DNA of 64,000 nt from Blautia wexlerae DSM 19850. GTDB lineage: Bacteria; Bacillota; Clostridia; Lachnospirales; Lachnospiraceae. Of this stretch, positions 1 to 64,000 are shown piece after piece. The stretch lies in the NCBI RefSeq assembly GCF_025148125.1, contig NZ_CP102267.1:509001-573000 (forward strand), read 5' to 3'. Position numbers and translations under genes: made by a program. Position 1 is the first letter of the stretch, and each line of letters begins with the position of its first letter. The notes under the pieces were generated by a model that was given only the letters and a program-made list of their open reading frames with translations, was not told the DNA's origin and searched no databases.

Positions 1-210
1 AAATATTTTGGCAATATTATTTCCGATGATATTTATGAAGTACAGAGGATATCTCTTTGTCAGAAAGTTGTGCAGGTAAATCCAGATAAACATTCAGCAG
101 AAATTGAACCTGTATGGGAATGTAGAGTATTGGTGAAAAACAGTGATTCACCGGATAGCAGTTATTTACAAAAGATTTATTTTCATGCGGAAACATTGAA
201 AGTAATGTGA
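1..210 (+). CDS. C-terminal end of an unidentified protein (cut by window start)
   Basis: Frame 1 is open from the first base to a TGA at 208-210 and gives the last 69 residues of a protein that begins outside the window. The fragment is mixed polar and hydrophobic, with no recognisable motif and no obvious membrane segment. Its stop codon overlaps a possible GTG start (207) of the following permease gene, so it is probably the upstream member of the same ABC-exporter operon. I do not recognise the family. The real-gene call rests on the open frame and the tight overlap with the next gene. Confidence 0.55.
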   Translation, partial: KYFGNIISDDIYEVQRISLCQKVVQVNPDKHSAEIEPVWECRVLVKNSDSPDSSYLQKIYFHAETLKVM

Positions 211-1004
211 TAAATTTGAGACGAGATATGAAGAATATAATAAAAACAGATTTCAAAAGAGCATTAAAGGGAGCTAAATTTCCTTTGGCAATTATCCTGA
301 TGTTTTTTGTATGGGAATTCAATAGCAAAAGATTTGCTGACAGTCAGGATGTTTTGTACCTTTTTGTGCATGTATGGGGACGTTCAATAACTCCGCTTCT
401 GGCAATGATTGTTACATCAACAGTTTATGTAACTTCTTATTGTGAAGATACGGAAAATCATTTTTTGAGATGCAGTATTCAGAGAGTAGGAATCAGAAAG
501 TATGTTATATCTAAAATTATTGTTGTATTCTGTACATCTTTTCTGGTGGTGATTCTGGGAAGTATTATTTTTGTTATATGGCAGTGTCATGAATTGCCAT
601 TGGTTTCTTCTGACAGTATTACAGTAGAAAACTTTAAATCAGAGAGTTGCTTTGGATGGCTTTTACCTGAAAATACAGAATTATATATGGGGGTGCAGAT
701 ATTTTTAGATGGATTATATTGCGCATCTATGAGTGTGCTTAGTCTTGCGCTGTCAACATTTGTAAGAGATTCTTATGCAGTGTATGCGTTTCCATTTCTG
801 TTAAATTATTTCTTTATTTTTTTATTCTCAAGGATAGCAGTCAAATATCCCATGTTGTATATGGAGGAAATATATAATTCTGCAACAAAAACATACACGG
901 ATGATCCTGTTCTGCTCATAGCATATGCGCTTTTTGTGACAGTGGTATTTTGTGGGATAAGCGGAATGATTATGTTAAAAAAGATAGAGGGTGAATATCG
1001 ATGA
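207..1004 (+). CDS. ABC-2 type transporter permease subunit (first of two)
   Basis: A protein of 265 residues with about six hydrophobic segments: one near residues 25-40, a pair around 55-75 and 100-125, then three in the C-terminal half. It ends in a short basic tail. This is the usual layout of ABC-2 exporter permeases, which form the membrane channel for lantibiotic, bacteriocin or drug export with a separate ATPase. The start is GTG 207 or ATG 228; neither has a strong ribosome site. It overlaps the next permease by 4 bases (ATGA), which indicates translational coupling. The substrate cannot be told from sequence. Family assignment comes from topology and from the ATPase two genes downstream, not from a signature motif. 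Confidence 0.7.
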   Translation: MINLRRDMKNIIKTDFKRALKGAKFPLAIILMFFVWEFNSKRFADSQDVLYLFVHVWGRSITPLLAMIVTSTVYVTSYCEDTENHFLRCSIQRVGIRKYVISKIIVVFCTSFLVVILGSIIFVIWQCHELPLVSSDSITVENFKSESCFGWLLPENTELYMGVQIFLDGLYCASMSVLSLALSTFVRDSYAVYAFPFLLNYFFIFLFSRIAVKYPMLYMEEIYNSATKTYTDDPVLLIAYALFVTVVFCGISGMIMLKKIEGEYR

Positions 1005-1837
1005 AAGTCTTGAGTCAGGCCAGGCGGATTTGCGGTTATCAATTGAGAATTCTGCGGGGAAATTATAAGCTTTATCTGATTCCGGTCTGCCTTTTTGTTT
1101 ATATGTTAAATGAATTGATTCCAATAAGAGATTTTTTGTTTTCTGTAAATGAAAAAGCTTCACCATTTTTGCTTCCATTTATATTCAATGATGTTATGCT
1201 GACTGCATCTATATTTGTAGCTGCTATGCTGTTTTTTATAGATGCACCATTTTATGATAAATATCAGCTCTTTGTGATTATGAGAGGTGGAACCTCCGAA
1301 TGGGTGCTTGGACATATTATGTATATTTTTTCAGTCAGTATACTGTATATGTTGTGTCTGACAGGAATAAGTATTTTGATTATTTTTCCCAACGTTTGTC
1401 TGAGCGGGGAATGGGGGCGGATTTGGACAACACTTGCTCTTACTGATGCAGGAGAGCAATTTGGTCTTAGTTTTGGAGTGTCCGGATATCTTATCTTTGA
1501 ATACGGACCTTTAGAAGCTATGTTCCTTGTAGGCGGGTTGGGATTTTTCATCTGTTCTTTTTATGGATTATGTTTGTGGTGTCTGAATCTGTGCGTTGGT
1601 AAGATTATCAGTTTTGTAACAGTGTCTGCATCAATTATTCTTGTAACAAGAATAAAATATCTTCCTGAATGGATAATGTACTTAACGCCAAGTGCATGGA
1701 TGGATTTAAATAACCTATCGAAATATGCAAGGTATGAAATAGACGTGGTCAGAGCATTTATAATTCTGGTTCTTGGTTGCCTCTGCCTGTCAGGAATTGC
1801 GTATTATGTGACAGTGCATTCAGATATTTCAGGATGA
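1001..1837 (+). CDS. ABC-2 type transporter permease subunit (second of two)
   Basis: A 278-residue polytopic membrane protein with about six hydrophobic stretches. There is a large loop between segments near residues 130-165, where it contains a Gly/Glu-rich extracellular-type segment. Its start codon lies inside the stop of the preceding permease. The pair probably forms a heterodimeric channel powered by the ATPase at 1850. A two-permease plus one-ATPase set is common in bacitracin/lantibiotic-type self-protection exporters, but no lantibiotic or sensor gene is visible on this side, so that role is only a possibility. Confidence 0.7.
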   Translation: MKVLSQARRICGYQLRILRGNYKLYLIPVCLFVYMLNELIPIRDFLFSVNEKASPFLLPFIFNDVMLTASIFVAAMLFFIDAPFYDKYQLFVIMRGGTSEWVLGHIMYIFSVSILYMLCLTGISILIIFPNVCLSGEWGRIWTTLALTDAGEQFGLSFGVSGYLIFEYGPLEAMFLVGGLGFFICSFYGLCLWCLNLCVGKIISFVTVSASIILVTRIKYLPEWIMYLTPSAWMDLNNLSKYARYEIDVVRAFIILVLGCLCLSGIAYYVTVHSDISG

Positions 1838-1849
1838 AAGGATATAGTT

Positions 1850-2455
1850 GTGGATAATATGGCAATAATCGTACGAAATGTAACAAAAAAATTTGGAAAT
1901 GTAACTGTGTTAGATAATGTATCTTTACAGGTAAAAAAGGGAACGATATGTGGAATTGTTGGAAGAAATGGATCAGGCAAAACCGTTTTATTCAAATGTA
2001 TCTGTGGACTGCTTCAGATTAATGAAGGATCGATCCTGGTGGATAAAAAAGAGATTGGAGCAATCATTGAAGAACCAGGATTTCTCAAGCAGTATTCAGG
2101 AAAGCAGAATCTTAGATTACTTGCATCAATGTCGGGAAAAGAAAATATAGACATTGAAAAAGCATTAAAAGTTGTAGGATTAGAATGCGCTGGTAGAAAA
2201 AAAGTTGGAAAGTATTCTATGGGGATGAGACAGAGACTTGGAATTGCACAGGCAATTATGGAAAATCAGAGTATTTTGATTTTGGATGAGCCCATGAATG
2301 GTTTAGATAATAAAGGGGTAGATGAAATACGTAAGTTGATTTTGGATTTGAAAAATGAGGGACGGTCGATCATTCTGGCAAGTCATAACAGAGAAGATAT
2401 TCAAATCTTGTGTGATCAAGTGTACGAAATGGATAATGGAAAGATTATAGGGTGA
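1850..2455 (+). CDS. ABC transporter ATP-binding protein
   Basis: A 201-residue nucleotide-binding domain, short but complete. It has Walker A (GRNGSGKT, near residues 38-45), a signature motif (YSMGMRQRLG, near 123-132) and Walker B with the catalytic Glu (ILILDEPMNGLD, near 142-153). It also has a D-loop and a switch His (ASHN). It starts at GTG 1850, seven bases after a GAAAGGA ribosome site. It hydrolyses ATP to drive the two permeases encoded just upstream, 12 bases away. The family is certain; the substrate is unknown. A palindromic repeat follows the stop codon immediately and may act as the transcript end. Confidence 0.93.
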   Translation: MDNMAIIVRNVTKKFGNVTVLDNVSLQVKKGTICGIVGRNGSGKTVLFKCICGLLQINEGSILVDKKEIGAIIEEPGFLKQYSGKQNLRLLASMSGKENIDIEKALKVVGLECAGRKKVGKYSMGMRQRLGIAQAIMENQSILILDEPMNGLDNKGVDEIRKLILDLKNEGRSIILASHNREDIQILCDQVYEMDNGKIIG

Positions 2456-2458
2456 TAT

Positions 2459-2542
2459 TATAGCAATTCCATAAAATAATGCAATCAAGACAGTTCAGAA
2501 GAGCGCGAAGTCCTGATTGCATTATTTTATGGAATTGCTATA
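2459..2542. repeat. 84-bp palindromic repeat with TATAGCAATT ends (MITE-like)
   Basis: Two 33-bp arms (2459-2491 and 2510-2542) are inverted copies of each other with one mismatch, around an 18-base loop. The ends are TATAGCAATTCC and its complement. A related element with the same termini and the same loop-proximal GACAGTTCAG word lies at 49318-49478, and a more decayed one at 49217-49299. No coding capacity. It is probably a non-autonomous mobile palindrome and may also act as a bidirectional transcript end between the ABC operon and the convergent EamA gene. Confidence 0.85.
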
Positions 2543-2565
2543 GAAAATACATATGCTAAGGGGTA

Positions 2566-3507
2566 TTATTCTGCCTGTTTCTGTGGCAGCTGTGCGAGGA
2601 TGATCGCGGCAAACATGATCACGCATCCGAGGATTTCTTTTGCACTTAACTGCTGTCCAAGGAGAACCCATCCGGCAAGGACGGAGATGCAGGATTCCAA
2701 ACTGAGGATCAGGGATGCCACAGTCGGATTCATGTTCTTCTGTCCTATGATCTGCAGGGTGTAGGCTACACCGCAGGACATAATACCTGCATAGAGGATT
2801 GGCATCCATGCCCGGCAGATTGCAGAAAATTCCGGATGCTCAAACAGCAGTGCAGGAATACCGGAAAGGATTCCGCAGGTCAGGAACTGGATGCAGGAAA
2901 GTTTTACTCCGTCAGCTTTCGGAGAAAAGTGGTCAATGACCAGAATGTGTATGGAGAATAAGAATGCGCATACCAGTACAAGCAGGTCACCTTTTCCGAT
3001 GGAGAATTCGTCTGTAATGCACAGAAGGTAAAGACCGATCAGTGCCATTGCAACAGCAGCCCAGATGAATTTGCTGCATTTTTTGCCAAGAAACAGACCG
3101 ATGATCGGTACAATTACGATATAACAGGCGGTAATAAATCCGGCTTTTCCGACAGTGGTATATTTGATGCCGAACTGCTGGAAGTTGCTTGCCAGACAAA
3201 GGCAGATTCCACAGGAAATACCGCCGATGATCAGGTCTTTTCGTTTCCGGATGCTGGATACAGTGCCGTCGGATGAGCCAACGAAACTGTTAGCTTTTGT
3301 AGCAGCAGTATCGGCGGAGTTTTTGCGTCCGGAAATGAGAATAAGCGGAATCAGTACAACTGACCCGAGCAGGGAACGGACTGCACTAAATGTAAATCCA
3401 CCGACATACTCCATTCCTACGCTCTGAGCCACAAAGGCGATACCCCAGATAATTGCTGCCAGGAGCAGAAACAGGGAATTCTTTAAAGGTATCTGTTGTT
3501 TTTGCAT
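2566..3507 (-). CDS. EamA/DMT-superfamily permease
   Basis: A 313-residue protein with ten predicted hydrophobic helices in two homologous halves, the hallmark of the drug/metabolite transporter (EamA) family. Helix 1 contains the typical WGIAFVAQ stretch, and the second half has a matching conserved segment near residues 240-260 (GVAYTLQIIGQKN). A polar insert of about 25 residues (around 65-90) sits in the loop between helices 2 and 3. It likely exports or imports a small metabolite; the substrate is not predictable. It stands alone on the minus strand. The start is ATG at 3505-3507 with an AAGGA site about 11 bases upstream. Confidence 0.88.
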   Translation of the reverse strand: MQKQQIPLKNSLFLLLAAIIWGIAFVAQSVGMEYVGGFTFSAVRSLLGSVVLIPLILISGRKNSADTAATKANSFVGSSDGTVSSIRKRKDLIIGGISCGICLCLASNFQQFGIKYTTVGKAGFITACYIVIVPIIGLFLGKKCSKFIWAAVAMALIGLYLLCITDEFSIGKGDLLVLVCAFLFSIHILVIDHFSPKADGVKLSCIQFLTCGILSGIPALLFEHPEFSAICRAWMPILYAGIMSCGVAYTLQIIGQKNMNPTVASLILSLESCISVLAGWVLLGQQLSAKEILGCVIMFAAIILAQLPQKQAE

Positions 3508-3605
3508 TTGTAAAAAAATCCTTCCTTATAAATAGTGATGTGTAAATGAAATGTATAAAATGTGGATAATGCAAAATATTTATTCATACAGTGTGGACAG
3601 AAGCA

Positions 3606-3770
3606 GTAGAGTGTGTCTGAAAAATGCTTTCTGCAAGATGTGCGTCACAATTTGTGGGATATTTTGCCCGGATGAGGGCGCCGTAGCGGGCTACGGCAAC
3701 TGAATTCGGGTGAAATATCCTGCAAAGTGGGGCGTGCAGATTGCGGGAATGATTTTTCAGACACGCTCTA
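3606..3770. repeat. 165-bp imperfect inverted-repeat element
   Basis: Starts TAGAGTGTGTCTGAAAAAT and ends with the near-complement. The arms stay complementary, with bulges, down to a GCCGTAGC/GCTACGGC tip near 3680-3700. It is the main content of the gene-free stretch 3508-3943, whose remainder holds the NCS2 terminator and an AT-rich spacer. A 45-bp remnant of the same arm occurs inverted at 39992-40036 with three mismatches. This looks like a non-coding palindromic repeat that has moved within the genome. Confidence 0.8.
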
Positions 3771-3862
3771 GAAACTGCAAATATCCCGCTGATTTATAAA
3801 ATGAATAAACACTTTCATAATTATACAACACAGACCAGGAAAGTGAAAGAAAATTATGGTAA

Positions 3863-3896
3863 CAAAAAAGAAGCCCCTGCAGGAGGCTTCTTTTTC
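3863..3896. terminator. Bidirectional intrinsic terminator
   Basis: The stem AAGAAGCC (3868-3875) pairs with GGCTTCTT (3885-3892) around a GC-rich self-complementary loop. An A-run lies on one side and a T-run on the other, so it works on both strands. It sits 48 bases after the NCS2 permease stop on the minus strand. A second small hairpin (CGCAAAT/ATTTGCG, about 3896-3914) lies between it and the gene. Confidence 0.85.
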
Positions 3897-3943
3897 GCAA
3901 ATGTGTAAATTTGCGTTTTTAATCTTGCTTCTGATTTTCCGGA

Positions 3944-5320
3944 TCAGATAAAGATATATTTCAAAATAAACAATACAGCCAGTACATACATCAGTACGCT
4001 GATTCTCTTTTCCTTAGCTTTACCTGTAACAACGTTGATGATCACATAGGAGATAACACCCATGGAGATACCTTCAGAAATGCTGTACAGGAATGGCATT
4101 GCGATGATCGCGATAAATGCCGGGATGGCTTCCGTCAGGTCGTTGAAATCAATCTTGGTTACTGATGTGAGCATCAGGAATCCAACGATGATCAGAGCCG
4201 GTGCTGTGGCAAAGGATGGGATTGCCAGGAAAATCGGGGATAACAGCAGTGATAATCCGAAGAGGATGGCTGCTATCAGGGAAGTAAGTCCTGTACGTCC
4301 GCCTTCAGCAACACCGGAAGCACTCTCTACGAAAGTAGTAACTGTGGAAGTACCACACATAGCACCTACTGTAGTTCCTACTGCGTCAGAAAGAAGAGCA
4401 CCTTTGATGTTTGGAAGTTTGCCTTCTTTGTCAAGCATATCAGCTTTGGAAGCAACGCCGATCAGTGTTCCAAGTGTATCGAACATATCTACAAACAGGA
4501 ATGCAAACATAATGACTACGAAATCAAGTGTGAAGACAATGGAGAAGTCCATTTTCATAAATGTGGGAGCCATGCTTGGGATGGAGATTCCGTTTGAGAA
4601 ATCAGGCAGGAGGCTGAACCAGCCGGCTGCAGGATCAGGTTTGTAAAGTCCTGTCAATTGACAGATAATGCCAAGTCCCCATGTGATCAGGATACCCCAG
4701 AGAATGTTTCCTTTTACACTCTTAACAAGAAGGATGGCGGTGATGAGAAGTCCGATCAGCGCCAGAAGAACTGTAATTCCTTCTGTATTGAAGGTCCCGC
4801 CGGAAACGGAGGATTTAAAGGAAAATACACTTACCAGAGTGGAGTCATTGTTAACTACGATCTTAGCATTCTGCAGTCCGATGAAAGCAATAAACAGTCC
4901 GATACCAACAGATACTGCATGTTTCAGGTTCATTGGAATAGCGTTAAAAATCGCTTCACGCACATTAGTGAGTGATAAAAGGATAAAAATAATACCTTCT
5001 ACAAATACAGCTGCCAGTGCCTGCTGCCAGTTGTATCCCATGCCAAGAACAACTGTGTATGCAAAGTAGGCATTTAAGCCCATGCCCGGTGCAAGAACGA
5101 ACGGGTAGTTAGAAAGCAGTGCCATCAGGCAGGTGGCAATAAAGGATGACAGTGCGGTCGCTGTAAAAACAGCTCCTCTGTCCATGCCGGACGCTTCCAG
5201 AATATTTGGGTTAACAGCCAGAATGTATGCCATTGTCATGAATGTGGTAATACCTGCCATAACTTCGGTCTTTACATCTGTGTGGTTCTCTTTGAGATGG
5301 AATAATTTGTCAAGATTCAT
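3944..5320 (-). CDS. NCS2-family purine (guanine/hypoxanthine/adenine) permease
   Basis: A 458-residue protein with about 12-14 membrane segments and the AzgA/PbuG-type N-terminus (ending in a TEVMAGITTFMTMAYIL stretch). It retains the conserved LAPGMGLNAYF and the FVDMFDTLGTLIG segment of this family. These proton-linked permeases import purine bases. It lies downstream of guanine deaminase on the same strand, behind a guanine-type riboswitch, so guanine or hypoxanthine is the likely substrate. The ribosome site GGGGG is seven bases before the ATG at 5318-5320. Family is certain; exact substrate is inferred. Confidence 0.93.
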   Translation of the reverse strand: MNLDKLFHLKENHTDVKTEVMAGITTFMTMAYILAVNPNILEASGMDRGAVFTATALSSFIATCLMALLSNYPFVLAPGMGLNAYFAYTVVLGMGYNWQQALAAVFVEGIIFILLSLTNVREAIFNAIPMNLKHAVSVGIGLFIAFIGLQNAKIVVNNDSTLVSVFSFKSSVSGGTFNTEGITVLLALIGLLITAILLVKSVKGNILWGILITWGLGIICQLTGLYKPDPAAGWFSLLPDFSNGISIPSMAPTFMKMDFSIVFTLDFVVIMFAFLFVDMFDTLGTLIGVASKADMLDKEGKLPNIKGALLSDAVGTTVGAMCGTSTVTTFVESASGVAEGGRTGLTSLIAAILFGLSLLLSPIFLAIPSFATAPALIIVGFLMLTSVTKIDFNDLTEAIPAFIAIIAMPFLYSISEGISMGVISYVIINVVTGKAKEKRISVLMYVLAVLFILKYIFI

Positions 5321-5419
5321 AATCTTTCCCCCTTTTGATTTTAAAAATTGCCGGCCGTTTTGTGGTGCCTCAGATAATCATCCCGAAAAAACAGGGTGAA
5401 ACTCCTGGAATCAATCGTC

Positions 5420-5450
5420 CCGGCATATCGTTTTGTTAACGATATGCCGG
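5420..5450 (-). other. Intercistronic stem-loop between guaD and the purine permease
   Basis: A perfect inverted repeat CCGGCATATCG... /...CGATATGCCGG with a short loop. Read in the direction of the two genes it lacks a following T-run, so it is unlikely to be a full terminator. It may stabilise the upstream message or reduce read-through between the two genes. Confidence 0.6.
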
Positions 5451-5482
5451 AAAAACACCATCAGAATCTGTATTTCCTGCAG

Positions 5483-6760
5483 TTACAGAATCTTTCTTCC
5501 GGCTACATATTTAGCGGTAATATTACGGTCATCGGAAAGGTAGATCAGTCTTTCAAGTCTGTCCCTCGGAGAGAGCTTCAGTGGAGTTGGAATAGTGCTG
5601 TCATTAAGCACAACCGCATCAAATTCATACCCCTCCTTAAAGCTTCCAACCTTTCCAAAGAAGGAACCGCCTCCTTCTGTTCCCATATAAAAGGCTTCTT
5701 CAACAGTGAGCGGCTTCATGGAAGAATCAACCAGCCGCCAGTACAGCTTGGAAACCTGAATAGCATCAGCCATGGCACGCAGAATAGAAACGGAAGTTCC
5801 ACCTGCAATGTCAGAGCCCAGTCCGATGTGTAAGCCTTCGTCCAGATAACGTCTCGCAGGAGAGATACCTGAGGCGAGATTTGTGTTGGACTGCGGACAA
5901 TGAGCAATATAAACGCCCTGCTTTTTCATAAGGGCAATTTCTTCATCCGAAGAATGAACACAATGAGCCATGATCGTCGGACAGTCACCGCCGAAAAGAC
6001 CGAACTGGCTATATGCTTCTCCATAAAAATGTGTATTCGGACAAAGCTCCTTCACCCAGGCAATTTCACCGAAATTTTCAGAAAGGTGTGACTGCATAGG
6101 CAGGTGATACCTCTTCTGAATCTTCGAAAGCTTCTCCATCAGCTCATCAGAACAGGATGGAGTAAATCTCGGAGTAAGGATCGGCTTTACATTTTCAAAT
6201 TTATCAAGCGTATCCTTAATCCACTGAACCGTAGCATCAGCAGAAGCCTGAGCACTCTCTTCCTGCAACTGCGGAGAACCATTACGGTCCATATTTACCT
6301 TGCCGACCATAGCCTTTATTCCGGTTTTATCCAGTTGTTCCATCAGGATCTCGGTAGCAGGGACATGCAGAGTTCCGAAAATACATGCTCTTGTATTTGG
6401 GCTCTTCTTCATATCCTCAGTGAAAATAGAGTAAGCCTCTTTTGCAAACTCTGTATCTTCATAACGCGCTTCCTGCGGAAAAGTATAAGTATTCAGCCAG
6501 TCCAACAGCTCAAGATCCATACCCGAGGCACGAAACGTATACTGCGGAGCATGAAGATGCAGATCAGTCAGTCCCGGAATAATCAGTTCATCGCCAAAAT
6601 CTGTGCATGAGATTCCTGCAAATTTCTCAGGAAGCTCATCAAACACCCCTGCACATCGCCCATCTTCACATACTAAATATCCATTTTCAGTGATGGAAAG
6701 TTCTGTCAGAGAATTACTGTAGCAAATCGTTCCCTTTAAAACAAAAGTCTGCTCGTTCAT
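5483..6760 (-). CDS. guaD: Guanine deaminase (amidohydrolase family)
   Basis: A 425-residue metal-dependent amidohydrolase that converts guanine to xanthine and ammonia in the cytoplasm. Zinc-site and catalytic motifs visible: PGLTDLHLHAPQ (near 60-71), a PMQSHLSEN segment (near 220), MAHCVHSS (near 264), and LGSDIAGG in the C-terminal third. The C-terminus returns to the composite beta-domain. The second ATG (6758-6760) is preferred because it lies seven bases after AGGAGG; the ATG two codons upstream abuts that site. It is followed by the purine permease and preceded by a purine riboswitch, giving a purine salvage/catabolism unit. Confidence 0.93.
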   Translation of the reverse strand: MNEQTFVLKGTICYSNSLTELSITENGYLVCEDGRCAGVFDELPEKFAGISCTDFGDELIIPGLTDLHLHAPQYTFRASGMDLELLDWLNTYTFPQEARYEDTEFAKEAYSIFTEDMKKSPNTRACIFGTLHVPATEILMEQLDKTGIKAMVGKVNMDRNGSPQLQEESAQASADATVQWIKDTLDKFENVKPILTPRFTPSCSDELMEKLSKIQKRYHLPMQSHLSENFGEIAWVKELCPNTHFYGEAYSQFGLFGGDCPTIMAHCVHSSDEEIALMKKQGVYIAHCPQSNTNLASGISPARRYLDEGLHIGLGSDIAGGTSVSILRAMADAIQVSKLYWRLVDSSMKPLTVEEAFYMGTEGGGSFFGKVGSFKEGYEFDAVVLNDSTIPTPLKLSPRDRLERLIYLSDDRNITAKYVAGRKIL

Positions 6761-6847
6761 AACCATACCTCCTTTTTGCGGTTAAGGAAAGGCAAAAAAA
6801 ATCTACCGATGCTGCCTTTACCTCATTCTTTCTCCCTGGGGAGAGAA

Positions 6848-6908
6848 CTTATAGACAACTATTACGGTAGTTGGTAGAAACGTCCAACCGATTATGGACA
6901 TATATAAG
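6848..6908 (-). promoter_or_regulatory. Purine riboswitch aptamer, guanine-specific type
   Basis: On the minus strand this 61-base stretch matches the purine aptamer: P1 CTTATA/TATAAG, a P2 hairpin with GTCCA/TGGAC arms, the invariant junction GTTTCTACC, and a P3 hairpin with the CCGTAA loop. The specificity base in the last junction (GTCTAT, base 6854 complement) is C, which pairs with guanine or hypoxanthine; adenine switches have U. It lies about 90 bases before the guanine deaminase start. Between them is a CTCTCC/GGAGA hairpin and a T8 run (minus strand) at about 6797-6804, probably part of the expression platform. Loop L2 is less canonical than L3. Confidence 0.88.
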
Positions 6909-7167
6909 TTTACTTATATTGTTTATAAAATGATTATAAAATATTTATAGTTAACTGTCAATTCCTTTCTGCAATTTAATTTAATATTCTTTTTGCATTG
7001 CTATTTGATAATTCATAGTCTATAAAGCATTTTACAGGCAGAATTTATATAAAGTATATGATATCCCATGTGAACTTATACAATCTCTTTCATATTTAAA
7101 GTCTTTCTTATTCATGTAGGCTTTTAACATGCGAATTGATACGATATTTTCCACCTTCCAATTACCA

Positions 7168-7375
7168 GCTTAGAAAAATATTTTATCTGCTATGCATTTG
7201 CAGGCATCTTAGAGATTCTTAGTCCTCTTAAATCTGCGTTATGAGAAGAAAAGTCCATTGCCTGAGCACCAGCGAGCAATCATAGACTTTTCTTCTCATG
7301 CTTTTAGCAGATTTCAGATGACTTAGAATCTCTTAGATGCCGAAACCGCATAGCAGATAAAATATTTTTCTAAGC
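7168..7375. repeat. Long inverted-repeat (hairpin) element, copy 1
   Basis: A 208-bp near-perfect long hairpin occupying much of the 678-base gap between guaD and the AI-2E gene. The outer arms are 26 bases each (GCTTAG...CTAAGC). They are interrupted by conserved mispaired motifs GCATTTGCAGG opposite CCGAAACCGC, and TGCGTTATGAG opposite CTCATGC plus TTTAGCA, with CTGAGC and GCGAG near the tip. The same motifs, at matching 5'-arm spacings but with unrelated stem sequence, occur in copy 2 at 12018-12230 (opposite orientation). No coding capacity. The rest of the gap (6909-7167) is AT-rich with nothing recognised. Confidence 0.85.
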
Positions 7376-7438
7376 GTCCGTTTTTTGGGAAAATATGATA
7401 TAATACTCTCCAATATCAAAAAGAAAGGAAAAACAAAC

Positions 7439-8587
7439 ATGCAGCTAGACAAAGAAAACATAAAAAAAATTCGATGGCTCATCGCATTCGCAATTCTCTT
7501 ATATCTGGGTGTCCAGAACCTGCACATAGTCATCAGCACTGTCAGAGTTCTGCTTGGCTTTCTCTTTCCGTTCATCATTGGCTTTGGAATCGCTTTTATC
7601 CTCAATATTCCAATGAAATTCATAGAACATCATCTGTTCGGAAAAGCCTTGAAACAAGAGAAAAAAACAGCACAAAAACTGGCAAGGCCGGTCAGCCTGG
7701 TGCTTTCTATCTGCTTTGTGATCTGTATAATCGTGATCGTTATGCTGGTAGTAGTACCGGAACTGGGGGCAACATTCGTAAACATAGCGAAAAAGATAGA
7801 AGAAAATATTCCGGTTTTCCAGAAATGGATCGACAATGTATTCGGAAACAATCCGGAAGTTGTGAAATGGGCGCAGTCTCTTGACATTGAGCCGGGAAAA
7901 ATAATCGATTCTGTACTCGGCGTACTGAAGAACGGAGTCAATAACATTGTTTCCTCCACAGTGTCCATCACCATGGGACTTCTGACTACTGCAATGAATG
8001 TATCCATTGGCTTTGTATTCGCCTGCTACGTCCTTTTGCAGAAAGAAAAGCTCCTGCAGCAGATAAAAAAAGCAATGTACGCAATGTTCCCGGAAAAACC
8101 GGTCAGATATCTGGCACATGTATGGAATCTGGCAAACAGGATTTTTTCCAACTTTATTACCGGACAGTGTATCGAAGCTGTGATTCTTGGAAGTATGTTC
8201 TTTGTATCCATGACAATCCTGCATTTTCCATATGCAATGCTGGTGGGTGTCCTGATTTCATTTACAGCATTGATCCCGCTGTTTGGCGGAATTATCGGAT
8301 GTTGGGTAGCATTTTTTCTGATCCTTATGATAAGTCCTGTAAAAGCGGTTCTGTTTCTGGGACTTTTCCTTATCCTGCAGCAGATAGAAGGAAACCTGAT
8401 CTATCCTCATGTGGTAGGTGGTTCTGTCGGGCTTCCATCCATCTGGGTACTGGTAGCTGTAACACTTGGCGGCAGTCTGATGGGAATTGCGGGAATGCTG
8501 ATCTTCATTCCGACAGTATCTGTCATCTATACACTTTTCAGAGAGTGGGTATATGCCCGTCTTGAGAAAAAACAGCTTGTTTTATGA
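7439..8587 (+). CDS. AI-2E family transporter / putative permease (PerM/YdiK-like)
   Basis: A 382-residue membrane protein of the AI-2E transporter superfamily. It has an N-terminal pair of hydrophobic segments (after a basic start), a central amphipathic region (residues about 95-170) and a C-terminal block of five segments. The family hallmark near residues 300-340 (QQIEGNLIYPHVVGGSVGLP) is clear. Family members export small molecules or act as Na+/H+ antiporters, and few transport autoinducer-2, so the function is open. The start is ATG 7439, nine bases after AAAGGA. A TATAAT box is at 7399-7404, just after the long hairpin element, so the element sits right at the promoter. Confidence 0.88.
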   Translation: MQLDKENIKKIRWLIAFAILLYLGVQNLHIVISTVRVLLGFLFPFIIGFGIAFILNIPMKFIEHHLFGKALKQEKKTAQKLARPVSLVLSICFVICIIVIVMLVVVPELGATFVNIAKKIEENIPVFQKWIDNVFGNNPEVVKWAQSLDIEPGKIIDSVLGVLKNGVNNIVSSTVSITMGLLTTAMNVSIGFVFACYVLLQKEKLLQQIKKAMYAMFPEKPVRYLAHVWNLANRIFSNFITGQCIEAVILGSMFFVSMTILHFPYAMLVGVLISFTALIPLFGGIIGCWVAFFLILMISPVKAVLFLGLFLILQQIEGNLIYPHVVGGSVGLPSIWVLVAVTLGGSLMGIAGMLIFIPTVSVIYTLFREWVYARLEKKQLVL

Positions 8588-8750
8588 CGAAATGATTCGT
8601 GATGTGTAGAAAGATGTATTATTGTCCGGATAAACTTGGTAACAAATTTGTAAAAGGACTGTAAATCAGTGTAAGGTCTCTGTAATTGTAATTAATTCGA
8701 TATTTCTGTATTATAGTGATATCTGGTTAAAAATGGAAGGAGATCTTAAG

Positions 8751-9125
8751 ATGGACATCTTAAAAGGTAAACGTTATGATATTATGAATGTGCTTTGGGA
8801 AGAGGGAAGACCATTGTCTGCTTTTGAGATCAATGACATTGCACCGGAACTGAAAATGCCGACAGTAAGAAGATGCCTGGAGCTTCTTTTGAAAGAGAAC
8901 CTGATCCAGGTTGCGGGAACTTCAATGAACGGCAAGGTGTATGCAAGAAATTATACCCCTCTTCTTTCAAGAGAGGATTATTTAAAGGGAAATGCCAAAA
9001 GCAGAAAGATTAATCCGGTGGAAATGATGAATGCGCTTCTGGAATCTGATGGGATTACAGTGGAAGAGCTGGAAAAACTTCAGGAGCTTATCGATAAGAA
9101 ACGTGCGGAACTGGAAAGCAGATAA
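8751..9125 (+). CDS. BlaI/MecI-like winged-helix transcriptional regulator
   Basis: A 124-residue protein. An N-terminal winged-helix domain (residues about 1-75) carries the pattern of the penicillinase-repressor family (RYDIMNVLWEEGRPLSAFEI, then a recognition helix with PTVRRCLELLLKENLI). The C-terminal tail is a helical, charged segment suited to dimerisation. No adjacent blaR-type sensor protease or beta-lactamase is present, so the target is unknown. It starts at ATG 8751, eight bases after AAGGAG. It is a single gene followed by its own terminator. Confidence 0.72.
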   Translation: MDILKGKRYDIMNVLWEEGRPLSAFEINDIAPELKMPTVRRCLELLLKENLIQVAGTSMNGKVYARNYTPLLSREDYLKGNAKSRKINPVEMMNALLESDGITVEELEKLQELIDKKRAELESR

Positions 9126-9149
9126 TCATAAACATAGCAGATAAAAACG

Positions 9150-9177
9150 GACATGGCCATCTGGCTGTGTCTTTTTT
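9150..9177 (+). terminator. Intrinsic terminator of the BlaI-like gene
   Basis: GACATGGCCA pairs (with G-U) with TGGCTGTGTC, followed by six T residues. It lies 25 bases after the stop codon. Confidence 0.85.
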
Positions 9178-9215
9178 GTGCCATTTTTTACAGAATTGCA
9201 ATACTGTATCAGGTA

Positions 9216-9253
9216 ATAAAAACAGCCAGATGAATAAAGTGTCCATCTGGCTG
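9216..9253 (-). terminator. Intrinsic terminator of argG
   Basis: On the minus strand CAGCCAGATG and CATCTGGCTG form a perfect 10-bp stem with an 11-base loop, followed by a T-run. It lies 18 bases after the argG stop codon. Confidence 0.9.
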
Positions 9254-9270
9254 AATCTGTTATCAATTAA

Positions 9271-10497
9271 TTATTTCTTGTTCTGCTCAACTTCTTTTAA
9301 CATCATAGCGCGAACTTTCAGTGGAAGTCCGAACAGTGTGATGAATCCATCTGCATCGTGGTGGTCATAGAGGTCACCTGTTGTGAAAGATGCAAGAGAT
9401 TCATTGTACAGGCTGTATGGAGAAGTTGTACCGGCTTTGATGATGTTGCCTTTGTACAGTTTGAATTTAACTTCACCTGTTACATATTTCTGTGTGGACT
9501 CAACGAATGCCTGAATTGCTTCACGAAGCGGTGTGTACCATTTTCCTTCGTATACAACCTGAGCAAACTGGCTGCCGAGTTTCTTCTTGGTTTCCATTGT
9601 CTCGCGGTCGAGTGTCAGTTCTTCGAGCTGTTCATGAGCTGCCATAAGGATTGTTCCGCCAGGAGTCTCATATACACCACGGGATTTCATACCAACAACA
9701 CGGTTTTCAACGATGTCAACGATACCGATACCGTTCTCGCCGCCTAATTTGTTGAGCTCTGTGATGATCTCGGAAACTTTCATTTCTTTGCCGTTTAATG
9801 TTTTCGGAACACCCTGCTCGAATGTCATGGTAACTTCTGTTTCTTTATCAGGGGCTTTCTCAGGTGTAACACCTAAAACAAGCATATTGTCATAATTTGG
9901 AGCCTGTGAAGGATCTTCCAGTTCCAGACCTTCATGGCTGATATGCCATAAGTTTCTGTCACGGCTGTAGCTGTGGCTTGCATCGAATGGAAGGTCGATT
10001 CCGTGAGCTTTACAGAATGCGATCTCATCTTCACGTGACTGCATGGTCCATTTGTCTGTCATACGCCATGGAGCGATGATTTTGATGTCAGGAGCAAGAG
10101 CTTTGATGCCAAGTTCGAAACGGATCTGGTCATTACCTTTACCTGTAGCACCGTGGCAGATAGCAACTGCGCCTTCTTTACGTGCGATCTCAACTAATTT
10201 CTTAGCGATTGCCGGACGGGCCATGGATGTACCAAGGAGATATTTGTGTTCGTATACAGCACCTGCCTGTACACATGGAACGATGAAGTCATCACAGAAT
10301 TCATCTACGATATCTTCGATATATAATTTGGAAGCACCGGAAAGCTTTGCTCTTTCATCCAGTCCGTCCAGTTCGTTTCCCTGACCGCAGTTTACGCAGC
10401 AGCAGACAACATCGTAATCAAATGTTTCTTTTAACCATGGGATTAAGGCTGTGGTATCAAGACCGCCTGAGTATGCTAAAACGACTTTTTCTTTCAT
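9271..10497 (-). CDS. argG: Argininosuccinate synthase
   Basis: A 408-residue cytoplasmic enzyme that joins citrulline and aspartate with ATP to form argininosuccinate, the penultimate step of arginine synthesis. The ATP pyrophosphatase loop AYSGGLDTT is at residues 8-16. Further conserved blocks include HGATGKGNDQIRFE, the DxSYSRDRN-type substrate segment (DASHSYSRDRNLWHIS) and the C-terminal tetramer region. The start is ATG 10495-10497, nine bases after GGAGG; the frame runs on upstream but without a ribosome site. It is transcribed divergently from argCJBD; argH is not in the window. Confidence 0.97.
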   Translation of the reverse strand: MKEKVVLAYSGGLDTTALIPWLKETFDYDVVCCCVNCGQGNELDGLDERAKLSGASKLYIEDIVDEFCDDFIVPCVQAGAVYEHKYLLGTSMARPAIAKKLVEIARKEGAVAICHGATGKGNDQIRFELGIKALAPDIKIIAPWRMTDKWTMQSREDEIAFCKAHGIDLPFDASHSYSRDRNLWHISHEGLELEDPSQAPNYDNMLVLGVTPEKAPDKETEVTMTFEQGVPKTLNGKEMKVSEIITELNKLGGENGIGIVDIVENRVVGMKSRGVYETPGGTILMAAHEQLEELTLDRETMETKKKLGSQFAQVVYEGKWYTPLREAIQAFVESTQKYVTGEVKFKLYKGNIIKAGTTSPYSLYNESLASFTTGDLYDHHDADGFITLFGLPLKVRAMMLKEVEQNKK

Positions 10498-10957
10498 GAT
10501 TGTATTCCTCCTGAAATTGGATTTTATTATTTTCCTGATTTGTAAAAATTTCCTGAGATATCCGTTTGCCGAAAGTAAATGAATAGGTCGGGAGTTCAGC
10601 GCATTATTTTTGAATAAATGCGGTAATTTCTGATTGAAATTTTTGAATAAATATTCAATGCGGAACAAGATGATTTCGTGTGATTCCGCTTAACAAGTGA
10701 TAATATACACCTTTTTTTATAAATATGCAATAGAAAAATGCAAAAAAGTTTTATCTGTTTTTGCATAAATATGCAACATAATATAGGAAAAGACAGGGGG
10801 AAATCCGTGAACTGAAATAAAATCCATGTAAAAACATTGAAAAATGACTATTGCATATTATGCAGGTAAGATGTATAATTAGTCCAGCACTCTGATAGAG
10901 TAAAGTTTTACTATGAAATGAAGATCGCCGGATGAGGCGAAGATGGAGGAAATTATT
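10498..10957. promoter_or_regulatory. Divergent argG/argC control region with ARG-box-like palindromes
   Basis: argC promoter: TTGCAT (10851-10856), 17-bp spacer, TATAAT (10874-10879). argG promoter on the minus strand: TTGCAT (complement of 10725-10730), 17-bp spacer, TATATT (complement of 10702-10707). Both -35 boxes sit inside AT-rich palindromes of the TGCAT..ATGCA type (TTGCATATTATGCA at 10851). Another clean copy, TGCATAAATATGCA, is at 10763-10776 and TTGAATAAATATTCAA is near 10643. These resemble ArgR boxes, so arginine repression is likely; the repressor gene is not in the window. Confidence 0.7.
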
Positions 10958-11998
10958 ATGATTAAAGCAGGAATTATCGGTGCCACAGGATATGCAGGTA
11001 ACGAGATCGTGAGACTGCTTCTGGGACATAAAGATGTGGAAGTTGCGTGGTATGGTTCAAGAAGTTACATTGACCAGAAATATGCAGATGTTTATCAGAA
11101 CTTTTTTAAATTGGTAGATGCGAAATGTATGGATGATAATATGGAAGCATTAGCTGATGAAGTGGATGTGATCTTTACAGCTACTCCTCAGGGACTCTGT
11201 GCTTCTTTAATTAATGAAGGAATTCTTTCCAAGGCGAAAGTTATTGACCTGAGTGCGGATTTCCGTATTAAAGATGTGAAGAAATATGAGAAATGGTACG
11301 GAATTGAGCATAAGGCTCCGCAGTTTATTGATGAGGCGGTTTATGGTTTATGTGAGATTAATCGTGAGGAGATTAAGAAGGCAAGACTGATTGCGAATCC
11401 GGGATGTTATCCCACATGTTCTACACTTTCTATTTATCCGCTGATCAAAGAGGGGCTGATCGATCCGTCTACGATTATCATTGATGCGAAGTCCGGTACT
11501 TCAGGAGCAGGACGTGGAGCGAAGGTTGCCAATCTGTTCTGTGAAGTGAATGAGAATATTAAGGCTTATGGTGTTGCAAGTCACAGACATACACCGGAGA
11601 TTGAGGATCAGCTTGGTTATGCGTGCGGTAAGGAAGTGCTGATTAATTTTACACCTCATCTGATTCCTATGAATCGTGGTATTCTTGTGACTGCTTATGC
11701 TTCTCTGACTAAGGATGTTTCTTATGAAGAGGTGAAGGCAGTTTATGATAAGTATTATGAGAAGGAGACTTTCGTTCGTGTGCTTGATAAGGATGTTTGT
11801 CCGCAGACTAAGTGCGTGGAGGGAAGTAATTATGTGGATGTGAACTTTAAGATTGATCCCAGAACTCACAGAGTTATTATGATGGGGGCTATGGATAATC
11901 TGGTGAAAGGTGCTGCGGGACAGGCTGTGCAGAATATGAACCTGATGTTTGGATTTAAGGAGGCTGAGGGACTGCTGCAGGTGCCGATGTGTCCGTGA
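10958..11998 (+). CDS. argC: N-acetyl-gamma-glutamyl-phosphate reductase
   Basis: A 346-residue NADPH-dependent enzyme that reduces N-acetylglutamyl phosphate to the semialdehyde, the third step of arginine synthesis. The N-terminal Rossmann motif GIIGATGYAGNE is at residues 5-16. The catalytic Cys lies in the conserved NPGCYPT segment (near 147-153), followed by DAKSGTSGAGR and the ASHRHTPEI histidine segment. The start is ATG 10958, eight bases after GGAGG; an ATG five codons upstream lies in the ribosome site. First gene of the argCJBD cluster, but separated from argJ by a long hairpin element. Confidence 0.97.
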   Translation: MIKAGIIGATGYAGNEIVRLLLGHKDVEVAWYGSRSYIDQKYADVYQNFFKLVDAKCMDDNMEALADEVDVIFTATPQGLCASLINEGILSKAKVIDLSADFRIKDVKKYEKWYGIEHKAPQFIDEAVYGLCEINREEIKKARLIANPGCYPTCSTLSIYPLIKEGLIDPSTIIIDAKSGTSGAGRGAKVANLFCEVNENIKAYGVASHRHTPEIEDQLGYACGKEVLINFTPHLIPMNRGILVTAYASLTKDVSYEEVKAVYDKYYEKETFVRVLDKDVCPQTKCVEGSNYVDVNFKIDPRTHRVIMMGAMDNLVKGAAGQAVQNMNLMFGFKEAEGLLQVPMCP

Positions 11999-12017
11999 TA
12001 GATTAATGGAAAGGGAC

Positions 12018-12230
12018 GCTCCGGAAATTATTTGGTTTTGAACGCGGTTTCGGGGCTTACTAACTCTAAGTGCTCGTGAATTTGCTAAAGGCATGAGGCG
12101 GCTTGTCAAACTCGCTCCGTTGCAAACTTCGCTCAGACAGTGATGCAGCCGCCTCATAACGCAAATTCCCGAGCACTAAGAGTTACTACAGCCCCTGCAA
12201 ATGCGTTCAAAACCAAATAATTTCCGGAGC
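12018..12230. repeat. Long inverted-repeat (hairpin) element, copy 2, inside the arg cluster
   Basis: A 213-bp long hairpin filling most of the 369-base gap between argC and argJ. Read on the minus strand it carries the same motif order as copy 1 (7168-7375): 26-base outer arm, GCATTTGCAGG, 30 bases, TGCGTTATGAG, 16 bases, CTGAGC, tip, GCGAG, CTCATGC, TTTAGCA, CCGAAACCGC, 26-base arm. The stem sequence itself (GCTCCGG...CCGGAGC) is unrelated to copy 1, yet self-complementary. The remaining 12231-12367 bases hold only the argJ leader, and nothing else was recognised there. Confidence 0.85.
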
Positions 12231-12367
12231 TGACTTTTCAGGACGGAAGAGATGTGGATGTCTGACGGACGTGACTGCGCAGGGGATCTGCGGCAGTCGC
12301 TGAGAGTGGAGGATGTGGACGGGAAACAAGATAGTTTGTCTTATTATATAGAAAGGATTGAGGTTTT

Positions 12368-13591
12368 ATGAAGATTATAGAGGGCGGCGTTACGGCGGCT
12401 AAGGGATTTAAGGCAGCTGCGGCTGCGGCTGAGATTAAGTATAAGGGCAGAACGGATATGGCTATGGTTTACAGTGAGGTGCCTTGTGTAGCTGCGGGGA
12501 CTTTTACTACCAATGTGGTGAAGGCTGCGCCTGTTAAATGGGATCAGGATATTGTTTATAATCATCCGTCTGCACAGGTGGTGATCTGTAACAGTGGTAT
12601 TGCCAATGCATGTACTGGTGCAGAAGGTTATGGTTATTGTAAGGAGACTGCAGATGCGGCTGCTGAGATTCTTGGGGTGGCTGCTGACAGTGTGCTGGTT
12701 GCTTCTACAGGTGTGATTGGTATGCAGGTTCCCATTGACCGTATTAAGAATGGTGTGAAGATGATGGCGCCGAAGCTGGATGGTTCTCTGGAGGCTGGTA
12801 CTGAGGCGGCGAAGGCGATCATGACTACTGATACCAAAAAGAAAGAGGTTGCTGTTCAGATTGAGATTGGCGGTAAGACGGTTACTGTTGGTGGTATGTG
12901 TAAGGGTTCCGGTATGATCCATCCGAATATGTGTACAATGCTTGGGTTTGTTACTACTGATGCGAAGATTTCCAAGAAGATGCTGCAGGAAGCGTTAAGT
13001 GAGGATGTTAAGGATACTTACAATATGGTTTCTGTTGATGGAGATACTTCTACCAATGATACAGTTCTTCTTCTGGCCAATGGTCTGGCTGAGAATCCGG
13101 AGATCACAGAGAAGGGTGAGGATTACGAAACCTTCAAGGCTGCGCTGAATTATATCAATACTACTCTGGCGAAGAAGATCGCAGGTGACGGAGAGGGTGC
13201 GACTGCACTGTTTGAGGTGAAGATCATTGGTGCAGAGTCTAAGGAGCAGGCAGTTACATTGAGCAAGTCTGTTGTTACTTCTTCTCTGACAAAGGCTGCT
13301 ATCTACGGACATGATGCAAACTGGGGAAGAATCCTGTGTGCTATGGGATATTCCGGTGCGGAGTTTGATCCTGAGAAGGTGGATCTGTTCTTTGAGAGTA
13401 AGGCTGGTAAGATCCAGATTATTGAGAATGGTGTGGCTGTGGATTACAGTGAAGAAGAGGCAACGAAGATTCTTTCTGAGGAAGCTGTCACAGCAATCGC
13501 TGATGTGAAGATGGGTGATGCCACAGCAACTGCATGGGGCTGTGACCTGACTTATGATTATATAAAAATCAATGCAGATTACCGTTCATAA
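12368..13591 (+). CDS. argJ: Bifunctional glutamate N-acetyltransferase / ornithine acetyltransferase
   Basis: A 407-residue self-processing enzyme that moves the acetyl group from N-acetylornithine to glutamate, making the arginine pathway cyclic. The autocleavage site is visible as GEGAT with the nucleophilic Thr at residue 279; cleavage before it yields alpha and beta chains. The conserved [13 protein letters not shown] block lies near residues 177-189 and a conserved HDANWGRI segment near 313-320. The start is ATG 12368 after an AAAGGA/TGAGG leader. Ornithine acetyltransferase activity is clear; whether it also uses acetyl-CoA cannot be judged. Confidence 0.96.
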
Positions 13592-13706
13592 CAAAATTCT
13601 GTGAATAAGGGTGATTTTAACCGAATCAGGTAAGTCTCCTGCTTTAATTGCGAAAAGCAATAAGCAGGGATGGAGACCAGACATTGACTGGAAAAAGGAG
13701 AGAATA

Positions 13707-14603
13707 ATGGTTAATCAGAAATATTTGGACAAGGCGGAGGTGCTGATCGAGGCACTTCCTTATATTCAGAGATTTAATCGTAAAATCGTAGTTGTAAAGT
13801 ACGGCGGAAGTGCCATGCTGGATGATGAACTGAAGAAGAACGTGATTAAGGATGTTGTTCTTCTGAAACTGGTTGGTTTCAAACCGATCATCGTTCATGG
13901 CGGTGGTAAGGAAATCAGCCGCTGGGTTGGCAAGGTTGGTATGGAGCCGAAATTTATTAACGGTCTTCGTGTTACAGATAAAGATACTATGGAGATTGCA
14001 GAGATGGTTCTTGCGAAGGTGAATAAGGAACTGGTTGCCATGGTGGAATCTCTTGGTGTAAATGCTGTTGGTATCAGTGGTAAAGACGGTGGTCTGCTGA
14101 AATGCCGCAAGAAACAGACAGAGGGTGGAGACATCGGATTTGTTGGTGAAGTTACAAAGGTTGAGCCGAAGATTCTGGAGGATCTTCTGGAGAAAGATTT
14201 CCTGCCGATCATTTTCCCGGTAGGTTATGACGATGAGTTCGCTACTTATAATATTAATGCGGATGATGCTGCATGTGCCATTGCAGAGGCTGTTCATGCT
14301 GAGAAGCTTGCATTCCTTTCTGATATTGAAGGCGTTTATAAAGACAAAGATGATCCGTCCAGCCTGATCTCTGAACTTCATGTAGATGAAGCACAGAAAC
14401 TGATCGATGACGGTTATGTAGGCGGAGGTATGATTCCGAAGCTGAAAAACTGTATTGATGCCATTGAAGAAGGCGTTAACAGAGTCCATATCCTTGACGG
14501 AAGAATTCCTCACAGCTTACTGCTGGAGATCTTTACAAACAAAGGTATTGGTACTGCGATTCTGAGAGAAGACGGGGAGAAATATTACAATGAACATGAA
14601 TGA
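13707..14603 (+). CDS. argB: Acetylglutamate kinase
   Basis: A 298-residue amino-acid kinase that phosphorylates N-acetylglutamate. The glycine-rich KYGGSAM motif (near 30-36) and the VHGGGKEI motif (near 64-71) bind ATP and substrate. The NINADDAA segment and the [10 protein letters not shown] segment complete the active site. The N-terminal extension before KYGG (about 30 residues) is the kind found in arginine-feedback-inhibited hexameric enzymes, consistent with control by the end product. The start is ATG 13707, six bases after AAGGAG. It overlaps argD by 14 bases. Confidence 0.96.
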
Positions 14604-15780
14604 ACAGATGAAGGAATCCGAAGAGAGTATCCTTCACACTTATAATCGTTTTCCTGTTGTTTTTGAAAAGGGACAGGGATGTTATTTATATGATTCCGAG
14701 GGAAAGGAATATCTGGATTTTGCAGCAGGTATTGCTGTAAATTCTCTGGGATATCACTATCCGGGATATGATGAAGCATTAAAAGATCAGATTGATAAGC
14801 TGATGCATATTTCCAACTTATATTACAATGAGCCGATCATCGAAGCAGGTGCGAAGCTGGTAAAGGCAAGTAAAATGAGCAAGGCATTCTTTACCAACAG
14901 TGGTACAGAAGCAATCGAAGGTGCTTTAAAAGCAGCTAAGAAATATGCATATGTACGTGACGGACATGCAGATCATGAGATCATTGCCATGAACCATTCC
15001 TTCCATGGAAGAAGTATCGGAGCACTTTCCGTGACAGGAACTGCTCATTACAGAGAGCCCTTTGAGCCTCTGATGGGTGGTGTGAAGTTTGCAGATTTCA
15101 ATAACCTTGAGAGCGTAAAGGCTCAGATCACAGATAAGACCTGCGCAATTATCACTGAGGTTGTTCAGGGTGAGGGTGGTATCTATCCGGCAAAGAAGGA
15201 ATTTCTGGAAGGTCTGCGTCAGATCTGTGACGAGAAAGATATTATGCTGATTTTCGATGAAATTCAGTGCGGTATGGGAAGAACCGGACATTATTTTGCA
15301 TGGCAGGCATACGGTGTACAGCCGGATATTATGACAAGTGCGAAAGCTCTTGGATGTGGTGTGCCGGTAGGTGCGTTTGTATTGAATGAGAAAGCTGCCA
15401 AAGCTTCTCTGGAACCTGGTGACCATGGTACAACTTATGGCGGAAACCCGTTTGTATGTGCTGCAGTCAGCAAAGTATTTGACATTTATGAGAATGATAA
15501 GATCATTGAACATGTACAGGAAATGACTCCATATCTGGAACAGAAACTGGATGAAATTGTTGCAAAACATGAATGCGCTGCAACAAGACGAGGCATGGGC
15601 TTCATGCAGGGAATCGTAATCCAGGGCCGCCCGGTTGGTGAAGTTGTAAAGGCTGCGCTGGCAAAAGGACTGTTGGTGATCTCTGCAGGCAGTGATGTAC
15701 TCAGAATCGTACCTCCGCTTGTGATCACAAAAGAACACATCGACAAGATGGCTGCAATTTTGGATGAGTGTATGGAATAA
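14590..15780 (+). CDS. argD: Acetylornithine aminotransferase
   Basis: A 396-residue class-III PLP aminotransferase that converts N-acetylglutamate semialdehyde and glutamate to N-acetylornithine. The phosphate-binding [16 protein letters not shown] stretch is near residues 100-115. The cofactor Asp lies in [12 protein letters not shown] (near 222-233), and the Schiff-base Lys in [13 protein letters not shown] (near 250). The gene begins inside the end of argB (overlap 14 bases), suggesting coupled translation; a second ATG lies two codons later. Last gene of the cluster, followed by a strong terminator. Confidence 0.96.
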
Positions 15781-15851
15781 TTTTAGTGAATCAAGCAAGT
15801 AGCGAAACGGATGATTTTATCTGTTTGGCATGAATCTGAGTGTTTTTACAA

Positions 15852-15900
15852 AATGCTCCGGGTATAATCAATAACTGATTATATCCGGAGCATTATTTTT
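15852..15900. terminator. Terminator after argD, overlapping the 3' end of the convergent kinase gene
   Basis: AATGCTCCGGGTATAATCA pairs with TGATTATATCCGGAGCATT, then ATTATTTTT on the plus strand. The right half includes the last codons and stop (15879-15881) of the minus-strand histidine kinase, so the two transcripts share this hairpin. Confidence 0.9.
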
Positions 15901-17198
15901 GCAGAGAAAATACCATCTTTATAGGTAAAGTCACAGGCACCGCCGTTTTTGTCGGTAATGTGGCGGACAGATTCGATTCCTATTCCGTTTCCGGAGTGTT
16001 TGGAGGATTGGAAAATATTGTTTTTTTGCTGTATTTTGCCATCGAAGGTGTTTTCCACATGAATCAGAAGGAGATGATTATGGTGGGGATAAACTTCCAC
16101 ATTAATCTTTCTGCGGGCGGGTACTGTTTTCACACTTGCCTGGATGGCATTTTCCAGCAGATTGGAGAACACAAGGCACAGATTGATCTCATCTATGGAA
16201 AGATCAGCAGGCAGGGAAACCACTGCATGAAAAGGAATGTTTTCTCTTTCTGCAATGGTGGAATAATATCCGAAAACACTGTCAACAGCCTGATTTTCAC
16301 AGAAATGCAGGTTATAGTCAGAGATTTTGCCGGTTGCAGCAGAGAGATATTCTTTAATTTTTTCTATGTCACCCTGTTCTGCCAGAGTGGACAGACGGAC
16401 AAAATGATGACGGATATCGTGACGTGCCTGCCTTGCTTCTTCAATGGCCATGCAGAGATTCTCGTATCTTTCCTGTTGAAGGGAAAGAAAATGGTTCTCC
16501 TGCTGAAGTCTGGCATTTCTGTTCAGGCTGACTGCCATCATAAGAAACAGGACATAGAACAGAAGCAGGATTATGAGCAGTACAAGACTGAAAACAATAT
16601 AACACTGCAGAATACGCCCGGTATATAAAGTGCTGCGGTGTTTGGGAATCATAAAAAGATTCACTCCGATGAAGATTACCGGAAGGATCCAGAATACATA
16701 CCAGGTCTGGGCAAAGTTCTCGTCTGTGACCATTGTCTGTACACAGTGGCAGGCAGGATACCAGGCTGCCAGAACAAACAGCAGGCAGATGACATTATAG
16801 AAAATTCCGGCACCAGTGTGCAACCACAGTTCGTTTTCTGTAATATGCAGGTCAGCAGTCATAAGTGCATTGACTGCCCGGGACAGACTTTTGACACATG
16901 TAAAAACTGCGAAGACTGCCAGAAAAATACTGACGGATTTCCAGACAGAGATTTTTAATGTTTTATGGTAAATGAGCATAATGACAGGCAGCAGAGGAAA
17001 CAGGAACCATCTGGTGGGAATTTGCAGGGCACAGCAAACTGCCCCTCCTAAAATACAGATTCCCAGAAGAAGGGGAAGAAGCCATGCTGTCAGCTTAAGC
17101 GGTGTCTGCCTCAGATAGTTCTTTACAGGCAGATATGCCAGCAGTATGCCGGGAATGATTACGAAAAGTTCAAGTACAGGGCGAAGTATGTCAGTCAT
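15879..17198 (-). CDS. GHKL-type sensor histidine kinase (AgrC/LytS-like), system 1
   Basis: A 439-residue protein. The N-terminal half has six or seven membrane segments (to about residue 220) and is probably the signal-sensing part. It continues with a short coiled helix and an H-box (ARHDIRHHF) whose first His is the likely phospho-acceptor. The ATP domain has the N-box (LLENAIQA) and a G-box (GNGIGIES). This is the AgrC/VirS-like class that senses peptides in known cases; here the signal is unknown. It follows its response regulator by one base, so the pair is co-translated. No AgrD/AgrB-like genes were found beside it. Confidence 0.9.
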   Translation of the reverse strand: MTDILRPVLELFVIIPGILLAYLPVKNYLRQTPLKLTAWLLPLLLGICILGGAVCCALQIPTRWFLFPLLPVIMLIYHKTLKISVWKSVSIFLAVFAVFTCVKSLSRAVNALMTADLHITENELWLHTGAGIFYNVICLLFVLAAWYPACHCVQTMVTDENFAQTWYVFWILPVIFIGVNLFMIPKHRSTLYTGRILQCYIVFSLVLLIILLLFYVLFLMMAVSLNRNARLQQENHFLSLQQERYENLCMAIEEARQARHDIRHHFVRLSTLAEQGDIEKIKEYLSAATGKISDYNLHFCENQAVDSVFGYYSTIAERENIPFHAVVSLPADLSIDEINLCLVFSNLLENAIQASVKTVPARRKINVEVYPHHNHLLLIHVENTFDGKIQQKNNIFQSSKHSGNGIGIESVRHITDKNGGACDFTYKDGIFSAKIMLRI

Positions 17199-17199
17199 T

Positions 17200-17916
17200 T
17201 CAGGACCTCCTTTGGAACAGAAATTCCATAAATGTCTGTCTGGCGTTTTTTAGCAGCTTCCGGCTGACAGAGACATTGCTTCCGTTATCAAGGCGAAAGC
17301 CTGTTCCGTCAAAATCAACGGCATGCTCCAGATTGATCACAACGCCTCGGTTACACTGATAGAAGCGTGGATCCATTTTCAGGGAGATTATGAAGGAATC
17401 AAAGGACTGGCGGGTGACCAGTTCCCTTTCACCGGCAGTGTGGATGTGGATCATGTGGGAAAAATGCTCTGCGTAGATTATTTTCCGGAAGGGAATCTGA
17501 ATATTACTGCCGTTTACCTTTACATCTATGTATTTCCCGGAATCCGGGATGCGGGAAAGGATTTCATCGGCCAGTGCGGAAATATCATTTTCACTGTAGG
17601 GCTTTACAAGATAGTGCAGAGCCCGGACCTGGAATCCCTCTAATGCATGGTCGGTAGAAGTTGTTGTAAAGATCAGCAGACAGTCAGTATCTGATCTGCG
17701 AAGTTCTTTTGCTGTATCAATCCCGTTAGAACCATTCATATAAATATCCAGAAACACTACAGTGAAAGGACATTCCTTCGCTGCAGTGAGGAAAGTTTCT
17801 CCATTTTCATATTCCAATATATCTGTATGGACATTGCGCCTGGAAAACTGAGATTCCAGTCTGTTTCGTAACAGTGTCCGTTCTTCTGAAATATCATCAA
17901 CAATTGCAATTCTCAT
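17200..17916 (-). CDS. LytTR-family response regulator, system 1
   Basis: A 238-residue regulator. The N-terminal receiver (residues 1-120) has acidic pair DD at 7-8, the phospho-acceptor Asp in VFLDIYMNG and the conserved Lys in LVKPYS. The C-terminal LytTR DNA-binding domain (about 135-235) contains the CNRGVVINLEHA and SVSRKL signatures. LytTR proteins bind pairs of about 9-10-bp direct repeats one or two helical turns apart; such repeats lie in the divergent promoter at 18071-18100. The start is ATG 17914-17916, seven bases after GGAAG. A small GTTAGGG/CCCTAAC-type hairpin lies in its leader (17946-17975). Confidence 0.93.
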   Translation of the reverse strand: MRIAIVDDISEERTLLRNRLESQFSRRNVHTDILEYENGETFLTAAKECPFTVVFLDIYMNGSNGIDTAKELRRSDTDCLLIFTTTSTDHALEGFQVRALHYLVKPYSENDISALADEILSRIPDSGKYIDVKVNGSNIQIPFRKIIYAEHFSHMIHIHTAGERELVTRQSFDSFIISLKMDPRFYQCNRGVVINLEHAVDFDGTGFRLDNGSNVSVSRKLLKNARQTFMEFLFQRRS

Positions 17917-18040
17917 AGTAAATCTTCCTTTATTTATAAAATGATGTTAGGGTCAAAAGGCATTTTGCCCCTAACTTGATATCTACGAATTGCTTCACTG
18001 CAAAGCAGCTCCCGCAATTTTCATAAAATTCTGCTATAAG

Positions 18041-18134
18041 TATATCACAAAACAATACCATAGATTTACAATTCGTGTCATTTTCTGTCGTTTCGTGACA
18101 GAATTATTGAAAAAATTTCTGGCTTTTTTATAAT
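18041..18134 (+). promoter_or_regulatory. Promoter with paired direct-repeat operator (site A)
   Basis: Direct repeats ATTCGTGTCA (18071-18080) and TTTCGTGACA (18091-18100) lie exactly 20 bp apart. They are followed by a -35 box TTGAAA at 18107 and a -10 box TATAAT at 18129-18134. Placement just upstream of the -35 box suits an activator of the LytTR type. The 78-bp block 18041-18118 is repeated with one mismatch at 24120-24197. Confidence 0.7.
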
Positions 18135-18179
18135 GAGGATAACAAATGGGAGTACATCAAATGGAAGAGGAGGGATGTC

Positions 18180-18554
18180 GTGTATTGTATTGCCATATTA
18201 ACTGATCAGGAACAGGAAGGACAGAACTGTGCGGAATACATCAGAAATTACTGTACAGAAAAGAAAGTTTTTCCATTGATTGAAATCTATCAGAATCAGG
18301 AACAGTTTTTTGGGCGGATACGAAAAACAGTACCGGCAGTGGTGTTTCTTGCATTGCCAGGTGTGTCCGGGCTGAATGCGGCAGAACATCTCCGTTCCCT
18401 GTATCCGAAATGTGGGATCATCTGGTGCAGTGATCTTGATTTTTCGCTTCATGCGTTCAGGATGCGGATAGAATATTTTTTTATGAAACCTGTGGAAGAG
18501 CAGAAAATAAAAGAAGGATTCTCCATCTGGTTTGAACGCAGAAATGTAATATGA
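18180..18554 (+). CDS. Degenerate receiver-domain protein lacking the phospho-acceptor Asp
   Basis: A 124-residue protein aligned over its whole length with the receiver half of the neighbouring LytTR regulators, but without a DNA-binding domain. The position of the phospho-acceptor Asp is Ala (VVFLALPG in place of VVFLDIYM), only one of the two acidic N-terminal residues remains, while the switch Lys (FMKP) is kept. It cannot be phosphorylated in the normal way; it may act as a phosphorylation-independent partner or be a decayed regulator. It starts at GTG 18180 after GGAGGG and is followed by the secreted-protein gene 26 bases later. Confidence 0.7.
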   Translation: MYCIAILTDQEQEGQNCAEYIRNYCTEKKVFPLIEIYQNQEQFFGRIRKTVPAVVFLALPGVSGLNAAEHLRSLYPKCGIIWCSDLDFSLHAFRMRIEYFFMKPVEEQKIKEGFSIWFERRNVI

Positions 18555-18580
18555 CAAAAACACTCAGGAGGAAAACAATT

Positions 18581-20647
18581 ATGAAGAAAAGAGCTTTAAT
18601 TCTTGCAATGATCGCTTTTATAGCAGCTACAACATCTGAACCGTCAATAAATATGGTATGTGCAGAGGAAACACAGGTAGAAGAAACACAGACAGAAGAA
18701 AATGCAGGTCAGACATCAGAACTGCCTATAAAGACACTTACACCGAAGGTTATCGACGAGAATCCTTATATGGCAGCAAGTGATTCCAATATTCATCATG
18801 ACTGCTATAATACAGATTCAACAGATGAGGTATTGCCTGTTGATATTTATTCTGAGATCAATGTTTCTTATGAAAAAGTTAATCCCAATGCTTCCCCGGC
18901 AGTCTTTTTTGATTCCTATGGACATTCTGTGGTTCCGCTTCTGGGTGGCCTGGCGATCCGTGATATTAATGCAGATGAGGCACAGACCTTGGGCTATTTT
19001 TCACCAAAACAGCATGACAATGGAAGCTATCTGATACAGAGTTCATATTCTTTTGTAGATGAGAGCAATCGCATTGTGTGTCCGACGAACGATAATCGGG
19101 TACTTATGCTTAAGGCTACAGATGAGGAGGGAAATGTACTTCCGGAATTTGAGAAAGTGCTGGATATCGATATTAAAGCGGCAGCAGAGGCTGCACTTGG
19201 AAAAACACTGGATCAGAATCTGTTATCTGTAGTTTTTGATTATGAGGGAAATCTCTGGTTTGCAACAGGAGGCTTCCGTATTTATCCCGACAGAAAACAG
19301 CAGGGAACCTTTGGCTATGTTTCACGTGCAGCTATCGATAAGATCCTGAATGGAGAAGATGTGGATCTGTCAGATGCAGTGTTTGTATATGAACTGGAAC
19401 CGGGAGAGGGTGCAGAGAATGGTATTGCGGCATCTAAGGAGGGTGCGGTCATTCTGACAAATCTGAAGTGTTATCTGCTCCAGGCGGATAATGGTGTGAA
19501 AAAAGTCTGGGAAACTTCCTATAAAAGTGTGGGTGCCAAGGAAAGCAAAGAAGGCGATGAGACGACAGGTGGCGGTCTTGCATGGGGAGGTGGATGTTCC
19601 CCGTCTCTGACCAAAGATCTGGTTATGTTTACAGATAATCAGGATCCGGTAAATCTTATTGCGGTGGATATGAAAACAGGAGAACAGGTTGCGAGTATGC
19701 CTGTTATAGATGAGCTTCCGGAAGGTACACAGGTGTCTGTGGAAAATTCTGCAATTGTATATGATGATGGAGAGGGAACAGTAAGCACGATCGTATGTAA
19801 CTGGTTTGGTGCAGGAAGTGCGAAGCTTGGAGAAGCAGATAATGATTCCTCAATACAAAGCTATGAGAATATTTATGATGTGGGCTGGCTGAGACAGGGC
19901 AATAAAATGATCGCGCCGGGTATAGAACGTGTAGATACAGTTAAGACGGAGGACGGATATGAGATGAAGAGTATCTGGTGCAGAAGTGATCTGTCTGACA
20001 CTTCCATGATGAAGCTGTCCACTGCAACAGGATATATTTACGGATATGTTCAGGATATGGAAACTGGTATGTGGCAGTATATCATGCTTGATTTTGAGAC
20101 AGGCGAGACTGCATTTACCATGGATATTTCTGACAAACCGGGATACAACAACATGGCTATCGGTATGTATGCGGGAAACAGCGGAAATGCGCTCTATTGT
20201 CCGACCGGCTATCTGGAACTTCTGAGACTGCAGGACAGGTTTGTATATCTGCCGGAAATGCCTTACCGCAAGGTGGATCTGGATCAGGCAATGCGCAATG
20301 TGTTAAGCCAGGAGAAATTTGCGGCAGACGGCGGACAGGGAGATGTGGAAGGATGGCTGAATACGATCACAATTGAGAACGTACATCCGAATACAACCGT
20401 TGCAATACGTATGAAAGGAATCTCAGGGGAAACAGGTTCTTTGAAGCTGTATGCATATGGTACAGACGGTACCTTGAAGGAAGTTCCGGAAGAGAAATGG
20501 CATATCCAGACAGAAGATGGTGAAACACCGGATCCATTATCCGAAGACGTACTGTATGAGGTACATATGACTGTGGAAGATAGTGGAGATTTTGATCTCA
20601 GTGAAACGGAAAAAGAGATTAAGATATCTGCTGTTCTGGGAATCTGA
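18581..20647 (+). CDS. Large secreted protein with beta-propeller-like repeats, function unknown
   Basis: A 688-residue exported protein. The signal peptide is residues 1 to about 29 (MKKRALILAMIAFIAA... ending VCA-EE), followed by a Glu/Thr-rich linker. The body shows repeated beta-strand blocks with W/G-rich turns (GNLWFATGG, GGGLAWGGGCSPS, GYIYGYVQDMETG) reminiscent of PQQ-like beta-propellers. The C-terminal 120 residues form a separate beta-rich domain. There is no LPXTG or membrane anchor, so it is released or held by other means. It starts at ATG 18581, nine bases after AGGAGG. It shares promoter site A with the degenerate receiver. The propeller fold is inference; the family is not recognised. 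Confidence 0.75.
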   Translation: MKKRALILAMIAFIAATTSEPSINMVCAEETQVEETQTEENAGQTSELPIKTLTPKVIDENPYMAASDSNIHHDCYNTDSTDEVLPVDIYSEINVSYEKVNPNASPAVFFDSYGHSVVPLLGGLAIRDINADEAQTLGYFSPKQHDNGSYLIQSSYSFVDESNRIVCPTNDNRVLMLKATDEEGNVLPEFEKVLDIDIKAAAEAALGKTLDQNLLSVVFDYEGNLWFATGGFRIYPDRKQQGTFGYVSRAAIDKILNGEDVDLSDAVFVYELEPGEGAENGIAASKEGAVILTNLKCYLLQADNGVKKVWETSYKSVGAKESKEGDETTGGGLAWGGGCSPSLTKDLVMFTDNQDPVNLIAVDMKTGEQVASMPVIDELPEGTQVSVENSAIVYDDGEGTVSTIVCNWFGAGSAKLGEADNDSSIQSYENIYDVGWLRQGNKMIAPGIERVDTVKTEDGYEMKSIWCRSDLSDTSMMKLSTATGYIYGYVQDMETGMWQYIMLDFETGETAFTMDISDKPGYNNMAIGMYAGNSGNALYCPTGYLELLRLQDRFVYLPEMPYRKVDLDQAMRNVLSQEKFAADGGQGDVEGWLNTITIENVHPNTTVAIRMKGISGETGSLKLYAYGTDGTLKEVPEEKWHIQTEDGETPDPLSEDVLYEVHMTVEDSGDFDLSETEKEIKISAVLGI

Positions 20648-20657
20648 AGGAAAACTG

Positions 20658-20726
20658 GTAAACAACCACCGGTTAAAACGGTGGTTGTTTACAGTCTGGA
20701 CGGCGGTCGATAAGACCGCCGTTTTC
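20658..20726 (+). terminator. Tandem terminator hairpins
   Basis: Two consecutive perfect stems: GTAAACAACCACC with GGTGGTTGTTTAC (20658-20692), and ACGGCGGTC with GACCGCCGT followed by TTTT (20700-20726). They close the secreted-protein operon and separate it from the convergent two-component genes. Confidence 0.85.
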
Positions 20727-20805
20727 TGCTGTTTGCATTTATAGCTGATTGACTGATAAAAGATAATTGCGAGAGATGAAATGATTTTTGAGCTGTTTGG
20801 AGAAA

Positions 20806-21519
20806 TTAAAACCATTTTGCAGCGTATTGCTGTAATTGTTCCTGGACATCCCGGTAGCTGTATTTGCTGACCGGGATTATTTCATGATTATTCAGTGTGA
20901 TTTCAAAACGTCGGATTGAACGGACAGCATACAGAGAAACAATGTAGCATCTGTGACATTGTACAAAGATATCTTTCGGCAGAATTTCACGGACTGCAGA
21001 AAGGGACTTATATATCTTCGTGACAGTACCATCCTGAAGGTGAATCTGCAGTTCTTTATTGATTATTTCAATATAGGTAATATCCCTGATATGAAAGGAT
21101 ACAGTTCTGGACGGAGTGTCGATTATAATGGATTTCGGGATCAGATGTCGGATTGCACGGGTTAGTGCTTCTGCAAGTTTTTGACGGCTGACCGGCTTAA
21201 GGATATAACCTACAGGTTCAGCAGAATATGCATCGAATACAAATTCCTTACTGCTGGAAATGAAGATAACGGGAATTTGGTTTTCAGTGTCACGGAGACA
21301 TTCTGCAAAGCTGATCCCATTGTTTTCACCCAGCATAATATCAAGAATCAGAATGTCACAGCTTTTGGGAGTATTCTGCAATGTATTTTTTAATTCTGAA
21401 ATAGAAGTATATTTTCGAATCTCGCAGGATTCTCCCATGGACGCTAAAATATCGATGATCATTTCTGATATCTGTGTTAAAAAAATCGGTTCATCATCAC
21501 AGATGACAATATGGTACAT
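20806..21519 (-). CDS. LytTR-family response regulator, system 2
   Basis: A 237-residue regulator with an intact receiver (acidic pair DD near 8-9, Asp in DILILDIMLGENNG, switch Lys in ILKPVS). It has a LytTR domain from about residue 135 (FVQCHRCYIVSLYAVRSI signature). It starts 8 bases after GGAGG at ATG 21517-21519 and ends close to the tandem terminators. It is upstream-coupled with the kinase at 21535. It is the second candidate to bind the 20-bp-period direct repeats in the 18-26 kb region; sequence alone cannot say which of the two regulators binds them. Confidence 0.93.
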   Translation of the reverse strand: MYHIVICDDEPIFLTQISEMIIDILASMGESCEIRKYTSISELKNTLQNTPKSCDILILDIMLGENNGISFAECLRDTENQIPVIFISSSKEFVFDAYSAEPVGYILKPVSRQKLAEALTRAIRHLIPKSIIIDTPSRTVSFHIRDITYIEIINKELQIHLQDGTVTKIYKSLSAVREILPKDIFVQCHRCYIVSLYAVRSIRRFEITLNNHEIIPVSKYSYRDVQEQLQQYAAKWF

Positions 21520-21534
21520 AGTGAAAGCCTCCTA

Positions 21535-22863
21535 TTAATCGTTATTTTCGTCAAGACAAAGCGTTGTTGTTACAGCAAAAAAGCCACCACGTACCTGTAC
21601 GTTCAGTATACCATTGTATTTTTCGGCGATTCCATTGATGATCTTAAGACCGTAACCGTGTTTGTCACTGTTCTTTTTACTGGATTTATATTTTCCATTC
21701 GTGATTCTCAGGTTATCCTCATTGCAGGAGTTTTCACATTTAATAAACAGAAAATTTCCCTTTGAATGGAGATTCAGCCGGATGATCCGTTGTTCTTCAG
21801 AAACCTTCTGACACCCTTCTACTGCATTTTCCAATATATTTGTCAACATTCGGCACAGATCAATATCTTCCATGTTGAGACTTCTGCCAATGACAATACT
21901 GTACTCCACTATGGCTTTATAACGGCTGGCACGTTCTGCAAATTCTGAAAGGATGGAATTGACCAGAGCATTGGCTGTGTAGGTGACAAAAGGAAGCTCT
22001 TCGGCTTCTTCAGTAAATTTCTGTGTATACTGTCTGGCACCTGCATAGTCCTCCTGATTAAGATAAGAGGACAGGGCATTCATATGATGCCGGATTTCAT
22101 GGTGTATTTCCAGGATATGTTCATTGTTTTCTGCCTGATTACGATAGCTTTCCAGCATGCGCTCGGAAATCCGCTGTTCTTCCTGTTTGCTGCGGATGTA
22201 TCCCATGACACTGAAGAATACGGCATACACCATGAAAGCAAATACTGCAAACAGTACAAACATAACATGGACAACTATATTATTGGAAAGATTTATTATG
22301 CTTGAGAACTGTGCAATGCTGGCAATCAGAATAAACAAAGCAGGGAGGGAGCAGAGAATCTTCCAGATCCGTGATTCCAGATCTGCATTGATCATAGTAC
22401 GGATTCGCTCCATCAGCATGAGAAATGGTTTCGCAAGAACTAGATTTATGATAAGTGTGAGAGCCAGTGCAAAGGGCGGATACATAAAATAATCGGATGG
22501 AAACCGGAAAGTACGGTGCAAAAAGGTAACGGTGCTTGTAACAAAGAATCCGTAGCTCATTACAACAAAAAATACAAATAGTTTTTCTGCTGCTTTCGCC
22601 TGGATGCTAAAGCAGTAAAATATTCCGAACAGTAGCAGGGCAATATAAAAGATAACATTCCAGATCAGCTCTCTGTAATCACCGCCGATGTTGAACTGTG
22701 CGATAAGAGAAAACGGAATGACCATTACAATAAAAATGGACAGTGCCATGAGCATTGTCTTTTTTGTGCTTAGGCGGAAACGATCCCGGAATGGATACAA
22801 ACAGAAAAATGCATAAGGAAAAATCTGAAGAGAAAATCCGCAGAAATAACGCAATGCTATCAT
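21535..22863 (-). CDS. GHKL-type sensor histidine kinase, system 2
   Basis: A 442-residue kinase with about six or seven membrane helices (to residue 225), then a helical linker rich in Glu/Gln. The H-box is EIHHEIRHHMNALSSYL (phospho-acceptor His near residue 256). The N-box is NILENAVEG and the G-box is HGYGLKII. It is the AgrC-like class again. It precedes its LytTR regulator by 15 bases on the same strand. The start is ATG 22861-22863 with GGAGG five bases upstream. The signal is unknown. Confidence 0.92.
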   Translation of the reverse strand: MIALRYFCGFSLQIFPYAFFCLYPFRDRFRLSTKKTMLMALSIFIVMVIPFSLIAQFNIGGDYRELIWNVIFYIALLLFGIFYCFSIQAKAAEKLFVFFVVMSYGFFVTSTVTFLHRTFRFPSDYFMYPPFALALTLIINLVLAKPFLMLMERIRTMINADLESRIWKILCSLPALFILIASIAQFSSIINLSNNIVVHVMFVLFAVFAFMVYAVFFSVMGYIRSKQEEQRISERMLESYRNQAENNEHILEIHHEIRHHMNALSSYLNQEDYAGARQYTQKFTEEAEELPFVTYTANALVNSILSEFAERASRYKAIVEYSIVIGRSLNMEDIDLCRMLTNILENAVEGCQKVSEEQRIIRLNLHSKGNFLFIKCENSCNEDNLRITNGKYKSSKKNSDKHGYGLKIINGIAEKYNGILNVQVRGGFFAVTTTLCLDENND

Positions 22864-22959
22864 AAAACCCTCCTGTCATAAAGATAGATAATGGCCAGGT
22901 TACTTATTAAAAATAAGTATACCATTGGCAGAGGGCAAAATCAAATCATATGAAGGTCT

Positions 22960-23023
22960 TTTCACACCATATTTTGACTATTCACGCAAAAATATAGACA
23001 GAGAAGTCAAATTCAAATAACAT
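22960..23023 (+). promoter_or_regulatory. Promoter with paired direct-repeat operator (site B)
   Basis: TTTCACACCA (22960-22969) and ATTCACGCAA (22980-22989) are spaced exactly 20 bp. They are followed by TAGACA (22995-23000), a 17-bp spacer and TAACAT (23018-23023). The arrangement and the distance from repeat to -35 match sites A and C. It serves the secreted protein at 23143; the remaining 120 bases to the start codon hold nothing recognised. Confidence 0.55.
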
Positions 23024-23142
23024 AAATAATATAGATTCAGAAAACTGTCAAAATGAGGAGAGCTTTTGATACGGTATATATGCCCGAAAGTTTGCTTTAC
23101 TGGCATCGTAAAGGAAAAAATATAAGAAAAGGAGACTAAAAA

Positions 23143-24090
23143 ATGAAGAAAAGAATGATTATTGTGACGGCACTGATTATGGGAACTCTGGGAGCAGGAT
23201 GTGTGAGTGTTCAGGCATCGGATACGTTACCTGAACTGACAAAAGACAATGCACTGGAACAGATGATGAAAGCAGGAGAAACAGACAGTCTTGTAAGCAA
23301 TCATAAAAGCTATGAAGCTACCTGTGAATATATACTGCAGAATACAAAGGTATATGACTATGAAGATTCTGAAGTGATGTATGTAGATATGTATGGTACT
23401 ACCCAGATGCTCTATAAAGATGGCGAATTAAAATACGGAAAAGAAGGAGACGAGTACCTCTCCTGTCTGTATATTGATGAAGCAGATGGAAATGCAGATG
23501 ATCTTATAAGCTTTTACACAGATGAAACCATAGAGGAAGAAGTGACGGATATGAAGGAAGATGGTGATACGATCATTATACAGACAAAGGTACCTGAAGA
23601 ACTTACTCAGAGCGCATTGAATTCTCAGGGAGATGGAGAATCCTACACAGAGGGAGACTGGATTTCTATGGAATATGTGGTTGCTTCGGATGATTACAGA
23701 CCATTGAAACATACTCAGATTCTGAATCATAAGGACGGCACTTCAGAAGAAGCTTCGAAGATGGAATTCTCCTACGGCGTGGACAGATCTGAGGATGTAG
23801 CAGATCTCTGCGAAAAGTACGAGGAAGCAGAAAAAGCAGAAGGTGATGTACGTAATGTAACAGTTACTGCAGCTCCTGGCACAGAGCTGGAAAAGGATTA
23901 TGCAATCACTGTTCCTGCAGATAATCACGTATGGATCATGCTTCATGATGATAGTTCTTATTACGTTTTGTATACAGATAAGGAATGTAAAGAATTGCAT
24001 GAGCCAGAGGAAAATGTGAAAGGAGACACACATCTTTATGCAGAGATTAGGTCTTATGAGGATTATGAAGAGACAGAGGATGAAGTATGA
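23143..24090 (+). CDS. Secreted or lipid-anchored acidic protein, function unknown
   Basis: A 315-residue exported protein with an N-terminal signal (MKKRMIIVTALIMGTLGAG-C). The Cys at residue 20 could be a lipoprotein site, although the -3 residue is Gly; a conventional cut after VQA near residue 26 is the alternative. The mature part is strongly acidic, beta-rich (YVDMYGTTQMLYKDGELKYG) and resembles the two-lobed beta folds of outer-surface carrier lipoproteins. A small separate C-terminal beta domain begins near residue 240 (VTVTAAPGTELEKDYAI). Single gene under promoter site B. The family is not recognised. It starts at ATG 23143 after AAAAGGAG. Confidence 0.75.
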   Translation: MKKRMIIVTALIMGTLGAGCVSVQASDTLPELTKDNALEQMMKAGETDSLVSNHKSYEATCEYILQNTKVYDYEDSEVMYVDMYGTTQMLYKDGELKYGKEGDEYLSCLYIDEADGNADDLISFYTDETIEEEVTDMKEDGDTIIIQTKVPEELTQSALNSQGDGESYTEGDWISMEYVVASDDYRPLKHTQILNHKDGTSEEASKMEFSYGVDRSEDVADLCEKYEEAEKAEGDVRNVTVTAAPGTELEKDYAITVPADNHVWIMLHDDSSYYVLYTDKECKELHEPEENVKGDTHLYAEIRSYEDYEETEDEV

Positions 24091-24119
24091 GGAGTTTGAG
24101 AGTATTTATCCGGTAACAA

Positions 24120-24197
24120 TATATCACAAAACAATACCATGGATTTACAATTCGTGTCATTTTCTGTCGTTTCGTGACAGAATTATTGAAAAAATTT
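24120..24197 (+). promoter_or_regulatory. Duplicated operator/promoter block (copy of site A)
   Basis: 77 of 78 bases equal 18041-18118, including both direct repeats (24150-24159 and 24170-24179) and the TTGAAA -35 box at 24186. The copy then jumps to sequence resembling 18519-18583 (the end of the degenerate receiver gene and its ribosome site), so the original TATAAT is missing and the base run at the expected -10 position (24208) is not promoter-like. Confidence 0.8.
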
Positions 24198-24262
24198 AGG
24201 TCTTTCCATCTGGCTTGAATGTAAAAAAATAAGATGAGAACGACATTCAGGAGGAAAGCAAC

Positions 24263-25714
24263 ATGAAGACAATCATAAAGTATGAACTGGTCATAAATGA
24301 AGCACTTAGATCCGCACTCAATTACAATACACCTGACGAGCAGATTAATGAATTTATCCGCTTTTTCGGCAGACATATCGGTTCTGACAGAATATATATT
24401 TTCGAAGATTGTAAAGAAAGACATTGCACAGACAATACGTATGAATGGTGTGCACAGGGAGTAATTCCTGAGATAGACAGATTGCAGAATGTCGATATGG
24501 ACGTAATAAAGTGGTGGTATGATACGTTTTCCAAAGGCGAAAGTATCATTATCACTGATATAGAAGATATCAAAGAAGAACATCGCGCATCGTATGATAT
24601 GTTAAAAGCGCAGAATGTGAGAAATGTGGTGGTATGTCCTTTGCGTTATAAAGATGAGATAAGTGGTTTTTTCGGTGTGGATAATCCTCCAAAGAGTGAT
24701 TACAGGGGACTTACTACTTTTCTGGATATGATAGGAACGCTTCTTATCTCATTTCTGAAATTGCGTAATTCGTTTATAAAGTCAAATAAAGAGGCAAAGC
24801 TCAGCAGTTATTCGTCGCTTTCCAAAATCTATGCATCTATGTATTTGGTTGATGTGCAGACAAAAAGATATCATATTATAAAAATGACAGATCAGATTGC
24901 GGAATATTTGGGAAAAGATTTTAAAATGGGAGAATATGAAATCAGAGATGATTTTTGCGGACATATCAAGAATATCGCTGAGAAAATGTGTACGGAATCA
25001 CAACTTCAGGAATCACTGGAGTTTGTAGATATCAGTACGCTGGAAGAACGGCTTCTTGGAGAAAACAGCATAACACATGAATTTACAGATAAAATATCAG
25101 GCTGGAACCGAAGCAGATTTATTCCTGTAGACTACGATGAAGATGGAAAACTTCTGCATGTACTTTTCTGTATTGAGTGTATAGAAGAAGAAAAAAAGCG
25201 TGAGAACAGGCTGATTTATCTGGCGCAGACAGATCTTATGACAGGATTATGTAATCGTGGAAGCGGAGAAAAAAAGATTACTGAATTTTTAAAGGAAAAA
25301 ACAGGAGGATTGCTTTGCCTGATCGACTGTGACAAATTTAAATCCATCAATGACAATTACGGACACTCTGTAGGAGATAAGGTGATCATAGCCATTGCGG
25401 AGAAACTACAGAAAACATGTCGTGACAGCGATGTGGTTTTGCGCCTCGGAGGTGATGAGTTCGCCATGTTTATACCGGGAATGCTGGAACAAAGGGTAGC
25501 AGAGAAATTTTTTGAGAGATTTTTTGAAAATATCCGACAGATAGATATCATAGAGATGCAGGGGAAGAACATAGAAATAAGTCTGGGTGCGTGTTTTTAT
25601 GATGGATATGAAGAGGTTTCTTTTGATCAGTTATACAGAAAGGCTGACAGGGCAATGTATCAGAGCAAAAAGCAGAAGGGCTGCAGTGCTGTAATCTACG
25701 GGGAGGAGATGTGA
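24263..25714 (+). CDS. GAF-domain diguanylate cyclase (GGDEF)
   Basis: A 483-residue cytoplasmic protein. The N-terminal part (about 10-165) resembles a GAF sensor domain, the middle (about 180-310) a PAS-like or helical linker, and residues about 325-483 are a GGDEF domain. GGDEF is intact at residues 396-400, preceded by the inhibitory I-site RDSD (387-390), so it should make c-di-GMP and be product-inhibited. No EAL or HD-GYP domain is attached. It lies under the duplicated operator at 24120 and just before the surface-polysaccharide operon, which suggests a link between c-di-GMP and surface carbohydrate. It starts at ATG 24263 after AGGAGG. Confidence 0.92.
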   Translation: MKTIIKYELVINEALRSALNYNTPDEQINEFIRFFGRHIGSDRIYIFEDCKERHCTDNTYEWCAQGVIPEIDRLQNVDMDVIKWWYDTFSKGESIIITDIEDIKEEHRASYDMLKAQNVRNVVVCPLRYKDEISGFFGVDNPPKSDYRGLTTFLDMIGTLLISFLKLRNSFIKSNKEAKLSSYSSLSKIYASMYLVDVQTKRYHIIKMTDQIAEYLGKDFKMGEYEIRDDFCGHIKNIAEKMCTESQLQESLEFVDISTLEERLLGENSITHEFTDKISGWNRSRFIPVDYDEDGKLLHVLFCIECIEEEKKRENRLIYLAQTDLMTGLCNRGSGEKKITEFLKEKTGGLLCLIDCDKFKSINDNYGHSVGDKVIIAIAEKLQKTCRDSDVVLRLGGDEFAMFIPGMLEQRVAEKFFERFFENIRQIDIIEMQGKNIEISLGACFYDGYEEVSFDQLYRKADRAMYQSKKQKGCSAVIYGEEM

Positions 25715-25775
25715 AAAATTTCTGAGAGACTTCGATGTAGAGTTACGTAGCGAGGCGAGACAAAAGGAGGGGTCT

Positions 25776-25970
25776 ATGAAAGAAAAGAAAGTAATTGATT
25801 ACACCAGAACCTATCGAAGAATTGAGGCAGATAAAAAGAAATGTATTCTGTATATTGTCATACTGCTCCTGCTTGGTTTTCTGCTTATGTGGACTCAGAT
25901 CGATGATCTGACCAGATGGATTCTTTTTTATAAGCGTACCCCGAAAGAGAACAAGTGTCAATCGCTATAA
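25776..25970 (+). CDS. Small single-pass membrane protein
   Basis: A 64-residue protein with a charged N-terminus (about 25 residues rich in Lys/Arg/Asp), one hydrophobic helix (about 26-42) and a basic tail. It has a good ribosome site (AAAAGGAGGGG, three bases before the ATG) and follows the diguanylate cyclase by about 60 bases, so it is probably co-transcribed. No family recognised; the topology (N-in) suits a small regulator or scaffold at the membrane. Confidence 0.55.
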   Translation: MKEKKVIDYTRTYRRIEADKKKCILYIVILLLLGFLLMWTQIDDLTRWILFYKRTPKENKCQSL

Positions 25971-25975
25971 TGTCC

Positions 25976-26040
25976 ATTCGCGCAGAAAAATGTCCACTCG
26001 CGCAAATTCTATTGATTTTGGGAAAGCTACTTTCGATGAT
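25976..26040 (+). promoter_or_regulatory. Promoter with paired direct-repeat operator (site C) of the surface operon
   Basis: ATTCGCGCAG (25976-25985) and ACTCGCGCAA (25996-26005) lie within a longer repeat (TGTCCAYTCGCGCA) with an exact 20-bp period. They are followed by TTGATT (26012-26017), a 17-bp spacer and a weak -10 GATGAT (26035-26040). A leader of about 185 bases runs to the first operon gene. Confidence 0.6.
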
Positions 26041-26082
26041 AATATATAAGAAAATATCTCAAAAGGGAAAGGAAATTTGTCA

Positions 26083-26154
26083 ATGCAGAAAGTTCTGAAA
26101 GCAAAAGTCAGCTTGATTTTGAGCATTGTTTTGGTATTGGTCTCTATCTGGTAG
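26083..26154 (+). CDS. 23-residue leader peptide or truncated membrane anchor
   Basis: A short frame with a GGGAAAGGA ribosome site about eight bases before its ATG encodes a basic start followed by a hydrophobic helix (LILSIVLVLVSIW) and stops at TAG. It sits in the untranslated leader of the surface operon. It may be a small membrane peptide, a translated leader or the relic of a longer membrane protein. Confidence 0.35.
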   Translation: MQKVLKAKVSLILSIVLVLVSIW

Positions 26155-26225
26155 ACGATTGTAGCGAAATCAAGCCTTCTATAGGTAAAAATGATTCGTG
26201 AATAATGTAGGGAGGATGCGATAGA

Positions 26226-27113
26226 GTGAAACAAAACAAGAGAAGAACGGCTACTGTAGTATATATTTTTATATTTATGTTGACAGTATCCGGCTGTGTC
26301 AGAAAAGGAAAAGAACAGGACAAGGTATATCAGGAAACAGGAATGTTCGAGTGGTCAGAGGAAGCTGTTTGTGAACCGGAGGAGGCACTTTACCTTGCAA
26401 AAGAGCTTGGAATTACCAAGTGGTATCAGGAGACAAATGGAATGACAGAAGTGGAGGCTACAGGAAAATTTGTAAAAGCCTTACACAATAGGAAGATAGA
26501 AGTGTATGCACTCCTTGGCGCTGTAGAATGGGGATATGAAGAGGATGGAGCAACGCTGTTGGCACATCTGGAAAAAATCGTTCAGTATAATGTACAATCT
26601 TCAGAAAAAGAGAAGTTTGACGGAGTTATGTTGGATATAGAACCGTATATATCGGATTCCTGGAAAGAGAATCCGGAAGAGTATATGGACAGATATATAA
26701 GCTGTATGAAAAAAGGATATAAATTCACTCAAAAAAATCATCTCCGTACAGCGATTTGTATACCACGGCATTATGACAATCAGGGATTGACGTCAGGGCT
26801 TGAAGAACTAATAAAAGAGACTTGTGATGAAGTAGCGGTTATGAATTATAGCTGCGGTAATGAAATCGAGGCAATCAGAACAGAGGCTGCGCTTTCTGAA
26901 AAATACGGAAAGGAGTTACATTGCATATTGGAGTTTCAGGAGGTTGGAAAGCATGGTCTTACAGAAAATAAAACTTATCGGAATAAGGGAATCGACAATG
27001 CGAAAGAGACTTGGGAGAAACTTCAGAAGGAATATAAAAATATAAATGTGACCAGAGATTATCATTGGAGCAGACCCGTAAGAGAGATGTTGGAGGAAAA
27101 GAATGCAGATTAA
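26226..27113 (+). CDS. Lipoprotein with GH18-like TIM-barrel domain
   Basis: A 295-residue exported protein. The signal peptide ends in a lipobox LTVSGC, so Cys is lipid-modified and the protein is held on the outer face of the membrane. The mature part resembles a glycoside-hydrolase-18-type barrel: FDGVMLDIEPY corresponds to the DGxDxDxE catalytic strand, and EVAVMNYS to the later conserved strand. It may bind or trim a surface glycan rather than chitin. It starts at GTG 26226 about ten bases after GGGAGG. First gene of the surface operon, and it overlaps the next gene by 11 bases. Confidence 0.65.
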   Translation: MKQNKRRTATVVYIFIFMLTVSGCVRKGKEQDKVYQETGMFEWSEEAVCEPEEALYLAKELGITKWYQETNGMTEVEATGKFVKALHNRKIEVYALLGAVEWGYEEDGATLLAHLEKIVQYNVQSSEKEKFDGVMLDIEPYISDSWKENPEEYMDRYISCMKKGYKFTQKNHLRTAICIPRHYDNQGLTSGLEELIKETCDEVAVMNYSCGNEIEAIRTEAALSEKYGKELHCILEFQEVGKHGLTENKTYRNKGIDNAKETWEKLQKEYKNINVTRDYHWSRPVREMLEEKNAD

Positions 27114-27798
27114 AAAGGTGTTTCGTCAGGAAAGAAAATTTCTAATAAGCGGGGAACAGTATTATCGTTTTAGCCGTCAGTTTGCTGAACTATTTAAAGA
27201 AGATTCTCATAACGGTAAGGATGGATATATGGTACGTTCCCTGTACTTCGATACATTGGGAAACAAAGATTTTGAAGAAAAATTGGCGGGTGTTGAGTGT
27301 CGCAGGAAAATGCGTCTGCGGATTTACAGTCCTCAAAGTAGGACAGCACTTTTAGAGATGAAACAAAAACAGGGAAGTAATCAGTTGAAGCGTTCCCTGA
27401 CTATTTCCAGAGAACATGCTGAAGAATTAATGAAGGGACATTATGAAGTACTTCTTGAATATAGTGATCCTTTCGCAACGGAATGTTATGGTGTTCTTAA
27501 GACGAATTGTTATATACCGAAAGTCATTGTTGAATATAAGAGAATGGCGTTTGTTTTCAAAGAAAATGACACAAGGATTACCTTTGACAGCAATATATCA
27601 GCGTCAAAATTAACTGGAAGATTTTTGGAAGAATATGCAGGCTGTTTTCCAGTTATACATCCAGGGTGTGTAGTAATGGAGGTGAAATATAACAATTTTC
27701 TGTTGGCTTATATAAAAAATATTTTGCAAATCAGTAATAAAAGTGAGACGGCAGTCAGTAAATATGCACTTGCCCGTCAGGCAGTTTTTAGATTTTAA
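27103..27798 (+). CDS. VTC-domain (polyphosphate polymerase-like) protein
   Basis: A 231-residue protein matching the VTC domain: basic start RQERKFLISGEQYY, then VRSLYFDT (near 44-51), MRLRIY, LLEMKQK (near 83-89) and KRSLTIS, which are strands of the tunnel fold used by yeast Vtc4 to make polyphosphate. The Arg/Lys and Glu residues that line the tunnel are present. In bacteria this domain is usually found beside DUF4956 and CotH genes, as here; its real reaction there is not settled. It starts at ATG 27103 with GGAGG six bases upstream, inside the end of the preceding gene. Confidence 0.87.
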   Translation: MQIKKVFRQERKFLISGEQYYRFSRQFAELFKEDSHNGKDGYMVRSLYFDTLGNKDFEEKLAGVECRRKMRLRIYSPQSRTALLEMKQKQGSNQLKRSLTISREHAEELMKGHYEVLLEYSDPFATECYGVLKTNCYIPKVIVEYKRMAFVFKENDTRITFDSNISASKLTGRFLEEYAGCFPVIHPGCVVMEVKYNNFLLAYIKNILQISNKSETAVSKYALARQAVFRF

Positions 27799-27813
27799 GG
27801 AGGAGAGAGTTAA

Positions 27814-28491
27814 ATGAGAAGTTTTTTAAATGAATTAATTCAGCAGGTAGAAGTTTTAAGTATGACAGAAATATTAACACAAATTCTTGTTGCTGCGGCG
27901 TTGGGATTTGTGATTTATCTTTCATACTATATGTCACATACAGGTACAATATACAGTCGGAAGTTTAATACAAGCCTCGTTGTACTTGCTGTTCTGACAA
28001 CAGTAGTTATGACGGCAATCGGTAATAACGTGGCGTTATCGCTCGGTATGGTAGGTGCTTTGTCAATTGTCCGTTTTAGGACGGCTATCAAGGATTCGAG
28101 AGATACGGTATATATTTTCTGGACAGTAGTAGTTGGTCTTACATGTGGAGTTGGAGATTACATAACAGCGGGAATCGGTAGTGCAATTGTATTTCTGATA
28201 CTTCTCGTTCTTGGCAGAATTAAGAATGAAAGTCGTATGCTTTTGATTGTTCGGGGAGCAAGAAGTACGGATAAAAGAATTATGTCTGTTGTTAGTGAAT
28301 ATTTTTCACGGAGAATTGATCTGCGAGTTGAAAATACCACCGAACAGACAGTAGAACTGATTTATGAGATTCCGCTGAAAATATTTGAGAAAGCAAGCAA
28401 CCGCGCAGAGAGTATTGCGGACTGCCTATATGAGATTGAACACGTGGAATATGTGAATGTAGTTGCTCAGGATGATGATATTAGTAACTAA
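27814..28491 (+). CDS. DUF4956 membrane protein
   Basis: A 225-residue protein with four hydrophobic segments in the N-terminal two-thirds and a cytoplasmic C-terminal alpha/beta domain (about 150-225). The conserved block SLGMVGALSIVRFRTAIKD (near 70-90) identifies the DUF4956 family. Family members are almost always next to VTC-domain and CotH genes; they may move or anchor an anionic polymer made by the VTC protein. The ribosome site AAGGAGGAGAG precedes ATG 27814. Confidence 0.87.
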   Translation: MRSFLNELIQQVEVLSMTEILTQILVAAALGFVIYLSYYMSHTGTIYSRKFNTSLVVLAVLTTVVMTAIGNNVALSLGMVGALSIVRFRTAIKDSRDTVYIFWTVVVGLTCGVGDYITAGIGSAIVFLILLVLGRIKNESRMLLIVRGARSTDKRIMSVVSEYFSRRIDLRVENTTEQTVELIYEIPLKIFEKASNRAESIADCLYEIEHVEYVNVVAQDDDISN

Positions 28492-28535
28492 TAGTGTTAG
28501 TGTGTCATTCTTGAAACAGTCAAAGGAGGAATATT

Positions 28536-30083
28536 TTGAAAAACAAATATTGGGTACTGATTATAGCAGCACTTACAGTAATCGGTACGTTTTGGACTCA
28601 GATAGAACTGGGAGGGAAAAAATACAGAACACATCAACATAAAGAATATCTTTCAGTAGAAGATACAATCCCGGATGTACAGGAAGCCATAAATGCGGAA
28701 CAAATATCAGAATCTCAGTATAACAGCGAGGCAGTAGACATAGAAAAATTAAAAACGCATTTGCCCGTGGTTAAAATAGAAACCTCTGAAGAAATTCCTG
28801 GAGTGCCATATTATGAAGAAGGATATTCACATAGAAAATATACGACTACGTCAGAAGGAGAAAGTGAACTTGCCGCAACGATGCAGATTATTGACAATCT
28901 GGATACATATAATACGGTCAATGACAAACCCGCAGTTAGTACAAGTATAAGAATAAGAGTCCGGGGAAATACCTCGAGATGGTTTGATAAAAAATCTTAC
29001 GCTGTTACGACAGTAGATGGAGATGGTACTGAGCAGGATAGAAGGATAATGGGTATGGAGGCGGCACATGACTGGGCACTCCACGGCCCATTTTTAGATA
29101 AAACTCTGATGCGTAATTATATAGCTATGAATTTTTCTGGTGAGCTTATGGATTTTGCACCAGATGTCAGATTTTGTGAGGTGATTCTGAACGGGGCGTA
29201 TCAGGGAGTTTATGTGATGATGGAAACTATCAGCAGGGGTAAAGGAAGAGTGGATATAGCGCGCCCAAACTTAACGAAAAATGTTACAGGCTACATTGTA
29301 GAAATTGATAATGCTACAAGTCTTCCGGTATCTGCACTGAATAATTTTACAAAATATGTATCTGTACTTAGAAAAGATTCATTTTTTGATCTTGTTTATC
29401 CGGGAGAAGAGCAGACTACACCTGCAATCAAGGACTACATTGAAAAAGATCTTAGCAAATTTGAAAAAGCGTTATATTCTTATGATTACGATACGCTTGC
29501 TTATGGATTTAATAATTATGTCGATATTGAAGAATTTGCTGACTATTTTATTATTGCAGAAGTATTTCTTCAGCATGATACGGGGAATCTGTCTACTTAT
29601 TTTTATAAAGATGTAAATGGAAAAATCAAGCCATGTGTATGGGATTTTAACAATGATCTCGGCAATATAAGTACGGACAACGAAGATGACTTTCATATAC
29701 GACAGTTTGTTTCTGTACAGGCACCATGGTTCTGGATGATGATAAAAGATGAGAACTATATCAATTTAATTATTGATAGATATAGGGAATTCCGACAGGG
29801 AATATTAAGCAATGAAAATATTTTGCAGTATATACAGGATGTAACAGAATATCAGGGAGAAGCTGTGAATCGGAATTATGCTGTATGGGGATATAGCTTT
29901 AATTCCGAGAATCTCGACAGTCGAAACAAGCTTCATCCAGATGAAAGAAATCCGGAAAGCTACGAGGAGGCTGTGGGTCAGATGACGGATGAGTTGATCG
30001 GGAGGTTGGAGTGGTTGGATGAGAATATTGAGGTATTAAAACAATACTGTCATGAATCTGCCGTTAAAAAATTTAACCACTGA
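28536..30083 (+). CDS. CotH-family surface protein kinase
   Basis: A 515-residue exported protein with one N-terminal hydrophobic anchor (residues about 5-22). The CotH kinase domain spans about residues 110-440. Motifs seen: RVRGNTSRWFDKKSY (start of the domain), GVYVMMETISRGKGRVDI, and CVWDFNNDLGN, corresponding to the metal-binding Asp segment of this atypical kinase family. Family members phosphorylate secreted or coat proteins outside the cytoplasm. It starts at TTG 28536, about six bases after AGGAGG. In this operon a metallophosphatase (34864) could provide the reverse activity. Confidence 0.88.
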   Translation: MKNKYWVLIIAALTVIGTFWTQIELGGKKYRTHQHKEYLSVEDTIPDVQEAINAEQISESQYNSEAVDIEKLKTHLPVVKIETSEEIPGVPYYEEGYSHRKYTTTSEGESELAATMQIIDNLDTYNTVNDKPAVSTSIRIRVRGNTSRWFDKKSYAVTTVDGDGTEQDRRIMGMEAAHDWALHGPFLDKTLMRNYIAMNFSGELMDFAPDVRFCEVILNGAYQGVYVMMETISRGKGRVDIARPNLTKNVTGYIVEIDNATSLPVSALNNFTKYVSVLRKDSFFDLVYPGEEQTTPAIKDYIEKDLSKFEKALYSYDYDTLAYGFNNYVDIEEFADYFIIAEVFLQHDTGNLSTYFYKDVNGKIKPCVWDFNNDLGNISTDNEDDFHIRQFVSVQAPWFWMMIKDENYINLIIDRYREFRQGILSNENILQYIQDVTEYQGEAVNRNYAVWGYSFNSENLDSRNKLHPDERNPESYEEAVGQMTDELIGRLEWLDENIEVLKQYCHESAVKKFNH

Positions 30084-30132
30084 TCAGTTTTAACGGAAAA
30101 AGATGAGTCGTTTAAGATTACAGGAGATACAT

Positions 30133-32298
30133 ATGAAAAAGTTTATTATAGCATGTACAGCAGTCATTATAGCGGTGATCTGCTGGATGTTTGTTTCTGA
30201 CAGGATAGGGAGTACCCTTAGTTTTAACATGAATAAAGAGGTTAAAACGTTTACAACAGTTTCAGACAAGGAGATTCTTGTGGATACTGGGAACGGAATG
30301 GAACCATTTGAAATACGCGGTGTTAATATGGGAGTGGGAATTCCTGGTCATTTTGCTACGGATTATGCTATTGATAAGGAAACCTATCTGAGATGGTTCC
30401 GGATGATTAAGGATATGGGAGCCAACTGTGTGAGGGTGTACACCCTGCTACAGGATGATTTTTATGATGCTGTCTGGGAATTTAATCATGATAATCCCGA
30501 TCCACTTTATATTATCCATGGAGTATGGATCGATGATTATGTTCTTTACTCACACAGAGATGCCTACAGCAAAGATTTTCTTAATGAGTTTCTGAAGGAT
30601 TCCAGGATTCTGGTGGATATGATACATGGAAATAAGCGTTTTTCACTAGGAGAAGATCTTGGGAGCGGGAGTTATACAAAAGATATTTCTCCATGGGTGC
30701 TGGGATATATCCTAGGTGTGGAGTGGGAAGATACAACAGTTGCTTTTACGGATCATATGCAGGAGGAAAGGGATTCGTATGAGGGGAAATATATGCGCAC
30801 GACAGAAGAAGCAACGCCTTTTGAAGCAATGCTTGCGCAGGTAGGGGATAAGATTATAGAATACGAAACGGAAAAATATTCAAGTCAGCGTCTGATTGCT
30901 TTTTCTAACTGGCCAACAACAGATCCGCTTGAGTGGGATCAGATTGTAGAATGGTATTTTAGAAAATTTGAACAGGTGGATGTAGAGCATATAAAAACGA
31001 CAGATGAGTTTCTATCAGGACAGTTTGCGTCTTACCATATCTATCCGTATTTCCCGGATTATCTCGGATTCATGGATGTTCTGGGAATGAAGATTGAAAG
31101 CAGAGAAAAATTTACAGACGAAGACGGGACGTTTAACTCATATAGGGCATATCTAACTGCAATAAACGCACATCATACCATGCCGGTTATTATCTCGGAA
31201 TATGGAGTTCCTTCATCGAGAGGAAGAGCGCAGTCGGATCGAAATACAGGGCGTTCACAAGGTGGGATGAGCGAGGAGGAACAAGGAAAAGCACTAGTAC
31301 AGTGCTACAAGGATATCATGGCATCAGGGTGCGCAGGATCTGTAGCGTTTACCTGGCAGGATGAATGGTTCAAGCGAACGTGGAACACTATGGCTTATAC
31401 GGATTTGACAAAGACGTGTTACTGGAGTGACTATCAGACGAATGAACAGTATTTTGGTATTCTGTCTTTTGATCCGGGTGAAGTAGAGAGTGTCTGCTAT
31501 GTTGACGGAGATGTTTCGGAATGGGAAGAAACAGATATAGTGATGGAGACGGATACCATGTCGCTTAGTTGCAAGTATGATGAAAAATATGTTTATTTCA
31601 GAGTTCACAAGGATGATTTTCACTTTGGAAATGAAACACTTTATGTTCCGATTGATACGACACCAAAATCAGGAAGCACAGCATGCGACGGTATAGCGCC
31701 GCTATTTGAACAAGAGGCGGATTTTGTACTGATTATTTCAGGGCGGGAGGATACCAAAATTCTTGTACAGGAAAGATATGAAGCGCTAAGAGCGATGTAT
31801 TCTCAGAGAGTTTATGGTGAAGACGCATATCTAAATGTCCCTGAAAAAGATACTGGAAAATTTGTTCCGATACATCTGATGCTGCAGGTTGCAAATGATC
31901 CAAGTTTTGAAATCACCCCTGAAGGGTTTGAAAGTGCAGAAACTTTTGATACAGGAACACTTACGTATGGAAATGGGAATCCGGATTCGGCGGATTTCAA
32001 CTCATTATCTGATTTTATTGTAAATGGGGATGAGATTGAGATCAGATTACCATGGTCTTTGTTGAACTTCTATAATCCTTCGGAGATGGTGATCCATGAT
32101 GATTACTATGAAAATTATGGAATAGAAGGAATAGAAATTTCAGAGATGTATGCCGGTGTAGGGACAGATGCAAATGTGCAGTTTCCTATTAAAATGGGAA
32201 CGGTTGAATTGAAAGGATGGGGCACAAATCCCACATGGCATGAACGATTAAAACAAGGATATTACGATCTGCAGGAATTGTGGAAGGATAAGGATTAA
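30133..32298 (+). CDS. Membrane-anchored glycoside-hydrolase-like TIM-barrel protein
   Basis: A 721-residue exported protein. An N-terminal anchor or signal (residues 3-22) is followed by a clan-A glycosidase-like barrel (about 60-420): IRGVNMGVG, MGANCVRVYTLL, and a candidate nucleophile Glu in VIISEYGVPSSRG. The C-terminal 290 residues are a separate beta-rich region with DGDVSEWEETD, reminiscent of a DOMON/carbohydrate-binding fold. It probably cuts or remodels the polymer made by the operon's synthase, or acts as a glucanosyltransferase. The start is ATG 30133, six bases after AGGAG. Family number is not certain. Confidence 0.75.
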   Translation: MKKFIIACTAVIIAVICWMFVSDRIGSTLSFNMNKEVKTFTTVSDKEILVDTGNGMEPFEIRGVNMGVGIPGHFATDYAIDKETYLRWFRMIKDMGANCVRVYTLLQDDFYDAVWEFNHDNPDPLYIIHGVWIDDYVLYSHRDAYSKDFLNEFLKDSRILVDMIHGNKRFSLGEDLGSGSYTKDISPWVLGYILGVEWEDTTVAFTDHMQEERDSYEGKYMRTTEEATPFEAMLAQVGDKIIEYETEKYSSQRLIAFSNWPTTDPLEWDQIVEWYFRKFEQVDVEHIKTTDEFLSGQFASYHIYPYFPDYLGFMDVLGMKIESREKFTDEDGTFNSYRAYLTAINAHHTMPVIISEYGVPSSRGRAQSDRNTGRSQGGMSEEEQGKALVQCYKDIMASGCAGSVAFTWQDEWFKRTWNTMAYTDLTKTCYWSDYQTNEQYFGILSFDPGEVESVCYVDGDVSEWEETDIVMETDTMSLSCKYDEKYVYFRVHKDDFHFGNETLYVPIDTTPKSGSTACDGIAPLFEQEADFVLIISGREDTKILVQERYEALRAMYSQRVYGEDAYLNVPEKDTGKFVPIHLMLQVANDPSFEITPEGFESAETFDTGTLTYGNGNPDSADFNSLSDFIVNGDEIEIRLPWSLLNFYNPSEMVIHDDYYENYGIEGIEISEMYAGVGTDANVQFPIKMGTVELKGWGTNPTWHERLKQGYYDLQELWKDKD

Positions 32299-32339
32299 AT
32301 CCTAAAGGGTGGTTAATATATGAAAGGGCGATAGTTTTC

Positions 32340-33452
32340 ATGGTATTTCAAGTAAATTTGTTAATTTATTTATATATGGCCATATGTATATGTCTTTTAT
32401 TGTTTAATTTGGTTTATTTCGCCAGAGACTTTTTTAAGAGAAAAAGAGATCCTGAAATGGTAAGAAAGTATATGAACAAACTTTGTGAAATGCTTGAAAC
32501 ATCAGGAGTCGAAAAGATATCCCAAAAAGAAGAAAAATTCTGGACTAGAAAATTGAGCAAAAGCTCTGGACTTATTTTATTCCAACAGGTAGTAGAAGAA
32601 CTGGAAGCGAAGGGAAAACAGGAAGATATAGAAAAATGGATCAGAAATAACAGAGATCTGTTCTATAAGCTCAGTAGTGCTTATATGAAAAAAAGAGGCA
32701 TGGAGAAAGCACTTATGGCATACATCATAGAGCAGCATCATCTGTGTGGTCCGGGAGCCAGAGACCCGTTTGCACTTCAGATGGAATGGCTTGTATCGGA
32801 TCATTCTATCTACTGCCGCGAAAATGCACTCTATGCCTTGTATGCTGGCGGACAGCCTGAACACGTGATAAAAGCATATCATATTTTGACTAGAATGCGG
32901 ATAGAACACAGCTCAAAAATGGTAACAGATGGCTTGCTTTCTTTTCAAGGAGACAGGGAATTGCTGGCTGAAGAATTATGGAAAAACTGGACTCATTATT
33001 CAACATATTACAAAATATGTTTTGTAAACTTTTTCCGAATGATATCCGGAAACTTTACCGAACGACTACTTATTGTTCTTAAAGATGAAGAAAATGACAG
33101 AGAGCTTCGACTGGCAGTAATTCGTTATTTTCGAAAGTATAAGTATGACAAGGCGTGGGAATATCTGTGCTGTCTGGTTGAGGAGTGGCGTGAATCAGAT
33201 TGGGAATATGCTGCGCTTAGTGCACTGGCCCTTGAATCGTATCCAGGGAAAAGGACTATAGACGCGTTGAAAAAAGGCTGTGAAAGTCGAAACTGGTATA
33301 TTCGCTATAATAGTGCTCAGTCTCTTGGAAAATTAATTGATCACGAACAAAAAGGAAAGCTCATACAGAACGAAAAAGATATATATGCAAAAGAAATGAT
33401 GGCATATAAATTTATGGGAACGGAGGAAAGTACAGATGATGGATGCGATTAA
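32340..33452 (+). CDS. HEAT-repeat membrane-associated protein
   Basis: A 370-residue protein. One N-terminal hydrophobic segment (residues about 6-28) is followed by basic/coiled sequence. A C-terminal stretch (about 150-360) is made of tandem helical pairs of the HEAT type (ELRLAVIRYFRKYKYDKAWEYL, then WEYAALSALALESYPG and WYIRYNSAQSLGKLI). It is probably a cytoplasmic scaffold bound to the membrane. It overlaps the glycosyltransferase gene by 17 bases, so the two are translationally coupled and probably interact. Confidence 0.8.
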   Translation: MVFQVNLLIYLYMAICICLLLFNLVYFARDFFKRKRDPEMVRKYMNKLCEMLETSGVEKISQKEEKFWTRKLSKSSGLILFQQVVEELEAKGKQEDIEKWIRNNRDLFYKLSSAYMKKRGMEKALMAYIIEQHHLCGPGARDPFALQMEWLVSDHSIYCRENALYALYAGGQPEHVIKAYHILTRMRIEHSSKMVTDGLLSFQGDRELLAEELWKNWTHYSTYYKICFVNFFRMISGNFTERLLIVLKDEENDRELRLAVIRYFRKYKYDKAWEYLCCLVEEWRESDWEYAALSALALESYPGKRTIDALKKGCESRNWYIRYNSAQSLGKLIDHEQKGKLIQNEKDIYAKEMMAYKFMGTEESTDDGCD

Positions 33453-34839
33453 ACTATTTTTGTTTTTTGTTGACGTTTTTTTTGTTATTTATTTGATTGG
33501 TTATAGCACTTTCCTTTTTTTGTCAGTTGTTGTAGGAGCATCGGAACTTTACGAGAAACGAATGGACGAAAAGATGAAAGGAACACTCCGTCATGATTTT
33601 TATATTCCCATCAGTATAATTGTTCCTGCACACAACGAAGAAATGACAGTTGTAGATACGGTTTTTTCACTTTTGGAACAGGATTATAAACTTTATGAAA
33701 TTATCGTTGTAGATGATGGATCAACAGATCGAACAGTAGAATATCTGGTGGATTCTTTCCACATGAAAAGAATAAATAGGCCCATCAGAAAAAGAGTTCA
33801 CTGCAAGAAGGAGCAGGCAATTTATGAAACAGTCTATAATGGGATTTTCATTACTTTGGTTCAAAAAGAAAATGGAGGTAAGGCAGACAGCCTGAATATG
33901 GGAATTAATATATCAAATTATCCCTATTTTATTTGTATGGATGCGGATTCGATGTTGCAACGTAATTCTCTTTATGAAATCGCAAAACCGATACTGGAAG
34001 ATGATAAAGTAGTAGCCTGTGGCGGGCAGATTGCTGTATCTAATGGTATCCGATTAGTAAAAGGCGAAGTAAGTGACTATAGTATGCCTAAAAAGTTGAT
34101 CGTAGCAATGCAGGTGCTTGAATATGAGCGTTCGTTTCTTGCTTCCAGAATCTTTATGAACCGCTATAACGGAAACCTGATTATATCAGGGGCATTTGGC
34201 ATATTTAAAAAAGAAACAGTTCTTCTTGCAGGTGGATATGACGATTCCACAATGGGAGAGGATATGGAACTTGTTGTGAAGCTTCATGTTTTCTGCAGAT
34301 CAAATCATATTGATTATTCTATACAGTATGCGCCAGACGCAATCTGCTGGAGCCAGGTACCGAGAAATCTCAAAGATTTGATAAAACAAAGGAGACGATG
34401 GCATATCGGGCTTTTTGAAAGTCTGACAAAGTATAAAAATGCAGTAGGGAAAAAAGAGTACGGACTTTTAGGGGCGGTTTCGTTTCTATATTTTTGGATT
34501 TATGAACTGCTTTCGCCGTATATTGAAGTCTTTGGAATACTGACGATTATCCTTTCATATGTGGTAAATCTGGTTAACGAACCTTTTATGATATTGTTTT
34601 TTTTGGTATATGCAGCATTTGGGTGCATTCTTACGCTTATATCATTTTTCAGTCGACTGTATATGAGAAAAATGCGCATATCATGGAAGGATGTGTTGAA
34701 AGCTATACTTTTAAGTGGATTTGAACTGATAGGACTGCGATTTATTCTTATGATTGTGAGGATGAACGCGCTGATCGGGTATCGGAAATACAAAGATACA
34801 TGGGGAACTCTTGAAAGAAAGAAGCTTAATAGAGAATAG
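33436..34839 (+). CDS. Processive family-2 glycosyltransferase (polysaccharide synthase)
   Basis: A 467-residue membrane enzyme of the PgaC/BcsA type. An N-terminal helix (about 6-33) is followed by a GT-A domain with the UDP-sugar motif VVDDGSTDRT (near 94-103). It continues with MDADS (near 175), GEDMEL (near 275) and the acceptor motif QRRRW (near 317). Two or three C-terminal helices form the export channel. It should make a linear surface polysaccharide from UDP-sugar and push it across the membrane. No PilZ domain is attached. The start is ATG 33436 after GGAGG, overlapping the HEAT-repeat gene. Confidence 0.93.
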   Translation: MMDAIKLFLFFVDVFFVIYLIGYSTFLFLSVVVGASELYEKRMDEKMKGTLRHDFYIPISIIVPAHNEEMTVVDTVFSLLEQDYKLYEIIVVDDGSTDRTVEYLVDSFHMKRINRPIRKRVHCKKEQAIYETVYNGIFITLVQKENGGKADSLNMGINISNYPYFICMDADSMLQRNSLYEIAKPILEDDKVVACGGQIAVSNGIRLVKGEVSDYSMPKKLIVAMQVLEYERSFLASRIFMNRYNGNLIISGAFGIFKKETVLLAGGYDDSTMGEDMELVVKLHVFCRSNHIDYSIQYAPDAICWSQVPRNLKDLIKQRRRWHIGLFESLTKYKNAVGKKEYGLLGAVSFLYFWIYELLSPYIEVFGILTIILSYVVNLVNEPFMILFFLVYAAFGCILTLISFFSRLYMRKMRISWKDVLKAILLSGFELIGLRFILMIVRMNALIGYRKYKDTWGTLERKKLNRE

Positions 34840-34863
34840 TATGATATCGGTGGAGAAGGTTAT

Positions 34864-36756
34864 ATGAAAGATGGAAATGAAGGACACGGTATGAACAAGA
34901 AATACGAGAAATTTAAACTGGCAGTAGGAACAACTTTTGCGTTTTTTATTTTGGTGGCAGTAATGGGTATTGCTTTCGTTCAGAACCGTTATGCTGATGA
35001 AAATATACTTGAAGATGAACTGTTGGAAATTCAAGGAGATGAAAAATTTCATTATGTAGAAACCGGTATAACATATTGGCAGTATAAGGATACGGAAGGA
35101 GAACCGTCGATTGATAGCAACGGAAAACGCTGGAACGAAGCTGGATATCTGACAGAAGACTGGAAAGAGGCCAAGGGAAGTTTTGGGAGTTATTATGGAG
35201 AACTGAATGATCGTGTGGGAGGAAAATATCCCTCGAATCTGCTGAACTATTATTCTGCTAAAAAGAAGGCTCTGCCAGTATATTATTTTAGAACAGAATT
35301 TGAGGTGGACGATGCCAGAGAGATATTTCAGCTTTCAGGAGAAATACAGTTTGATGATTCTGTAATCATATATCTGAATGGAAAAGAAATATACAAAGAT
35401 AATGAACCGACAGAAGGTTATGACCCAGGAACCGGGTATGGAGCGAAAGAGGGAGTAGAAACATCTTGGAACAGGGTTTTTTCAGTAGAAAATACTACTG
35501 CACTAAAAAACGGAACAAACTGCATTGCAGTTGAGGTTCATCAGATACATGAAGACAGCTCTGATGTCTATTTTGACTTTAAGGAGTTTAAAGGAACGCC
35601 GGAATGGAATGAAGTGGAAACATTGGATGCCGATGGTCTTATCCTTCAGCCGGGTGATACAAACAACCAGATGCTGGTTAATTGGCTTACGCCTCAAAAA
35701 GGAGGTTATAATGTACAATACTGTAGAAAAGTAGATGACTTCTACAATTATACAGAGTTGGAAATGGAACGAGTTGAGATAGAAGGGCAGTATTGTTATA
35801 AGGCAAGATTATCGAATCTTCGAGCTGGTGAAACTTACAGCTATCGATTATGTAACAGAAAAAATGGTGCACATTCAGAAGTTTTTAATTTTACGACTGC
35901 AAAACAGGGAGAGGGAGTAAAGTTTTTATTTGTCGGAGATCCCCAGATTGGTGCCGGCGAAAGCGTACAGCAGGATGGAGAAGCGTGGAAGAGGACGCTG
36001 GAGGTGGGAAAGCACATTCTGCCGAATGCAGAATTTCTGATATCGGCAGGCGACCAAAGTGACAGTTCGAAAACGGATATAGCAATAGAAGAATACTATG
36101 AATTTAGAAGTCCGGATGAACTGAAAAATATACCAGTGGCGGTAAACAAAGGGAATCATGACACCGTAAAGGAGATTTATGAAGAGCAGTTTATGCCTCC
36201 AGGTGTATGGGATGATGCGAACTACTATTTTGCCCGTGACGGAGTTCTGTTTTTCGCATTGAATTCAAACAGCGGCAGTTACGCAACTCAGATAGAATAT
36301 TTAAAAAAGGCGATTCAAAATACAAATCCGGAATGGATTATTGTTACTATGCATTATTCAATGTTTAGCGCAGGACCGCATTCAGATGAGGAAAAAATAC
36401 TGAATCTCCGAAAAGTGTATAACGAGGCATTTTCTGAATTGGACGTAGACCTTGTATTGTCCGGTCATGATCATCTGTATGCGAGAACATACCTAATGAA
36501 AGGAATGAAGTCCACCGGAAATGCGTCCGGACTAAAAAAACAGGGGGAAACGCTATATCTGTCCGGAACATCTTCTACTGGAAGCAAGTTTTATGAGAAG
36601 GAGAGTGGAAAAAAAGGCTATATTGCCTTTTATGATGGAGAAACAGAAAAAACACCTCTGATTTCTGCTATTACAATACAGGGAAAGACACTTACAATCA
36701 AAACTGTGCGTACCACGGATATGAGTGTTTTTGATGAAATTACTATTAGAAAATAA
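34864..36756 (+). CDS. Surface metallophosphoesterase with N-terminal beta domains (purple-acid-phosphatase-like)
   Basis: A 630-residue exported protein. The single anchor is near residues 20-40, then a jelly-roll-like domain (about 65-245), then a fibronectin-III/PAP-N-like domain (about 255-345). A calcineurin-like phosphoesterase domain (about 355-615) has FVGDPQIG, SAGDQSD, NKGNHD, TMHYSMF and GHDHLYAR in order, a complete dimetal site. It probably removes phosphate from surface polymers or proteins, opposing the CotH kinase. Last gene of the surface operon; no terminator is evident behind it. Confidence 0.9.
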   Translation: MKDGNEGHGMNKKYEKFKLAVGTTFAFFILVAVMGIAFVQNRYADENILEDELLEIQGDEKFHYVETGITYWQYKDTEGEPSIDSNGKRWNEAGYLTEDWKEAKGSFGSYYGELNDRVGGKYPSNLLNYYSAKKKALPVYYFRTEFEVDDAREIFQLSGEIQFDDSVIIYLNGKEIYKDNEPTEGYDPGTGYGAKEGVETSWNRVFSVENTTALKNGTNCIAVEVHQIHEDSSDVYFDFKEFKGTPEWNEVETLDADGLILQPGDTNNQMLVNWLTPQKGGYNVQYCRKVDDFYNYTELEMERVEIEGQYCYKARLSNLRAGETYSYRLCNRKNGAHSEVFNFTTAKQGEGVKFLFVGDPQIGAGESVQQDGEAWKRTLEVGKHILPNAEFLISAGDQSDSSKTDIAIEEYYEFRSPDELKNIPVAVNKGNHDTVKEIYEEQFMPPGVWDDANYYFARDGVLFFALNSNSGSYATQIEYLKKAIQNTNPEWIIVTMHYSMFSAGPHSDEEKILNLRKVYNEAFSELDVDLVLSGHDHLYARTYLMKGMKSTGNASGLKKQGETLYLSGTSSTGSKFYEKESGKKGYIAFYDGETEKTPLISAITIQGKTLTIKTVRTTDMSVFDEITIRK

Positions 36757-36791
36757 TTTTTTGTTCTGGAAGTGAAATGTTATAAATTGGA

Positions 36792-37397
36792 TTGCACCAA
36801 ATCGCTGCGCAATGGCCTGCCAAGGCTATGGCGCAGATTTTTATCACAGGAAATACAGGAATTGATGCTTTGCACTATACGGTGAGAAATGATTTTTATC
36901 ATCCGGAGATAGAATGGGCAAAAGGCAGCAGACTGATTGCTGTGACAGCACACAGAAGGGAGAATCTGGGAGAACCCATGCGTGATATGTTCCGGGCTAT
37001 ACGCAGGATCGTGGAGGAATTTACAGATGTGAAGGTTATTTATCCTGTACATTTGAATCCGCAGGTCAGAAAAATCGCAGATGAGGAATTCGGTGGATGT
37101 GAGAGAATACATCTGATCGAACCGTTGGATGTGGTAGAATTCCATAATCTGATGAAAGCCAGTTATCTGATTATGACAGACAGTGGCGGAATCGAGGAAG
37201 AAGCTCCTGCACTGGGAAAACCTGTACTGGTCATGAGAGATACAACAGAACGTCCGGAAGGTGTGGAAGCCGGAACCTTAAAGCTTGCAGGCACGAAGAT
37301 GGAGGATATTTACAGAGAATGCAGGAGGCTTCTTACAGAGCCGGAGATTTACAGAAGAATGAGTGAGGCCAGAAATAAAGAATTGCCCCATGACTGA
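36792..37397 (+). pseudogene. wecB: C-terminal fragment of UDP-N-acetylglucosamine 2-epimerase
   Basis: From about 36837 the frame encodes the second half of a WecB/MnaA-type epimerase: FITGNTGIDAL, VTAHRRENLG, IYPVHLNPQVR, IMTDSGGIEEEAPALGKPVL and the RPEGVEAG segment. The N-terminal Rossmann half (about 180 residues) is absent and the C-terminus is cut at SEARNK, where intact enzymes continue with a PYGDG segment. It has no fitting start. It follows the surface operon by about 80 bases and marks an old recombination boundary. Confidence 0.85.
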
Positions 37398-37671
37398 AAC
37401 AGAGAAAAAAGCTGTTGGCAGATATCTGGACTGGCATACCGGGATTTTGCTGGAAACAGATGGGAAAATGGGAATCTACAGGAAAGAGAGTGGGAAACTT
37501 ATTTATAAAGAAAAGGCTGATTCCGAAGACGGGTATCTTGGTATGTATCTTTTTCTTATGGGAAAATATCCGCTATACACAGGCGAAGCAGGATGGATAT
37601 GCATGGAATGCGGAAAATTGTATGGATTATATGAAAGAAAAATAAAAACAGGATTTATACTGTGTGCATGA
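37390..37671 (+). CDS. Short hypothetical protein after the wecB fragment
   Basis: A frame of 93 residues starting at ATG 37390, overlapping the end of the epimerase fragment. It has Cys pairs near the end (WICMECGKLYGLYERK) that could be a partial zinc site, and no signal peptide. No ribosome site is convincing. It may be a relic from the same recombination. Confidence 0.3.
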   Translation: MTETEKKAVGRYLDWHTGILLETDGKMGIYRKESGKLIYKEKADSEDGYLGMYLFLMGKYPLYTGEAGWICMECGKLYGLYERKIKTGFILCA

Positions 37672-37706
37672 TTTTGCGCAGAATGAATAAACTAATAATA
37701 AAGAAT

Positions 37707-37740
37707 AAAAGAGGTACTGCTAAACAGCGGTGCCTCTTTT
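37707..37740 (+). terminator. Intrinsic terminator
   Basis: AAAAGAGGTACTGCT and AGCGGTGCCTCTTTT form a near-perfect hairpin ending in T4, before the YdcZ-type gene. Confidence 0.85.
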
Positions 37741-37799
37741 CGACATAAAAATGATTACCGGAGTAAGCAGAATGATCATATATCCAGGAGGGCATATTT

Positions 37800-38234
37800 A
37801 TGTGGGGATTTATAGTGGCATTGATTTCGGGAGCACTGATGAGTATTCAGGGAGTTTTTAATACGGAAGTGACAAAGCAGACCAGCCTTTGGGTATCGAC
37901 CGGCTGGGTGCAGCTGTCAGCTTTTGCAGTCTGTGTTTTGGCCTGGCTTTTCACAGGACGGGAAAGTGTGGCTGCACTCTGGCAGGTGGACAATAAATAT
38001 ACACTTCTTGGCGGAGTGATCGGAGCGTTTATTACCATTACAGTAATCCAGAGTATGGGAGCCCTTGGACCTGCAAAGGCAGCAATGCTGATCGTTATTT
38101 CGCAGCTGGCAGTTGCTTATGTAATTGAATTATTTGGATTGTTTGGGGTAGATAAAGAACCCTTTGAATGGCGCAAAATCCTTGGATTGCTGATCGCGAT
38201 TTCCGGAATTGTTATATTTAAGTGGCAAAAATAA
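37800..38234 (+). CDS. YdcZ/DUF606-type DMT-family small membrane protein
   Basis: A 144-residue protein with five hydrophobic segments, matching the YdcZ (DUF606) branch of the drug/metabolite transporter superfamily: ISGALMSIQGVFNTEVTKQ at the start, a central GAFITITVIQSM stretch and WRKILGLLIAISGI at the end. It is a half-size unit that would have to pair with itself. The substrate is unknown. The start is ATG 37800, eight bases after AGGAGG. It stands alone between the terminator and comEA. Confidence 0.82.
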   Translation: MWGFIVALISGALMSIQGVFNTEVTKQTSLWVSTGWVQLSAFAVCVLAWLFTGRESVAALWQVDNKYTLLGGVIGAFITITVIQSMGALGPAKAAMLIVISQLAVAYVIELFGLFGVDKEPFEWRKILGLLIAISGIVIFKWQK

Positions 38235-38329
38235 GAGTTTACTATTGTAAAATCATTAAGATTTCGTTACAATAAGGGTGGCATTATGGACAGGGGACTC
38301 TTACTCTGAGAAATAAGAGGAGGACCCTT

Positions 38330-39211
38330 ATGATAAAAATAAAAAACAGATGTTGTTATACTGTGATGCTGATATTGTGTGGAACTTTGTTTCTTACAGG
38401 ACTGACAGGATGTAAGAGCAGAGAGGCACAGTTTCTGATTGAAGGACTGCAGGAAGCGAAAGCAGAGGTGGATGCGGAGTCATCAGAAGAGAAAACATCA
38501 GGACAGAAGTCGAAGAAAGATACAGATGAGAAGAAAGCTGATACAGAGGACCGACAGAATGATGGTGGCAATTCTGCAGAGTTCCGGAAAAAACAGGCAG
38601 AATCAGATGGTTCAGATGCAGGTAATGGGACAGGAAGTGATTCCGGGAAACATACTTCAGATGCTGATATAGATAATGGGTCAGAAGCAGTTTCTGATAA
38701 GGAAATGCAGCAGGCAATGATCTATGTTGATGTCTGCGGAGCAGTTGCGAATCCGGGAGTTTTTCAGCTGGCAGCCGGGAGCCGGGTGTTTCAGGCGATT
38801 GAGGCAGCGGGAGGATATCTTCCCGAGGCAGCTCTAACCTGTGTAAACCGTGCAGGAGTTCTGACAGACGGACAGCAGCTTTATATTCTCACACAGGAAG
38901 AGATGGAGCGGCAGGGACTGGATCCGGCAGAGATGTCCGGAGCATCAGATGGACAGATGAATGGAAGTGCCGGGACAGGGCAGAACACGGGGATGACCGC
39001 TCAGGTTCAGCAGGATAACAGGATTAACATAAATACAGCAGATGAAGCTCAGCTTACTACGCTGACGGGGATCGGTGCAACACGTGCGCAGGCGATCATT
39101 GCCTACAGAGAAGAGAACGGGCCATTTGCTGCGATAGAGGATATTATGAATGTACAGGGTATCAAAGAAGGTACTTTTGCAAAGATAAAAGATGAGATAG
39201 TAGTAGGATAA
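38330..39211 (+). CDS. comEA: ComEA-type DNA-uptake lipoprotein
   Basis: A 293-residue surface DNA-binding protein. It has an N-terminal signal with a lipobox (LTGLTGC) and a long Ser/Glu/Asp/Gly-rich linker (about 30-130). An SLBB domain (IYVDVCGAVANPGVFQL, about 135-195) is followed by a C-terminal helix-hairpin-helix pair (INTADEAQLTTLTGIGATRAQAI, about 228-290) that binds double-stranded DNA. In competent Firmicutes ComEA receives DNA and passes it to ComEC; comEC is at 61809. The linker is unusually long and acidic. The start is ATG 38330 with GGAGG six bases upstream. It is followed by a response regulator after 10 bases. Confidence 0.9.
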   Translation: MIKIKNRCCYTVMLILCGTLFLTGLTGCKSREAQFLIEGLQEAKAEVDAESSEEKTSGQKSKKDTDEKKADTEDRQNDGGNSAEFRKKQAESDGSDAGNGTGSDSGKHTSDADIDNGSEAVSDKEMQQAMIYVDVCGAVANPGVFQLAAGSRVFQAIEAAGGYLPEAALTCVNRAGVLTDGQQLYILTQEEMERQGLDPAEMSGASDGQMNGSAGTGQNTGMTAQVQQDNRININTADEAQLTTLTGIGATRAQAIIAYREENGPFAAIEDIMNVQGIKEGTFAKIKDEIVVG

Positions 39212-39221
39212 GGAGAACCGA

Positions 39222-39914
39222 ATGAGCAGGAAAGTTTTGGTAGTAGATGATGAGAAACTGATCGTAAAAGGAATCCGTTTTAGTCTGGAACAGGATGGTA
39301 TGGAGGTAGACTGCGCTTATGATGGAGAAGAGGCAGTAGAGAAAGCAAAAGATAAAAAATATGATATTATCCTTCTGGATCTGATGCTGCCGAAGATGGA
39401 CGGGCTGGAAGTATGCCAGCAGATCCGCGAATTTTCCAATGTGCCGATCGTGATGCTGACAGCTAAGGGCGAGGATATGGATAAGATCCTTGGTCTTGAA
39501 TATGGTGCGGATGATTATATCACCAAACCGTTCAATATCCTGGAAGTTAAGGCACGTATCAAAGCGATCATGCGCCGTGCGGGAAGCGACCACGAGGAGA
39601 AAGAAAAGGCAAAGAGCATTCAGGTGGGCGATCTTCGTATGGACTGTGAAGGCAGACGTGTATTTATTGCAGGTAGAGAGATTAATTTGACAGCAAAGGA
39701 ATTTGATGTACTGGAGCTTCTGGTATTTAATCCAAATAAAGTATACAGTCGTGAGAACCTGCTGAACATTGTATGGGGATATGAGTATCCGGGTGATGTA
39801 CGTACTGTGGATGTACATATCCGCCGTCTCCGTGAGAAGATTGAAACCAATCCAAGTGAACCGAAATATGTACACACCAAATGGGGTGTCGGATATTATT
39901 TCCAGGCTCAATAA
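39222..39914 (+). CDS. OmpR/PhoB-family response regulator
   Basis: A 230-residue regulator. Receiver domain (1-118): DDEK at 9-12, phospho-acceptor Asp in ILLDLMLPKMDG, switch Thr/Lys in MLTAKG and TKPFN. The C-terminal winged helix (about 130-228) carries NLTAKEFDVLELLV and VHIRRLREKIE. It follows comEA by 10 bases but is closed by a strong terminator at once, without a kinase next to it. The matching HAMP-type kinase is most probably at 59403, 19.5 kb away. Confidence 0.94.
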   Translation: MSRKVLVVDDEKLIVKGIRFSLEQDGMEVDCAYDGEEAVEKAKDKKYDIILLDLMLPKMDGLEVCQQIREFSNVPIVMLTAKGEDMDKILGLEYGADDYITKPFNILEVKARIKAIMRRAGSDHEEKEKAKSIQVGDLRMDCEGRRVFIAGREINLTAKEFDVLELLVFNPNKVYSRENLLNIVWGYEYPGDVRTVDVHIRRLREKIETNPSEPKYVHTKWGVGYYFQAQ

Positions 39915-39933
39915 AAAGAACGCATGAAACAGG

Positions 39934-39981
39934 CAGACCACATTTTATGAAACAAAGATCATAAAATGTGGTCTGTTTTTT
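39934..39981 (+). terminator. Strong intrinsic terminator after the response regulator
   Basis: CAGACCACATTTTATGA pairs perfectly with TCATAAAATGTGGTCTG, followed by T6. It ends the comEA-regulator transcript. Confidence 0.92.
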
Positions 39982-39991
39982 GTTAGGACTG

Positions 39992-40036
39992 ATTGTGACG
40001 CACATCTTGCAGAAAGCCTTTTTCAGACATGCTCTA
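39992..40036. repeat. Remnant of the TAGAGTGTGTCTG inverted-repeat element
   Basis: 45 bases equal the reverse complement of 3606-3650 with three mismatches, i.e. one arm end only. It lies between the regulator terminator and the formate dehydrogenase promoter, at the left edge of the region that separates the regulator from its likely kinase. The rest of the 353-base gap is AT-rich and holds the promoter below. Confidence 0.8.
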
Positions 40037-40176
40037 GAGAAAGAGTGGCAGTTCAGTTTAGTTTGGTGTACATCTGAGATGGTTTATCATTGAACAAAGC
40101 TGATAAAAATTAAACAAACAAAACAAACATCTATAGAGGAAAATGATAAAAAATTAGAAAATTTCTATAAATGCGC

Positions 40177-40205
40177 TTGTGAAAATGACGAAAAAGGCAT
40201 ATAAT
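40177..40205 (+). promoter_or_regulatory. Promoter of the formate dehydrogenase operon
   Basis: TTGTGA (40177-40182), 17-bp spacer, TATAAT (40200-40205), 62 bases before the first start codon. Confidence 0.75.
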
Positions 40206-40267
40206 TAACGTTACAATATGTAAAGAGTGCAATAAAAAGAGAAAAACAGGTATAAGGAGGGTGCGAA

Positions 40268-40750
40268 ATGCTAGATCAGTCATTTTATCAGAAAGCGGAT
40301 GAGATCATTGCTTTCTATGGTAAAAAGCCGGCATCACTGATTCCGATCATGCAGGATATTCAGGGGGTGTACAGATATCTCCCGGAAGAATTGCTTACAT
40401 ATGTTGCGGAGCAGATCGGTGTGACAGAAGCGAAAGCGTTCAGTGTTGCCACATTTTATGAGAATTTCTCATTTGATGCGAAAGGTAAATATGTGATCAA
40501 GGTCTGTGACGGAACAGCCTGTCATGTAAGAAAATCAATACCGGTTCTGGAGGAACTTTATAAGAAACTGGGGCTGTCAAAGACAAAGAAGACGACAGAC
40601 GATATGATGTTTACTGTGGAAACAGTTTCCTGTCTTGGTGCCTGCGGACTTGCACCGACTATGATGGTCAATGAAGAGGTATATCCGAGAATGACTCCGG
40701 AGAAGGCAGATGAGCTGATTGATAAACTGAGAGGGGGCGAACAGGGATGA
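40268..40750 (+). CDS. NuoE/HydC-like [2Fe-2S] subunit of NAD-dependent formate dehydrogenase
   Basis: A 160-residue thioredoxin-fold ferredoxin subunit (24-kDa Complex I type). Four Cys ligands of one [2Fe-2S] cluster are seen: CDGTAC (near 79-84) and CLGAC (near 120-124). It pairs with the NuoF/HydB-like protein to form the electron-input/output module that reacts with NAD(H). In bifurcating hydrogenases and formate dehydrogenases this subunit belongs to the bifurcation core. The start is ATG 40268 after AAGGAGG; it overlaps the next gene by 4 bases. Confidence 0.93.
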   Translation: MLDQSFYQKADEIIAFYGKKPASLIPIMQDIQGVYRYLPEELLTYVAEQIGVTEAKAFSVATFYENFSFDAKGKYVIKVCDGTACHVRKSIPVLEELYKKLGLSKTKKTTDDMMFTVETVSCLGACGLAPTMMVNEEVYPRMTPEKADELIDKLRGGEQG

Positions 40751-42624
40751 TCCAGAATAAGGAAGTATTGGAGCAGATCAGAGAAGAAGCTGTGAAAGAA
40801 CTTAATTCTTATGACTGTCGTATTCTTGTCTGTTCAGGTACCGGATGTGTGGCAACCGGTTCTCAGAAAATCTATGAGAAATTCATGGAGATTGCCAAAG
40901 ATGCTCCGGGAGTTACCATTGAGTTTGGACCTCATGACAAAGATGCACATGTAGGTGTAAAGAAAACAGGATGTCAGGGTGTCTGTGAGCTTGGACCACT
41001 TGTTCGTATCCAGAAAGGCGACGATGTGATCCAGTATACGAAGGTTCAGATCGAAGACTGCCAGGAGATTTTTGAGAAGAGTGTTCAGGGTAATGAGACT
41101 ATCGAGAGACTGCTTTATCAGAAAGGCGGTAAAGTAAGCCGCGGACCGGAAGATATTCCGTTTATCGCGAAACAGACCCGTATTGTTTTGAAGAACTGTG
41201 GTAAGTTTGATGCAGAATCTCTGAATGAGTACATAGCAAGCGGCGGTTTCCAGGCTCTGGAGAAAGCAATGTTTGAGATGGATCCGGATCTGGTTATTGA
41301 TCAGGTTGATAAATCCGGTATCCGCGGACGTGGTGGCGGCGGCTTCCCGGCAGGTAAGAAATGGATTCAGGTAGCACGCCAGGCTGATCCTGTTCATTAT
41401 GTGGTTTGTAACGGTGATGAGGGTGACCCGGGAGCATTTATGGATGGTTCTGTAATGGAAGGTGATCCTTACCGTCTGATCGAGGGTATGATGCTTGCAG
41501 CTTACGCAGTAAGAGCACAGCATGGTTATATTTATGTACGTGCGGAGTATCCTCAGTCTGTAGCACGACTGAAACACGCTATCGCAGTTCTGGAAGAAGT
41601 GGGACTGTTAGGCGATGACATCCTTGGAACAGGATTTTCCTTCCATATGCATATCAATCGTGGTGCAGGAGCTTTCGTATGTGGCGAGGGTTCTGCCCTG
41701 ACTGCATCTATCGAAGGAAGCAGAGGCATGCCCCGTGTAAAACCGCCCCGTACAGTTGAACAGGGATTATGGGCGAAACCTACTGTTCTGAATAACGTAG
41801 AAACTTATGCAAATATTCCGGAGATTATTCTCAAAGGTGCAGATTGGTACAGAAGTATCGGTACAGAGGGATCACCTGGAACAAAAACCTTCTCACTGAC
41901 AGGTTCTATTGAGAATACAGGTCTGATCGAGGTCCCGATGGGAACAACCTTAAGAGAAATCATTTTTGATATCGGCGGAGGACTGAAATCCGGTGCTGCG
42001 TTTAAGGCTGTTCAGATCGGTGGACCATCCGGTGGATGTCTGACAGAAGAACATTTGGATGTACCTCTTGATTTCGACTCTGTTAAGAAATATGGTGCGA
42101 TCGTTGGTTCCGGTGGTCTGGTAGTTATGGATGAACATACCTGTATGGTAGAGGTTGCACGTTTCTTTATGGGCTTCACCCAGAGAGAATCCTGCGGTAA
42201 ATGTGGTCCCTGCCGTATCGGCACCAAGCGTATGCTTGAAATCCTTGAGAGGATCGTAGACGGAAAGGGTGAAGTAGAGGATCTGGATAAACTGGAGCAT
42301 CTTGGAAACTTTATCAAGGACCGTTCACTCTGCGGACTTGGAAAGAGTGCACCGCTTCCTGTACTTTCCACATTAAGAAACTTCAGAGATGAATATGTAG
42401 AGCATATTGTTGATAAAAAGTGCGCGGCTCATGTATGTAAGGCAATGCGTTCTTATGTGATCGATCCTGAGAAATGTAAAGGATGTACCAAGTGTGCGAG
42501 AAACTGTCCGGTTGGTGCGATCACAGGCAATAAGAAAGAGCCTCACAGCATTGATACCTCCAAGTGTATTAAGTGCGGAACATGTCTGGAAAATTGTGTA
42601 TTCGGCGCAATTTCTGTGAATTAA
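40747..42624 (+). CDS. NuoF/HydB-like flavin and iron-sulfur subunit
   Basis: A 625-residue fusion: an N-terminal thioredoxin-like [2Fe-2S] domain (CSGTGCVATGS, CQGVCELGP), an FMN/NADH-binding 51-kDa core (RGRGGGGFPAGKKW near 196-209, CNGDEGDPGAFMD) and the [4Fe-4S] motif ESCGKCGPCRIGTK (near 479-492). The C-terminus has two [4Fe-4S] ferredoxin clusters (CKGCTKCARNCPVG and CIKCGTCLENC). It matches HydB of electron-bifurcating [FeFe] hydrogenases. Here it serves the formate dehydrogenase encoded next, 13 bases downstream. With NuoE/HydC it could couple NAD and ferredoxin to formate; this is inferred from the architecture. Confidence 0.94.
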   Translation: MIQNKEVLEQIREEAVKELNSYDCRILVCSGTGCVATGSQKIYEKFMEIAKDAPGVTIEFGPHDKDAHVGVKKTGCQGVCELGPLVRIQKGDDVIQYTKVQIEDCQEIFEKSVQGNETIERLLYQKGGKVSRGPEDIPFIAKQTRIVLKNCGKFDAESLNEYIASGGFQALEKAMFEMDPDLVIDQVDKSGIRGRGGGGFPAGKKWIQVARQADPVHYVVCNGDEGDPGAFMDGSVMEGDPYRLIEGMMLAAYAVRAQHGYIYVRAEYPQSVARLKHAIAVLEEVGLLGDDILGTGFSFHMHINRGAGAFVCGEGSALTASIEGSRGMPRVKPPRTVEQGLWAKPTVLNNVETYANIPEIILKGADWYRSIGTEGSPGTKTFSLTGSIENTGLIEVPMGTTLREIIFDIGGGLKSGAAFKAVQIGGPSGGCLTEEHLDVPLDFDSVKKYGAIVGSGGLVVMDEHTCMVEVARFFMGFTQRESCGKCGPCRIGTKRMLEILERIVDGKGEVEDLDKLEHLGNFIKDRSLCGLGKSAPLPVLSTLRNFRDEYVEHIVDKKCAAHVCKAMRSYVIDPEKCKGCTKCARNCPVGAITGNKKEPHSIDTSKCIKCGTCLENCVFGAISVN

Positions 42625-42637
42625 GGAGGGTGAAAAG

Positions 42638-45346
42638 ATGATTCATTTGACAATAGATGGAATTCCTGTAGAAGTGGAAAAAGGTACGACCATTCTGCAG
42701 GCTGCCAGACAGATCGGAGTGGAGATTCCTACACTCTGCTATCTGGAAGATGTATTGCCGGATGGTTCCTGTCGTTTGTGCGTGGTAGAAGTAACAAACA
42801 ATGGAAGAACCAAATTTGATACGGCATGTACACTTCGCTGCTCAGAGGGTGATGAAGTACAGACAATGTCAGAGAAGGTAGTTGCATATCGTAAAGATAC
42901 CCTTGACCTCCTTCTTTCTGACCATCGTGTACACTGCTTCTCCTGTGAGGCAAACGGTGACTGTAAATTACAGGACTACTGTTTTGAATATGGTGTGACT
43001 GAGACAAGCTATCCCGGTGAAATGAAGGATATGCCGATAGATGATACCAATAAATTCTTTACCTATGATCCAAGCCTGTGTATTCTCTGCCATCGCTGCG
43101 TGAATACATGTAAGGAGATTGTGGGAAGAGGTGCCATCGACACTATGGATCGTGGTTTCCAGTCAGTGATCGGTGCACATTACAAACATAAATGGAACGA
43201 AGGTATCTGTGAATCCTGCGGTAACTGTGTACAGGCCTGTCCGACAGGTGCACTGACCATGAAGCGCAGAAAGAAATACCGTCCGTACCAGATTGACAAG
43301 AAGGTTCTGACTACCTGTCCTCACTGTGCAACAGGCTGCCAGTATTATCTCCTTGTAAAAGACGGAAAGATCGTAGATACAGAAGCTGTAAACGGACCGT
43401 CCAACAAAGGGCTGCTCTGTGTTAAGGGACGCAGCGGATGTTTCGATTTCGTACAGTCACCGGAGCGTATTAAATATCCGCTGATCAAGAATAAAGAGAC
43501 AGGTGAATTCGAACGTGCAACATGGGATGAGGCCCTGGATCTTGTTGCTTCCAAATTTATGGAGATCAGGAAACAGTACGGCTCTGATTCCCTTGCAGGT
43601 TTTGCATGCTCCAGATCACCTAATGAAGATATTTACATGGTACAGAAGATGGTTCGCTGCTGCTTCGGCACCAACAATACAGACAACTGTGCACGTGTAT
43701 GTCATTCCGCATCTGTAGCAGGTCTTGCGATGACTCTTGGCTCAGGTGCCATGACAAACCCAATTGAGGATATCACAAAGAATGCAGATCTGATCATGCT
43801 GGTTGGTTCCAACCCTGAGGAAGCACATCCTGTAGTCGGCATGCAGATCCGTCAGGCTATCAAGAGAGGCTGTAAGCTGATCGTAGTTGATCCTCGTGAT
43901 ATCGGTCTGGCTAAGAAAGCAGATATCCATCTGAAACTGAAACCTGGTACAAATGTTGCTTTTGCAAACGGCATCATGAATGTGATCCTTTCTGAAGGTC
44001 TTCAGGATGACAAGTTCATTGCAGAGCGTACCGAAGGTTTTGAAGAATTAAAGGAAATCGTAAAAGATTACACACCTGAGAAGGTAGCTGAAATCTGCCA
44101 CATTGACGCAGACGATCTGAGAAAAGCAGCGATCATGTATGCAAAAGCTGACCGCGCTCCAATCATCTACTGTCTTGGTGTAACCGAACATTCCACAGGT
44201 ACAGAGGGCGTTATGTCCATGTCCAATATGGCAATGATGGTTGGTAAGCTTGGACGTGAAGGCTGTGGTGTTAACCCGCTTCGTGGACAGAATAACGTAC
44301 AGGGTGCCTGCGATATGGGTGCTCAGCCGAATGTGTATCCCGGATATCAGAAGGTTACTGATCCTGCAGTTCGTGAGAAATTCGAGAAAGCATGGGGTGT
44401 AAAACTTGATCCGAATATAGGAACTCATGCAACTGATGTATTCCCGAAAGCAATCACAGGCGAGATCAAAGGTCTGTATATCTATGGTGAGGACCCGGTA
44501 GTTACTGATCCGGATACCACACACATTATCAAAGCATTAAAGAGTCTTGATTTCTTTGTACTTCAGGAACTTTTCATGACAGAGACAGCTCAGTATGCAG
44601 ATGTTATCCTTCCTGGTGTAAGCTATGCAGAGAAAGAGGGTACATTTACCAATACAGAGCGCCGCGTACAGAGAGTCCGCAAGGCTGTCACAGTACCTGG
44701 AGAGATGAGACTGGATACAGATATTATTATTGATCTGATGAACCGCATGGGATATCCGCAGCCACATCTGACTTCTGCTCAGATCATGGATGAGATCGCA
44801 TCCCTGACACCGAGCTTCGCAGGTATCAGCCATGAACGTCTTGACAGTGAAGAAGTTCATGGACAGGGACTTCAGTGGCCATGTACCTCCAAGGATCATC
44901 CGGGAACACCGATCATGCATGTTGGTAAATTCTCCCGTGGTCTTGGCTGGTTCTACCCTGCAAAATATGTACCGTCAGCAGAGCTTCCGGATGAGGAATA
45001 TCCGATCATCCTTATGACAGGACGTATTCTGTATCATTATACAACAAGAGCCATGACGGGAAAGACACCTGAGCTTATGGAGATCGAAGGTAAGTCATTT
45101 ATCGAAATGAACATCGTAGATGCCGATAAGCTGGGTATCAAAAACGGTGATAAAGTCAGAGTTTCTTCCAGACGAGGATCCATTGAATCTACCGCACGTG
45201 TAGGTACGAAGACCTCACCGGGTGAGAGCTGGATGCCATTCCACTTCCCGGATGGAAATGCAAACTGGCTGACCAACGCCGCACTTGACAAATACGCAAG
45301 AATTCCTGAATATAAGGTATGCGCAATTAAGATTGAGAAAGCATAA
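42638..45346 (+). CDS. fdhA: Formate dehydrogenase catalytic subunit (molybdo/tungsto-bis-MGD, Cys form)
   Basis: A 902-residue fusion. Residues 1-80 are a [2Fe-2S] domain (CYLEDVLPDGSCRLC). Then comes a NuoG-type His/Cys cluster (HCFSCEANGDCKLQDYC), two [4Fe-4S] clusters (about 140-210), a further [4Fe-4S] in the CPHCATGC segment, and the bis-MGD catalytic domain. The active-site residue is Cys355, followed by His356, encoded TGT in CARVCHSASVAGL, where selenoproteins have Sec. It oxidises formate or reduces CO2 in the cytoplasm. Start ATG 42638 after AAGGAGG. Its partners are the two genes upstream. Confidence 0.94.
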   Translation: MIHLTIDGIPVEVEKGTTILQAARQIGVEIPTLCYLEDVLPDGSCRLCVVEVTNNGRTKFDTACTLRCSEGDEVQTMSEKVVAYRKDTLDLLLSDHRVHCFSCEANGDCKLQDYCFEYGVTETSYPGEMKDMPIDDTNKFFTYDPSLCILCHRCVNTCKEIVGRGAIDTMDRGFQSVIGAHYKHKWNEGICESCGNCVQACPTGALTMKRRKKYRPYQIDKKVLTTCPHCATGCQYYLLVKDGKIVDTEAVNGPSNKGLLCVKGRSGCFDFVQSPERIKYPLIKNKETGEFERATWDEALDLVASKFMEIRKQYGSDSLAGFACSRSPNEDIYMVQKMVRCCFGTNNTDNCARVCHSASVAGLAMTLGSGAMTNPIEDITKNADLIMLVGSNPEEAHPVVGMQIRQAIKRGCKLIVVDPRDIGLAKKADIHLKLKPGTNVAFANGIMNVILSEGLQDDKFIAERTEGFEELKEIVKDYTPEKVAEICHIDADDLRKAAIMYAKADRAPIIYCLGVTEHSTGTEGVMSMSNMAMMVGKLGREGCGVNPLRGQNNVQGACDMGAQPNVYPGYQKVTDPAVREKFEKAWGVKLDPNIGTHATDVFPKAITGEIKGLYIYGEDPVVTDPDTTHIIKALKSLDFFVLQELFMTETAQYADVILPGVSYAEKEGTFTNTERRVQRVRKAVTVPGEMRLDTDIIIDLMNRMGYPQPHLTSAQIMDEIASLTPSFAGISHERLDSEEVHGQGLQWPCTSKDHPGTPIMHVGKFSRGLGWFYPAKYVPSAELPDEEYPIILMTGRILYHYTTRAMTGKTPELMEIEGKSFIEMNIVDADKLGIKNGDKVRVSSRRGSIESTARVGTKTSPGESWMPFHFPDGNANWLTNAALDKYARIPEYKVCAIKIEKA

Positions 45347-45390
45347 AACAATATCGGAGACAAAGTTCCGGATCTGATATCGTAAATATT

Positions 45391-45439
45391 ATATGGGGCT
45401 GTCGCACATGGATCTGCTGTCCTTGCGGCAGCTCCATAT
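45391..45439 (+). terminator. Hairpin after fdhA, possible weak terminator
   Basis: ATATGGGGCTGTCGCA pairs with TGCGGCAGCTCCATAT. The tail is TCCTTTAT, with few Ts, so termination may be partial. It separates the dehydrogenase operon from the sensory hydrogenase gene. Confidence 0.55.
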
Positions 45440-45556
45440 TCCTTTATGAAAAGGCAAAAATAATCATTCGGCAGTACATCATTCTGTGAAAGTACGGAAC
45501 GGTTACAGATAATTTTTTGTGAAAAATATAGTGTTACATAATAAGGAGTACGAGGC

Positions 45557-47281
45557 ATGCAGAGATTTCAGTCAATCCTTCAGTTTAAAAAAGTCAGTTG
45601 TAAAAATTGTTACAAATGTGTCCGGAACTGCCCGGTCAAGGCGATACGTGTTCATGATCATCAGGCCAGGATCATAGAAAGTCAGTGTATTTACTGTGAG
45701 AAGTGTATCCTTGTCTGCCCGCAGGATGCCAAGGAAGAGCAGAATATGATTCCTGCAATCTGCAATGCAATGGAGAATAAGACGCAGGTTATAGCCTCTC
45801 TTCATCCAGCATATCTGGCACGTTTTGGGGTAACCGGTATCAATGGAATAAGGGAAGCGATGAAGAAGCTGGGATTTGCAGATGCAGCGGATGCAGCAGA
45901 AGGTGCAAGCCTGATGATTTCGCAGTACAGAGCACTTTTTGCGGAACAGAAAGAGCCGGGAATAATGATCTCTTCTGCCTGCCCTGTAATCGTACAGCTT
46001 GTCAAGAAACACTATCCGCATCTTCTGGGAAATCTGGTACAGTCTGCCTCTATGATGCAGTTTCATGCCAGTTATCTGAAAAAAAAATATCCGAAGGCAG
46101 AGATTGTCTATGTAAGTCCCTGTATTTCAGCTATGTCAGAGTTGAGAGACTCAGGAAATGAAGTGGATTATGTGATCACATTGGAAGAGTTGGTGCAATG
46201 GATGAAAAAAGAAGGGATTTCCATAACTGAGAAAGAACCTGAGCAGATTGCCTACCGTTCCAGAGAAATCGCCATTGCGGATGGTTTAACAGACCTGCTT
46301 GGGGCTGTAAAGGGAATCCGCAGGCTTTCTGTAAGTGGGATGGAGCAGTGCAGGGAGGTTCTGGAAGAACTTCATCCGGAGGATTTTGAAAATTGCTTTC
46401 TTGAGATGTATGCATGCAGCGGCGGCTGTGTGGCAGGTCCTTCTTTCCAGATGAAGAAGGGACATTATCTGGCAGATGTTCTGGCAGTGAAGAATGCAGC
46501 CTTTGGAAAAGATTTTCACAGGGAGCAGGGAGACTATGAACTTCCGGGATTTGAATTGAGAAAGAATTTCGGTTACTGTTCTGCGCAGGAACAGGAAGAG
46601 GTTTCAGAGGAAGAAATCAGGGATGCTCTGGCGGAAATGGGAAAATTTTCTCCAAAGGATGAATTAAACTGCGGTGCCTGTGGGTATAACACATGCAGGG
46701 AAAAGGCAATTGCCATTATCCAGAATAAGGCTGAGGTTGCCATGTGTATTCCATATATGCGGGCAAAACAGGAAAGTTACTCCAATAAAGTCTTTAATGC
46801 CATGCCCGGACTTCTGGTAACTGTGGATTATAATCTGAAGATCATTCAGATGAATGAGGCGGCGTCCAAATTGTTCAATATGCCGAAAAGGCGGCGCCTG
46901 ATCGGGAAACCGGTATCGGAGATCATGGATGATTACAGTCTGGCGAGTATACTGGCTTTTGAACGGAATCTGATGCAGGATGAGATTTATCTGGAGGATC
47001 AGAAATGTTATCTGGATCGCGTAATGACGAATGATAAAGAAAATAAAATGATTCTCTGCATTATGAAGGATATTACAAAGGAGCGGAAACATAAAGATCA
47101 GATTCATAATGCCCAGATTGAAGCTGCGCGTATGGCAGATAAGCTGGTAGAAGAACAGCTGAAGATCGTGCAGCAGATCGCCGGACTTCTTGGAGAAACT
47201 GCTGCGGACACCAAAGTGGCAGTAGAAAAACTGAAAAATACCATACTTCTGGAGAGTGAAGAAGAGAATGAAAAGAAATAA
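45557..47281 (+). CDS. Sensory-type [FeFe]-hydrogenase homologue with PAS domain (HydS-like)
   Basis: A 574-residue protein. Two N-terminal [4Fe-4S] ferredoxin clusters (CKNCYKCVRNC, CIYCEKC) are followed by an H-cluster domain with SSACP (Ala141, Cys142), VSPC and ACSGGC, so all four cluster Cys ligands remain. The proton-relay Cys of catalytic enzymes is Ala141. Then there is a further Fe-S motif (CGACGYNTC, about 374-382), a PAS domain (about 400-510) and a short helical tail. This pattern matches regulatory (group C) [FeFe] hydrogenases thought to sense H2 or redox state. It overlaps a SpoIIE-type phosphatase gene. Confidence 0.87.
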   Translation: MQRFQSILQFKKVSCKNCYKCVRNCPVKAIRVHDHQARIIESQCIYCEKCILVCPQDAKEEQNMIPAICNAMENKTQVIASLHPAYLARFGVTGINGIREAMKKLGFADAADAAEGASLMISQYRALFAEQKEPGIMISSACPVIVQLVKKHYPHLLGNLVQSASMMQFHASYLKKKYPKAEIVYVSPCISAMSELRDSGNEVDYVITLEELVQWMKKEGISITEKEPEQIAYRSREIAIADGLTDLLGAVKGIRRLSVSGMEQCREVLEELHPEDFENCFLEMYACSGGCVAGPSFQMKKGHYLADVLAVKNAAFGKDFHREQGDYELPGFELRKNFGYCSAQEQEEVSEEEIRDALAEMGKFSPKDELNCGACGYNTCREKAIAIIQNKAEVAMCIPYMRAKQESYSNKVFNAMPGLLVTVDYNLKIIQMNEAASKLFNMPKRRRLIGKPVSEIMDDYSLASILAFERNLMQDEIYLEDQKCYLDRVMTNDKENKMILCIMKDITKERKHKDQIHNAQIEAARMADKLVEEQLKIVQQIAGLLGETAADTKVAVEKLKNTILLESEEENEKK

Positions 47282-48470
47282 GCATCATGGACTGAATGTG
47301 GAATTTGACAGCTTATGCATGGATTTTGGTCATGTGAGCCTGAATAAAAAGAAAGAATTTCTCTGTGGGGACTGCTATAAGATTGAAGAAAATGATAAAG
47401 ACCATGTTCTGGTGCTTTCTGACGGACTTGGGAGCGGAGTAAAGGCGAATATCCTTTCCACGCTGACTGCAACCATGCTCAGTACTATGATCATTAATCA
47501 GGTGGAACTGGATGAGGCAGTGCGTGCAGTGGCGAAAACGCTTCCTGTGTGCAGTGTGAGAAATCTGGCATATGCCACTTTTACAGTGCTGAATTTTCAG
47601 GGGAAACAGGTAAGTCTTTATCAGTTTGATAATCCGGATGCAATTCTGATCCGGGATGGCAAGCTCTTTGATTATCCGGTGGAGACAAGTATGATCGAAG
47701 AGAAGGAAATCCATAAAAGCTGTTTTGAACTGAAAGATGAGGATATGCTGATCATTATGTCCGACGGTGTCACCAATGCAGGAATGGGAAAAACTACCAA
47801 CGGCGGCTGGGGAAGAGATGATGTAATGGCTTTCTGTAGGGCAAAGTACCATAAAGGGATGAGCGCACAGGAGATGGCAGGCTATCTGGCAGAGGCCAGC
47901 CTGGATCTGAATCTGAATGAAACGGATGATGATATTACAGCCATTGTCCTGCGGATGCGGCATAAACAGGTGGTAAACCTTATGATCGGCCCGCCAAGTA
48001 AGGAGGAGCATGATGAGCGATATCTGAAGTCCTTTTTCGATTCAGAGGGATATCATGTAATCTGCGGCGGAACTACTGCACAGTGTGCTGCCAGATATCT
48101 GGATAAAGAGCTGATCTCTCTTAGTGAAACTGCCTGCGGAGACGTTCCTGCCTATTATAAGCTGGAAGGTACAGAGCTGGTGACAGAGGGATTTCTTACG
48201 ATTGAACATTTGCTTGAATATTGTGAAGAATGGATGGAGGACAGGCTGTCCTTTAACAGGCTGAAACGAAAAAAAGATGCGGCAGCATTGCTTGGTGTGA
48301 TGCTGTTTGAGCAGGCAACGGATATTAATTTCTACTTTGGTGGTGCTATCAATAAGAGTAACGTGGAACTGGGAATCACAGAAAAAAGGAAAGAACAGGC
48401 AGCAGAAGAACTTGTGGAGCATCTGCAGAATGCAGGAAAGAATGTGAATATTGCATTCTGGGCGATCTGA
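47268..48470 (+). CDS. SpoIIE-type (PP2C-like) serine phosphatase
   Basis: A 400-residue protein with the SpoIIE/PPM phosphatase domain over residues about 20-225: LVLSDGLGSG (metal-binding Asp), MIIMSDGVTNA-type segment (near 160-170) and ETDDDITAIVL (near 217-227). The C-terminal 170 residues have no recognised motif. It begins inside the end of the sensory hydrogenase gene, so the two are translated together and probably act in one pathway, with the hydrogenase homologue setting phosphatase activity. The start is ATG 47268 (an alternative GTG lies four codons upstream). The target anti-anti-sigma-like protein is not in the window. Confidence 0.9.
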   Translation: MKRNKHHGLNVEFDSLCMDFGHVSLNKKKEFLCGDCYKIEENDKDHVLVLSDGLGSGVKANILSTLTATMLSTMIINQVELDEAVRAVAKTLPVCSVRNLAYATFTVLNFQGKQVSLYQFDNPDAILIRDGKLFDYPVETSMIEEKEIHKSCFELKDEDMLIIMSDGVTNAGMGKTTNGGWGRDDVMAFCRAKYHKGMSAQEMAGYLAEASLDLNLNETDDDITAIVLRMRHKQVVNLMIGPPSKEEHDERYLKSFFDSEGYHVICGGTTAQCAARYLDKELISLSETACGDVPAYYKLEGTELVTEGFLTIEHLLEYCEEWMEDRLSFNRLKRKKDAAALLGVMLFEQATDINFYFGGAINKSNVELGITEKRKEQAAEELVEHLQNAGKNVNIAFWAI

Positions 48471-48499
48471 GAAAGCAGGAAAAACAGCAGTACGTGGTT

Positions 48500-48720
48500 T
48501 TATAAAGAGATATCAGGGTTACTGTTCACTGGTAATATCCCGCGAGGTGTTTTTTGTGAGCGAAGGTCACAGAAAACCCGAGACATACCGCGCGAATTTA
48601 TGCGATTAGCATAAATTGAGTTTGCAAAGCAAACGATACTCCTTGGGCTTTGCGCAAGGAGGTTCATATTTTTTGCATCGCGAAGCGTGTTGCTGTGAAC
48701 GGAGTGAACAGTAACACATC
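48500..48720. repeat. Cluster of small palindromes in the leader of the MOSC gene
   Basis: Consecutive hairpins: AATTTATGC/GCATAAATT, GTTTG/CAAAC, CTCCTTG/CAAGGAG, and a final GTGTTGCTGT / ACAGTAACAC pair around GAACGGAGTG. A related GTTACTGTTCACTGGTAAT word is at 48519. Such packed stem-loops fit an extragenic palindromic repeat, or a structured RNA leader. The 48471-48739 gap holds nothing else. Confidence 0.6.
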
Positions 48721-48739
48721 AGGAAGGATGAGGCAGAAA

Positions 48740-49174
48740 ATGGCGAAGATATTATGTGTATGCATCAGTAAGGAACGCAAGACCTGCTCGCAGAACATTC
48801 ATGAATGCGAAGCTGATCTGCAGGGACTTGTGGGAGATGTGCATTATGGAATGGGCGGAAGAAAGCAGGTCAGTCTTCTTCCTTATGAGAAGGTAAAAGA
48901 ATATTTCGAACAGTCCGAAGAAGAATTCAGATATGGCCGGTTTGGAGAAAATCTCCTTGTGGAAGGGATTGACTGGAACAGTATTGCGGAGGGGAACAGA
49001 TTTCGTTGTGGAGATGTACTTCTGGAAGCAGTCAGGATCGGTGCGGGCGGTCCTGCATCAGATGCTTATAAGGGAGAAAAGGTATGCACGCCCATGGAAC
49101 CCTGGTTTGTATTCTGTCAGATTCTGGAGGCAGGGAGGCTGAGAGAAGGAGAAATCATTCTCCAACAGAGATGA
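48740..49174 (+). CDS. MOSC-domain protein (molybdenum cofactor related)
   Basis: A 144-residue MOSC domain alone, with LQGLVGDVHYGMGGRKQVSL, then a GRFGENLLVEGIDW segment and the GAGGPASDAYKGEKVC segment. MOSC proteins act on the cofactor or its sulfur ligand, as in Moco sulfurases; single-domain forms are often next to moa/moe genes, as here. The usual conserved Cys near the C-terminus appears as VCTPMEPW. The start is ATG 48740, six bases after GAGG; upstream ATG codons would run through the palindromic region. Confidence 0.85.
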   Translation: MAKILCVCISKERKTCSQNIHECEADLQGLVGDVHYGMGGRKQVSLLPYEKVKEYFEQSEEEFRYGRFGENLLVEGIDWNSIAEGNRFRCGDVLLEAVRIGAGGPASDAYKGEKVCTPMEPWFVFCQILEAGRLREGEIILQQR

Positions 49175-49216
49175 AAAATATGTAATTCTTCAGCAGTGGG
49201 CTGAATATTATGATGT

Positions 49217-49299
49217 TATAGCAATTTCCAAAATACTGAAGACAATCTGATTTATATTAATGGAGTGCCTTAGTGATATTATTCTCTGAAATTGCTATA
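49217..49299. repeat. Decayed TATAGCAATT palindromic element
   Basis: Ends TATAGCAATTT... and ...AAATTGCTATA match the termini of the element at 2459-2542, but the interior has diverged so only about 12 bp of each arm still pair. Confidence 0.65.
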
Positions 49300-49317
49300 G
49301 AGTTCAAAGGGTAAAAC

Positions 49318-49478
49318 TATAGCAATCCTCGTAAATAATGCATTTAAGACAGTTCAGCAGAGTGCGAAAGACAAGGAAGATATCTGCAGGCGTGCTGACG
49401 CACGGCAAAGATATCTGACGCAGGATTTCACACTCTGATGGGCTGGATTAAGATGCATTATTTCAGAGGATTGCTATA
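49318..49478. repeat. 161-bp TATAGCAAT inverted-repeat element
   Basis: Arms TATAGCAATCCTC...AATAATGCAT and their complement at the right end pair over about 33 bp. The left inner part GACAGTTCAGCAGAGTGCGAAAG matches the loop of the 2459 element. The centre has a second stem (ATATCTGC.../...). With the neighbour at 49217 it fills most of the 385-base gap before moeA, whose last 80 bases are the promoter and leader (a possible TTGAAA...TATACA). Confidence 0.75.
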
Positions 49479-49559
49479 ATATATCCGTCAATTGACCCGG
49501 TGGTTATAAAGGTATTGAAAAGACTATAAAATGTAATATACAAGAGGAGGAATTAGTGC

Positions 49560-50822
49560 GTGGAGGGAATCAGTGTAGAACAGGCAGTGGAACAGATTCT
49601 GCAGCATACGCCTGTAATAAACGAGACAGAAGAAACAGAACTGAATAAAGCAGGGGGAAGAATCCTGGAGCAGGATATGGTGGCAGGGTTTGACAATCCT
49701 CCTTTTGACCGCTCTCCGGTAGATGGCTATGCGTGTAAGGCAGAGGACCTTGCAGGTGCCGCTAAAGAGCATCCAGTGAGGCTGAAAGTCATGGAAGAGA
49801 TTGATGCCGGACAGTATTCGGAAAGAGAAATCCAGCAGGGACAGGCAGTGCGCATTATGACAGGTGCTGCAATACCCAATGGCTGCAATTGCTGTATTTA
49901 TCAGGAGGATACCGATTATGGCGAAGATACGGTAGAAGTTTACAGCGAACAGAAGCGATGGAGTAATTATTGCTTCGCAGGAGAGGATTTCAAAAAAGGA
50001 ACTACACTTCTGAAAAAAGGAACACATATCGGATATGTGGAGGCAGCAATTCTGGCCGGAATGGGAGTGGCGAAAGTGCCGGTTTACCGTCAGCCGAGAA
50101 TCGTGCTTCTGACTACAGGAGATGAGGTGGTAGAACCGGGAATTCCATTGCCGGAAGGAAAAATTTACAACAGCAATATGACCATGCTGTCTGCCAGACT
50201 GCGTGAACTGGGAATCGAATCTTTCCATATGGAAGCAGTCAAAGATGATCCGACGGTTATGTCTGAGAAATTAAAAGAAGCAGCAAAAGCGGCAGATATG
50301 ATCATCACTACGGGAGGTGTATCTGTAGGCAAGAAGGACATTATGCATGAGTCCCTGAGACTGATGGGGGCAGAGCGGATTTTCTGGAGGGTAAAGATGA
50401 AACCGGGAATGCCTACACTGTTTTCTGCATATAAAAAGACTTCCGATATAACTGCAACAGATCATTGCGCTTCAGAAAGAGAGATTCCGATCATCAGTCT
50501 CTCCGGAAATCCTTTTGGTGTTGCAGTCAGCATAGAACTTTTGATTCGTCCTGCACTGGAAAAAATGATGCAGGATCCATCAATCGGTCTGAAAGAAGTA
50601 AATGGCATTATGGCTGATAACTTTGAAAAAGGAATCAAGGGCCGCCGCTTTATCCGGGCATATCTGGAAAATGGAAAATTTCATCTTCCCAATGGTCTTC
50701 ACTCTAACGGAGTCCTCAGTTCCATGGCCGGCTGCAATTGCCTGATTGATACAAAAACCATGGAAAATCAGGAAAGCAGAAGCCTGAACGCAGGGGATAA
50801 AGTGGGCGCGATTTTGCTTTGA
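49560..50822 (+). CDS. moeA: Molybdopterin molybdotransferase
   Basis: A 420-residue enzyme that inserts molybdate into adenylated molybdopterin. Conserved blocks: NPPFDRSPVDGYA near residues 41-53, RIMTGAAIP (near 99-107), LLTTGDEVVEPG (near 183-194), TTGGVSVGKKD (near 248-258) and MKPGMPTLF. A ribosome site AGGAGG lies nine bases before the GTG start at 49560. It is followed by mobB. Moco made here would feed the formate dehydrogenase. Confidence 0.95.
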   Translation: MEGISVEQAVEQILQHTPVINETEETELNKAGGRILEQDMVAGFDNPPFDRSPVDGYACKAEDLAGAAKEHPVRLKVMEEIDAGQYSEREIQQGQAVRIMTGAAIPNGCNCCIYQEDTDYGEDTVEVYSEQKRWSNYCFAGEDFKKGTTLLKKGTHIGYVEAAILAGMGVAKVPVYRQPRIVLLTTGDEVVEPGIPLPEGKIYNSNMTMLSARLRELGIESFHMEAVKDDPTVMSEKLKEAAKAADMIITTGGVSVGKKDIMHESLRLMGAERIFWRVKMKPGMPTLFSAYKKTSDITATDHCASEREIPIISLSGNPFGVAVSIELLIRPALEKMMQDPSIGLKEVNGIMADNFEKGIKGRRFIRAYLENGKFHLPNGLHSNGVLSSMAGCNCLIDTKTMENQESRSLNAGDKVGAILL

Positions 50823-50838
50823 GAGGAGCAGCAAACAG

Positions 50839-51351
50839 GTGGAAAGAAAAAGAATATTTGCAATCAGCGGTGTAAAGAATTCAGGGAAAACAACTCTGAT
50901 CTGCAGGCTTTTGGAGATTTTTAAAGACAAGGGCCTTAAAGTGGCGGTGTTGAAGCATGACGGGCATGATTTCGTGCCGGACGTACCGGGAACGGATACA
51001 TACTGTCAGCTTCAGTCCGGAGCCTACGGCACAGCAGTTTTTTCAGCAGGCAAATATATGCTGGTAAAACAGCAGCCGCAGATTTCCGAAAAAGAGCTGG
51101 CAGAATTTTTTCCGGAGGCAGATCTGATCTTACTGGAAGGATTTAAATACAGTACTTATCCGAAAATTGAGATTATCCGTAAGGGAAATTCGGCAGAAAG
51201 TGTCTGCAATCCAAAGAAACTGATGGCGATCGCCACCAATCTGGATGCAGAGGAAAGAGAAGCATTGTCTGTACTGGAAAATATTCCATTCTTTGAACTG
51301 GACAATGCAGAGTGTATTGCAGAATTTATTCTGTCGGATTATTTCCGGTAA
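50839..51351 (+). CDS. mobB: Molybdopterin-guanine dinucleotide biosynthesis adapter MobB
   Basis: A 170-residue P-loop GTPase. Walker A is GVKNSGKTTL (near 9-18), with conserved LKHDGHDF and a DLILLEGFKYS segment. It assists MobA (54152) in making the bis-MGD form needed by formate dehydrogenase. The GTG start at 50839 is ten bases after GAGGAG. It follows moeA by 16 bases in the same direction and overlaps the 3' end of fdhD by 26 bases in the opposite orientation. Confidence 0.93.
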   Translation: MERKRIFAISGVKNSGKTTLICRLLEIFKDKGLKVAVLKHDGHDFVPDVPGTDTYCQLQSGAYGTAVFSAGKYMLVKQQPQISEKELAEFFPEADLILLEGFKYSTYPKIEIIRKGNSAESVCNPKKLMAIATNLDAEEREALSVLENIPFFELDNAECIAEFILSDYFR

Positions 51352-52144
51352 AGAGTTTCATACGGTCACGTCGCGCGGCACAGATAAGGGTAAGGTGGTA
51401 TTCTTTGGCCATGGCAACTGCCTCGGCGGAAGGGGATGCCTTGCTTGCCAGAACCGGTATTCCGGCGCGGATTGCCTTGATCGCCATATCTGTAGGGATA
51501 CGTCCACTGGAATAAACCACGCATTTTTTCAGGTCAATATTATGGCGCAGGGCATAACCGATGGCCTTATCCAGAGCATTATGACGTCCGATATCTTCGC
51601 ACTGAAAGAGCAGTTCTCCGTCACAGGCAAGAAAACAGCTGTGAGTTGCCCAGGTCTGGCTGTGAAGCGGGGTACCATTGGCGAAACAGTCTGCAAGGTC
51701 AAAGATCCACTGTTTTTTCCATGGGACAGGTGTAACTGGCGTCATTGGCTGATCTGTGATAAAATAATCATTAAGAACACGATTTCCGGTGCAGCAGGTC
51801 GGAGTAGGAGCAACATAATCTTCATTTTCCTCATGAGACTGCCCGGATTTATTTTTACTCAGAATCACGCGGGCACGTTTGCCGAATTCGCAGATGTAGA
51901 TCTGCTCCACATCCTCGGTAGATGAGATGATACCTTCTGTAAAGAGGCGGCCGAGAACCAGCTCTGTCAGATGTTGTGGGATACAGACTAGTTTCATGGT
52001 CAGGCGTTCATTTACATATACATCCATCATGTGTTCCACAAGAATGGGTTCTGTTTCTTCATGAGTTTCTCCGTCACGACCCAGAAACTCATAGGTAACA
52101 TTCTCGAGCAGATTCAGGTTGTGGTATTGTTCGTTGATTTTCAT
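51326..52144 (-). CDS. fdhD: Formate dehydrogenase accessory sulfurtransferase FdhD
   Basis: A 272-residue sulfur-transfer protein that sulfurates the bis-MGD cofactor before it is placed in formate dehydrogenase. The conserved Cys segment appears as PTCCTGNRV (near 126-134), and other blocks are CEDIGRHNALDK (near 193-204) and YSSGRIPTDMAIKA. It is convergent with mobB, with a 26-base overlap, and divergent from moaA. A very good promoter precedes it (TTGACA, 17 bp, TATACT, minus strand at 52222-52250). Start ATG 52142-52144 after AAAGGA. Confidence 0.95.
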   Translation of the reverse strand: MKINEQYHNLNLLENVTYEFLGRDGETHEETEPILVEHMMDVYVNERLTMKLVCIPQHLTELVLGRLFTEGIISSTEDVEQIYICEFGKRARVILSKNKSGQSHEENEDYVAPTPTCCTGNRVLNDYFITDQPMTPVTPVPWKKQWIFDLADCFANGTPLHSQTWATHSCFLACDGELLFQCEDIGRHNALDKAIGYALRHNIDLKKCVVYSSGRIPTDMAIKAIRAGIPVLASKASPSAEAVAMAKEYHLTLICAARRDRMKLFTGNNPTE

Positions 52145-52221
52145 AGGACAGTTCCTTTCGTTTGTAAGGATTTAACCGAATAAACTGCGGAGCAGTTATC
52201 CGCTTGGCTTTTGGTACTTCA

Positions 52222-52250
52222 AGTATAGACTGCGGAGTAGAGAGTGTCAA
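52222..52250 (-). promoter_or_regulatory. Near-consensus promoter of fdhD
   Basis: On the minus strand TTGACA (complement of 52245-52250), spacer 17, TATACT (complement of 52222-52227). Strong sigma-A match, about 78 bases upstream of the fdhD start. Confidence 0.85.
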
Positions 52251-52329
52251 ACGATTATGAGAGAAAACATTGTCGTAGGCAATTTGAAATGAATTGTAAT
52301 TATCAAAAAGTAAAAGGCAGGTAGAGCCA

Positions 52330-53304
52330 ATGAAAGATAAACATGGAAGAGACATAGATTATCTGAGGATTTCCCTCACAGACAGATGCAATCTGCGGTG
52401 CATTTACTGTATGCCGGAGGAAGGCGTGAAATCACTTTCACACGCAGAAATCCTTACATATGACGAGATCCTTCGTATCTGCAGGTGCGGTGCAGAACTG
52501 GGGATTCGCAAGATAAAACTGACAGGCGGAGAGCCCCTTGTGCGAAAAGGCTGCGCAAGTCTTGCCGGACAGATCAAGGCAATTCCGGGAATCGAAAAGG
52601 TAACACTGACGACAAACGGAATTCTGCTGGAGGAACAGCTGGATGATTTGCTGAAAGCAGGAATTGATGCCATTAATATCAGTCTGGATACGCTTAATCC
52701 GGAGTTGTTTAAAAAAGTAGCAAGAAGAGATGACCTTGATAAGGTGTTAAAGGGAATTGAAGCAGCACTTACTCATTCGGGACTGTCACTGAAAATCAAC
52801 AGTGTACCGGTTATCAAAGAAAAAGAGAACTTCATAGCTGTTGCCGGACTTGCAAAGAAATATCCAATCCATGTGCGGTTTATTGAGATGATGCCTATCG
52901 GATATGGAAAACAATTTCCATTTCAGGACGAGGAATCCATTAAAGCGGTATTGGAAGAAGCGTATGGCTCGATGCATGCGGTAAAAGAACGCTATGGAAA
53001 TGGTCCTTGTCATTATTATGAAATCGCGGGATTTAAGGGGAAAATCGGATTTATCAGTGCCATGACGCATAAATTCTGCAATCAGTGTAATCGTGTGCGC
53101 CTGACGTCAGAAGGATTTATGAAAGGATGCCTCCAGTATCAGGAAGGCACAGACCTTAGAGGGTTAATGCGCGGCGGATGCACAGATCAGGAACTGAAAG
53201 AGGCAATTTACCAGGTAATCTGGAATAAACCGGTCAGCCATAATTTTTACGAAGCAAAGACAGAGCAGGATGAGATTCGCGGAATGTCGCAGATTGGCGG
53301 ATGA
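52330..53304 (+). CDS. moaA: GTP 3',8-cyclase (molybdenum cofactor step 1)
   Basis: A 324-residue radical-SAM enzyme that cyclises GTP, the first step of molybdopterin synthesis. The N-terminal cluster motif is CNLRCIYC (near 21-28). A GGEP motif (KLTGGEPLVRKG) follows. The second [4Fe-4S] motif is CNQCNRVRLTSEGFMKGC near 255-275. The C-terminus ends in GG, as in functional MoaA. It is divergent from fdhD; moaC, which completes the step, is not present in the window. Confidence 0.95.
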   Translation: MKDKHGRDIDYLRISLTDRCNLRCIYCMPEEGVKSLSHAEILTYDEILRICRCGAELGIRKIKLTGGEPLVRKGCASLAGQIKAIPGIEKVTLTTNGILLEEQLDDLLKAGIDAINISLDTLNPELFKKVARRDDLDKVLKGIEAALTHSGLSLKINSVPVIKEKENFIAVAGLAKKYPIHVRFIEMMPIGYGKQFPFQDEESIKAVLEEAYGSMHAVKERYGNGPCHYYEIAGFKGKIGFISAMTHKFCNQCNRVRLTSEGFMKGCLQYQEGTDLRGLMRGGCTDQELKEAIYQVIWNKPVSHNFYEAKTEQDEIRGMSQIGG

Positions 53305-53344
53305 TATATTTTGCAGTGTTCTTCAAAAGATGACAAGTTTAGAA

Positions 53345-53866
53345 TTATGTATGTGGATACAAATTACATTTTTCTTCCAATAATTTAAAATTACAACATC
53401 TTGTAGCGAGGGAAGAATCCGGTTTAGAGATACATTTTTGATATAATTTCAAAGCTTTGTTTTGTAAAGTTTTTTCAATATTGTCAATCATGGCTTTCTC
53501 TTTTTGAAGAAGGTAAATATAATCAGTTTTTTCTTTGGGGTTTTTAAAGGAACGAAAATTATCAACTTGATTGTATTTTAATTGAGTAAGACAGCTATCT
53601 GGAACGGGAATCATGTTATTGATATTTAATACGGCATAAAGATATCGCGTAGATTCATCTTGAAGTTTGTGAAAGTCCAGACTGTTTGACATCTTTTGAT
53701 GTTTGGGCTTTGCAGAAGAGATAGGAACATAATAATGAAAATCTCCGACTGTGAGGAGAATTCCTACATGGAGTTTTAAACGTTCTCCATATTCTACATA
53801 TCCTACATGAGAATCAAACTGTGTCAGATAGTTTATGTATTTTTTATCGACAACATACCAATTCAT
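53345..53866 (-). CDS. toxN: ToxN/AbiQ-family endoribonuclease toxin of a type III toxin-antitoxin system
   Basis: A 173-residue protein, typical length for ToxN. It opens with WYVVDKKYINYL and continues with YVPISSAKPKHQKM, KSN-like SNSLDFHKL, LNINNMIPVPDS and a C-terminal FKLLEEKC, the order seen in ToxN/AbiQ (family knowledge). It cuts RNA and is held inactive by a repeat RNA. The start at ATG 53864-53866, four bases after AGGAGG, is preferred; a longer frame would run back through the terminator. Its RNA antitoxin and promoter lie directly upstream at 53914-54039. Confidence 0.87.
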   Translation of the reverse strand: MNWYVVDKKYINYLTQFDSHVGYVEYGERLKLHVGILLTVGDFHYYVPISSAKPKHQKMSNSLDFHKLQDESTRYLYAVLNINNMIPVPDSCLTQLKYNQVDNFRSFKNPKEKTDYIYLLQKEKAMIDNIEKTLQNKALKLYQKCISKPDSSLATRCCNFKLLEEKCNLYPHT

Positions 53867-53882
53867 AGAACCTCCTGAAAGA

Positions 53883-53912
53883 AACAGTGGGTGGATTACT
53901 CCGCCCACTGTT
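53883..53912 (-). terminator. Attenuator hairpin between antitoxin repeats and toxN
   Basis: On the minus strand AACAGTGGGCGG pairs with CCACCCACTGTT, then TTTC-rich sequence and the toxN ribosome site. A partial terminator here is the rule in type III systems and sets the RNA:protein ratio. Confidence 0.8.
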
Positions 53913-53913
53913 G

Positions 53914-53985
53914 TTAAGCGATTGTTTTAATTGGACAATCTAACCGCTTTTAACCGAGCGTTTTAACTGGACGCTCTAACCGCTA
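53914..53985 (-). ncRNA. ToxI-like antitoxin RNA: two 36-nt tandem repeats
   Basis: Two adjacent 36-base repeats (53914-53949 and 53950-53985) share TTAA, TTTTAA, TGGA and CTAACCGCT blocks. In the first, GATTG faces CAATC; in the second, GAGCG faces CGCTC, so the inner stem has changed at both sides and still pairs. They are transcribed leftward towards toxN. Two repeats is at the low end for this class. A CAGATA/TATCTG hairpin precedes them on the transcript (near 53988-54003). Confidence 0.82.
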
Positions 53986-54010
53986 GACAGATATCTCTAT
54001 CTGTACTTTT

Positions 54011-54039
54011 ATTATATGTAATTTGCAGAAAAAAATCAA
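54011..54039 (-). promoter_or_regulatory. Promoter of the type III toxin-antitoxin locus
   Basis: Minus strand TTGATT (complement of 54034-54039), 17-bp spacer, TATAAT (complement of 54011-54016). Transcription would begin near 54004, just before the repeat RNA. Confidence 0.8.
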
Positions 54040-54151
54040 TGCAGTTACTAAAATTTTAAGATTTTTAAGAAATATTTTTCAAAAAGAAATTTTTGAATAT
54101 TTATGACGGATCATGTACATGATGATTTATATAAACAAAGGAAAACTGATA

Positions 54152-54772
54152 ATGCGAAAGAAAGAAATTTCTATGATTATTCTTGCTGGCGGTGCCAGCA
54201 GCCGCATGGGACGGGACAAATCAGATCTGACGATAGATGGGAAGACATTTCTTGAGATGCAGATAGAAAAGGGGGAAAAGCTTGGAATCAGTGATATTCT
54301 TCTGTCTGGCTATCATGGTGAAAATAAATATAAATATCCCATTATACCAGACCGCTTCCCGGGAAAAGGTCCGTTGGGAGGGCTGGAAGCCTGTTTTCGT
54401 AAAGCAAAGAATCCATATTGCTTGGTACTTGGTGTAGATGTTCCTCTGGTTCCGGCAGAGGAACTGGCTGCACTGATTCGCCAATCTCTGCATTCAGATG
54501 CAAAAGCAGTGATACTGAGCCACGGCGGGCATGATGAACCTCTTATGGGAGTATACTGTACAGACCTGGCAGATGCCATGCTTGAAGAAATCACAGAGCG
54601 GAAAGGCGCAGTCTTTGCTTTTCTGCGGAAAAATGGATACGAATGCTACGAAAGCCAGGCTGCGGCCTGGTATTTTTCCAATATCAATGATTCGGAAACA
54701 TATAAAGAAATAGCGGGAAATCATTTTAGATTCAATTGGAAAACTGTGATGAGAGTCGACAGAAACGTTTGA
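54152..54772 (+). CDS. mobA: Molybdenum cofactor guanylyltransferase
   Basis: A 206-residue nucleotidyltransferase that attaches GMP to molybdopterin to give MGD. Signature LAGGASSRMGRDKSDL (near 10-25) binds GTP; GPLGGLEACF (near 73-82) and GVDVPLV are further conserved blocks. The ATG at 54152, ten bases after AAAGGA, is preferred over an upstream ATG without a site. The C-terminus is complete. It is separated from the rest of the cofactor genes by the toxin-antitoxin locus. Confidence 0.93.
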   Translation: MRKKEISMIILAGGASSRMGRDKSDLTIDGKTFLEMQIEKGEKLGISDILLSGYHGENKYKYPIIPDRFPGKGPLGGLEACFRKAKNPYCLVLGVDVPLVPAEELAALIRQSLHSDAKAVILSHGGHDEPLMGVYCTDLADAMLEEITERKGAVFAFLRKNGYECYESQAAAWYFSNINDSETYKEIAGNHFRFNWKTVMRVDRNV

Positions 54773-54846
54773 TTGCTTATTACAGGAATAGCTGACAAAA
54801 TGAACTGTTGATGTATTTTCAACATTAAAGAATAAGGGTGGTGATT

Positions 54847-55506
54847 ATGGCTGAGTATAAGAATTGGTATTTGGCTAGAGGATCGGGAATGAAGGATGAG
54901 AGAAAAAAATTAAAATTAATTATATTACAATGCATAGCTGTGATAACTGCAAATTTTATTACAATCTGGTATTTCGAAGAACTTTTTTTCAGGGGATTTT
55001 GGTATGTTATTTTTGCATCATTTATTTTAACTTTTATATATATCATACGGAGTTTTTGCTGTTTGAGAAAGATTCGTGTATTTTGGTTTGCGGCAATACC
55101 AGTTTTTCTATTTGGAATATATCTGGCATTTTTGTTTAATGATGGAATAAAAAAATTAAACTTTCAGGTATATAAGGAAAAAAGGACTGAAATTGTTCAG
55201 ATGGTACAGAATAACCAGATAAAAATAAGGAAAGATATGGAATTAATCGAACTACCAGAAGATTATAAAAAATGTTCTTCAGGTGGAGAAGCTGTAGTCC
55301 GGAAAAATAATGGCAGTTATACAGTGGGATTCTGGTATACACAAGGCTTTTTGGACAGTGGATTTTCTTTATTTGCCTATAGTAATGATGACAGTCGGAC
55401 AGATGTGATTCAGATGGTAAAAGAATATGGAGGAATAGAATATGAAATTAATCTGTCTGAGAAAGAAAAGGGCTGGTATTATGTTATGGCAAAAGTCGGT
55501 GAGTAA
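54847..55506 (+). CDS. Membrane protein of unknown function, candidate immunity gene
   Basis: A 219-residue protein with three closely spaced membrane helices (about 22-105) and a soluble C-terminal domain (about 115-219) that ends KEKGWYYVMAKVGE. Codon use and base composition are AT-rich. The last third is repeated in decayed form at 56860-57024, inside the Rhs cassette region. This fits the gene being one of several immunity or cargo genes in a polymorphic-toxin array, but no direct motif supports that. GTG codons lie three and two codons upstream; ATG 54847 was chosen. Confidence 0.6.
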   Translation: MAEYKNWYLARGSGMKDERKKLKLIILQCIAVITANFITIWYFEELFFRGFWYVIFASFILTFIYIIRSFCCLRKIRVFWFAAIPVFLFGIYLAFLFNDGIKKLNFQVYKEKRTEIVQMVQNNQIKIRKDMELIELPEDYKKCSSGGEAVVRKNNGSYTVGFWYTQGFLDSGFSLFAYSNDDSRTDVIQMVKEYGGIEYEINLSEKEKGWYYVMAKVGE

Positions 55507-55567
55507 TTGAGAAAATGAAAGCGAAATATGTCTGGCGGTTCAAATTAGAATTAAGGAGAACAGAAAT

Positions 55568-56419
55568 ATGGATATACAAATACTAAATATTGCTGAACTG
55601 TTACTATTTGTTTTCATGATTTGTACTTGTATAAGGATATACAGACAAAAGAAACAAAAAGGAAAAATATCGTTAAAAACGTTAATTATGTTTTTGATAA
55701 ACCTTATATTCTATGCTATGGTAACTGGAACTAATTATCATCGAACTCACCCGGGAGAGAGTAAATTTCAGGCAGGGATTACATATAATAATGTACGTAT
55801 ATTTATTTATAGTATTGTCTTTTGTTTAGGCCTGGCAATCATGAAGAAAATGAAAAAGCTTGCGTCAAAGTGGATTATAACATGGGCGATATTATGTACG
55901 GTATTTCTAATTGTAATGTCGTTTTGCGAAATAGAAAATGCATATGTGAGTTTTTCAACAGCAGATCAGGCAGAAAAGTATTATGGAATTGAAAAAAATA
56001 AAATAGATGAAATATATGGTGAAGATTCCATAGAGGTATTATATCTTGAAGATAGACAAATGAATAGTAAAATAATTTATAAAGAAGAAGGAGGGTGGAA
56101 ATGTACATCACATTCTGAGATAAAATGTCTTTATAATAGGGCTGATTTTAAGAAAGATAATACAATTGTTGTGCGAGAATGTACGATAACCGGAGAACTG
56201 TATATCAGTGTTATTTGTGGAAAGAAAGATAATAAAGATTTCCAGATATCAGATACACAAAATACAATTTTTACAAAAAAAGAATTTGTAAATAAAAATG
56301 GAGAACAGATAAGTTATAATGGCTATCTTGGAAAAGAAAAACCAAAAAATTATGTGATTCACTTAGATGGCGAAGAGATATCTATAGACTGGAGCGAAAG
56401 TGATATTATGATTGTTTGA
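55568..56419 (+). CDS. Membrane protein of unknown function, candidate immunity gene
   Basis: A 283-residue protein with four hydrophobic segments in the first 120 residues and a soluble C-terminal domain (about 130-283). The base composition is low GC. A good ribosome site AAGGAG lies before ATG 55568. It follows the previous membrane protein by about 60 bases and ends just before a terminator that is duplicated at 59045. It probably belongs to the same toxin-array cargo. No family recognised. Confidence 0.6.
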   Translation: MDIQILNIAELLLFVFMICTCIRIYRQKKQKGKISLKTLIMFLINLIFYAMVTGTNYHRTHPGESKFQAGITYNNVRIFIYSIVFCLGLAIMKKMKKLASKWIITWAILCTVFLIVMSFCEIENAYVSFSTADQAEKYYGIEKNKIDEIYGEDSIEVLYLEDRQMNSKIIYKEEGGWKCTSHSEIKCLYNRADFKKDNTIVVRECTITGELYISVICGKKDNKDFQISDTQNTIFTKKEFVNKNGEQISYNGYLGKEKPKNYVIHLDGEEISIDWSESDIMIV

Positions 56420-56458
56420 CAGGAACAAAGTTAAAGATGAATAAAGCTGATTATGAAG

Positions 56459-56495
56459 AGAACGGTTGGCATTCCCCCACCGACCGTTCTTTTTG
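56459..56495 (+). terminator. Terminator, first copy of a duplicated cassette end
   Basis: AGAACGGTTGG pairs with CCGACCGTTCT then T5. The same terminator and the following 50 bases recur at 59045-59124. Confidence 0.85.
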
Positions 56496-56528
56496 TACCC
56501 ATTTTTAAGAAAAAAGAGGTGAAAAACT

Positions 56529-56840
56529 ATGAAATACAGAATAATTACATTAATTGGTCTTGACGGAAGTACTCTGGCAGTGTGTTTTGGAGGCTGGGAT
56601 AAATTCCTGCAGACATTGCTTTTGTTTATGGCAATCGACTGGTTTACAGGAGGAATCCTTCTTCCAGCAGTATTTGGAAAAAGTCCGAAATCTGAAAATG
56701 GTGCACTGGAAAGCAGAGCAGGCTGGAAAGGGTTGTGCAGAAAAGGCATGACATTGTTGTATGTTCTCATTGCTGCCCGTCTGGATGCATTGATGGGAAC
56801 AGAACATCTGAGAGATAAGGACAGTTGCTGTACAACTTAA
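56529..56840 (+). pseudogene. C-terminally truncated phage-type holin
   Basis: A 103-residue remnant of a class-II type (TcdE/Holin_4-like) holin: WDKFLQTLLLFMAIDWFTGG near the start, a conserved RKGMTLLYVLIAARLD segment and GTEHLRDK. The second half, which should form the last membrane segment, is missing; the frame ends SCCTT. It follows a duplicated terminator and ribosome site. Holin genes of this sort are common at the end of Rhs loci in Firmicutes. A second, more deleted copy is at 59117. Confidence 0.75.
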
Positions 56841-56859
56841 ATGTGACTTATCTGGTTGA

Positions 56860-57024
56860 AGGAACTGTAGTCTGGCAGAATAATGGCGGTTGTACAGTGG
56901 ATTTTCTTTATTTGCTTATAGCAAGAATGATAACCGGACGGATGTGATTCAGATAGTGAAAGAATATGAAATTAATCTGTCAGAAAAAGGCTGGTATTAT
57001 GTTGCGGCAAAAATAAGCGAGTAA
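56860..57024 (+). pseudogene. Decayed duplicate of the 3' end of the 54847 gene
   Basis: The sequence follows the last 200 bases of 54847-55506 at high identity. It has lost 33 bases between two ACAGTGG words and a further short segment (GGAGGAATAGAA region). It ends with the same GAGTAATTGA stop context. The following bases also match the leader of the 54847 gene. Confidence 0.85.
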
Positions 57025-57071
57025 TTGAATGCTTACTTATTTCAGAAAAGTCTAACGGAGCAAATTGTTGA

Positions 57072-58577
57072 TGCATTTCCGGTATTAAAGAGAATCTTTA
57101 CAGTCTTCCTAAAACAGTTAAGAATGGTTCTGAAACCTTAAACTATACGTATGACGCAAACGGAAATATCATAAGTATCAAAGATTCTGCAGGTGAGAGT
57201 ACATTTCGATATGACGAATTAAATCAGCTGATCCGGGAAAATAATCATCAGTCAAACAAAACCATTACTTATGCCTATGATCTGGGTGGTAATCTTACAG
57301 TAGAAAAAGAGTACGCATTTACGACTGCGGAAACTCTTCCTGATACACCTGTGAAGACAATGACAGGAACTTATGACAGTGCATGGAAGGATAAACTCCT
57401 GAGCTGGGATGGCACAGCAATGACTTATGATGCCATTGGAAACATGCTTACCAGAGGAGGAACAACTTATACCTGGACACAGGGACGCAGGCTTTCCGGT
57501 GTAGAAAATGGAAAGAGCATTAAATATCTTTACGACCACACAGGTGCCAGAGTGAAAAAAACAGTAGACAATACAGTGACTGAATATCAGTGGGCAGGAG
57601 ATCTTTTCCTTTCTGAGAAAACTGACGGAAGAATCATCTGGTACTGTTATGACTCCCAGGCCAATCTGATTTCTGTTACTATCAAGGGAATCACCTATTT
57701 TTATGTACGAAATGTACAGGGTGACATCATTGCCCTTGTTGACGCAGATGGAAAAGTGGTAGTAAAATATACTTATGACAGCTGGGGAAAAGTGGTAGCT
57801 GTTACTGGTGAGCTGGCAGACACAGTAGGTGTTCAGAATCCATTCCGCTATAAGGGATATTATTATGATAATGAAACAGGTATGTATTATCTGAAAAGTA
57901 GATATTATGATGCGGAAATTAAAAGATTTATTTGCGCAGATGGATATTTTTCTACTGGAGTAGGAAAACATGATTGTAATATGTTTTTGTATTGTAATAA
58001 TAATCCGATTATGAATGTTGATGTTAACGGATATTCATTTATATCGTTTGTAAAAAAATCAATATCATTTGTAAAGGATATTGTCGGTGCGGTAAGTAAA
58101 GGCATTTCGATATCTGGAGGCTCTGCGGTTGCTATTGCGACATCAGATGGACCATCTCCAGTAATGGATTTTGTAGCAGCCGGAATTGTATTAGGTTTTA
58201 GTATTTATGAATATTATAAGGATAAAATTCACGATAATACACAAACAAAGATTTTAAGTTTGCCTAGAAATAAAAAAGATGTTGTTATTTATAGGTATGG
58301 AGGAACGAATCCTGGAAATTTAACGCCTTCTCAGAAAGATTCAGATACAGGCTTATCGTTCTCAACAATTCCACCTAGGATGGGAGGAAAAGCAGCTGTT
58401 ACAACAATTAATACATTAAATAAGACAGGGATAGTTTATGCATATCAGGACAAATTAACACATGTTAGTGTGGTGCCAGTAGGAGTAAGTATTCAAACAT
58501 GGATAAATGCAGGGAGTGGTTCAATTTGGACTCAAGCGGTAAAGAGTGTTGTAGTAAAATGGGATGGAGGAAACTAA
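57072..58577 (+). pseudogene. Orphan C-terminal module of an Rhs/YD-repeat polymorphic toxin
   Basis: An open frame of about 500 codons without a proper start or ribosome site. It contains YD repeats (YTYDANGN, TFRYDELNQLIREN, MTYDAIGNMLTR), the RHS core end (YYYDNETGMYYLKSRYYD) and the NNNPIMNVDVNG junction near 58000-58030. A hydrophobic stretch is followed by a variable toxin tip (about 58270-58570) starting VVIYRYGGTNPGN and LSFST. The tip resembles ADP-ribosyltransferase folds only weakly. The main secreted shell is missing, so this is a displaced Rhs tip, followed directly by a candidate immunity gene. Confidence 0.85.
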
Positions 58578-59030
58578 ATGGGAACAGATATTGATACTAT
58601 TTTTAAAATGTTAAGTTGGAATAGTTCAGAAAAAGAACAATTGAGAGGAATAGACGAAGCGAAAAAAATAGAATATCTTTCCGTTTTATTTCAACCAATA
58701 GAAGATAAATCTGTATGGGAAAACTGTGCAAAGGTAATTAGCTCAAAATCAGATAATGAATTAAAAAAATATATGAATAATATGTTTGAATGGATAAAAG
58801 ATATGAATTGGCCGGGCGCATTTGATATATATGCAAGAATTAAGCGAATGAATGTAGATTGTATAATGGAAAATTACATATATGCAATAAAAATAGCACT
58901 GAAATATCAAGATATAAATTGGCTGGACTATTTGTCTGGACTAATTGAAAATCCTGAGGTTTATAAACTTTTACCCGAAGAATATCAAAAATTAATGACA
59001 AAATATTATAATGATTTTTGGAAGGAATAA
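58578..59030 (+). CDS. Candidate immunity protein (DUF5071-like)
   Basis: A 150-residue soluble helical protein starting on the base after the Rhs stop codon, the usual place of a cognate immunity gene. The block MFEWIKDMNWPGAFDIYARI resembles the EWLQDMNWP pattern of the DUF5071 family (from memory). No signal peptide or membrane segment, so it would act in the cytoplasm, consistent with neutralising a toxin there. Low GC. Confidence is high that it is expressed with the tip, moderate for the family. Confidence 0.72.
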   Translation: MGTDIDTIFKMLSWNSSEKEQLRGIDEAKKIEYLSVLFQPIEDKSVWENCAKVISSKSDNELKKYMNNMFEWIKDMNWPGAFDIYARIKRMNVDCIMENYIYAIKIALKYQDINWLDYLSGLIENPEVYKLLPEEYQKLMTKYYNDFWKE

Positions 59031-59044
59031 CTTTAAAACAAAAG

Positions 59045-59163
59045 AGAGCGGTTGGCATTTCACCCCACCGACCGTTCTTTTTGTACCCATTTTTAAGAAA
59101 AAAGAGGTGAAAAACCATGAAATGTAAATTTTGTAAGGACAGTTGCTGTATAGCTTGAATATG
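59045..59163 (+). repeat. Second copy of the cassette end with an internally deleted holin
   Basis: The terminator (59045-59083) and the stretch to the holin ATG copy 56459-56535. After about 15 bases of the holin gene the copy jumps to the holin 3' end (AAGGACAGTTGCTGTA, matching 56817-56832), deleting about 280 bases. The rest of the gap to 59402 is the leader of the histidine kinase; nothing else was recognised in it. Confidence 0.82.
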
Positions 59164-59402
59164 TCATATCTGTTCGGAGAAGCAAAAGTGAGCGTATATA
59201 ATAAAAGAGTGATTGAGGTAATATTTCCTGAGATATGTCTTGCGCATTGATTGCTGCAAAAAATAAATTACTTTTCGCTAAGATGTAGAAAAGCCCATTT
59301 TTCTGTGATAAGATGATAAGGATTCGATAAACAATGACTGTTTTACGAACAGACAGAAAGCATGCATCAAACTGCATGACAGAAGAGAACGGAGTTGAAA
59401 AG

Positions 59403-60827
59403 GTGAAAAAAAGAAAAAATTTTTTCAGAAGTCTGCGTTTTCGTATTCTGATCATCCTGATCATTCTGGGAATCGTGCCGGGGGTTATTGTAACATATAC
59501 GATGCTTCATAACTATCAGAACCGGGCGGTTGCAATGCTTACAGAGACAGTGGGTGATCAGTGCGATATTTTATGTAATCTGATCATCAGGGAGAATTAT
59601 CTCAATGATACAGATTCAGAGGTTGTAAACAGCAAGCTGGAACTGTTTTCCAATGTGTATAACGGACGTATCCTGTTGGCTGACAGAGATTTTAAGATAG
59701 TGAGTGATACCTTCCACACAGAGGAGGGAAAGACGCTTCTCAGTTCACTGGCTGTAGCCTGTCTGAAAGGAGAAGAGACAAGCAATTATGACGCCAGAAG
59801 TAAAGTACTGGAGCTTGCAGTTCCTGTACAGAGTCCGGATGTGCAGCAGCTTCAGGGCGTGATGCTGGTAAGTGTTTCGGCTGTTGATATTGCGGAAACA
59901 CTGGCAGAGATGGAACAGAGAGGCGTGATGCTGATTGGAAGTATTGTTGTTCTTTCAGTATTTCTGGCATGGCTGCTCTCTACAATACTTGTAAAACCAC
60001 TTGCAAGAGTGACGAAGGCCATTGAAGACCTGACAGATGGCATGCTGGATGAAGAGATCAGTGTTCCTGACTATACGGAGACAGAGCTGATCACAGATGC
60101 ATTCAACAAGATGGTCAACCGCATGAAAATTCTTGATGAATCCAGGCAGGAGTTTGTATCCAATGTGTCCCATGAACTGAAGACACCCCTGACTTCCATG
60201 AAGGTTCTGGCAGATTCTCTGGTTGGACAGCAGGGCGTCCCGGAGGAACTGTATCAGGAGTTTATGAGTGATATTACTGCTGAGATCGACAGAGAGAATA
60301 AGATCATTACAGATCTGCTCTCGCTGGTAAAGATGGATAAGAAAGCAGCAGATGTAAACATCACCCATATGGATATCAATCAGCTTCTGGAGGATATCCT
60401 CAAGCGCTTGCGTCCCATTGCAGACAGGCGCAATATCGATCTGATCCTGGATTGCTTCCGACCTGTGGATGCAGATGTGGATGAGGTGAAGTTTACTCTT
60501 GCTGTCAGCAATCTGGTGGAGAATGGCATTAAATATAATGTGGATGATGGATGGGTGCGCGTGTCACTGGATGCAGACCATAAATATTTCTATATAACAG
60601 TGGCGGATTCCGGTATGGGAATCCCTGAGGACAGTATAGAGAGAATCTTTGAGCGTTTCTATCGTGTGGACAAGTCCCATTCCAAGGAAATCGGGGGAAC
60701 CGGTCTGGGACTGGCGATCACCAAGAGTTCTGTTGCAATGCACCATGGAACGATCAAAGTATTCAGTAAAGAAGGAGAGGGAACTACATTCTCTGTGCGT
60801 ATTCCTCTGTCTTATATACCGTCATAG
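59403..60827 (+). CDS. HAMP sensor histidine kinase (PhoR/VicK-like)
   Basis: A 474-residue kinase. Residues 1-12 are basic, the first membrane helix is about 13-32, an extracytoplasmic domain about 35-175, the second helix about 177-200 and HAMP about 200-252. The H-box VSHELKTPLTSMKVL (phospho-acceptor His near 259) and the ATP domain (N-box LVENGIKYN, DSGMGIPE, GGTGLGLAI) follow. The GTG at 59403, eight bases after GGAG, is preferred over an upstream ATG without a site. Its likely partner is the OmpR-type regulator at 39222, 19.5 kb upstream. Confidence 0.93.
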   Translation: MKKRKNFFRSLRFRILIILIILGIVPGVIVTYTMLHNYQNRAVAMLTETVGDQCDILCNLIIRENYLNDTDSEVVNSKLELFSNVYNGRILLADRDFKIVSDTFHTEEGKTLLSSLAVACLKGEETSNYDARSKVLELAVPVQSPDVQQLQGVMLVSVSAVDIAETLAEMEQRGVMLIGSIVVLSVFLAWLLSTILVKPLARVTKAIEDLTDGMLDEEISVPDYTETELITDAFNKMVNRMKILDESRQEFVSNVSHELKTPLTSMKVLADSLVGQQGVPEELYQEFMSDITAEIDRENKIITDLLSLVKMDKKAADVNITHMDINQLLEDILKRLRPIADRRNIDLILDCFRPVDADVDEVKFTLAVSNLVENGIKYNVDDGWVRVSLDADHKYFYITVADSGMGIPEDSIERIFERFYRVDKSHSKEIGGTGLGLAITKSSVAMHHGTIKVFSKEGEGTTFSVRIPLSYIPS

Positions 60828-60838
60828 GAGGTGCCATT

Positions 60839-61780
60839 GTGAAAAAGAAACTTTCAATCATTATAACAGCGTTAATACTAAGCATCCTTGCGGCCGGGTG
60901 TTCTGTGGAGATACATGAAGATCCGGGTAAACAGGATGCCAAATATTATCTGTACGATATCAGCTCTGATGAAACTCAGCTTCAGAAGAAAAGCTACTCT
61001 CCGGAGGAGACAACTGCAGACTATATGCTTAAGGATATGATGCAGCGGATGAACAGCCAGCAGACAGATTCGCAGAACCGGGTCAGTCTGCTTCCTGAAG
61101 GAGTACAGATGAATTACAGTGTAGAAGAGGACGTGCTGGTGGTCAACTTTAACAGTCAGTACAGCAGCATGAGCCGCGCCAGGGAATTACTTGTGCGGGC
61201 AGGTGTTGTGAAGACTTTCCTTCAGGTTCCGGGGATTAATTCTGTGCGTTTTACAATAGAAAATGAAGATCTGACAGATTCCAGGGGACAGGCTGTGGGA
61301 AATATGACTGCAGATACCTTTGCCGAGTTCACAGGAACTGAACCGGATGCCTATTGCAGCAATACCTTTACGCTTTATTTTACTGATAAGAGTGGTCAGA
61401 AGCTGGTAAAAGAACAGCGTACTGTGCGGTATAAACGCAGTATCCCCAAAGAGAGGATCGTTCTGGAACAGTTAATGAAGGGACCGCTGGAAAAAGGGCA
61501 TTACCCCACAATTCCGGAGAATACGGAGGTTCTGAATGTGACCATAGCAGACAGGATCTGCTATGTGGCATTTGACGGAGTATTTTCTTCCTATGCGCTG
61601 GATGTATCGGAGAAAATACCGGTATATTCTGTGGTAAATTCGCTGCTGGATGGGCTGGATGCAGACAAAGTGCAGATTACGGTCGGCGGGAAGGACAGGC
61701 TGGATACCTTTGGTAAGAAGATGGAGCTGTATCATTTTTATGAAAGAAATGATAAGCTGGTAGTCAAGGAAAAAGAGTGA
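60839..61780 (+). CDS. GerMN-domain lipoprotein (GerM-like)
   Basis: A 313-residue exported protein with a lipobox (LSILAAGC) so it is lipid-anchored. It has two GerMN domains (about 60-165, with LLPEGVQMNYSVEEDVLVV, and 190-300, with TIPENTEVLNVTIADRICYV), the arrangement of spore-germination/sporulation protein GerM. In Firmicutes it is often linked with a two-component kinase and comEC, as here. The start is GTG 60839, after AGGAGG, 11 bases after the kinase stop. Role in spore or envelope development is inferred from the family. Confidence 0.87.
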   Translation: MKKKLSIIITALILSILAAGCSVEIHEDPGKQDAKYYLYDISSDETQLQKKSYSPEETTADYMLKDMMQRMNSQQTDSQNRVSLLPEGVQMNYSVEEDVLVVNFNSQYSSMSRARELLVRAGVVKTFLQVPGINSVRFTIENEDLTDSRGQAVGNMTADTFAEFTGTEPDAYCSNTFTLYFTDKSGQKLVKEQRTVRYKRSIPKERIVLEQLMKGPLEKGHYPTIPENTEVLNVTIADRICYVAFDGVFSSYALDVSEKIPVYSVVNSLLDGLDADKVQITVGGKDRLDTFGKKMELYHFYERNDKLVVKEKE

Positions 61781-61808
61781 TATTCATAAACGAAGAGGAG
61801 GCACAAAA

Positions 61809-64000
61809 GTGAGGAGACGCCCTGTGTGTATCCTGTGCATGCTTCTGGTTGTTTTTCTGTGTGTGACAGACTGGCTGGGATTTTCCCTGATAAGGGGGAA
61901 TCCACTGCCACAGTCTGTGCAGACATGGATCAGAAAGCATCCGGAATCCACCATCTGCGGGGAGGTGGTCAGGTGCCGGGAGAATGAAGATTTTCAATCT
62001 GTATATCTTAGAAATACTTATCTTATTTACAATTCTGAAAAAGTTTCCATTGATAATATAAAGGTTTATTTAAAACAAAAAAAGAATCATAGCGGTAACA
62101 GTGATGTTGATAAACTTCTGGCAGGAAGTCTTGTTCTGGTGTCCGGAAAACTGGAAGAGGTGCAAAGCCCCACGAATCCGGGAGAGTTTGACAGTAAAGC
62201 ATACTATGGCTGCCAGAGGATCTATTATGTGATGAAGAAAGGAAAGATAAAGAAGCAGTCGCAGAGTCATTCTGTATATGGGCAGTTCCTGATCGATATG
62301 CAGCAGAAATTTGCAGGTATTCTGGAGAAGACCTGTGGAATGGAAGCTGGAGCGTTTGAAGCAATCGTGCTGGGAGATAAAACAAATCTGGATCCGGAGT
62401 TGAAAATGCGTTATCAGATGGCAGGAATTATACATATCCTGGCGATTTCGGGGCTCCATATCAGTCTTCTTGGAATGGGACTGTATAATCTGCTGAAAAA
62501 AATCGGTCTGGGTATCTGGCCGGCAGGCCTGCTGGCGCTGGTGATCATGCTTCAGTATGGGATGATGACAGGAGGGACTGTTTCAACTATGCGGGCAGTA
62601 TGTATGTTTTTACTTTCTGTAGGTGCAAAGATCGCAGGACGGATTTATGATATGCCTACAGGAATGGCGGCTGCGGCGATCCTGATTCTTATGGAAAATC
62701 CGGCGTATCTGCTTGATGGAGGTTTTCTGCTGTCTTTTGGATCGGTGATTGGGATTGGCTGTGTCTGGCCAATGGTGCAAGAGGGGATGGATGTATTAAA
62801 CCGGAAAAAACGAAGTAAGGTTAATGAGAAGGGAAAAATCAGAAATAAACTTCTGATGTCATTTCTGGCATCCGGAGTTGTGCAGCTTACCACACTTCCC
62901 ATAGTGCTGTGGTTTTACGGAGAAGTGTCGGTGATGGGGATTTTTCTGAATCTGCTGGTGTTTCCTACTGTGGGGATTGTACTGGGAAGCGGAACTGCCG
63001 GTGCATTACTTGGATTAGTCACTGTCAGAGGAGCGTTTCTGGCTGTTGTTCCGGGCAGGATTATTCTGAGAGGCTATGAGCTCCTGACAGTGCTGCTGGG
63101 GCGACTTTCGTTTTGTACATGGATTGGCGGAAAGCCGGAAGTGTGGCAGATCGTTGGATATTATCTGGTTCTGGCAACAGCGGTGTGGATGTACAGAGCG
63201 GGTGTGATGAAAAGTGAAAATGGTAAGATCTTTGCGTGGAAAATCCGGGCTGTATATGCAGGTATGGTATGCTTTGCAATTCTGCTGATCAGTTACAGAC
63301 CGCATGAAAATTTCCGCATCGCCTGTCTGGATGTGGGACAGGGAGACGGAATTGTGGTGGAAATAGAAAACAGATGGAATATCCTGATCGACGGGGGCAG
63401 TACGAATAAGAATGAACTGGGAAAATATCAGCTGCTCCCATACTTGAAGAGCAGAGGGATTTCCAGACTGGACGGAATTTATGTTTCTCACACAGATGAA
63501 GATCATATCAGCGGGGTGCGGGAACTTCTGGAATTTGTTGAGAAAGATCTGACTTCTCTGCGCATAGAGAATCTGATCCTGCCCAAATGGAGCGATATTC
63601 AGGAGAATAAAAATTATCGGGAGCTGACAGAGCTGGCAGAGTCAGCGGGAGTCCGGGTGCTTACTGTGAAAGCAGGAGATGAGATCAGATATGGAACTGT
63701 CAGACTGAAGGTTCTGTGGCCGGAGTCCACAGCATCAGGGAAGGAAGTAAATGAAGATGCGATGGTTCTGGAAATGATAAGCAAAGATTTCAAAGGGCTT
63801 TTTACCGGAGATATCGGGATGGTGACAGAAGAAAAACTGATACAGAATGGGTGTCTTGAAGATGTGGACTTCCTGAAAACTGCTCATCACGGTTCCAGAT
63901 ATTCTACAGGAGCAGAGTTTCTGGAAATCGTCAGACCGGAGCTGGCTGTTGTTTCCTGTTCTGCAACAAACACATACGGGCATCCGTCGCCGGATACGCT
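61809..64000 (+). CDS. comEC: ComEC/Rec2 DNA-uptake channel (3' end beyond window)
   Basis: Over 730 residues visible. Two or three N-terminal helices are followed by an OB-like extracellular domain (about 40-170). The competence core begins with HILAISGLHISLLGMG (about residues 212-227), then about seven helices. From about residue 505 a metallo-beta-lactamase domain opens with CLDVGQGDG, then HTDEDHISG and LKTAHHGS, and continues past the window end. It forms the pore that takes single-stranded DNA into the cytoplasm. GTG 61809 lies eight bases after GAGGAGG. It works with ComEA (38330). Confidence 0.95.
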   Translation, partial: MRRRPVCILCMLLVVFLCVTDWLGFSLIRGNPLPQSVQTWIRKHPESTICGEVVRCRENEDFQSVYLRNTYLIYNSEKVSIDNIKVYLKQKKNHSGNSDVDKLLAGSLVLVSGKLEEVQSPTNPGEFDSKAYYGCQRIYYVMKKGKIKKQSQSHSVYGQFLIDMQQKFAGILEKTCGMEAGAFEAIVLGDKTNLDPELKMRYQMAGIIHILAISGLHISLLGMGLYNLLKKIGLGIWPAGLLALVIMLQYGMMTGGTVSTMRAVCMFLLSVGAKIAGRIYDMPTGMAAAAILILMENPAYLLDGGFLLSFGSVIGIGCVWPMVQEGMDVLNRKKRSKVNEKGKIRNKLLMSFLASGVVQLTTLPIVLWFYGEVSVMGIFLNLLVFPTVGIVLGSGTAGALLGLVTVRGAFLAVVPGRIILRGYELLTVLLGRLSFCTWIGGKPEVWQIVGYYLVLATAVWMYRAGVMKSENGKIFAWKIRAVYAGMVCFAILLISYRPHENFRIACLDVGQGDGIVVEIENRWNILIDGGSTNKNELGKYQLLPYLKSRGISRLDGIYVSHTDEDHISGVRELLEFVEKDLTSLRIENLILPKWSDIQENKNYRELTELAESAGVRVLTVKAGDEIRYGTVRLKVLWPESTASGKEVNEDAMVLEMISKDFKGLFTGDIGMVTEEKLIQNGCLEDVDFLKTAHHGSRYSTGAEFLEIVRPELAVVSCSATNTYGHPSPDT

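Follow-up and report, generated by a model that had tools for sequence, protein, structure and literature searches.

Results

Two long hairpins in the intergenic regions of the locus

The window analysed here, a stretch of 64,000 nucleotides from Blautia wexlerae DSM 19850 (contig NZ_CP102267.1, positions 509,001 to 573,000), contains two long hairpins: one between an amidohydrolase gene and a divergently oriented AI-2E transporter gene, and the other between argC and argJ and antisense to both (Table 1). The covariance model recovered both hairpins where the initial annotation had placed them and defined their full extents. Their folding energies are 16 (copy 1) and 14 (copy 2) standard deviations lower than those of dinucleotide shuffles, and 0 of 200 shuffles reached the native value for each copy.

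The short motifs listed in the initial annotation are all present in both copies and in the order given. The claim of equal 5′-arm spacing holds because the pairwise alignment is ungapped (0 gaps) between the 5′-arm motifs, but the values given for it (26, 30 and 16) do not; read from the sequence of copy 1, the motif starts lie 24, 17 and 27 bases apart. On the 3′ arm the expected single 1-base gap is present, whereas the gap near the tip is 6 bases rather than 5, and the sequence between the motifs pairs with its opposite arm nearly, but not entirely, as a few mismatches exist.

Table 1. Positions of the two hairpins, their parts and the flanking genes in the window
Feature	Position	Strand	Remarks
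Amidohydrolase gene	5483-6766	-	Pfam
Copy 1, CAGC ... GCGTCC, 214 nt	7166-7379	+	model match 220.4 bits; fold z -16.35
Copy 1 outer arm, 5′ side	7168-7195	+	28 nt, 100% complementary to 7348-7375
Copy 1 motif GCATTTGCAGG	7194-7204	+	5′ side of first internal loop; partner CCGAAACCGC at 7340-7349
Copy 1 motif CTTAG(T)	7218-7223	+	paired to CTTAG of the other arm, T-T mismatch mid-motif
Copy 1 motif TGCGTTATGAG	7235-7245	+	opposite CTCATGC(TT)TTAGCA at 7295-7309, asymmetric internal loop between
Copy 1 tip, CTGAGC ... GCGAG	7262-7276	+	
Copy 1 3′ arm, two CTTAGA motifs	7322-7337	+	
Copy 1 motif CCGAAACCGC	7340-7349	+	read from sequence
Copy 1 outer arm, 3′ side	7348-7375	+	pairs with 7168-7195
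AI-2E transporter gene	7439-8587	+	Pfam
argC	10943-11998	+	Pfam
Copy 2, CGTCC-side arm	12009-12055	-	47 nt, 83% complementary to 12193-12239
Copy 2, 219 nt	12014-12232	-	model match 217.2 bits; fold z -13.62
Copy 2, CAGC-side arm	12193-12239	-	pairs with 12009-12055
argJ	12368-13591	+	Pfam

A dispersed family in Blautia and related bacteria

The two hairpins belong to a larger set: an exact pattern finds 18 copies in the chromosome and the covariance model about 40 places, most of them 203-221 nt long and nearly all intergenic. A set of 37 distinct copies measures 209-224 nt, and the element has no long open reading frame of its own. Within the genus it occurs patchily, in 26 of 64 Blautia genomes, and the search of Lachnospiraceae that the initial annotation had proposed, run as a shallow screen, found it in 33 of 347 sampled genomes; one genome, G046, has 28 model matches. 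A similar tip, CTGTYTGAGC..GCGAGTTT, is also present in hairpins of five other Clostridia families. The ends CAGC and GCGTCC are common to nearly all copies of the B. wexlerae genome but to only about 8 of 20 in genome G029, and between two near-identical paralogs (L096 and L113) the match runs from CAGC to GCGTCCC with sharp ends and unrelated flanks.

Viral contigs gave no match to the core pattern and one to the tip pattern, and a 31-base tip query gave no match in a plasmid search. Element pairs might flank a cargo, but the open reading frames between the members of three own pairs are ordinary by eye. When seven genomes were searched for short hairpins bearing these ends, 41 pattern matches were listed, few of them palindromic by eye, and no abundant family emerged. 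The hairpins are thus members of a scattered DNA family of Blautia and some related gut bacteria, with copies that appear conserved in place.

Loop motifs are fixed whereas stems are free in sequence

Across the family, stems keep their pairing but not their sequence, and the loop motifs are fixed: GCATTTGCAGG/CCGAAACCGC, CTTAG/CTTAG, TGCGTTAT/TTTTAGCA and CTGTCTGAGC..GCGAGT, with GCATTTGCAGG invariant in alignments A2 and A3. In the alignment of 27 copies, double changes occur at 49 of 71 pairs (29.2 in shuffles), 97.4% of cells are paired (78.5% in shuffles), and the covariation score is 0.495, compared with 0.132 for shuffles and 0.045-0.097 for slid versions. Pairing is thus kept while sequence changes, as the initial annotation had proposed for two copies, and this extends to orthologous copies at one locus.

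Some of this variation arose by exchange of whole modules. Entire stem segments are replaced at L110, L121, L117 and L103; such replacement feeds part of the between-copy covariation, which therefore does not all reflect stepwise compensation. At L110, three species share the core and the locus but carry three different, well-paired outer arms, and the flank to the left of the element is different as well. Long arms are found in G029, where they reach 87 bp and where Watson-Crick pairing is complete over 83/83, 81/81 and 68/68 positions; this high degree of pairing is in part built in, because arm ends were placed, by local alignment, where pairing stops. Far from the core, G029 arms are scarcely more similar between copies (0.45) than shuffled arms (0.40), whereas the cores have a median similarity of 0.83.

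Motifs and arms change more slowly than flanks

Orthologous copies were compared at 20 loci with G063 and at 8 loci with G025; these 28 comparisons are not fully independent, because some own loci were used against both genomes. Outer arms differ at 32/1616 (G063) and 15/448 (G025) positions, the rest of the core at 47/1678 and 31/792, and well-aligned flanks at 118/2605 and 76/922 (arm vs. flank, Fisher p 7e-6 and 5e-4). The motifs changed at 5/1218 (G063) and 8/556 (G025) positions where either copy bears the motif, about 11 and about 6 times more slowly than well-aligned flanks, respectively. Defining the motif by the B. wexlerae copy alone gives 2/973 (p 3e-14) and 4/490 (p 1e-10), a definition that overlooks changes on the B. 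wexlerae side, so that the either-copy count is the milder one. Flank rates are possibly raised by local rearrangement; the contrast persists with well-aligned flanks only.

The orthologs contain 15 doubly changed Watson-Crick pairs, where about 1.3 would be expected if sites were independent. Loci with swapped modules (L110 and L121 for G063; L103, L117 and L121 for G025) and a comparison of L110 with G014 were left out of this count and of the rates above; with them included, there are 83 double changes in 34 comparisons. The in-place rates speak against the idea that arm diversity is pure arm-to-arm correction without selection.

Element-free sites fit deletion, and a mover was sought

Neither the 38 flanks nor the near-identical pair shows a visible target duplication, and the element-free sites are deletion scars or unalignable, with no clean pre-insertion site among them. 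The argC-argJ locus was matched in 60 of 64 genomes of the genus; of the 30 loci read, two hold the element and two show scars, while the spacers of the other 26 cannot be aligned and contain nothing recognisable of it. In three relatives, nine additional own loci were followed; the three read closely are all deletions or rearrangements. Element-free sites fit deletion, several of them between direct repeats. Since elements are often deleted, they look dispensable singly, which sits badly with constraint in place.

No transposase linked to the element was found, either in a cross-count of Y1 transposases in the genus or in a Pfam scan of neighbours. Dependence on a Y1 transposase is not supported: within the genus, the domain is present in 19 of 26 genomes that carry the element and in 21 of 38 that lack it, and G046, despite its many model matches, has no PF01797 match. 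The scan of 30 adjoining proteins (four encoded in the window and 26 at 16 loci in other genomes, a set that does not comprise every nearest reading frame) returned no transposase or recombinase; four proteins were unmatched, and 26 are products of ordinary genes (metabolism, transport, redox, germination, tRNA synthetase and similar).

Wobble pairs, strand and transcription context

If RNA pairing were under selection, G-U pairs should be more readily tolerated than A-C mismatches. The counts of G-U to A-C are 33 to 24 in the orthologs (p 0.29), 13 to 10 in the G029 arms and 8 to 3 in the own outer arms; in alignment A3 they are 32 to 15 cells (p 0.02), yet 16 to 13 distinct classes. Sorted by read-through, they are 12 to 5 on the modelled strand and 12 to 11 on its complement. 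Because G-U changes are not clearly commoner than A-C changes, RNA pairing is not clearly the level that is selected.

Among own copies between co-directional genes, 17 of 23 are antisense to those genes (a tally from an ORF-based list), and read-through RNA would therefore mostly carry the other strand. An intrinsic terminator would have a U-tract immediately past its stem on the transcribed strand; here, positions 2-5 bases past GCGTCC on the modelled strand are T-rich in 22-25 of 38 copies, but the antisense majority of copies speaks against that use. The 20 bases upstream of the elements hold no promoter-like consensus, only CCAAYAAC. Some copies lie inside operon-like gene pairs (argC-argJ, hypF-hypD and fucose isomerase-aldolase).

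Insertion on the lagging strand was considered from the orientation of the copies, which is opposite to the leading strand for 27 of 37 own copies (places 686452, 4097584 and 4495577 were excluded for broken or overlapping context), a bias no stronger than the leading-strand share of the flanking genes (75.7%) and not separable from gene orientation. When chromosome halves are defined by the position of dnaA and the three G009 matches that lie on a different contig are omitted, the corresponding counts are 16/18 in G009, 14/15 in G017, 9/10 in G103, 2/4 in G276 and 12/28 in G046. G009 and G017 look closely related.

Discussion

Our best reading, which we hold tentatively and at somewhat short of an even chance, is that the hairpins form a dispersed family that acts as one folded strand, most likely of DNA, that is mobile in origin and is read by a putative protein. 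The element would be exposed as a hairpin or cruciform while the strand is single, and its bulges and tip would be read by a putative trans-acting protein. For the outer stem, being double-stranded would suffice, so that its sequence may drift while selection keeps its pairing; arm-to-arm correction at replication and exchange between copies would assist in this. The family would grow, or would have grown in the past, when a complete element was copied into another intergenic site. Candidate reasons for conservation in place are use as a binding site, a function in the chromosome or its replication, and continuing use as a donor. This reading is supported by covariation far above controls, by slow change in place and by compensated changes at one locus, as well as by the absence of a clear wobble preference, the long G029 arms, the near-identical paralogs, the patchy distribution and the antisense majority. 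It is weakened by the frequent deletions and by our searches for a trans-acting protein, an empty site and a target duplication, none of which was found; the G-U excess in alignment A3 also counts against DNA and would fit RNA.

A transcribed, folded RNA that acts in place, either as a small RNA or as an element for the processing or stability of an mRNA, with loops and tip bound by a protein, is possible but on the unlikely side. Structured RNAs typically combine free stems with a fixed tip and with internal loops that are both asymmetric and fixed, and the element has all of these, with motifs and pairing constrained in place. The wobble counts in A3 and on the modelled strand under read-through lean the same way, as do the T-rich tract and the copies within operon-like pairs, but the counts in the orthologs, in G029 and under complement read-through do not clearly favour G-U. 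The antisense majority, the upstream sequences, the Rfam scores described below and Watson-Crick arms of 83 bp, which exceed the pairing needs of an RNA, argue against an RNA as well.

The claim of the initial annotation that the structure is selected is carried by the retention of pairing, but is qualified by the replacement of whole stem segments and by traits that would suit a plain miniature inverted-repeat transposable element (MITE). Such an element would be non-autonomous, moved by an ordinary transposase in trans and functionless, its arms complementary solely through template switching at replication. We regard this as improbable. Dispersed, patchy and mostly intergenic copies, sharp ends, one near-identical pair and the lack of a long reading frame all agree with it, and so do the patch-like replacements in the orthologs and the deletion scars; template switching between inverted-repeat arms is described as homogenising them (PMC8604942, PMC7202029, PMC3820800). 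Correction alone, however, should bring the arms near the flank rate, whereas we observe 2.0% for arms and 4.5% for flanks; a fixed mismatch within a motif, as in CTTAG/CTTAG, should be lost to correction unless selected; motifs change far more slowly than well-aligned flanks; and neither a target duplication nor a linked transposase was found in the flanks and neighbours surveyed. It is very improbable that the arms are no part of the mover and that only the core moves, into inverted copies of local sequence that it either meets or generates. The nearly unrelated outer arms around similar cores in G029 and the L110 trio could be read in this manner (the left flank differs there too), but nearly all own copies have the same ends (about 8 of 20 do in G029), the near-identical pair shares its arms, the short-hairpin search of seven genomes gave no abundant family, and element-free sites fit deletion.

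A broader proposal, which we consider doubtful, is that these hairpins represent an undescribed class of folded-strand DNA elements over Clostridia, with recognition confined to bulges, tip and ends, and with a private, self-complementary stem for each copy that is selected in place. If our reading is true, a common gut lineage bears a widespread element that tends to escape ordinary repeat searches, since its sequence is unconstrained over most of its length; structure and sequence would be unusually cleanly separated; natural, near-perfect palindromes of 50-87 bp would be available for studies of arm correction and deletion; and a sharp question would follow, namely which protein reads the bulges, and whether the folded strand is DNA or RNA.

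Comparison with known systems

The statement of the initial annotation that it knew of no named element agrees with our searches: no published description was found in the literature searched, and a known RNA family was ruled out, as no Rfam gathering score was reached by the window and 25 further loci. In E-value mode, with 7 and 18 loci, the best sub-threshold matches are plant miRNA precursors (E 1.8e-7 and 7.1e-7; 47 and 52 bits vs. gathering scores of 180 and 211), which we take as generic matches to long hairpins. The attC sites of integrons are recombination sites read as a folded single strand, in which the stem may vary in sequence while the extrahelical bases are conserved. By analogy, the element may resemble them in all three respects; unlike them, it has no noticed link to a cassette array or integrase, and its boxes, judged by eye, do not match the consensus.

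Like prokaryotic MITEs as described in PMC10969869, the element is dispersed, non-coding and hairpin-forming, with sharp ends and decay by deletion, and it is likewise short and present in many copies. Unlike MITEs, it has a fixed terminal inverted repeat of only a few bases (the ends are fixed in the B. wexlerae genome and the arms vary), no target duplication in the flanks inspected, no recognised parent IS, and motifs conserved in place. Words beginning Lachnospir, Clostridi or Blautia are absent from that review. CGTC-tagged REPs of RAYT systems similarly combine a hairpin with a short unpaired tag at the side of the stem, here CGTCC, but such an assignment is ruled out by size (REPs are 20-40 bp), by taxa and by the position of the tag, here 3′ of the stem; the text describing these systems has no word beginning Clostridi (PMC3733652).

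Among the Clostridium repeat families named in PMC2267715 are Clop-1 (93 bp), Clot-1 (74), Clot-2 (31) and Clot-3 (90). The same source describes structured bacterial repeats, including bcr1, as dispersed sequences of 100-300 bp with a conserved stem-loop fold, and our element is like them in size, dispersal and fold (PMC2267715). The bcr1-type repeats belong to other taxa, however, and the hairpins described here instead have stems nearly free in sequence and arms of up to 87 bp.

Results

Both hairpins singled out by the initial annotation are real, as judged from sequence, fold and the alignment of the two copies, and the covariance-model search that it proposed found far more than two of them. 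An exact pattern for the core identifies 18 copies in the source chromosome, a single contig of 4.69 Mb of which the window is 509001-573000; a covariance model built from 27 copies gives 70 matches on both strands (the hairpin matches the model in reverse as well), which reduce to 40 distinct places. Across the 27 aligned copies 97.4% of cells are paired, with a T-T mismatch where CTTAG opposes CTTAG. Double changes occur at 49 of 71 pairs vs. 29.2 in shuffles, bearing out the claim that pairing is kept while stem sequence changes, and the covariation signal is lost when the partner is slid by 1-3 columns.

Anatomy of the element, and positions of its copies and of other features (L-numbers, fetched loci; G000, source genome; G063, a related genome)
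Feature	Position	Description
5' start		CCAAYAAC, weakly conserved, then CAGC
Outer arm, 5' side		~26-28 bases, directly after CAGC
After outer arm		GCATTTGCAGG, short stem, CTTAG motifs, stem
Tip region		TGCGTTAT, stem, tip CTGTCTGAGC..GCGAGT
Return side		stem, CATGC(T)TTTTAGCA, CTTAG motifs, CCGAAACCGC, outer arm
3' end		GCGTCC, then C/T-rich tract
Copy 1	window 7166-7379 (+)	
Copy 2	window 12014-12232 (-)	between argC and argJ
Broken copy	chromosome 4097584	among the 40 places
Copy with poorly matched right end	chromosome 686452	among the 40 places
Tandem 3' end unit	L122 ~1932-1980	CTTTTCTATGCGTCC, GCGTCC x3 (G000); single in G063 ortholog
Second repeat family	window 49318-49478 and 2459-2542; locus-query part 1825-1894	~70 nt, ...TTCCTTGTCTTTCGCACTTTGCTGAACTGTCTTAAATGCATTATTTACAAGGATTGCTATAG
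Third repeat	L099 ~3110-3260; L122 ~1550-1690; ends beside L098 and L112	GTTACTGTTCGCTCCGTTCACAGTAAC ... GTGTGTGAACAGTAAC, upstream of several elements
Imperfect palindrome	window 3607-3770	81 nt, 73% complementary, 2 nt between arms
Purine riboswitch aptamer	window 6832-6927 (-)	upstream of amidohydrolase gene 5483-6766
Stretch with tip motif	L354 ~1120-1240	in one 41-kb IMG/VR viral contig

The second repeat family has at least 26 further matches in the source chromosome and adjoins the 5' side of some hairpin elements; the window inverted repeat I5 falls on one of its matches, and I3 resembles it.

The outer stems vary freely as long as they pair. In one related genome (G029), where 20 of 26 copies were analysed, pairwise identity among the cores is 0.83 at the median, and arms of 30-87 bases, their ends set where pairing stops, are Watson-Crick at 1161 of 1192 pairs; arm identity between copies drops outward from 0.60 (1-15 bases from the core) to 0.53 (16-30) and 0.45 (31-50, where shuffling gives 0.40). 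In orthologous copies an entire stretch of stem may be replaced, both arms together: three species share core and locus at L110 with different outer arms (the adjoining left flank differs too), apical parts differ at L121, L117 and L103, and L128 carries a compensated patch with an indel. Such two-arm replacement makes exchange between copies and arm-to-arm correction likely contributors to the shaping of the stems. Homogenisation of inverted repeats by template switching between arms has been reported (PMC8604942, PMC7202029, PMC3820800).

Dead repeats would be expected to change like their own flanks. We compared 20 loci without module swaps in G063 and 8 in a second relative (G025), counting well-aligned flanks within 80 bases of the element. 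In G063, 118 of 2605 flank sites differ (206/2909 for all flanks), vs. 32/1616 in outer arms and 47/1678 in the rest of the core; in G025 the values are 76/922, 15/448 and 31/792. Motif sites defined by the source copy differ at 2/973 and 4/490 (Fisher p 3e-14 and 1e-10), and those defined by either copy at 5/1218 and 8/556; the latter definition is fairer, because the former overlooks changes on the source side, and it gives motif change of ~0.4% vs. 4.5% for flanks in G063 and 1.4% vs. 8.2% in G025. In 28 ortholog comparisons covering 2327 pairs, 77 pairs changed on one side and 15 on both sides to another Watson-Crick pair, where ~1.3 double changes would be expected if sites were independent. 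Motifs and pairing are therefore kept where copies sit.

In a contig scan, which may leave out near relatives of the source genome, Blautia wexlerae MSK.20.46 and Blautia sp. MSJ-9 were the only named genomes with the core pattern. With the source genome included throughout, 26 of the 64 genomes searched in the genus match at E 0.001 (1 to 37 matches each, with scoring of up to 37 candidates per genome); in the family at least 33 of 347 genomes and 27 of 307 genera match at E 1e-6, a floor because scoring stopped at 6 candidates in each genome; and in the class 7 of 392 match. The six other class genomes come from five further families, with weak scores (44-77 bits), and by eye the tip is recognisable in 7 of 8 matches retrieved from these genomes (one or more from each); on this sequence evidence a wider superfamily across other Clostridia families is likely.

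Two source copies 8.8 kb apart match closely from CAGC to GCGTCCC and have unrelated flanks. The related genome G046 contains nine head-to-head pairs (300-550 bp start to start) and one tandem cluster of four copies; at L298 in that genome, a different hairpin-like repeat with the same tip as the element, CTGTCTGAGCGTAGCGAGTTTG, lies between these four tandem copies. Scanned genes adjoining elements are ordinary by Pfam. Scars of loss are evident: ~18-27 bases of one arm at argC-argJ in G063 and G014, ~25 bases at copy 1 in G025, a 5' stump of the second element of L099 in G063, and short outer hairpins or an element remnant at three more loci. No clean pre-insertion site was seen among the element-lacking loci compared in relatives.

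Discussion

Constraint on motifs and pairing in place lends support to the earlier proposal of a selected structure; its corollary, that this is not a simple repeat, is tempered by the MITE-like dispersal and the close copy pair. Gene conversion could help; to account for the motifs by itself, it would presumably need stem swaps more often than we see.

RNA tolerates G-U pairs; in DNA, G-T has no advantage over A-C. Among orthologs, single changes lead to G-U 33 times and to A-C 24 times (p 0.29), and in G029 arms 13 and 10 times; the corresponding counts are 8 and 3 in source outer arms, and 32 vs. 15 cells (p 0.02), or 16 vs. 13 distinct classes, in the alignment of element copies. Where gene context implies read-through of the modelled strand they are 12 and 5, and of its complement 12 and 11. 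By hand tally with longest-ORF gene calls, 17 of the 23 source elements between co-directional genes are antisense to them. Taken together, wobble counts and gene context lean towards the DNA level over RNA and do not decide it. No promoter-like consensus was seen within 20 bases upstream of source copies. Elements in three other genomes (G009, G017, G103) are strongly biased against the leading strand, those in G046 are not, and in the source genome this bias equals that of the genes.

We take the anatomy, the family, its dispersal and its constraint in place as demonstrated. On that footing we tentatively propose a dispersed element that would act through a folded strand, more probably of DNA than of RNA, with a putative protein reading its bulges, tip and ends, and a presumed copying step. 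We rate this account as somewhat short of probable, because no trans-acting factor was found and frequent deletion fits uneasily with constraint. Searches of the open-access literature brought up no description of the element, and none of the copies searched reached an Rfam gathering score. We do not assign it to the MITEs, the bcr1-type repeats or the folded-strand recombination sites. Its working would be somewhat like that of bacterial MITEs (PMC10969869) and of structured repeats such as bcr1 (PMC2267715), and by analogy it may resemble folded-strand recombination sites.
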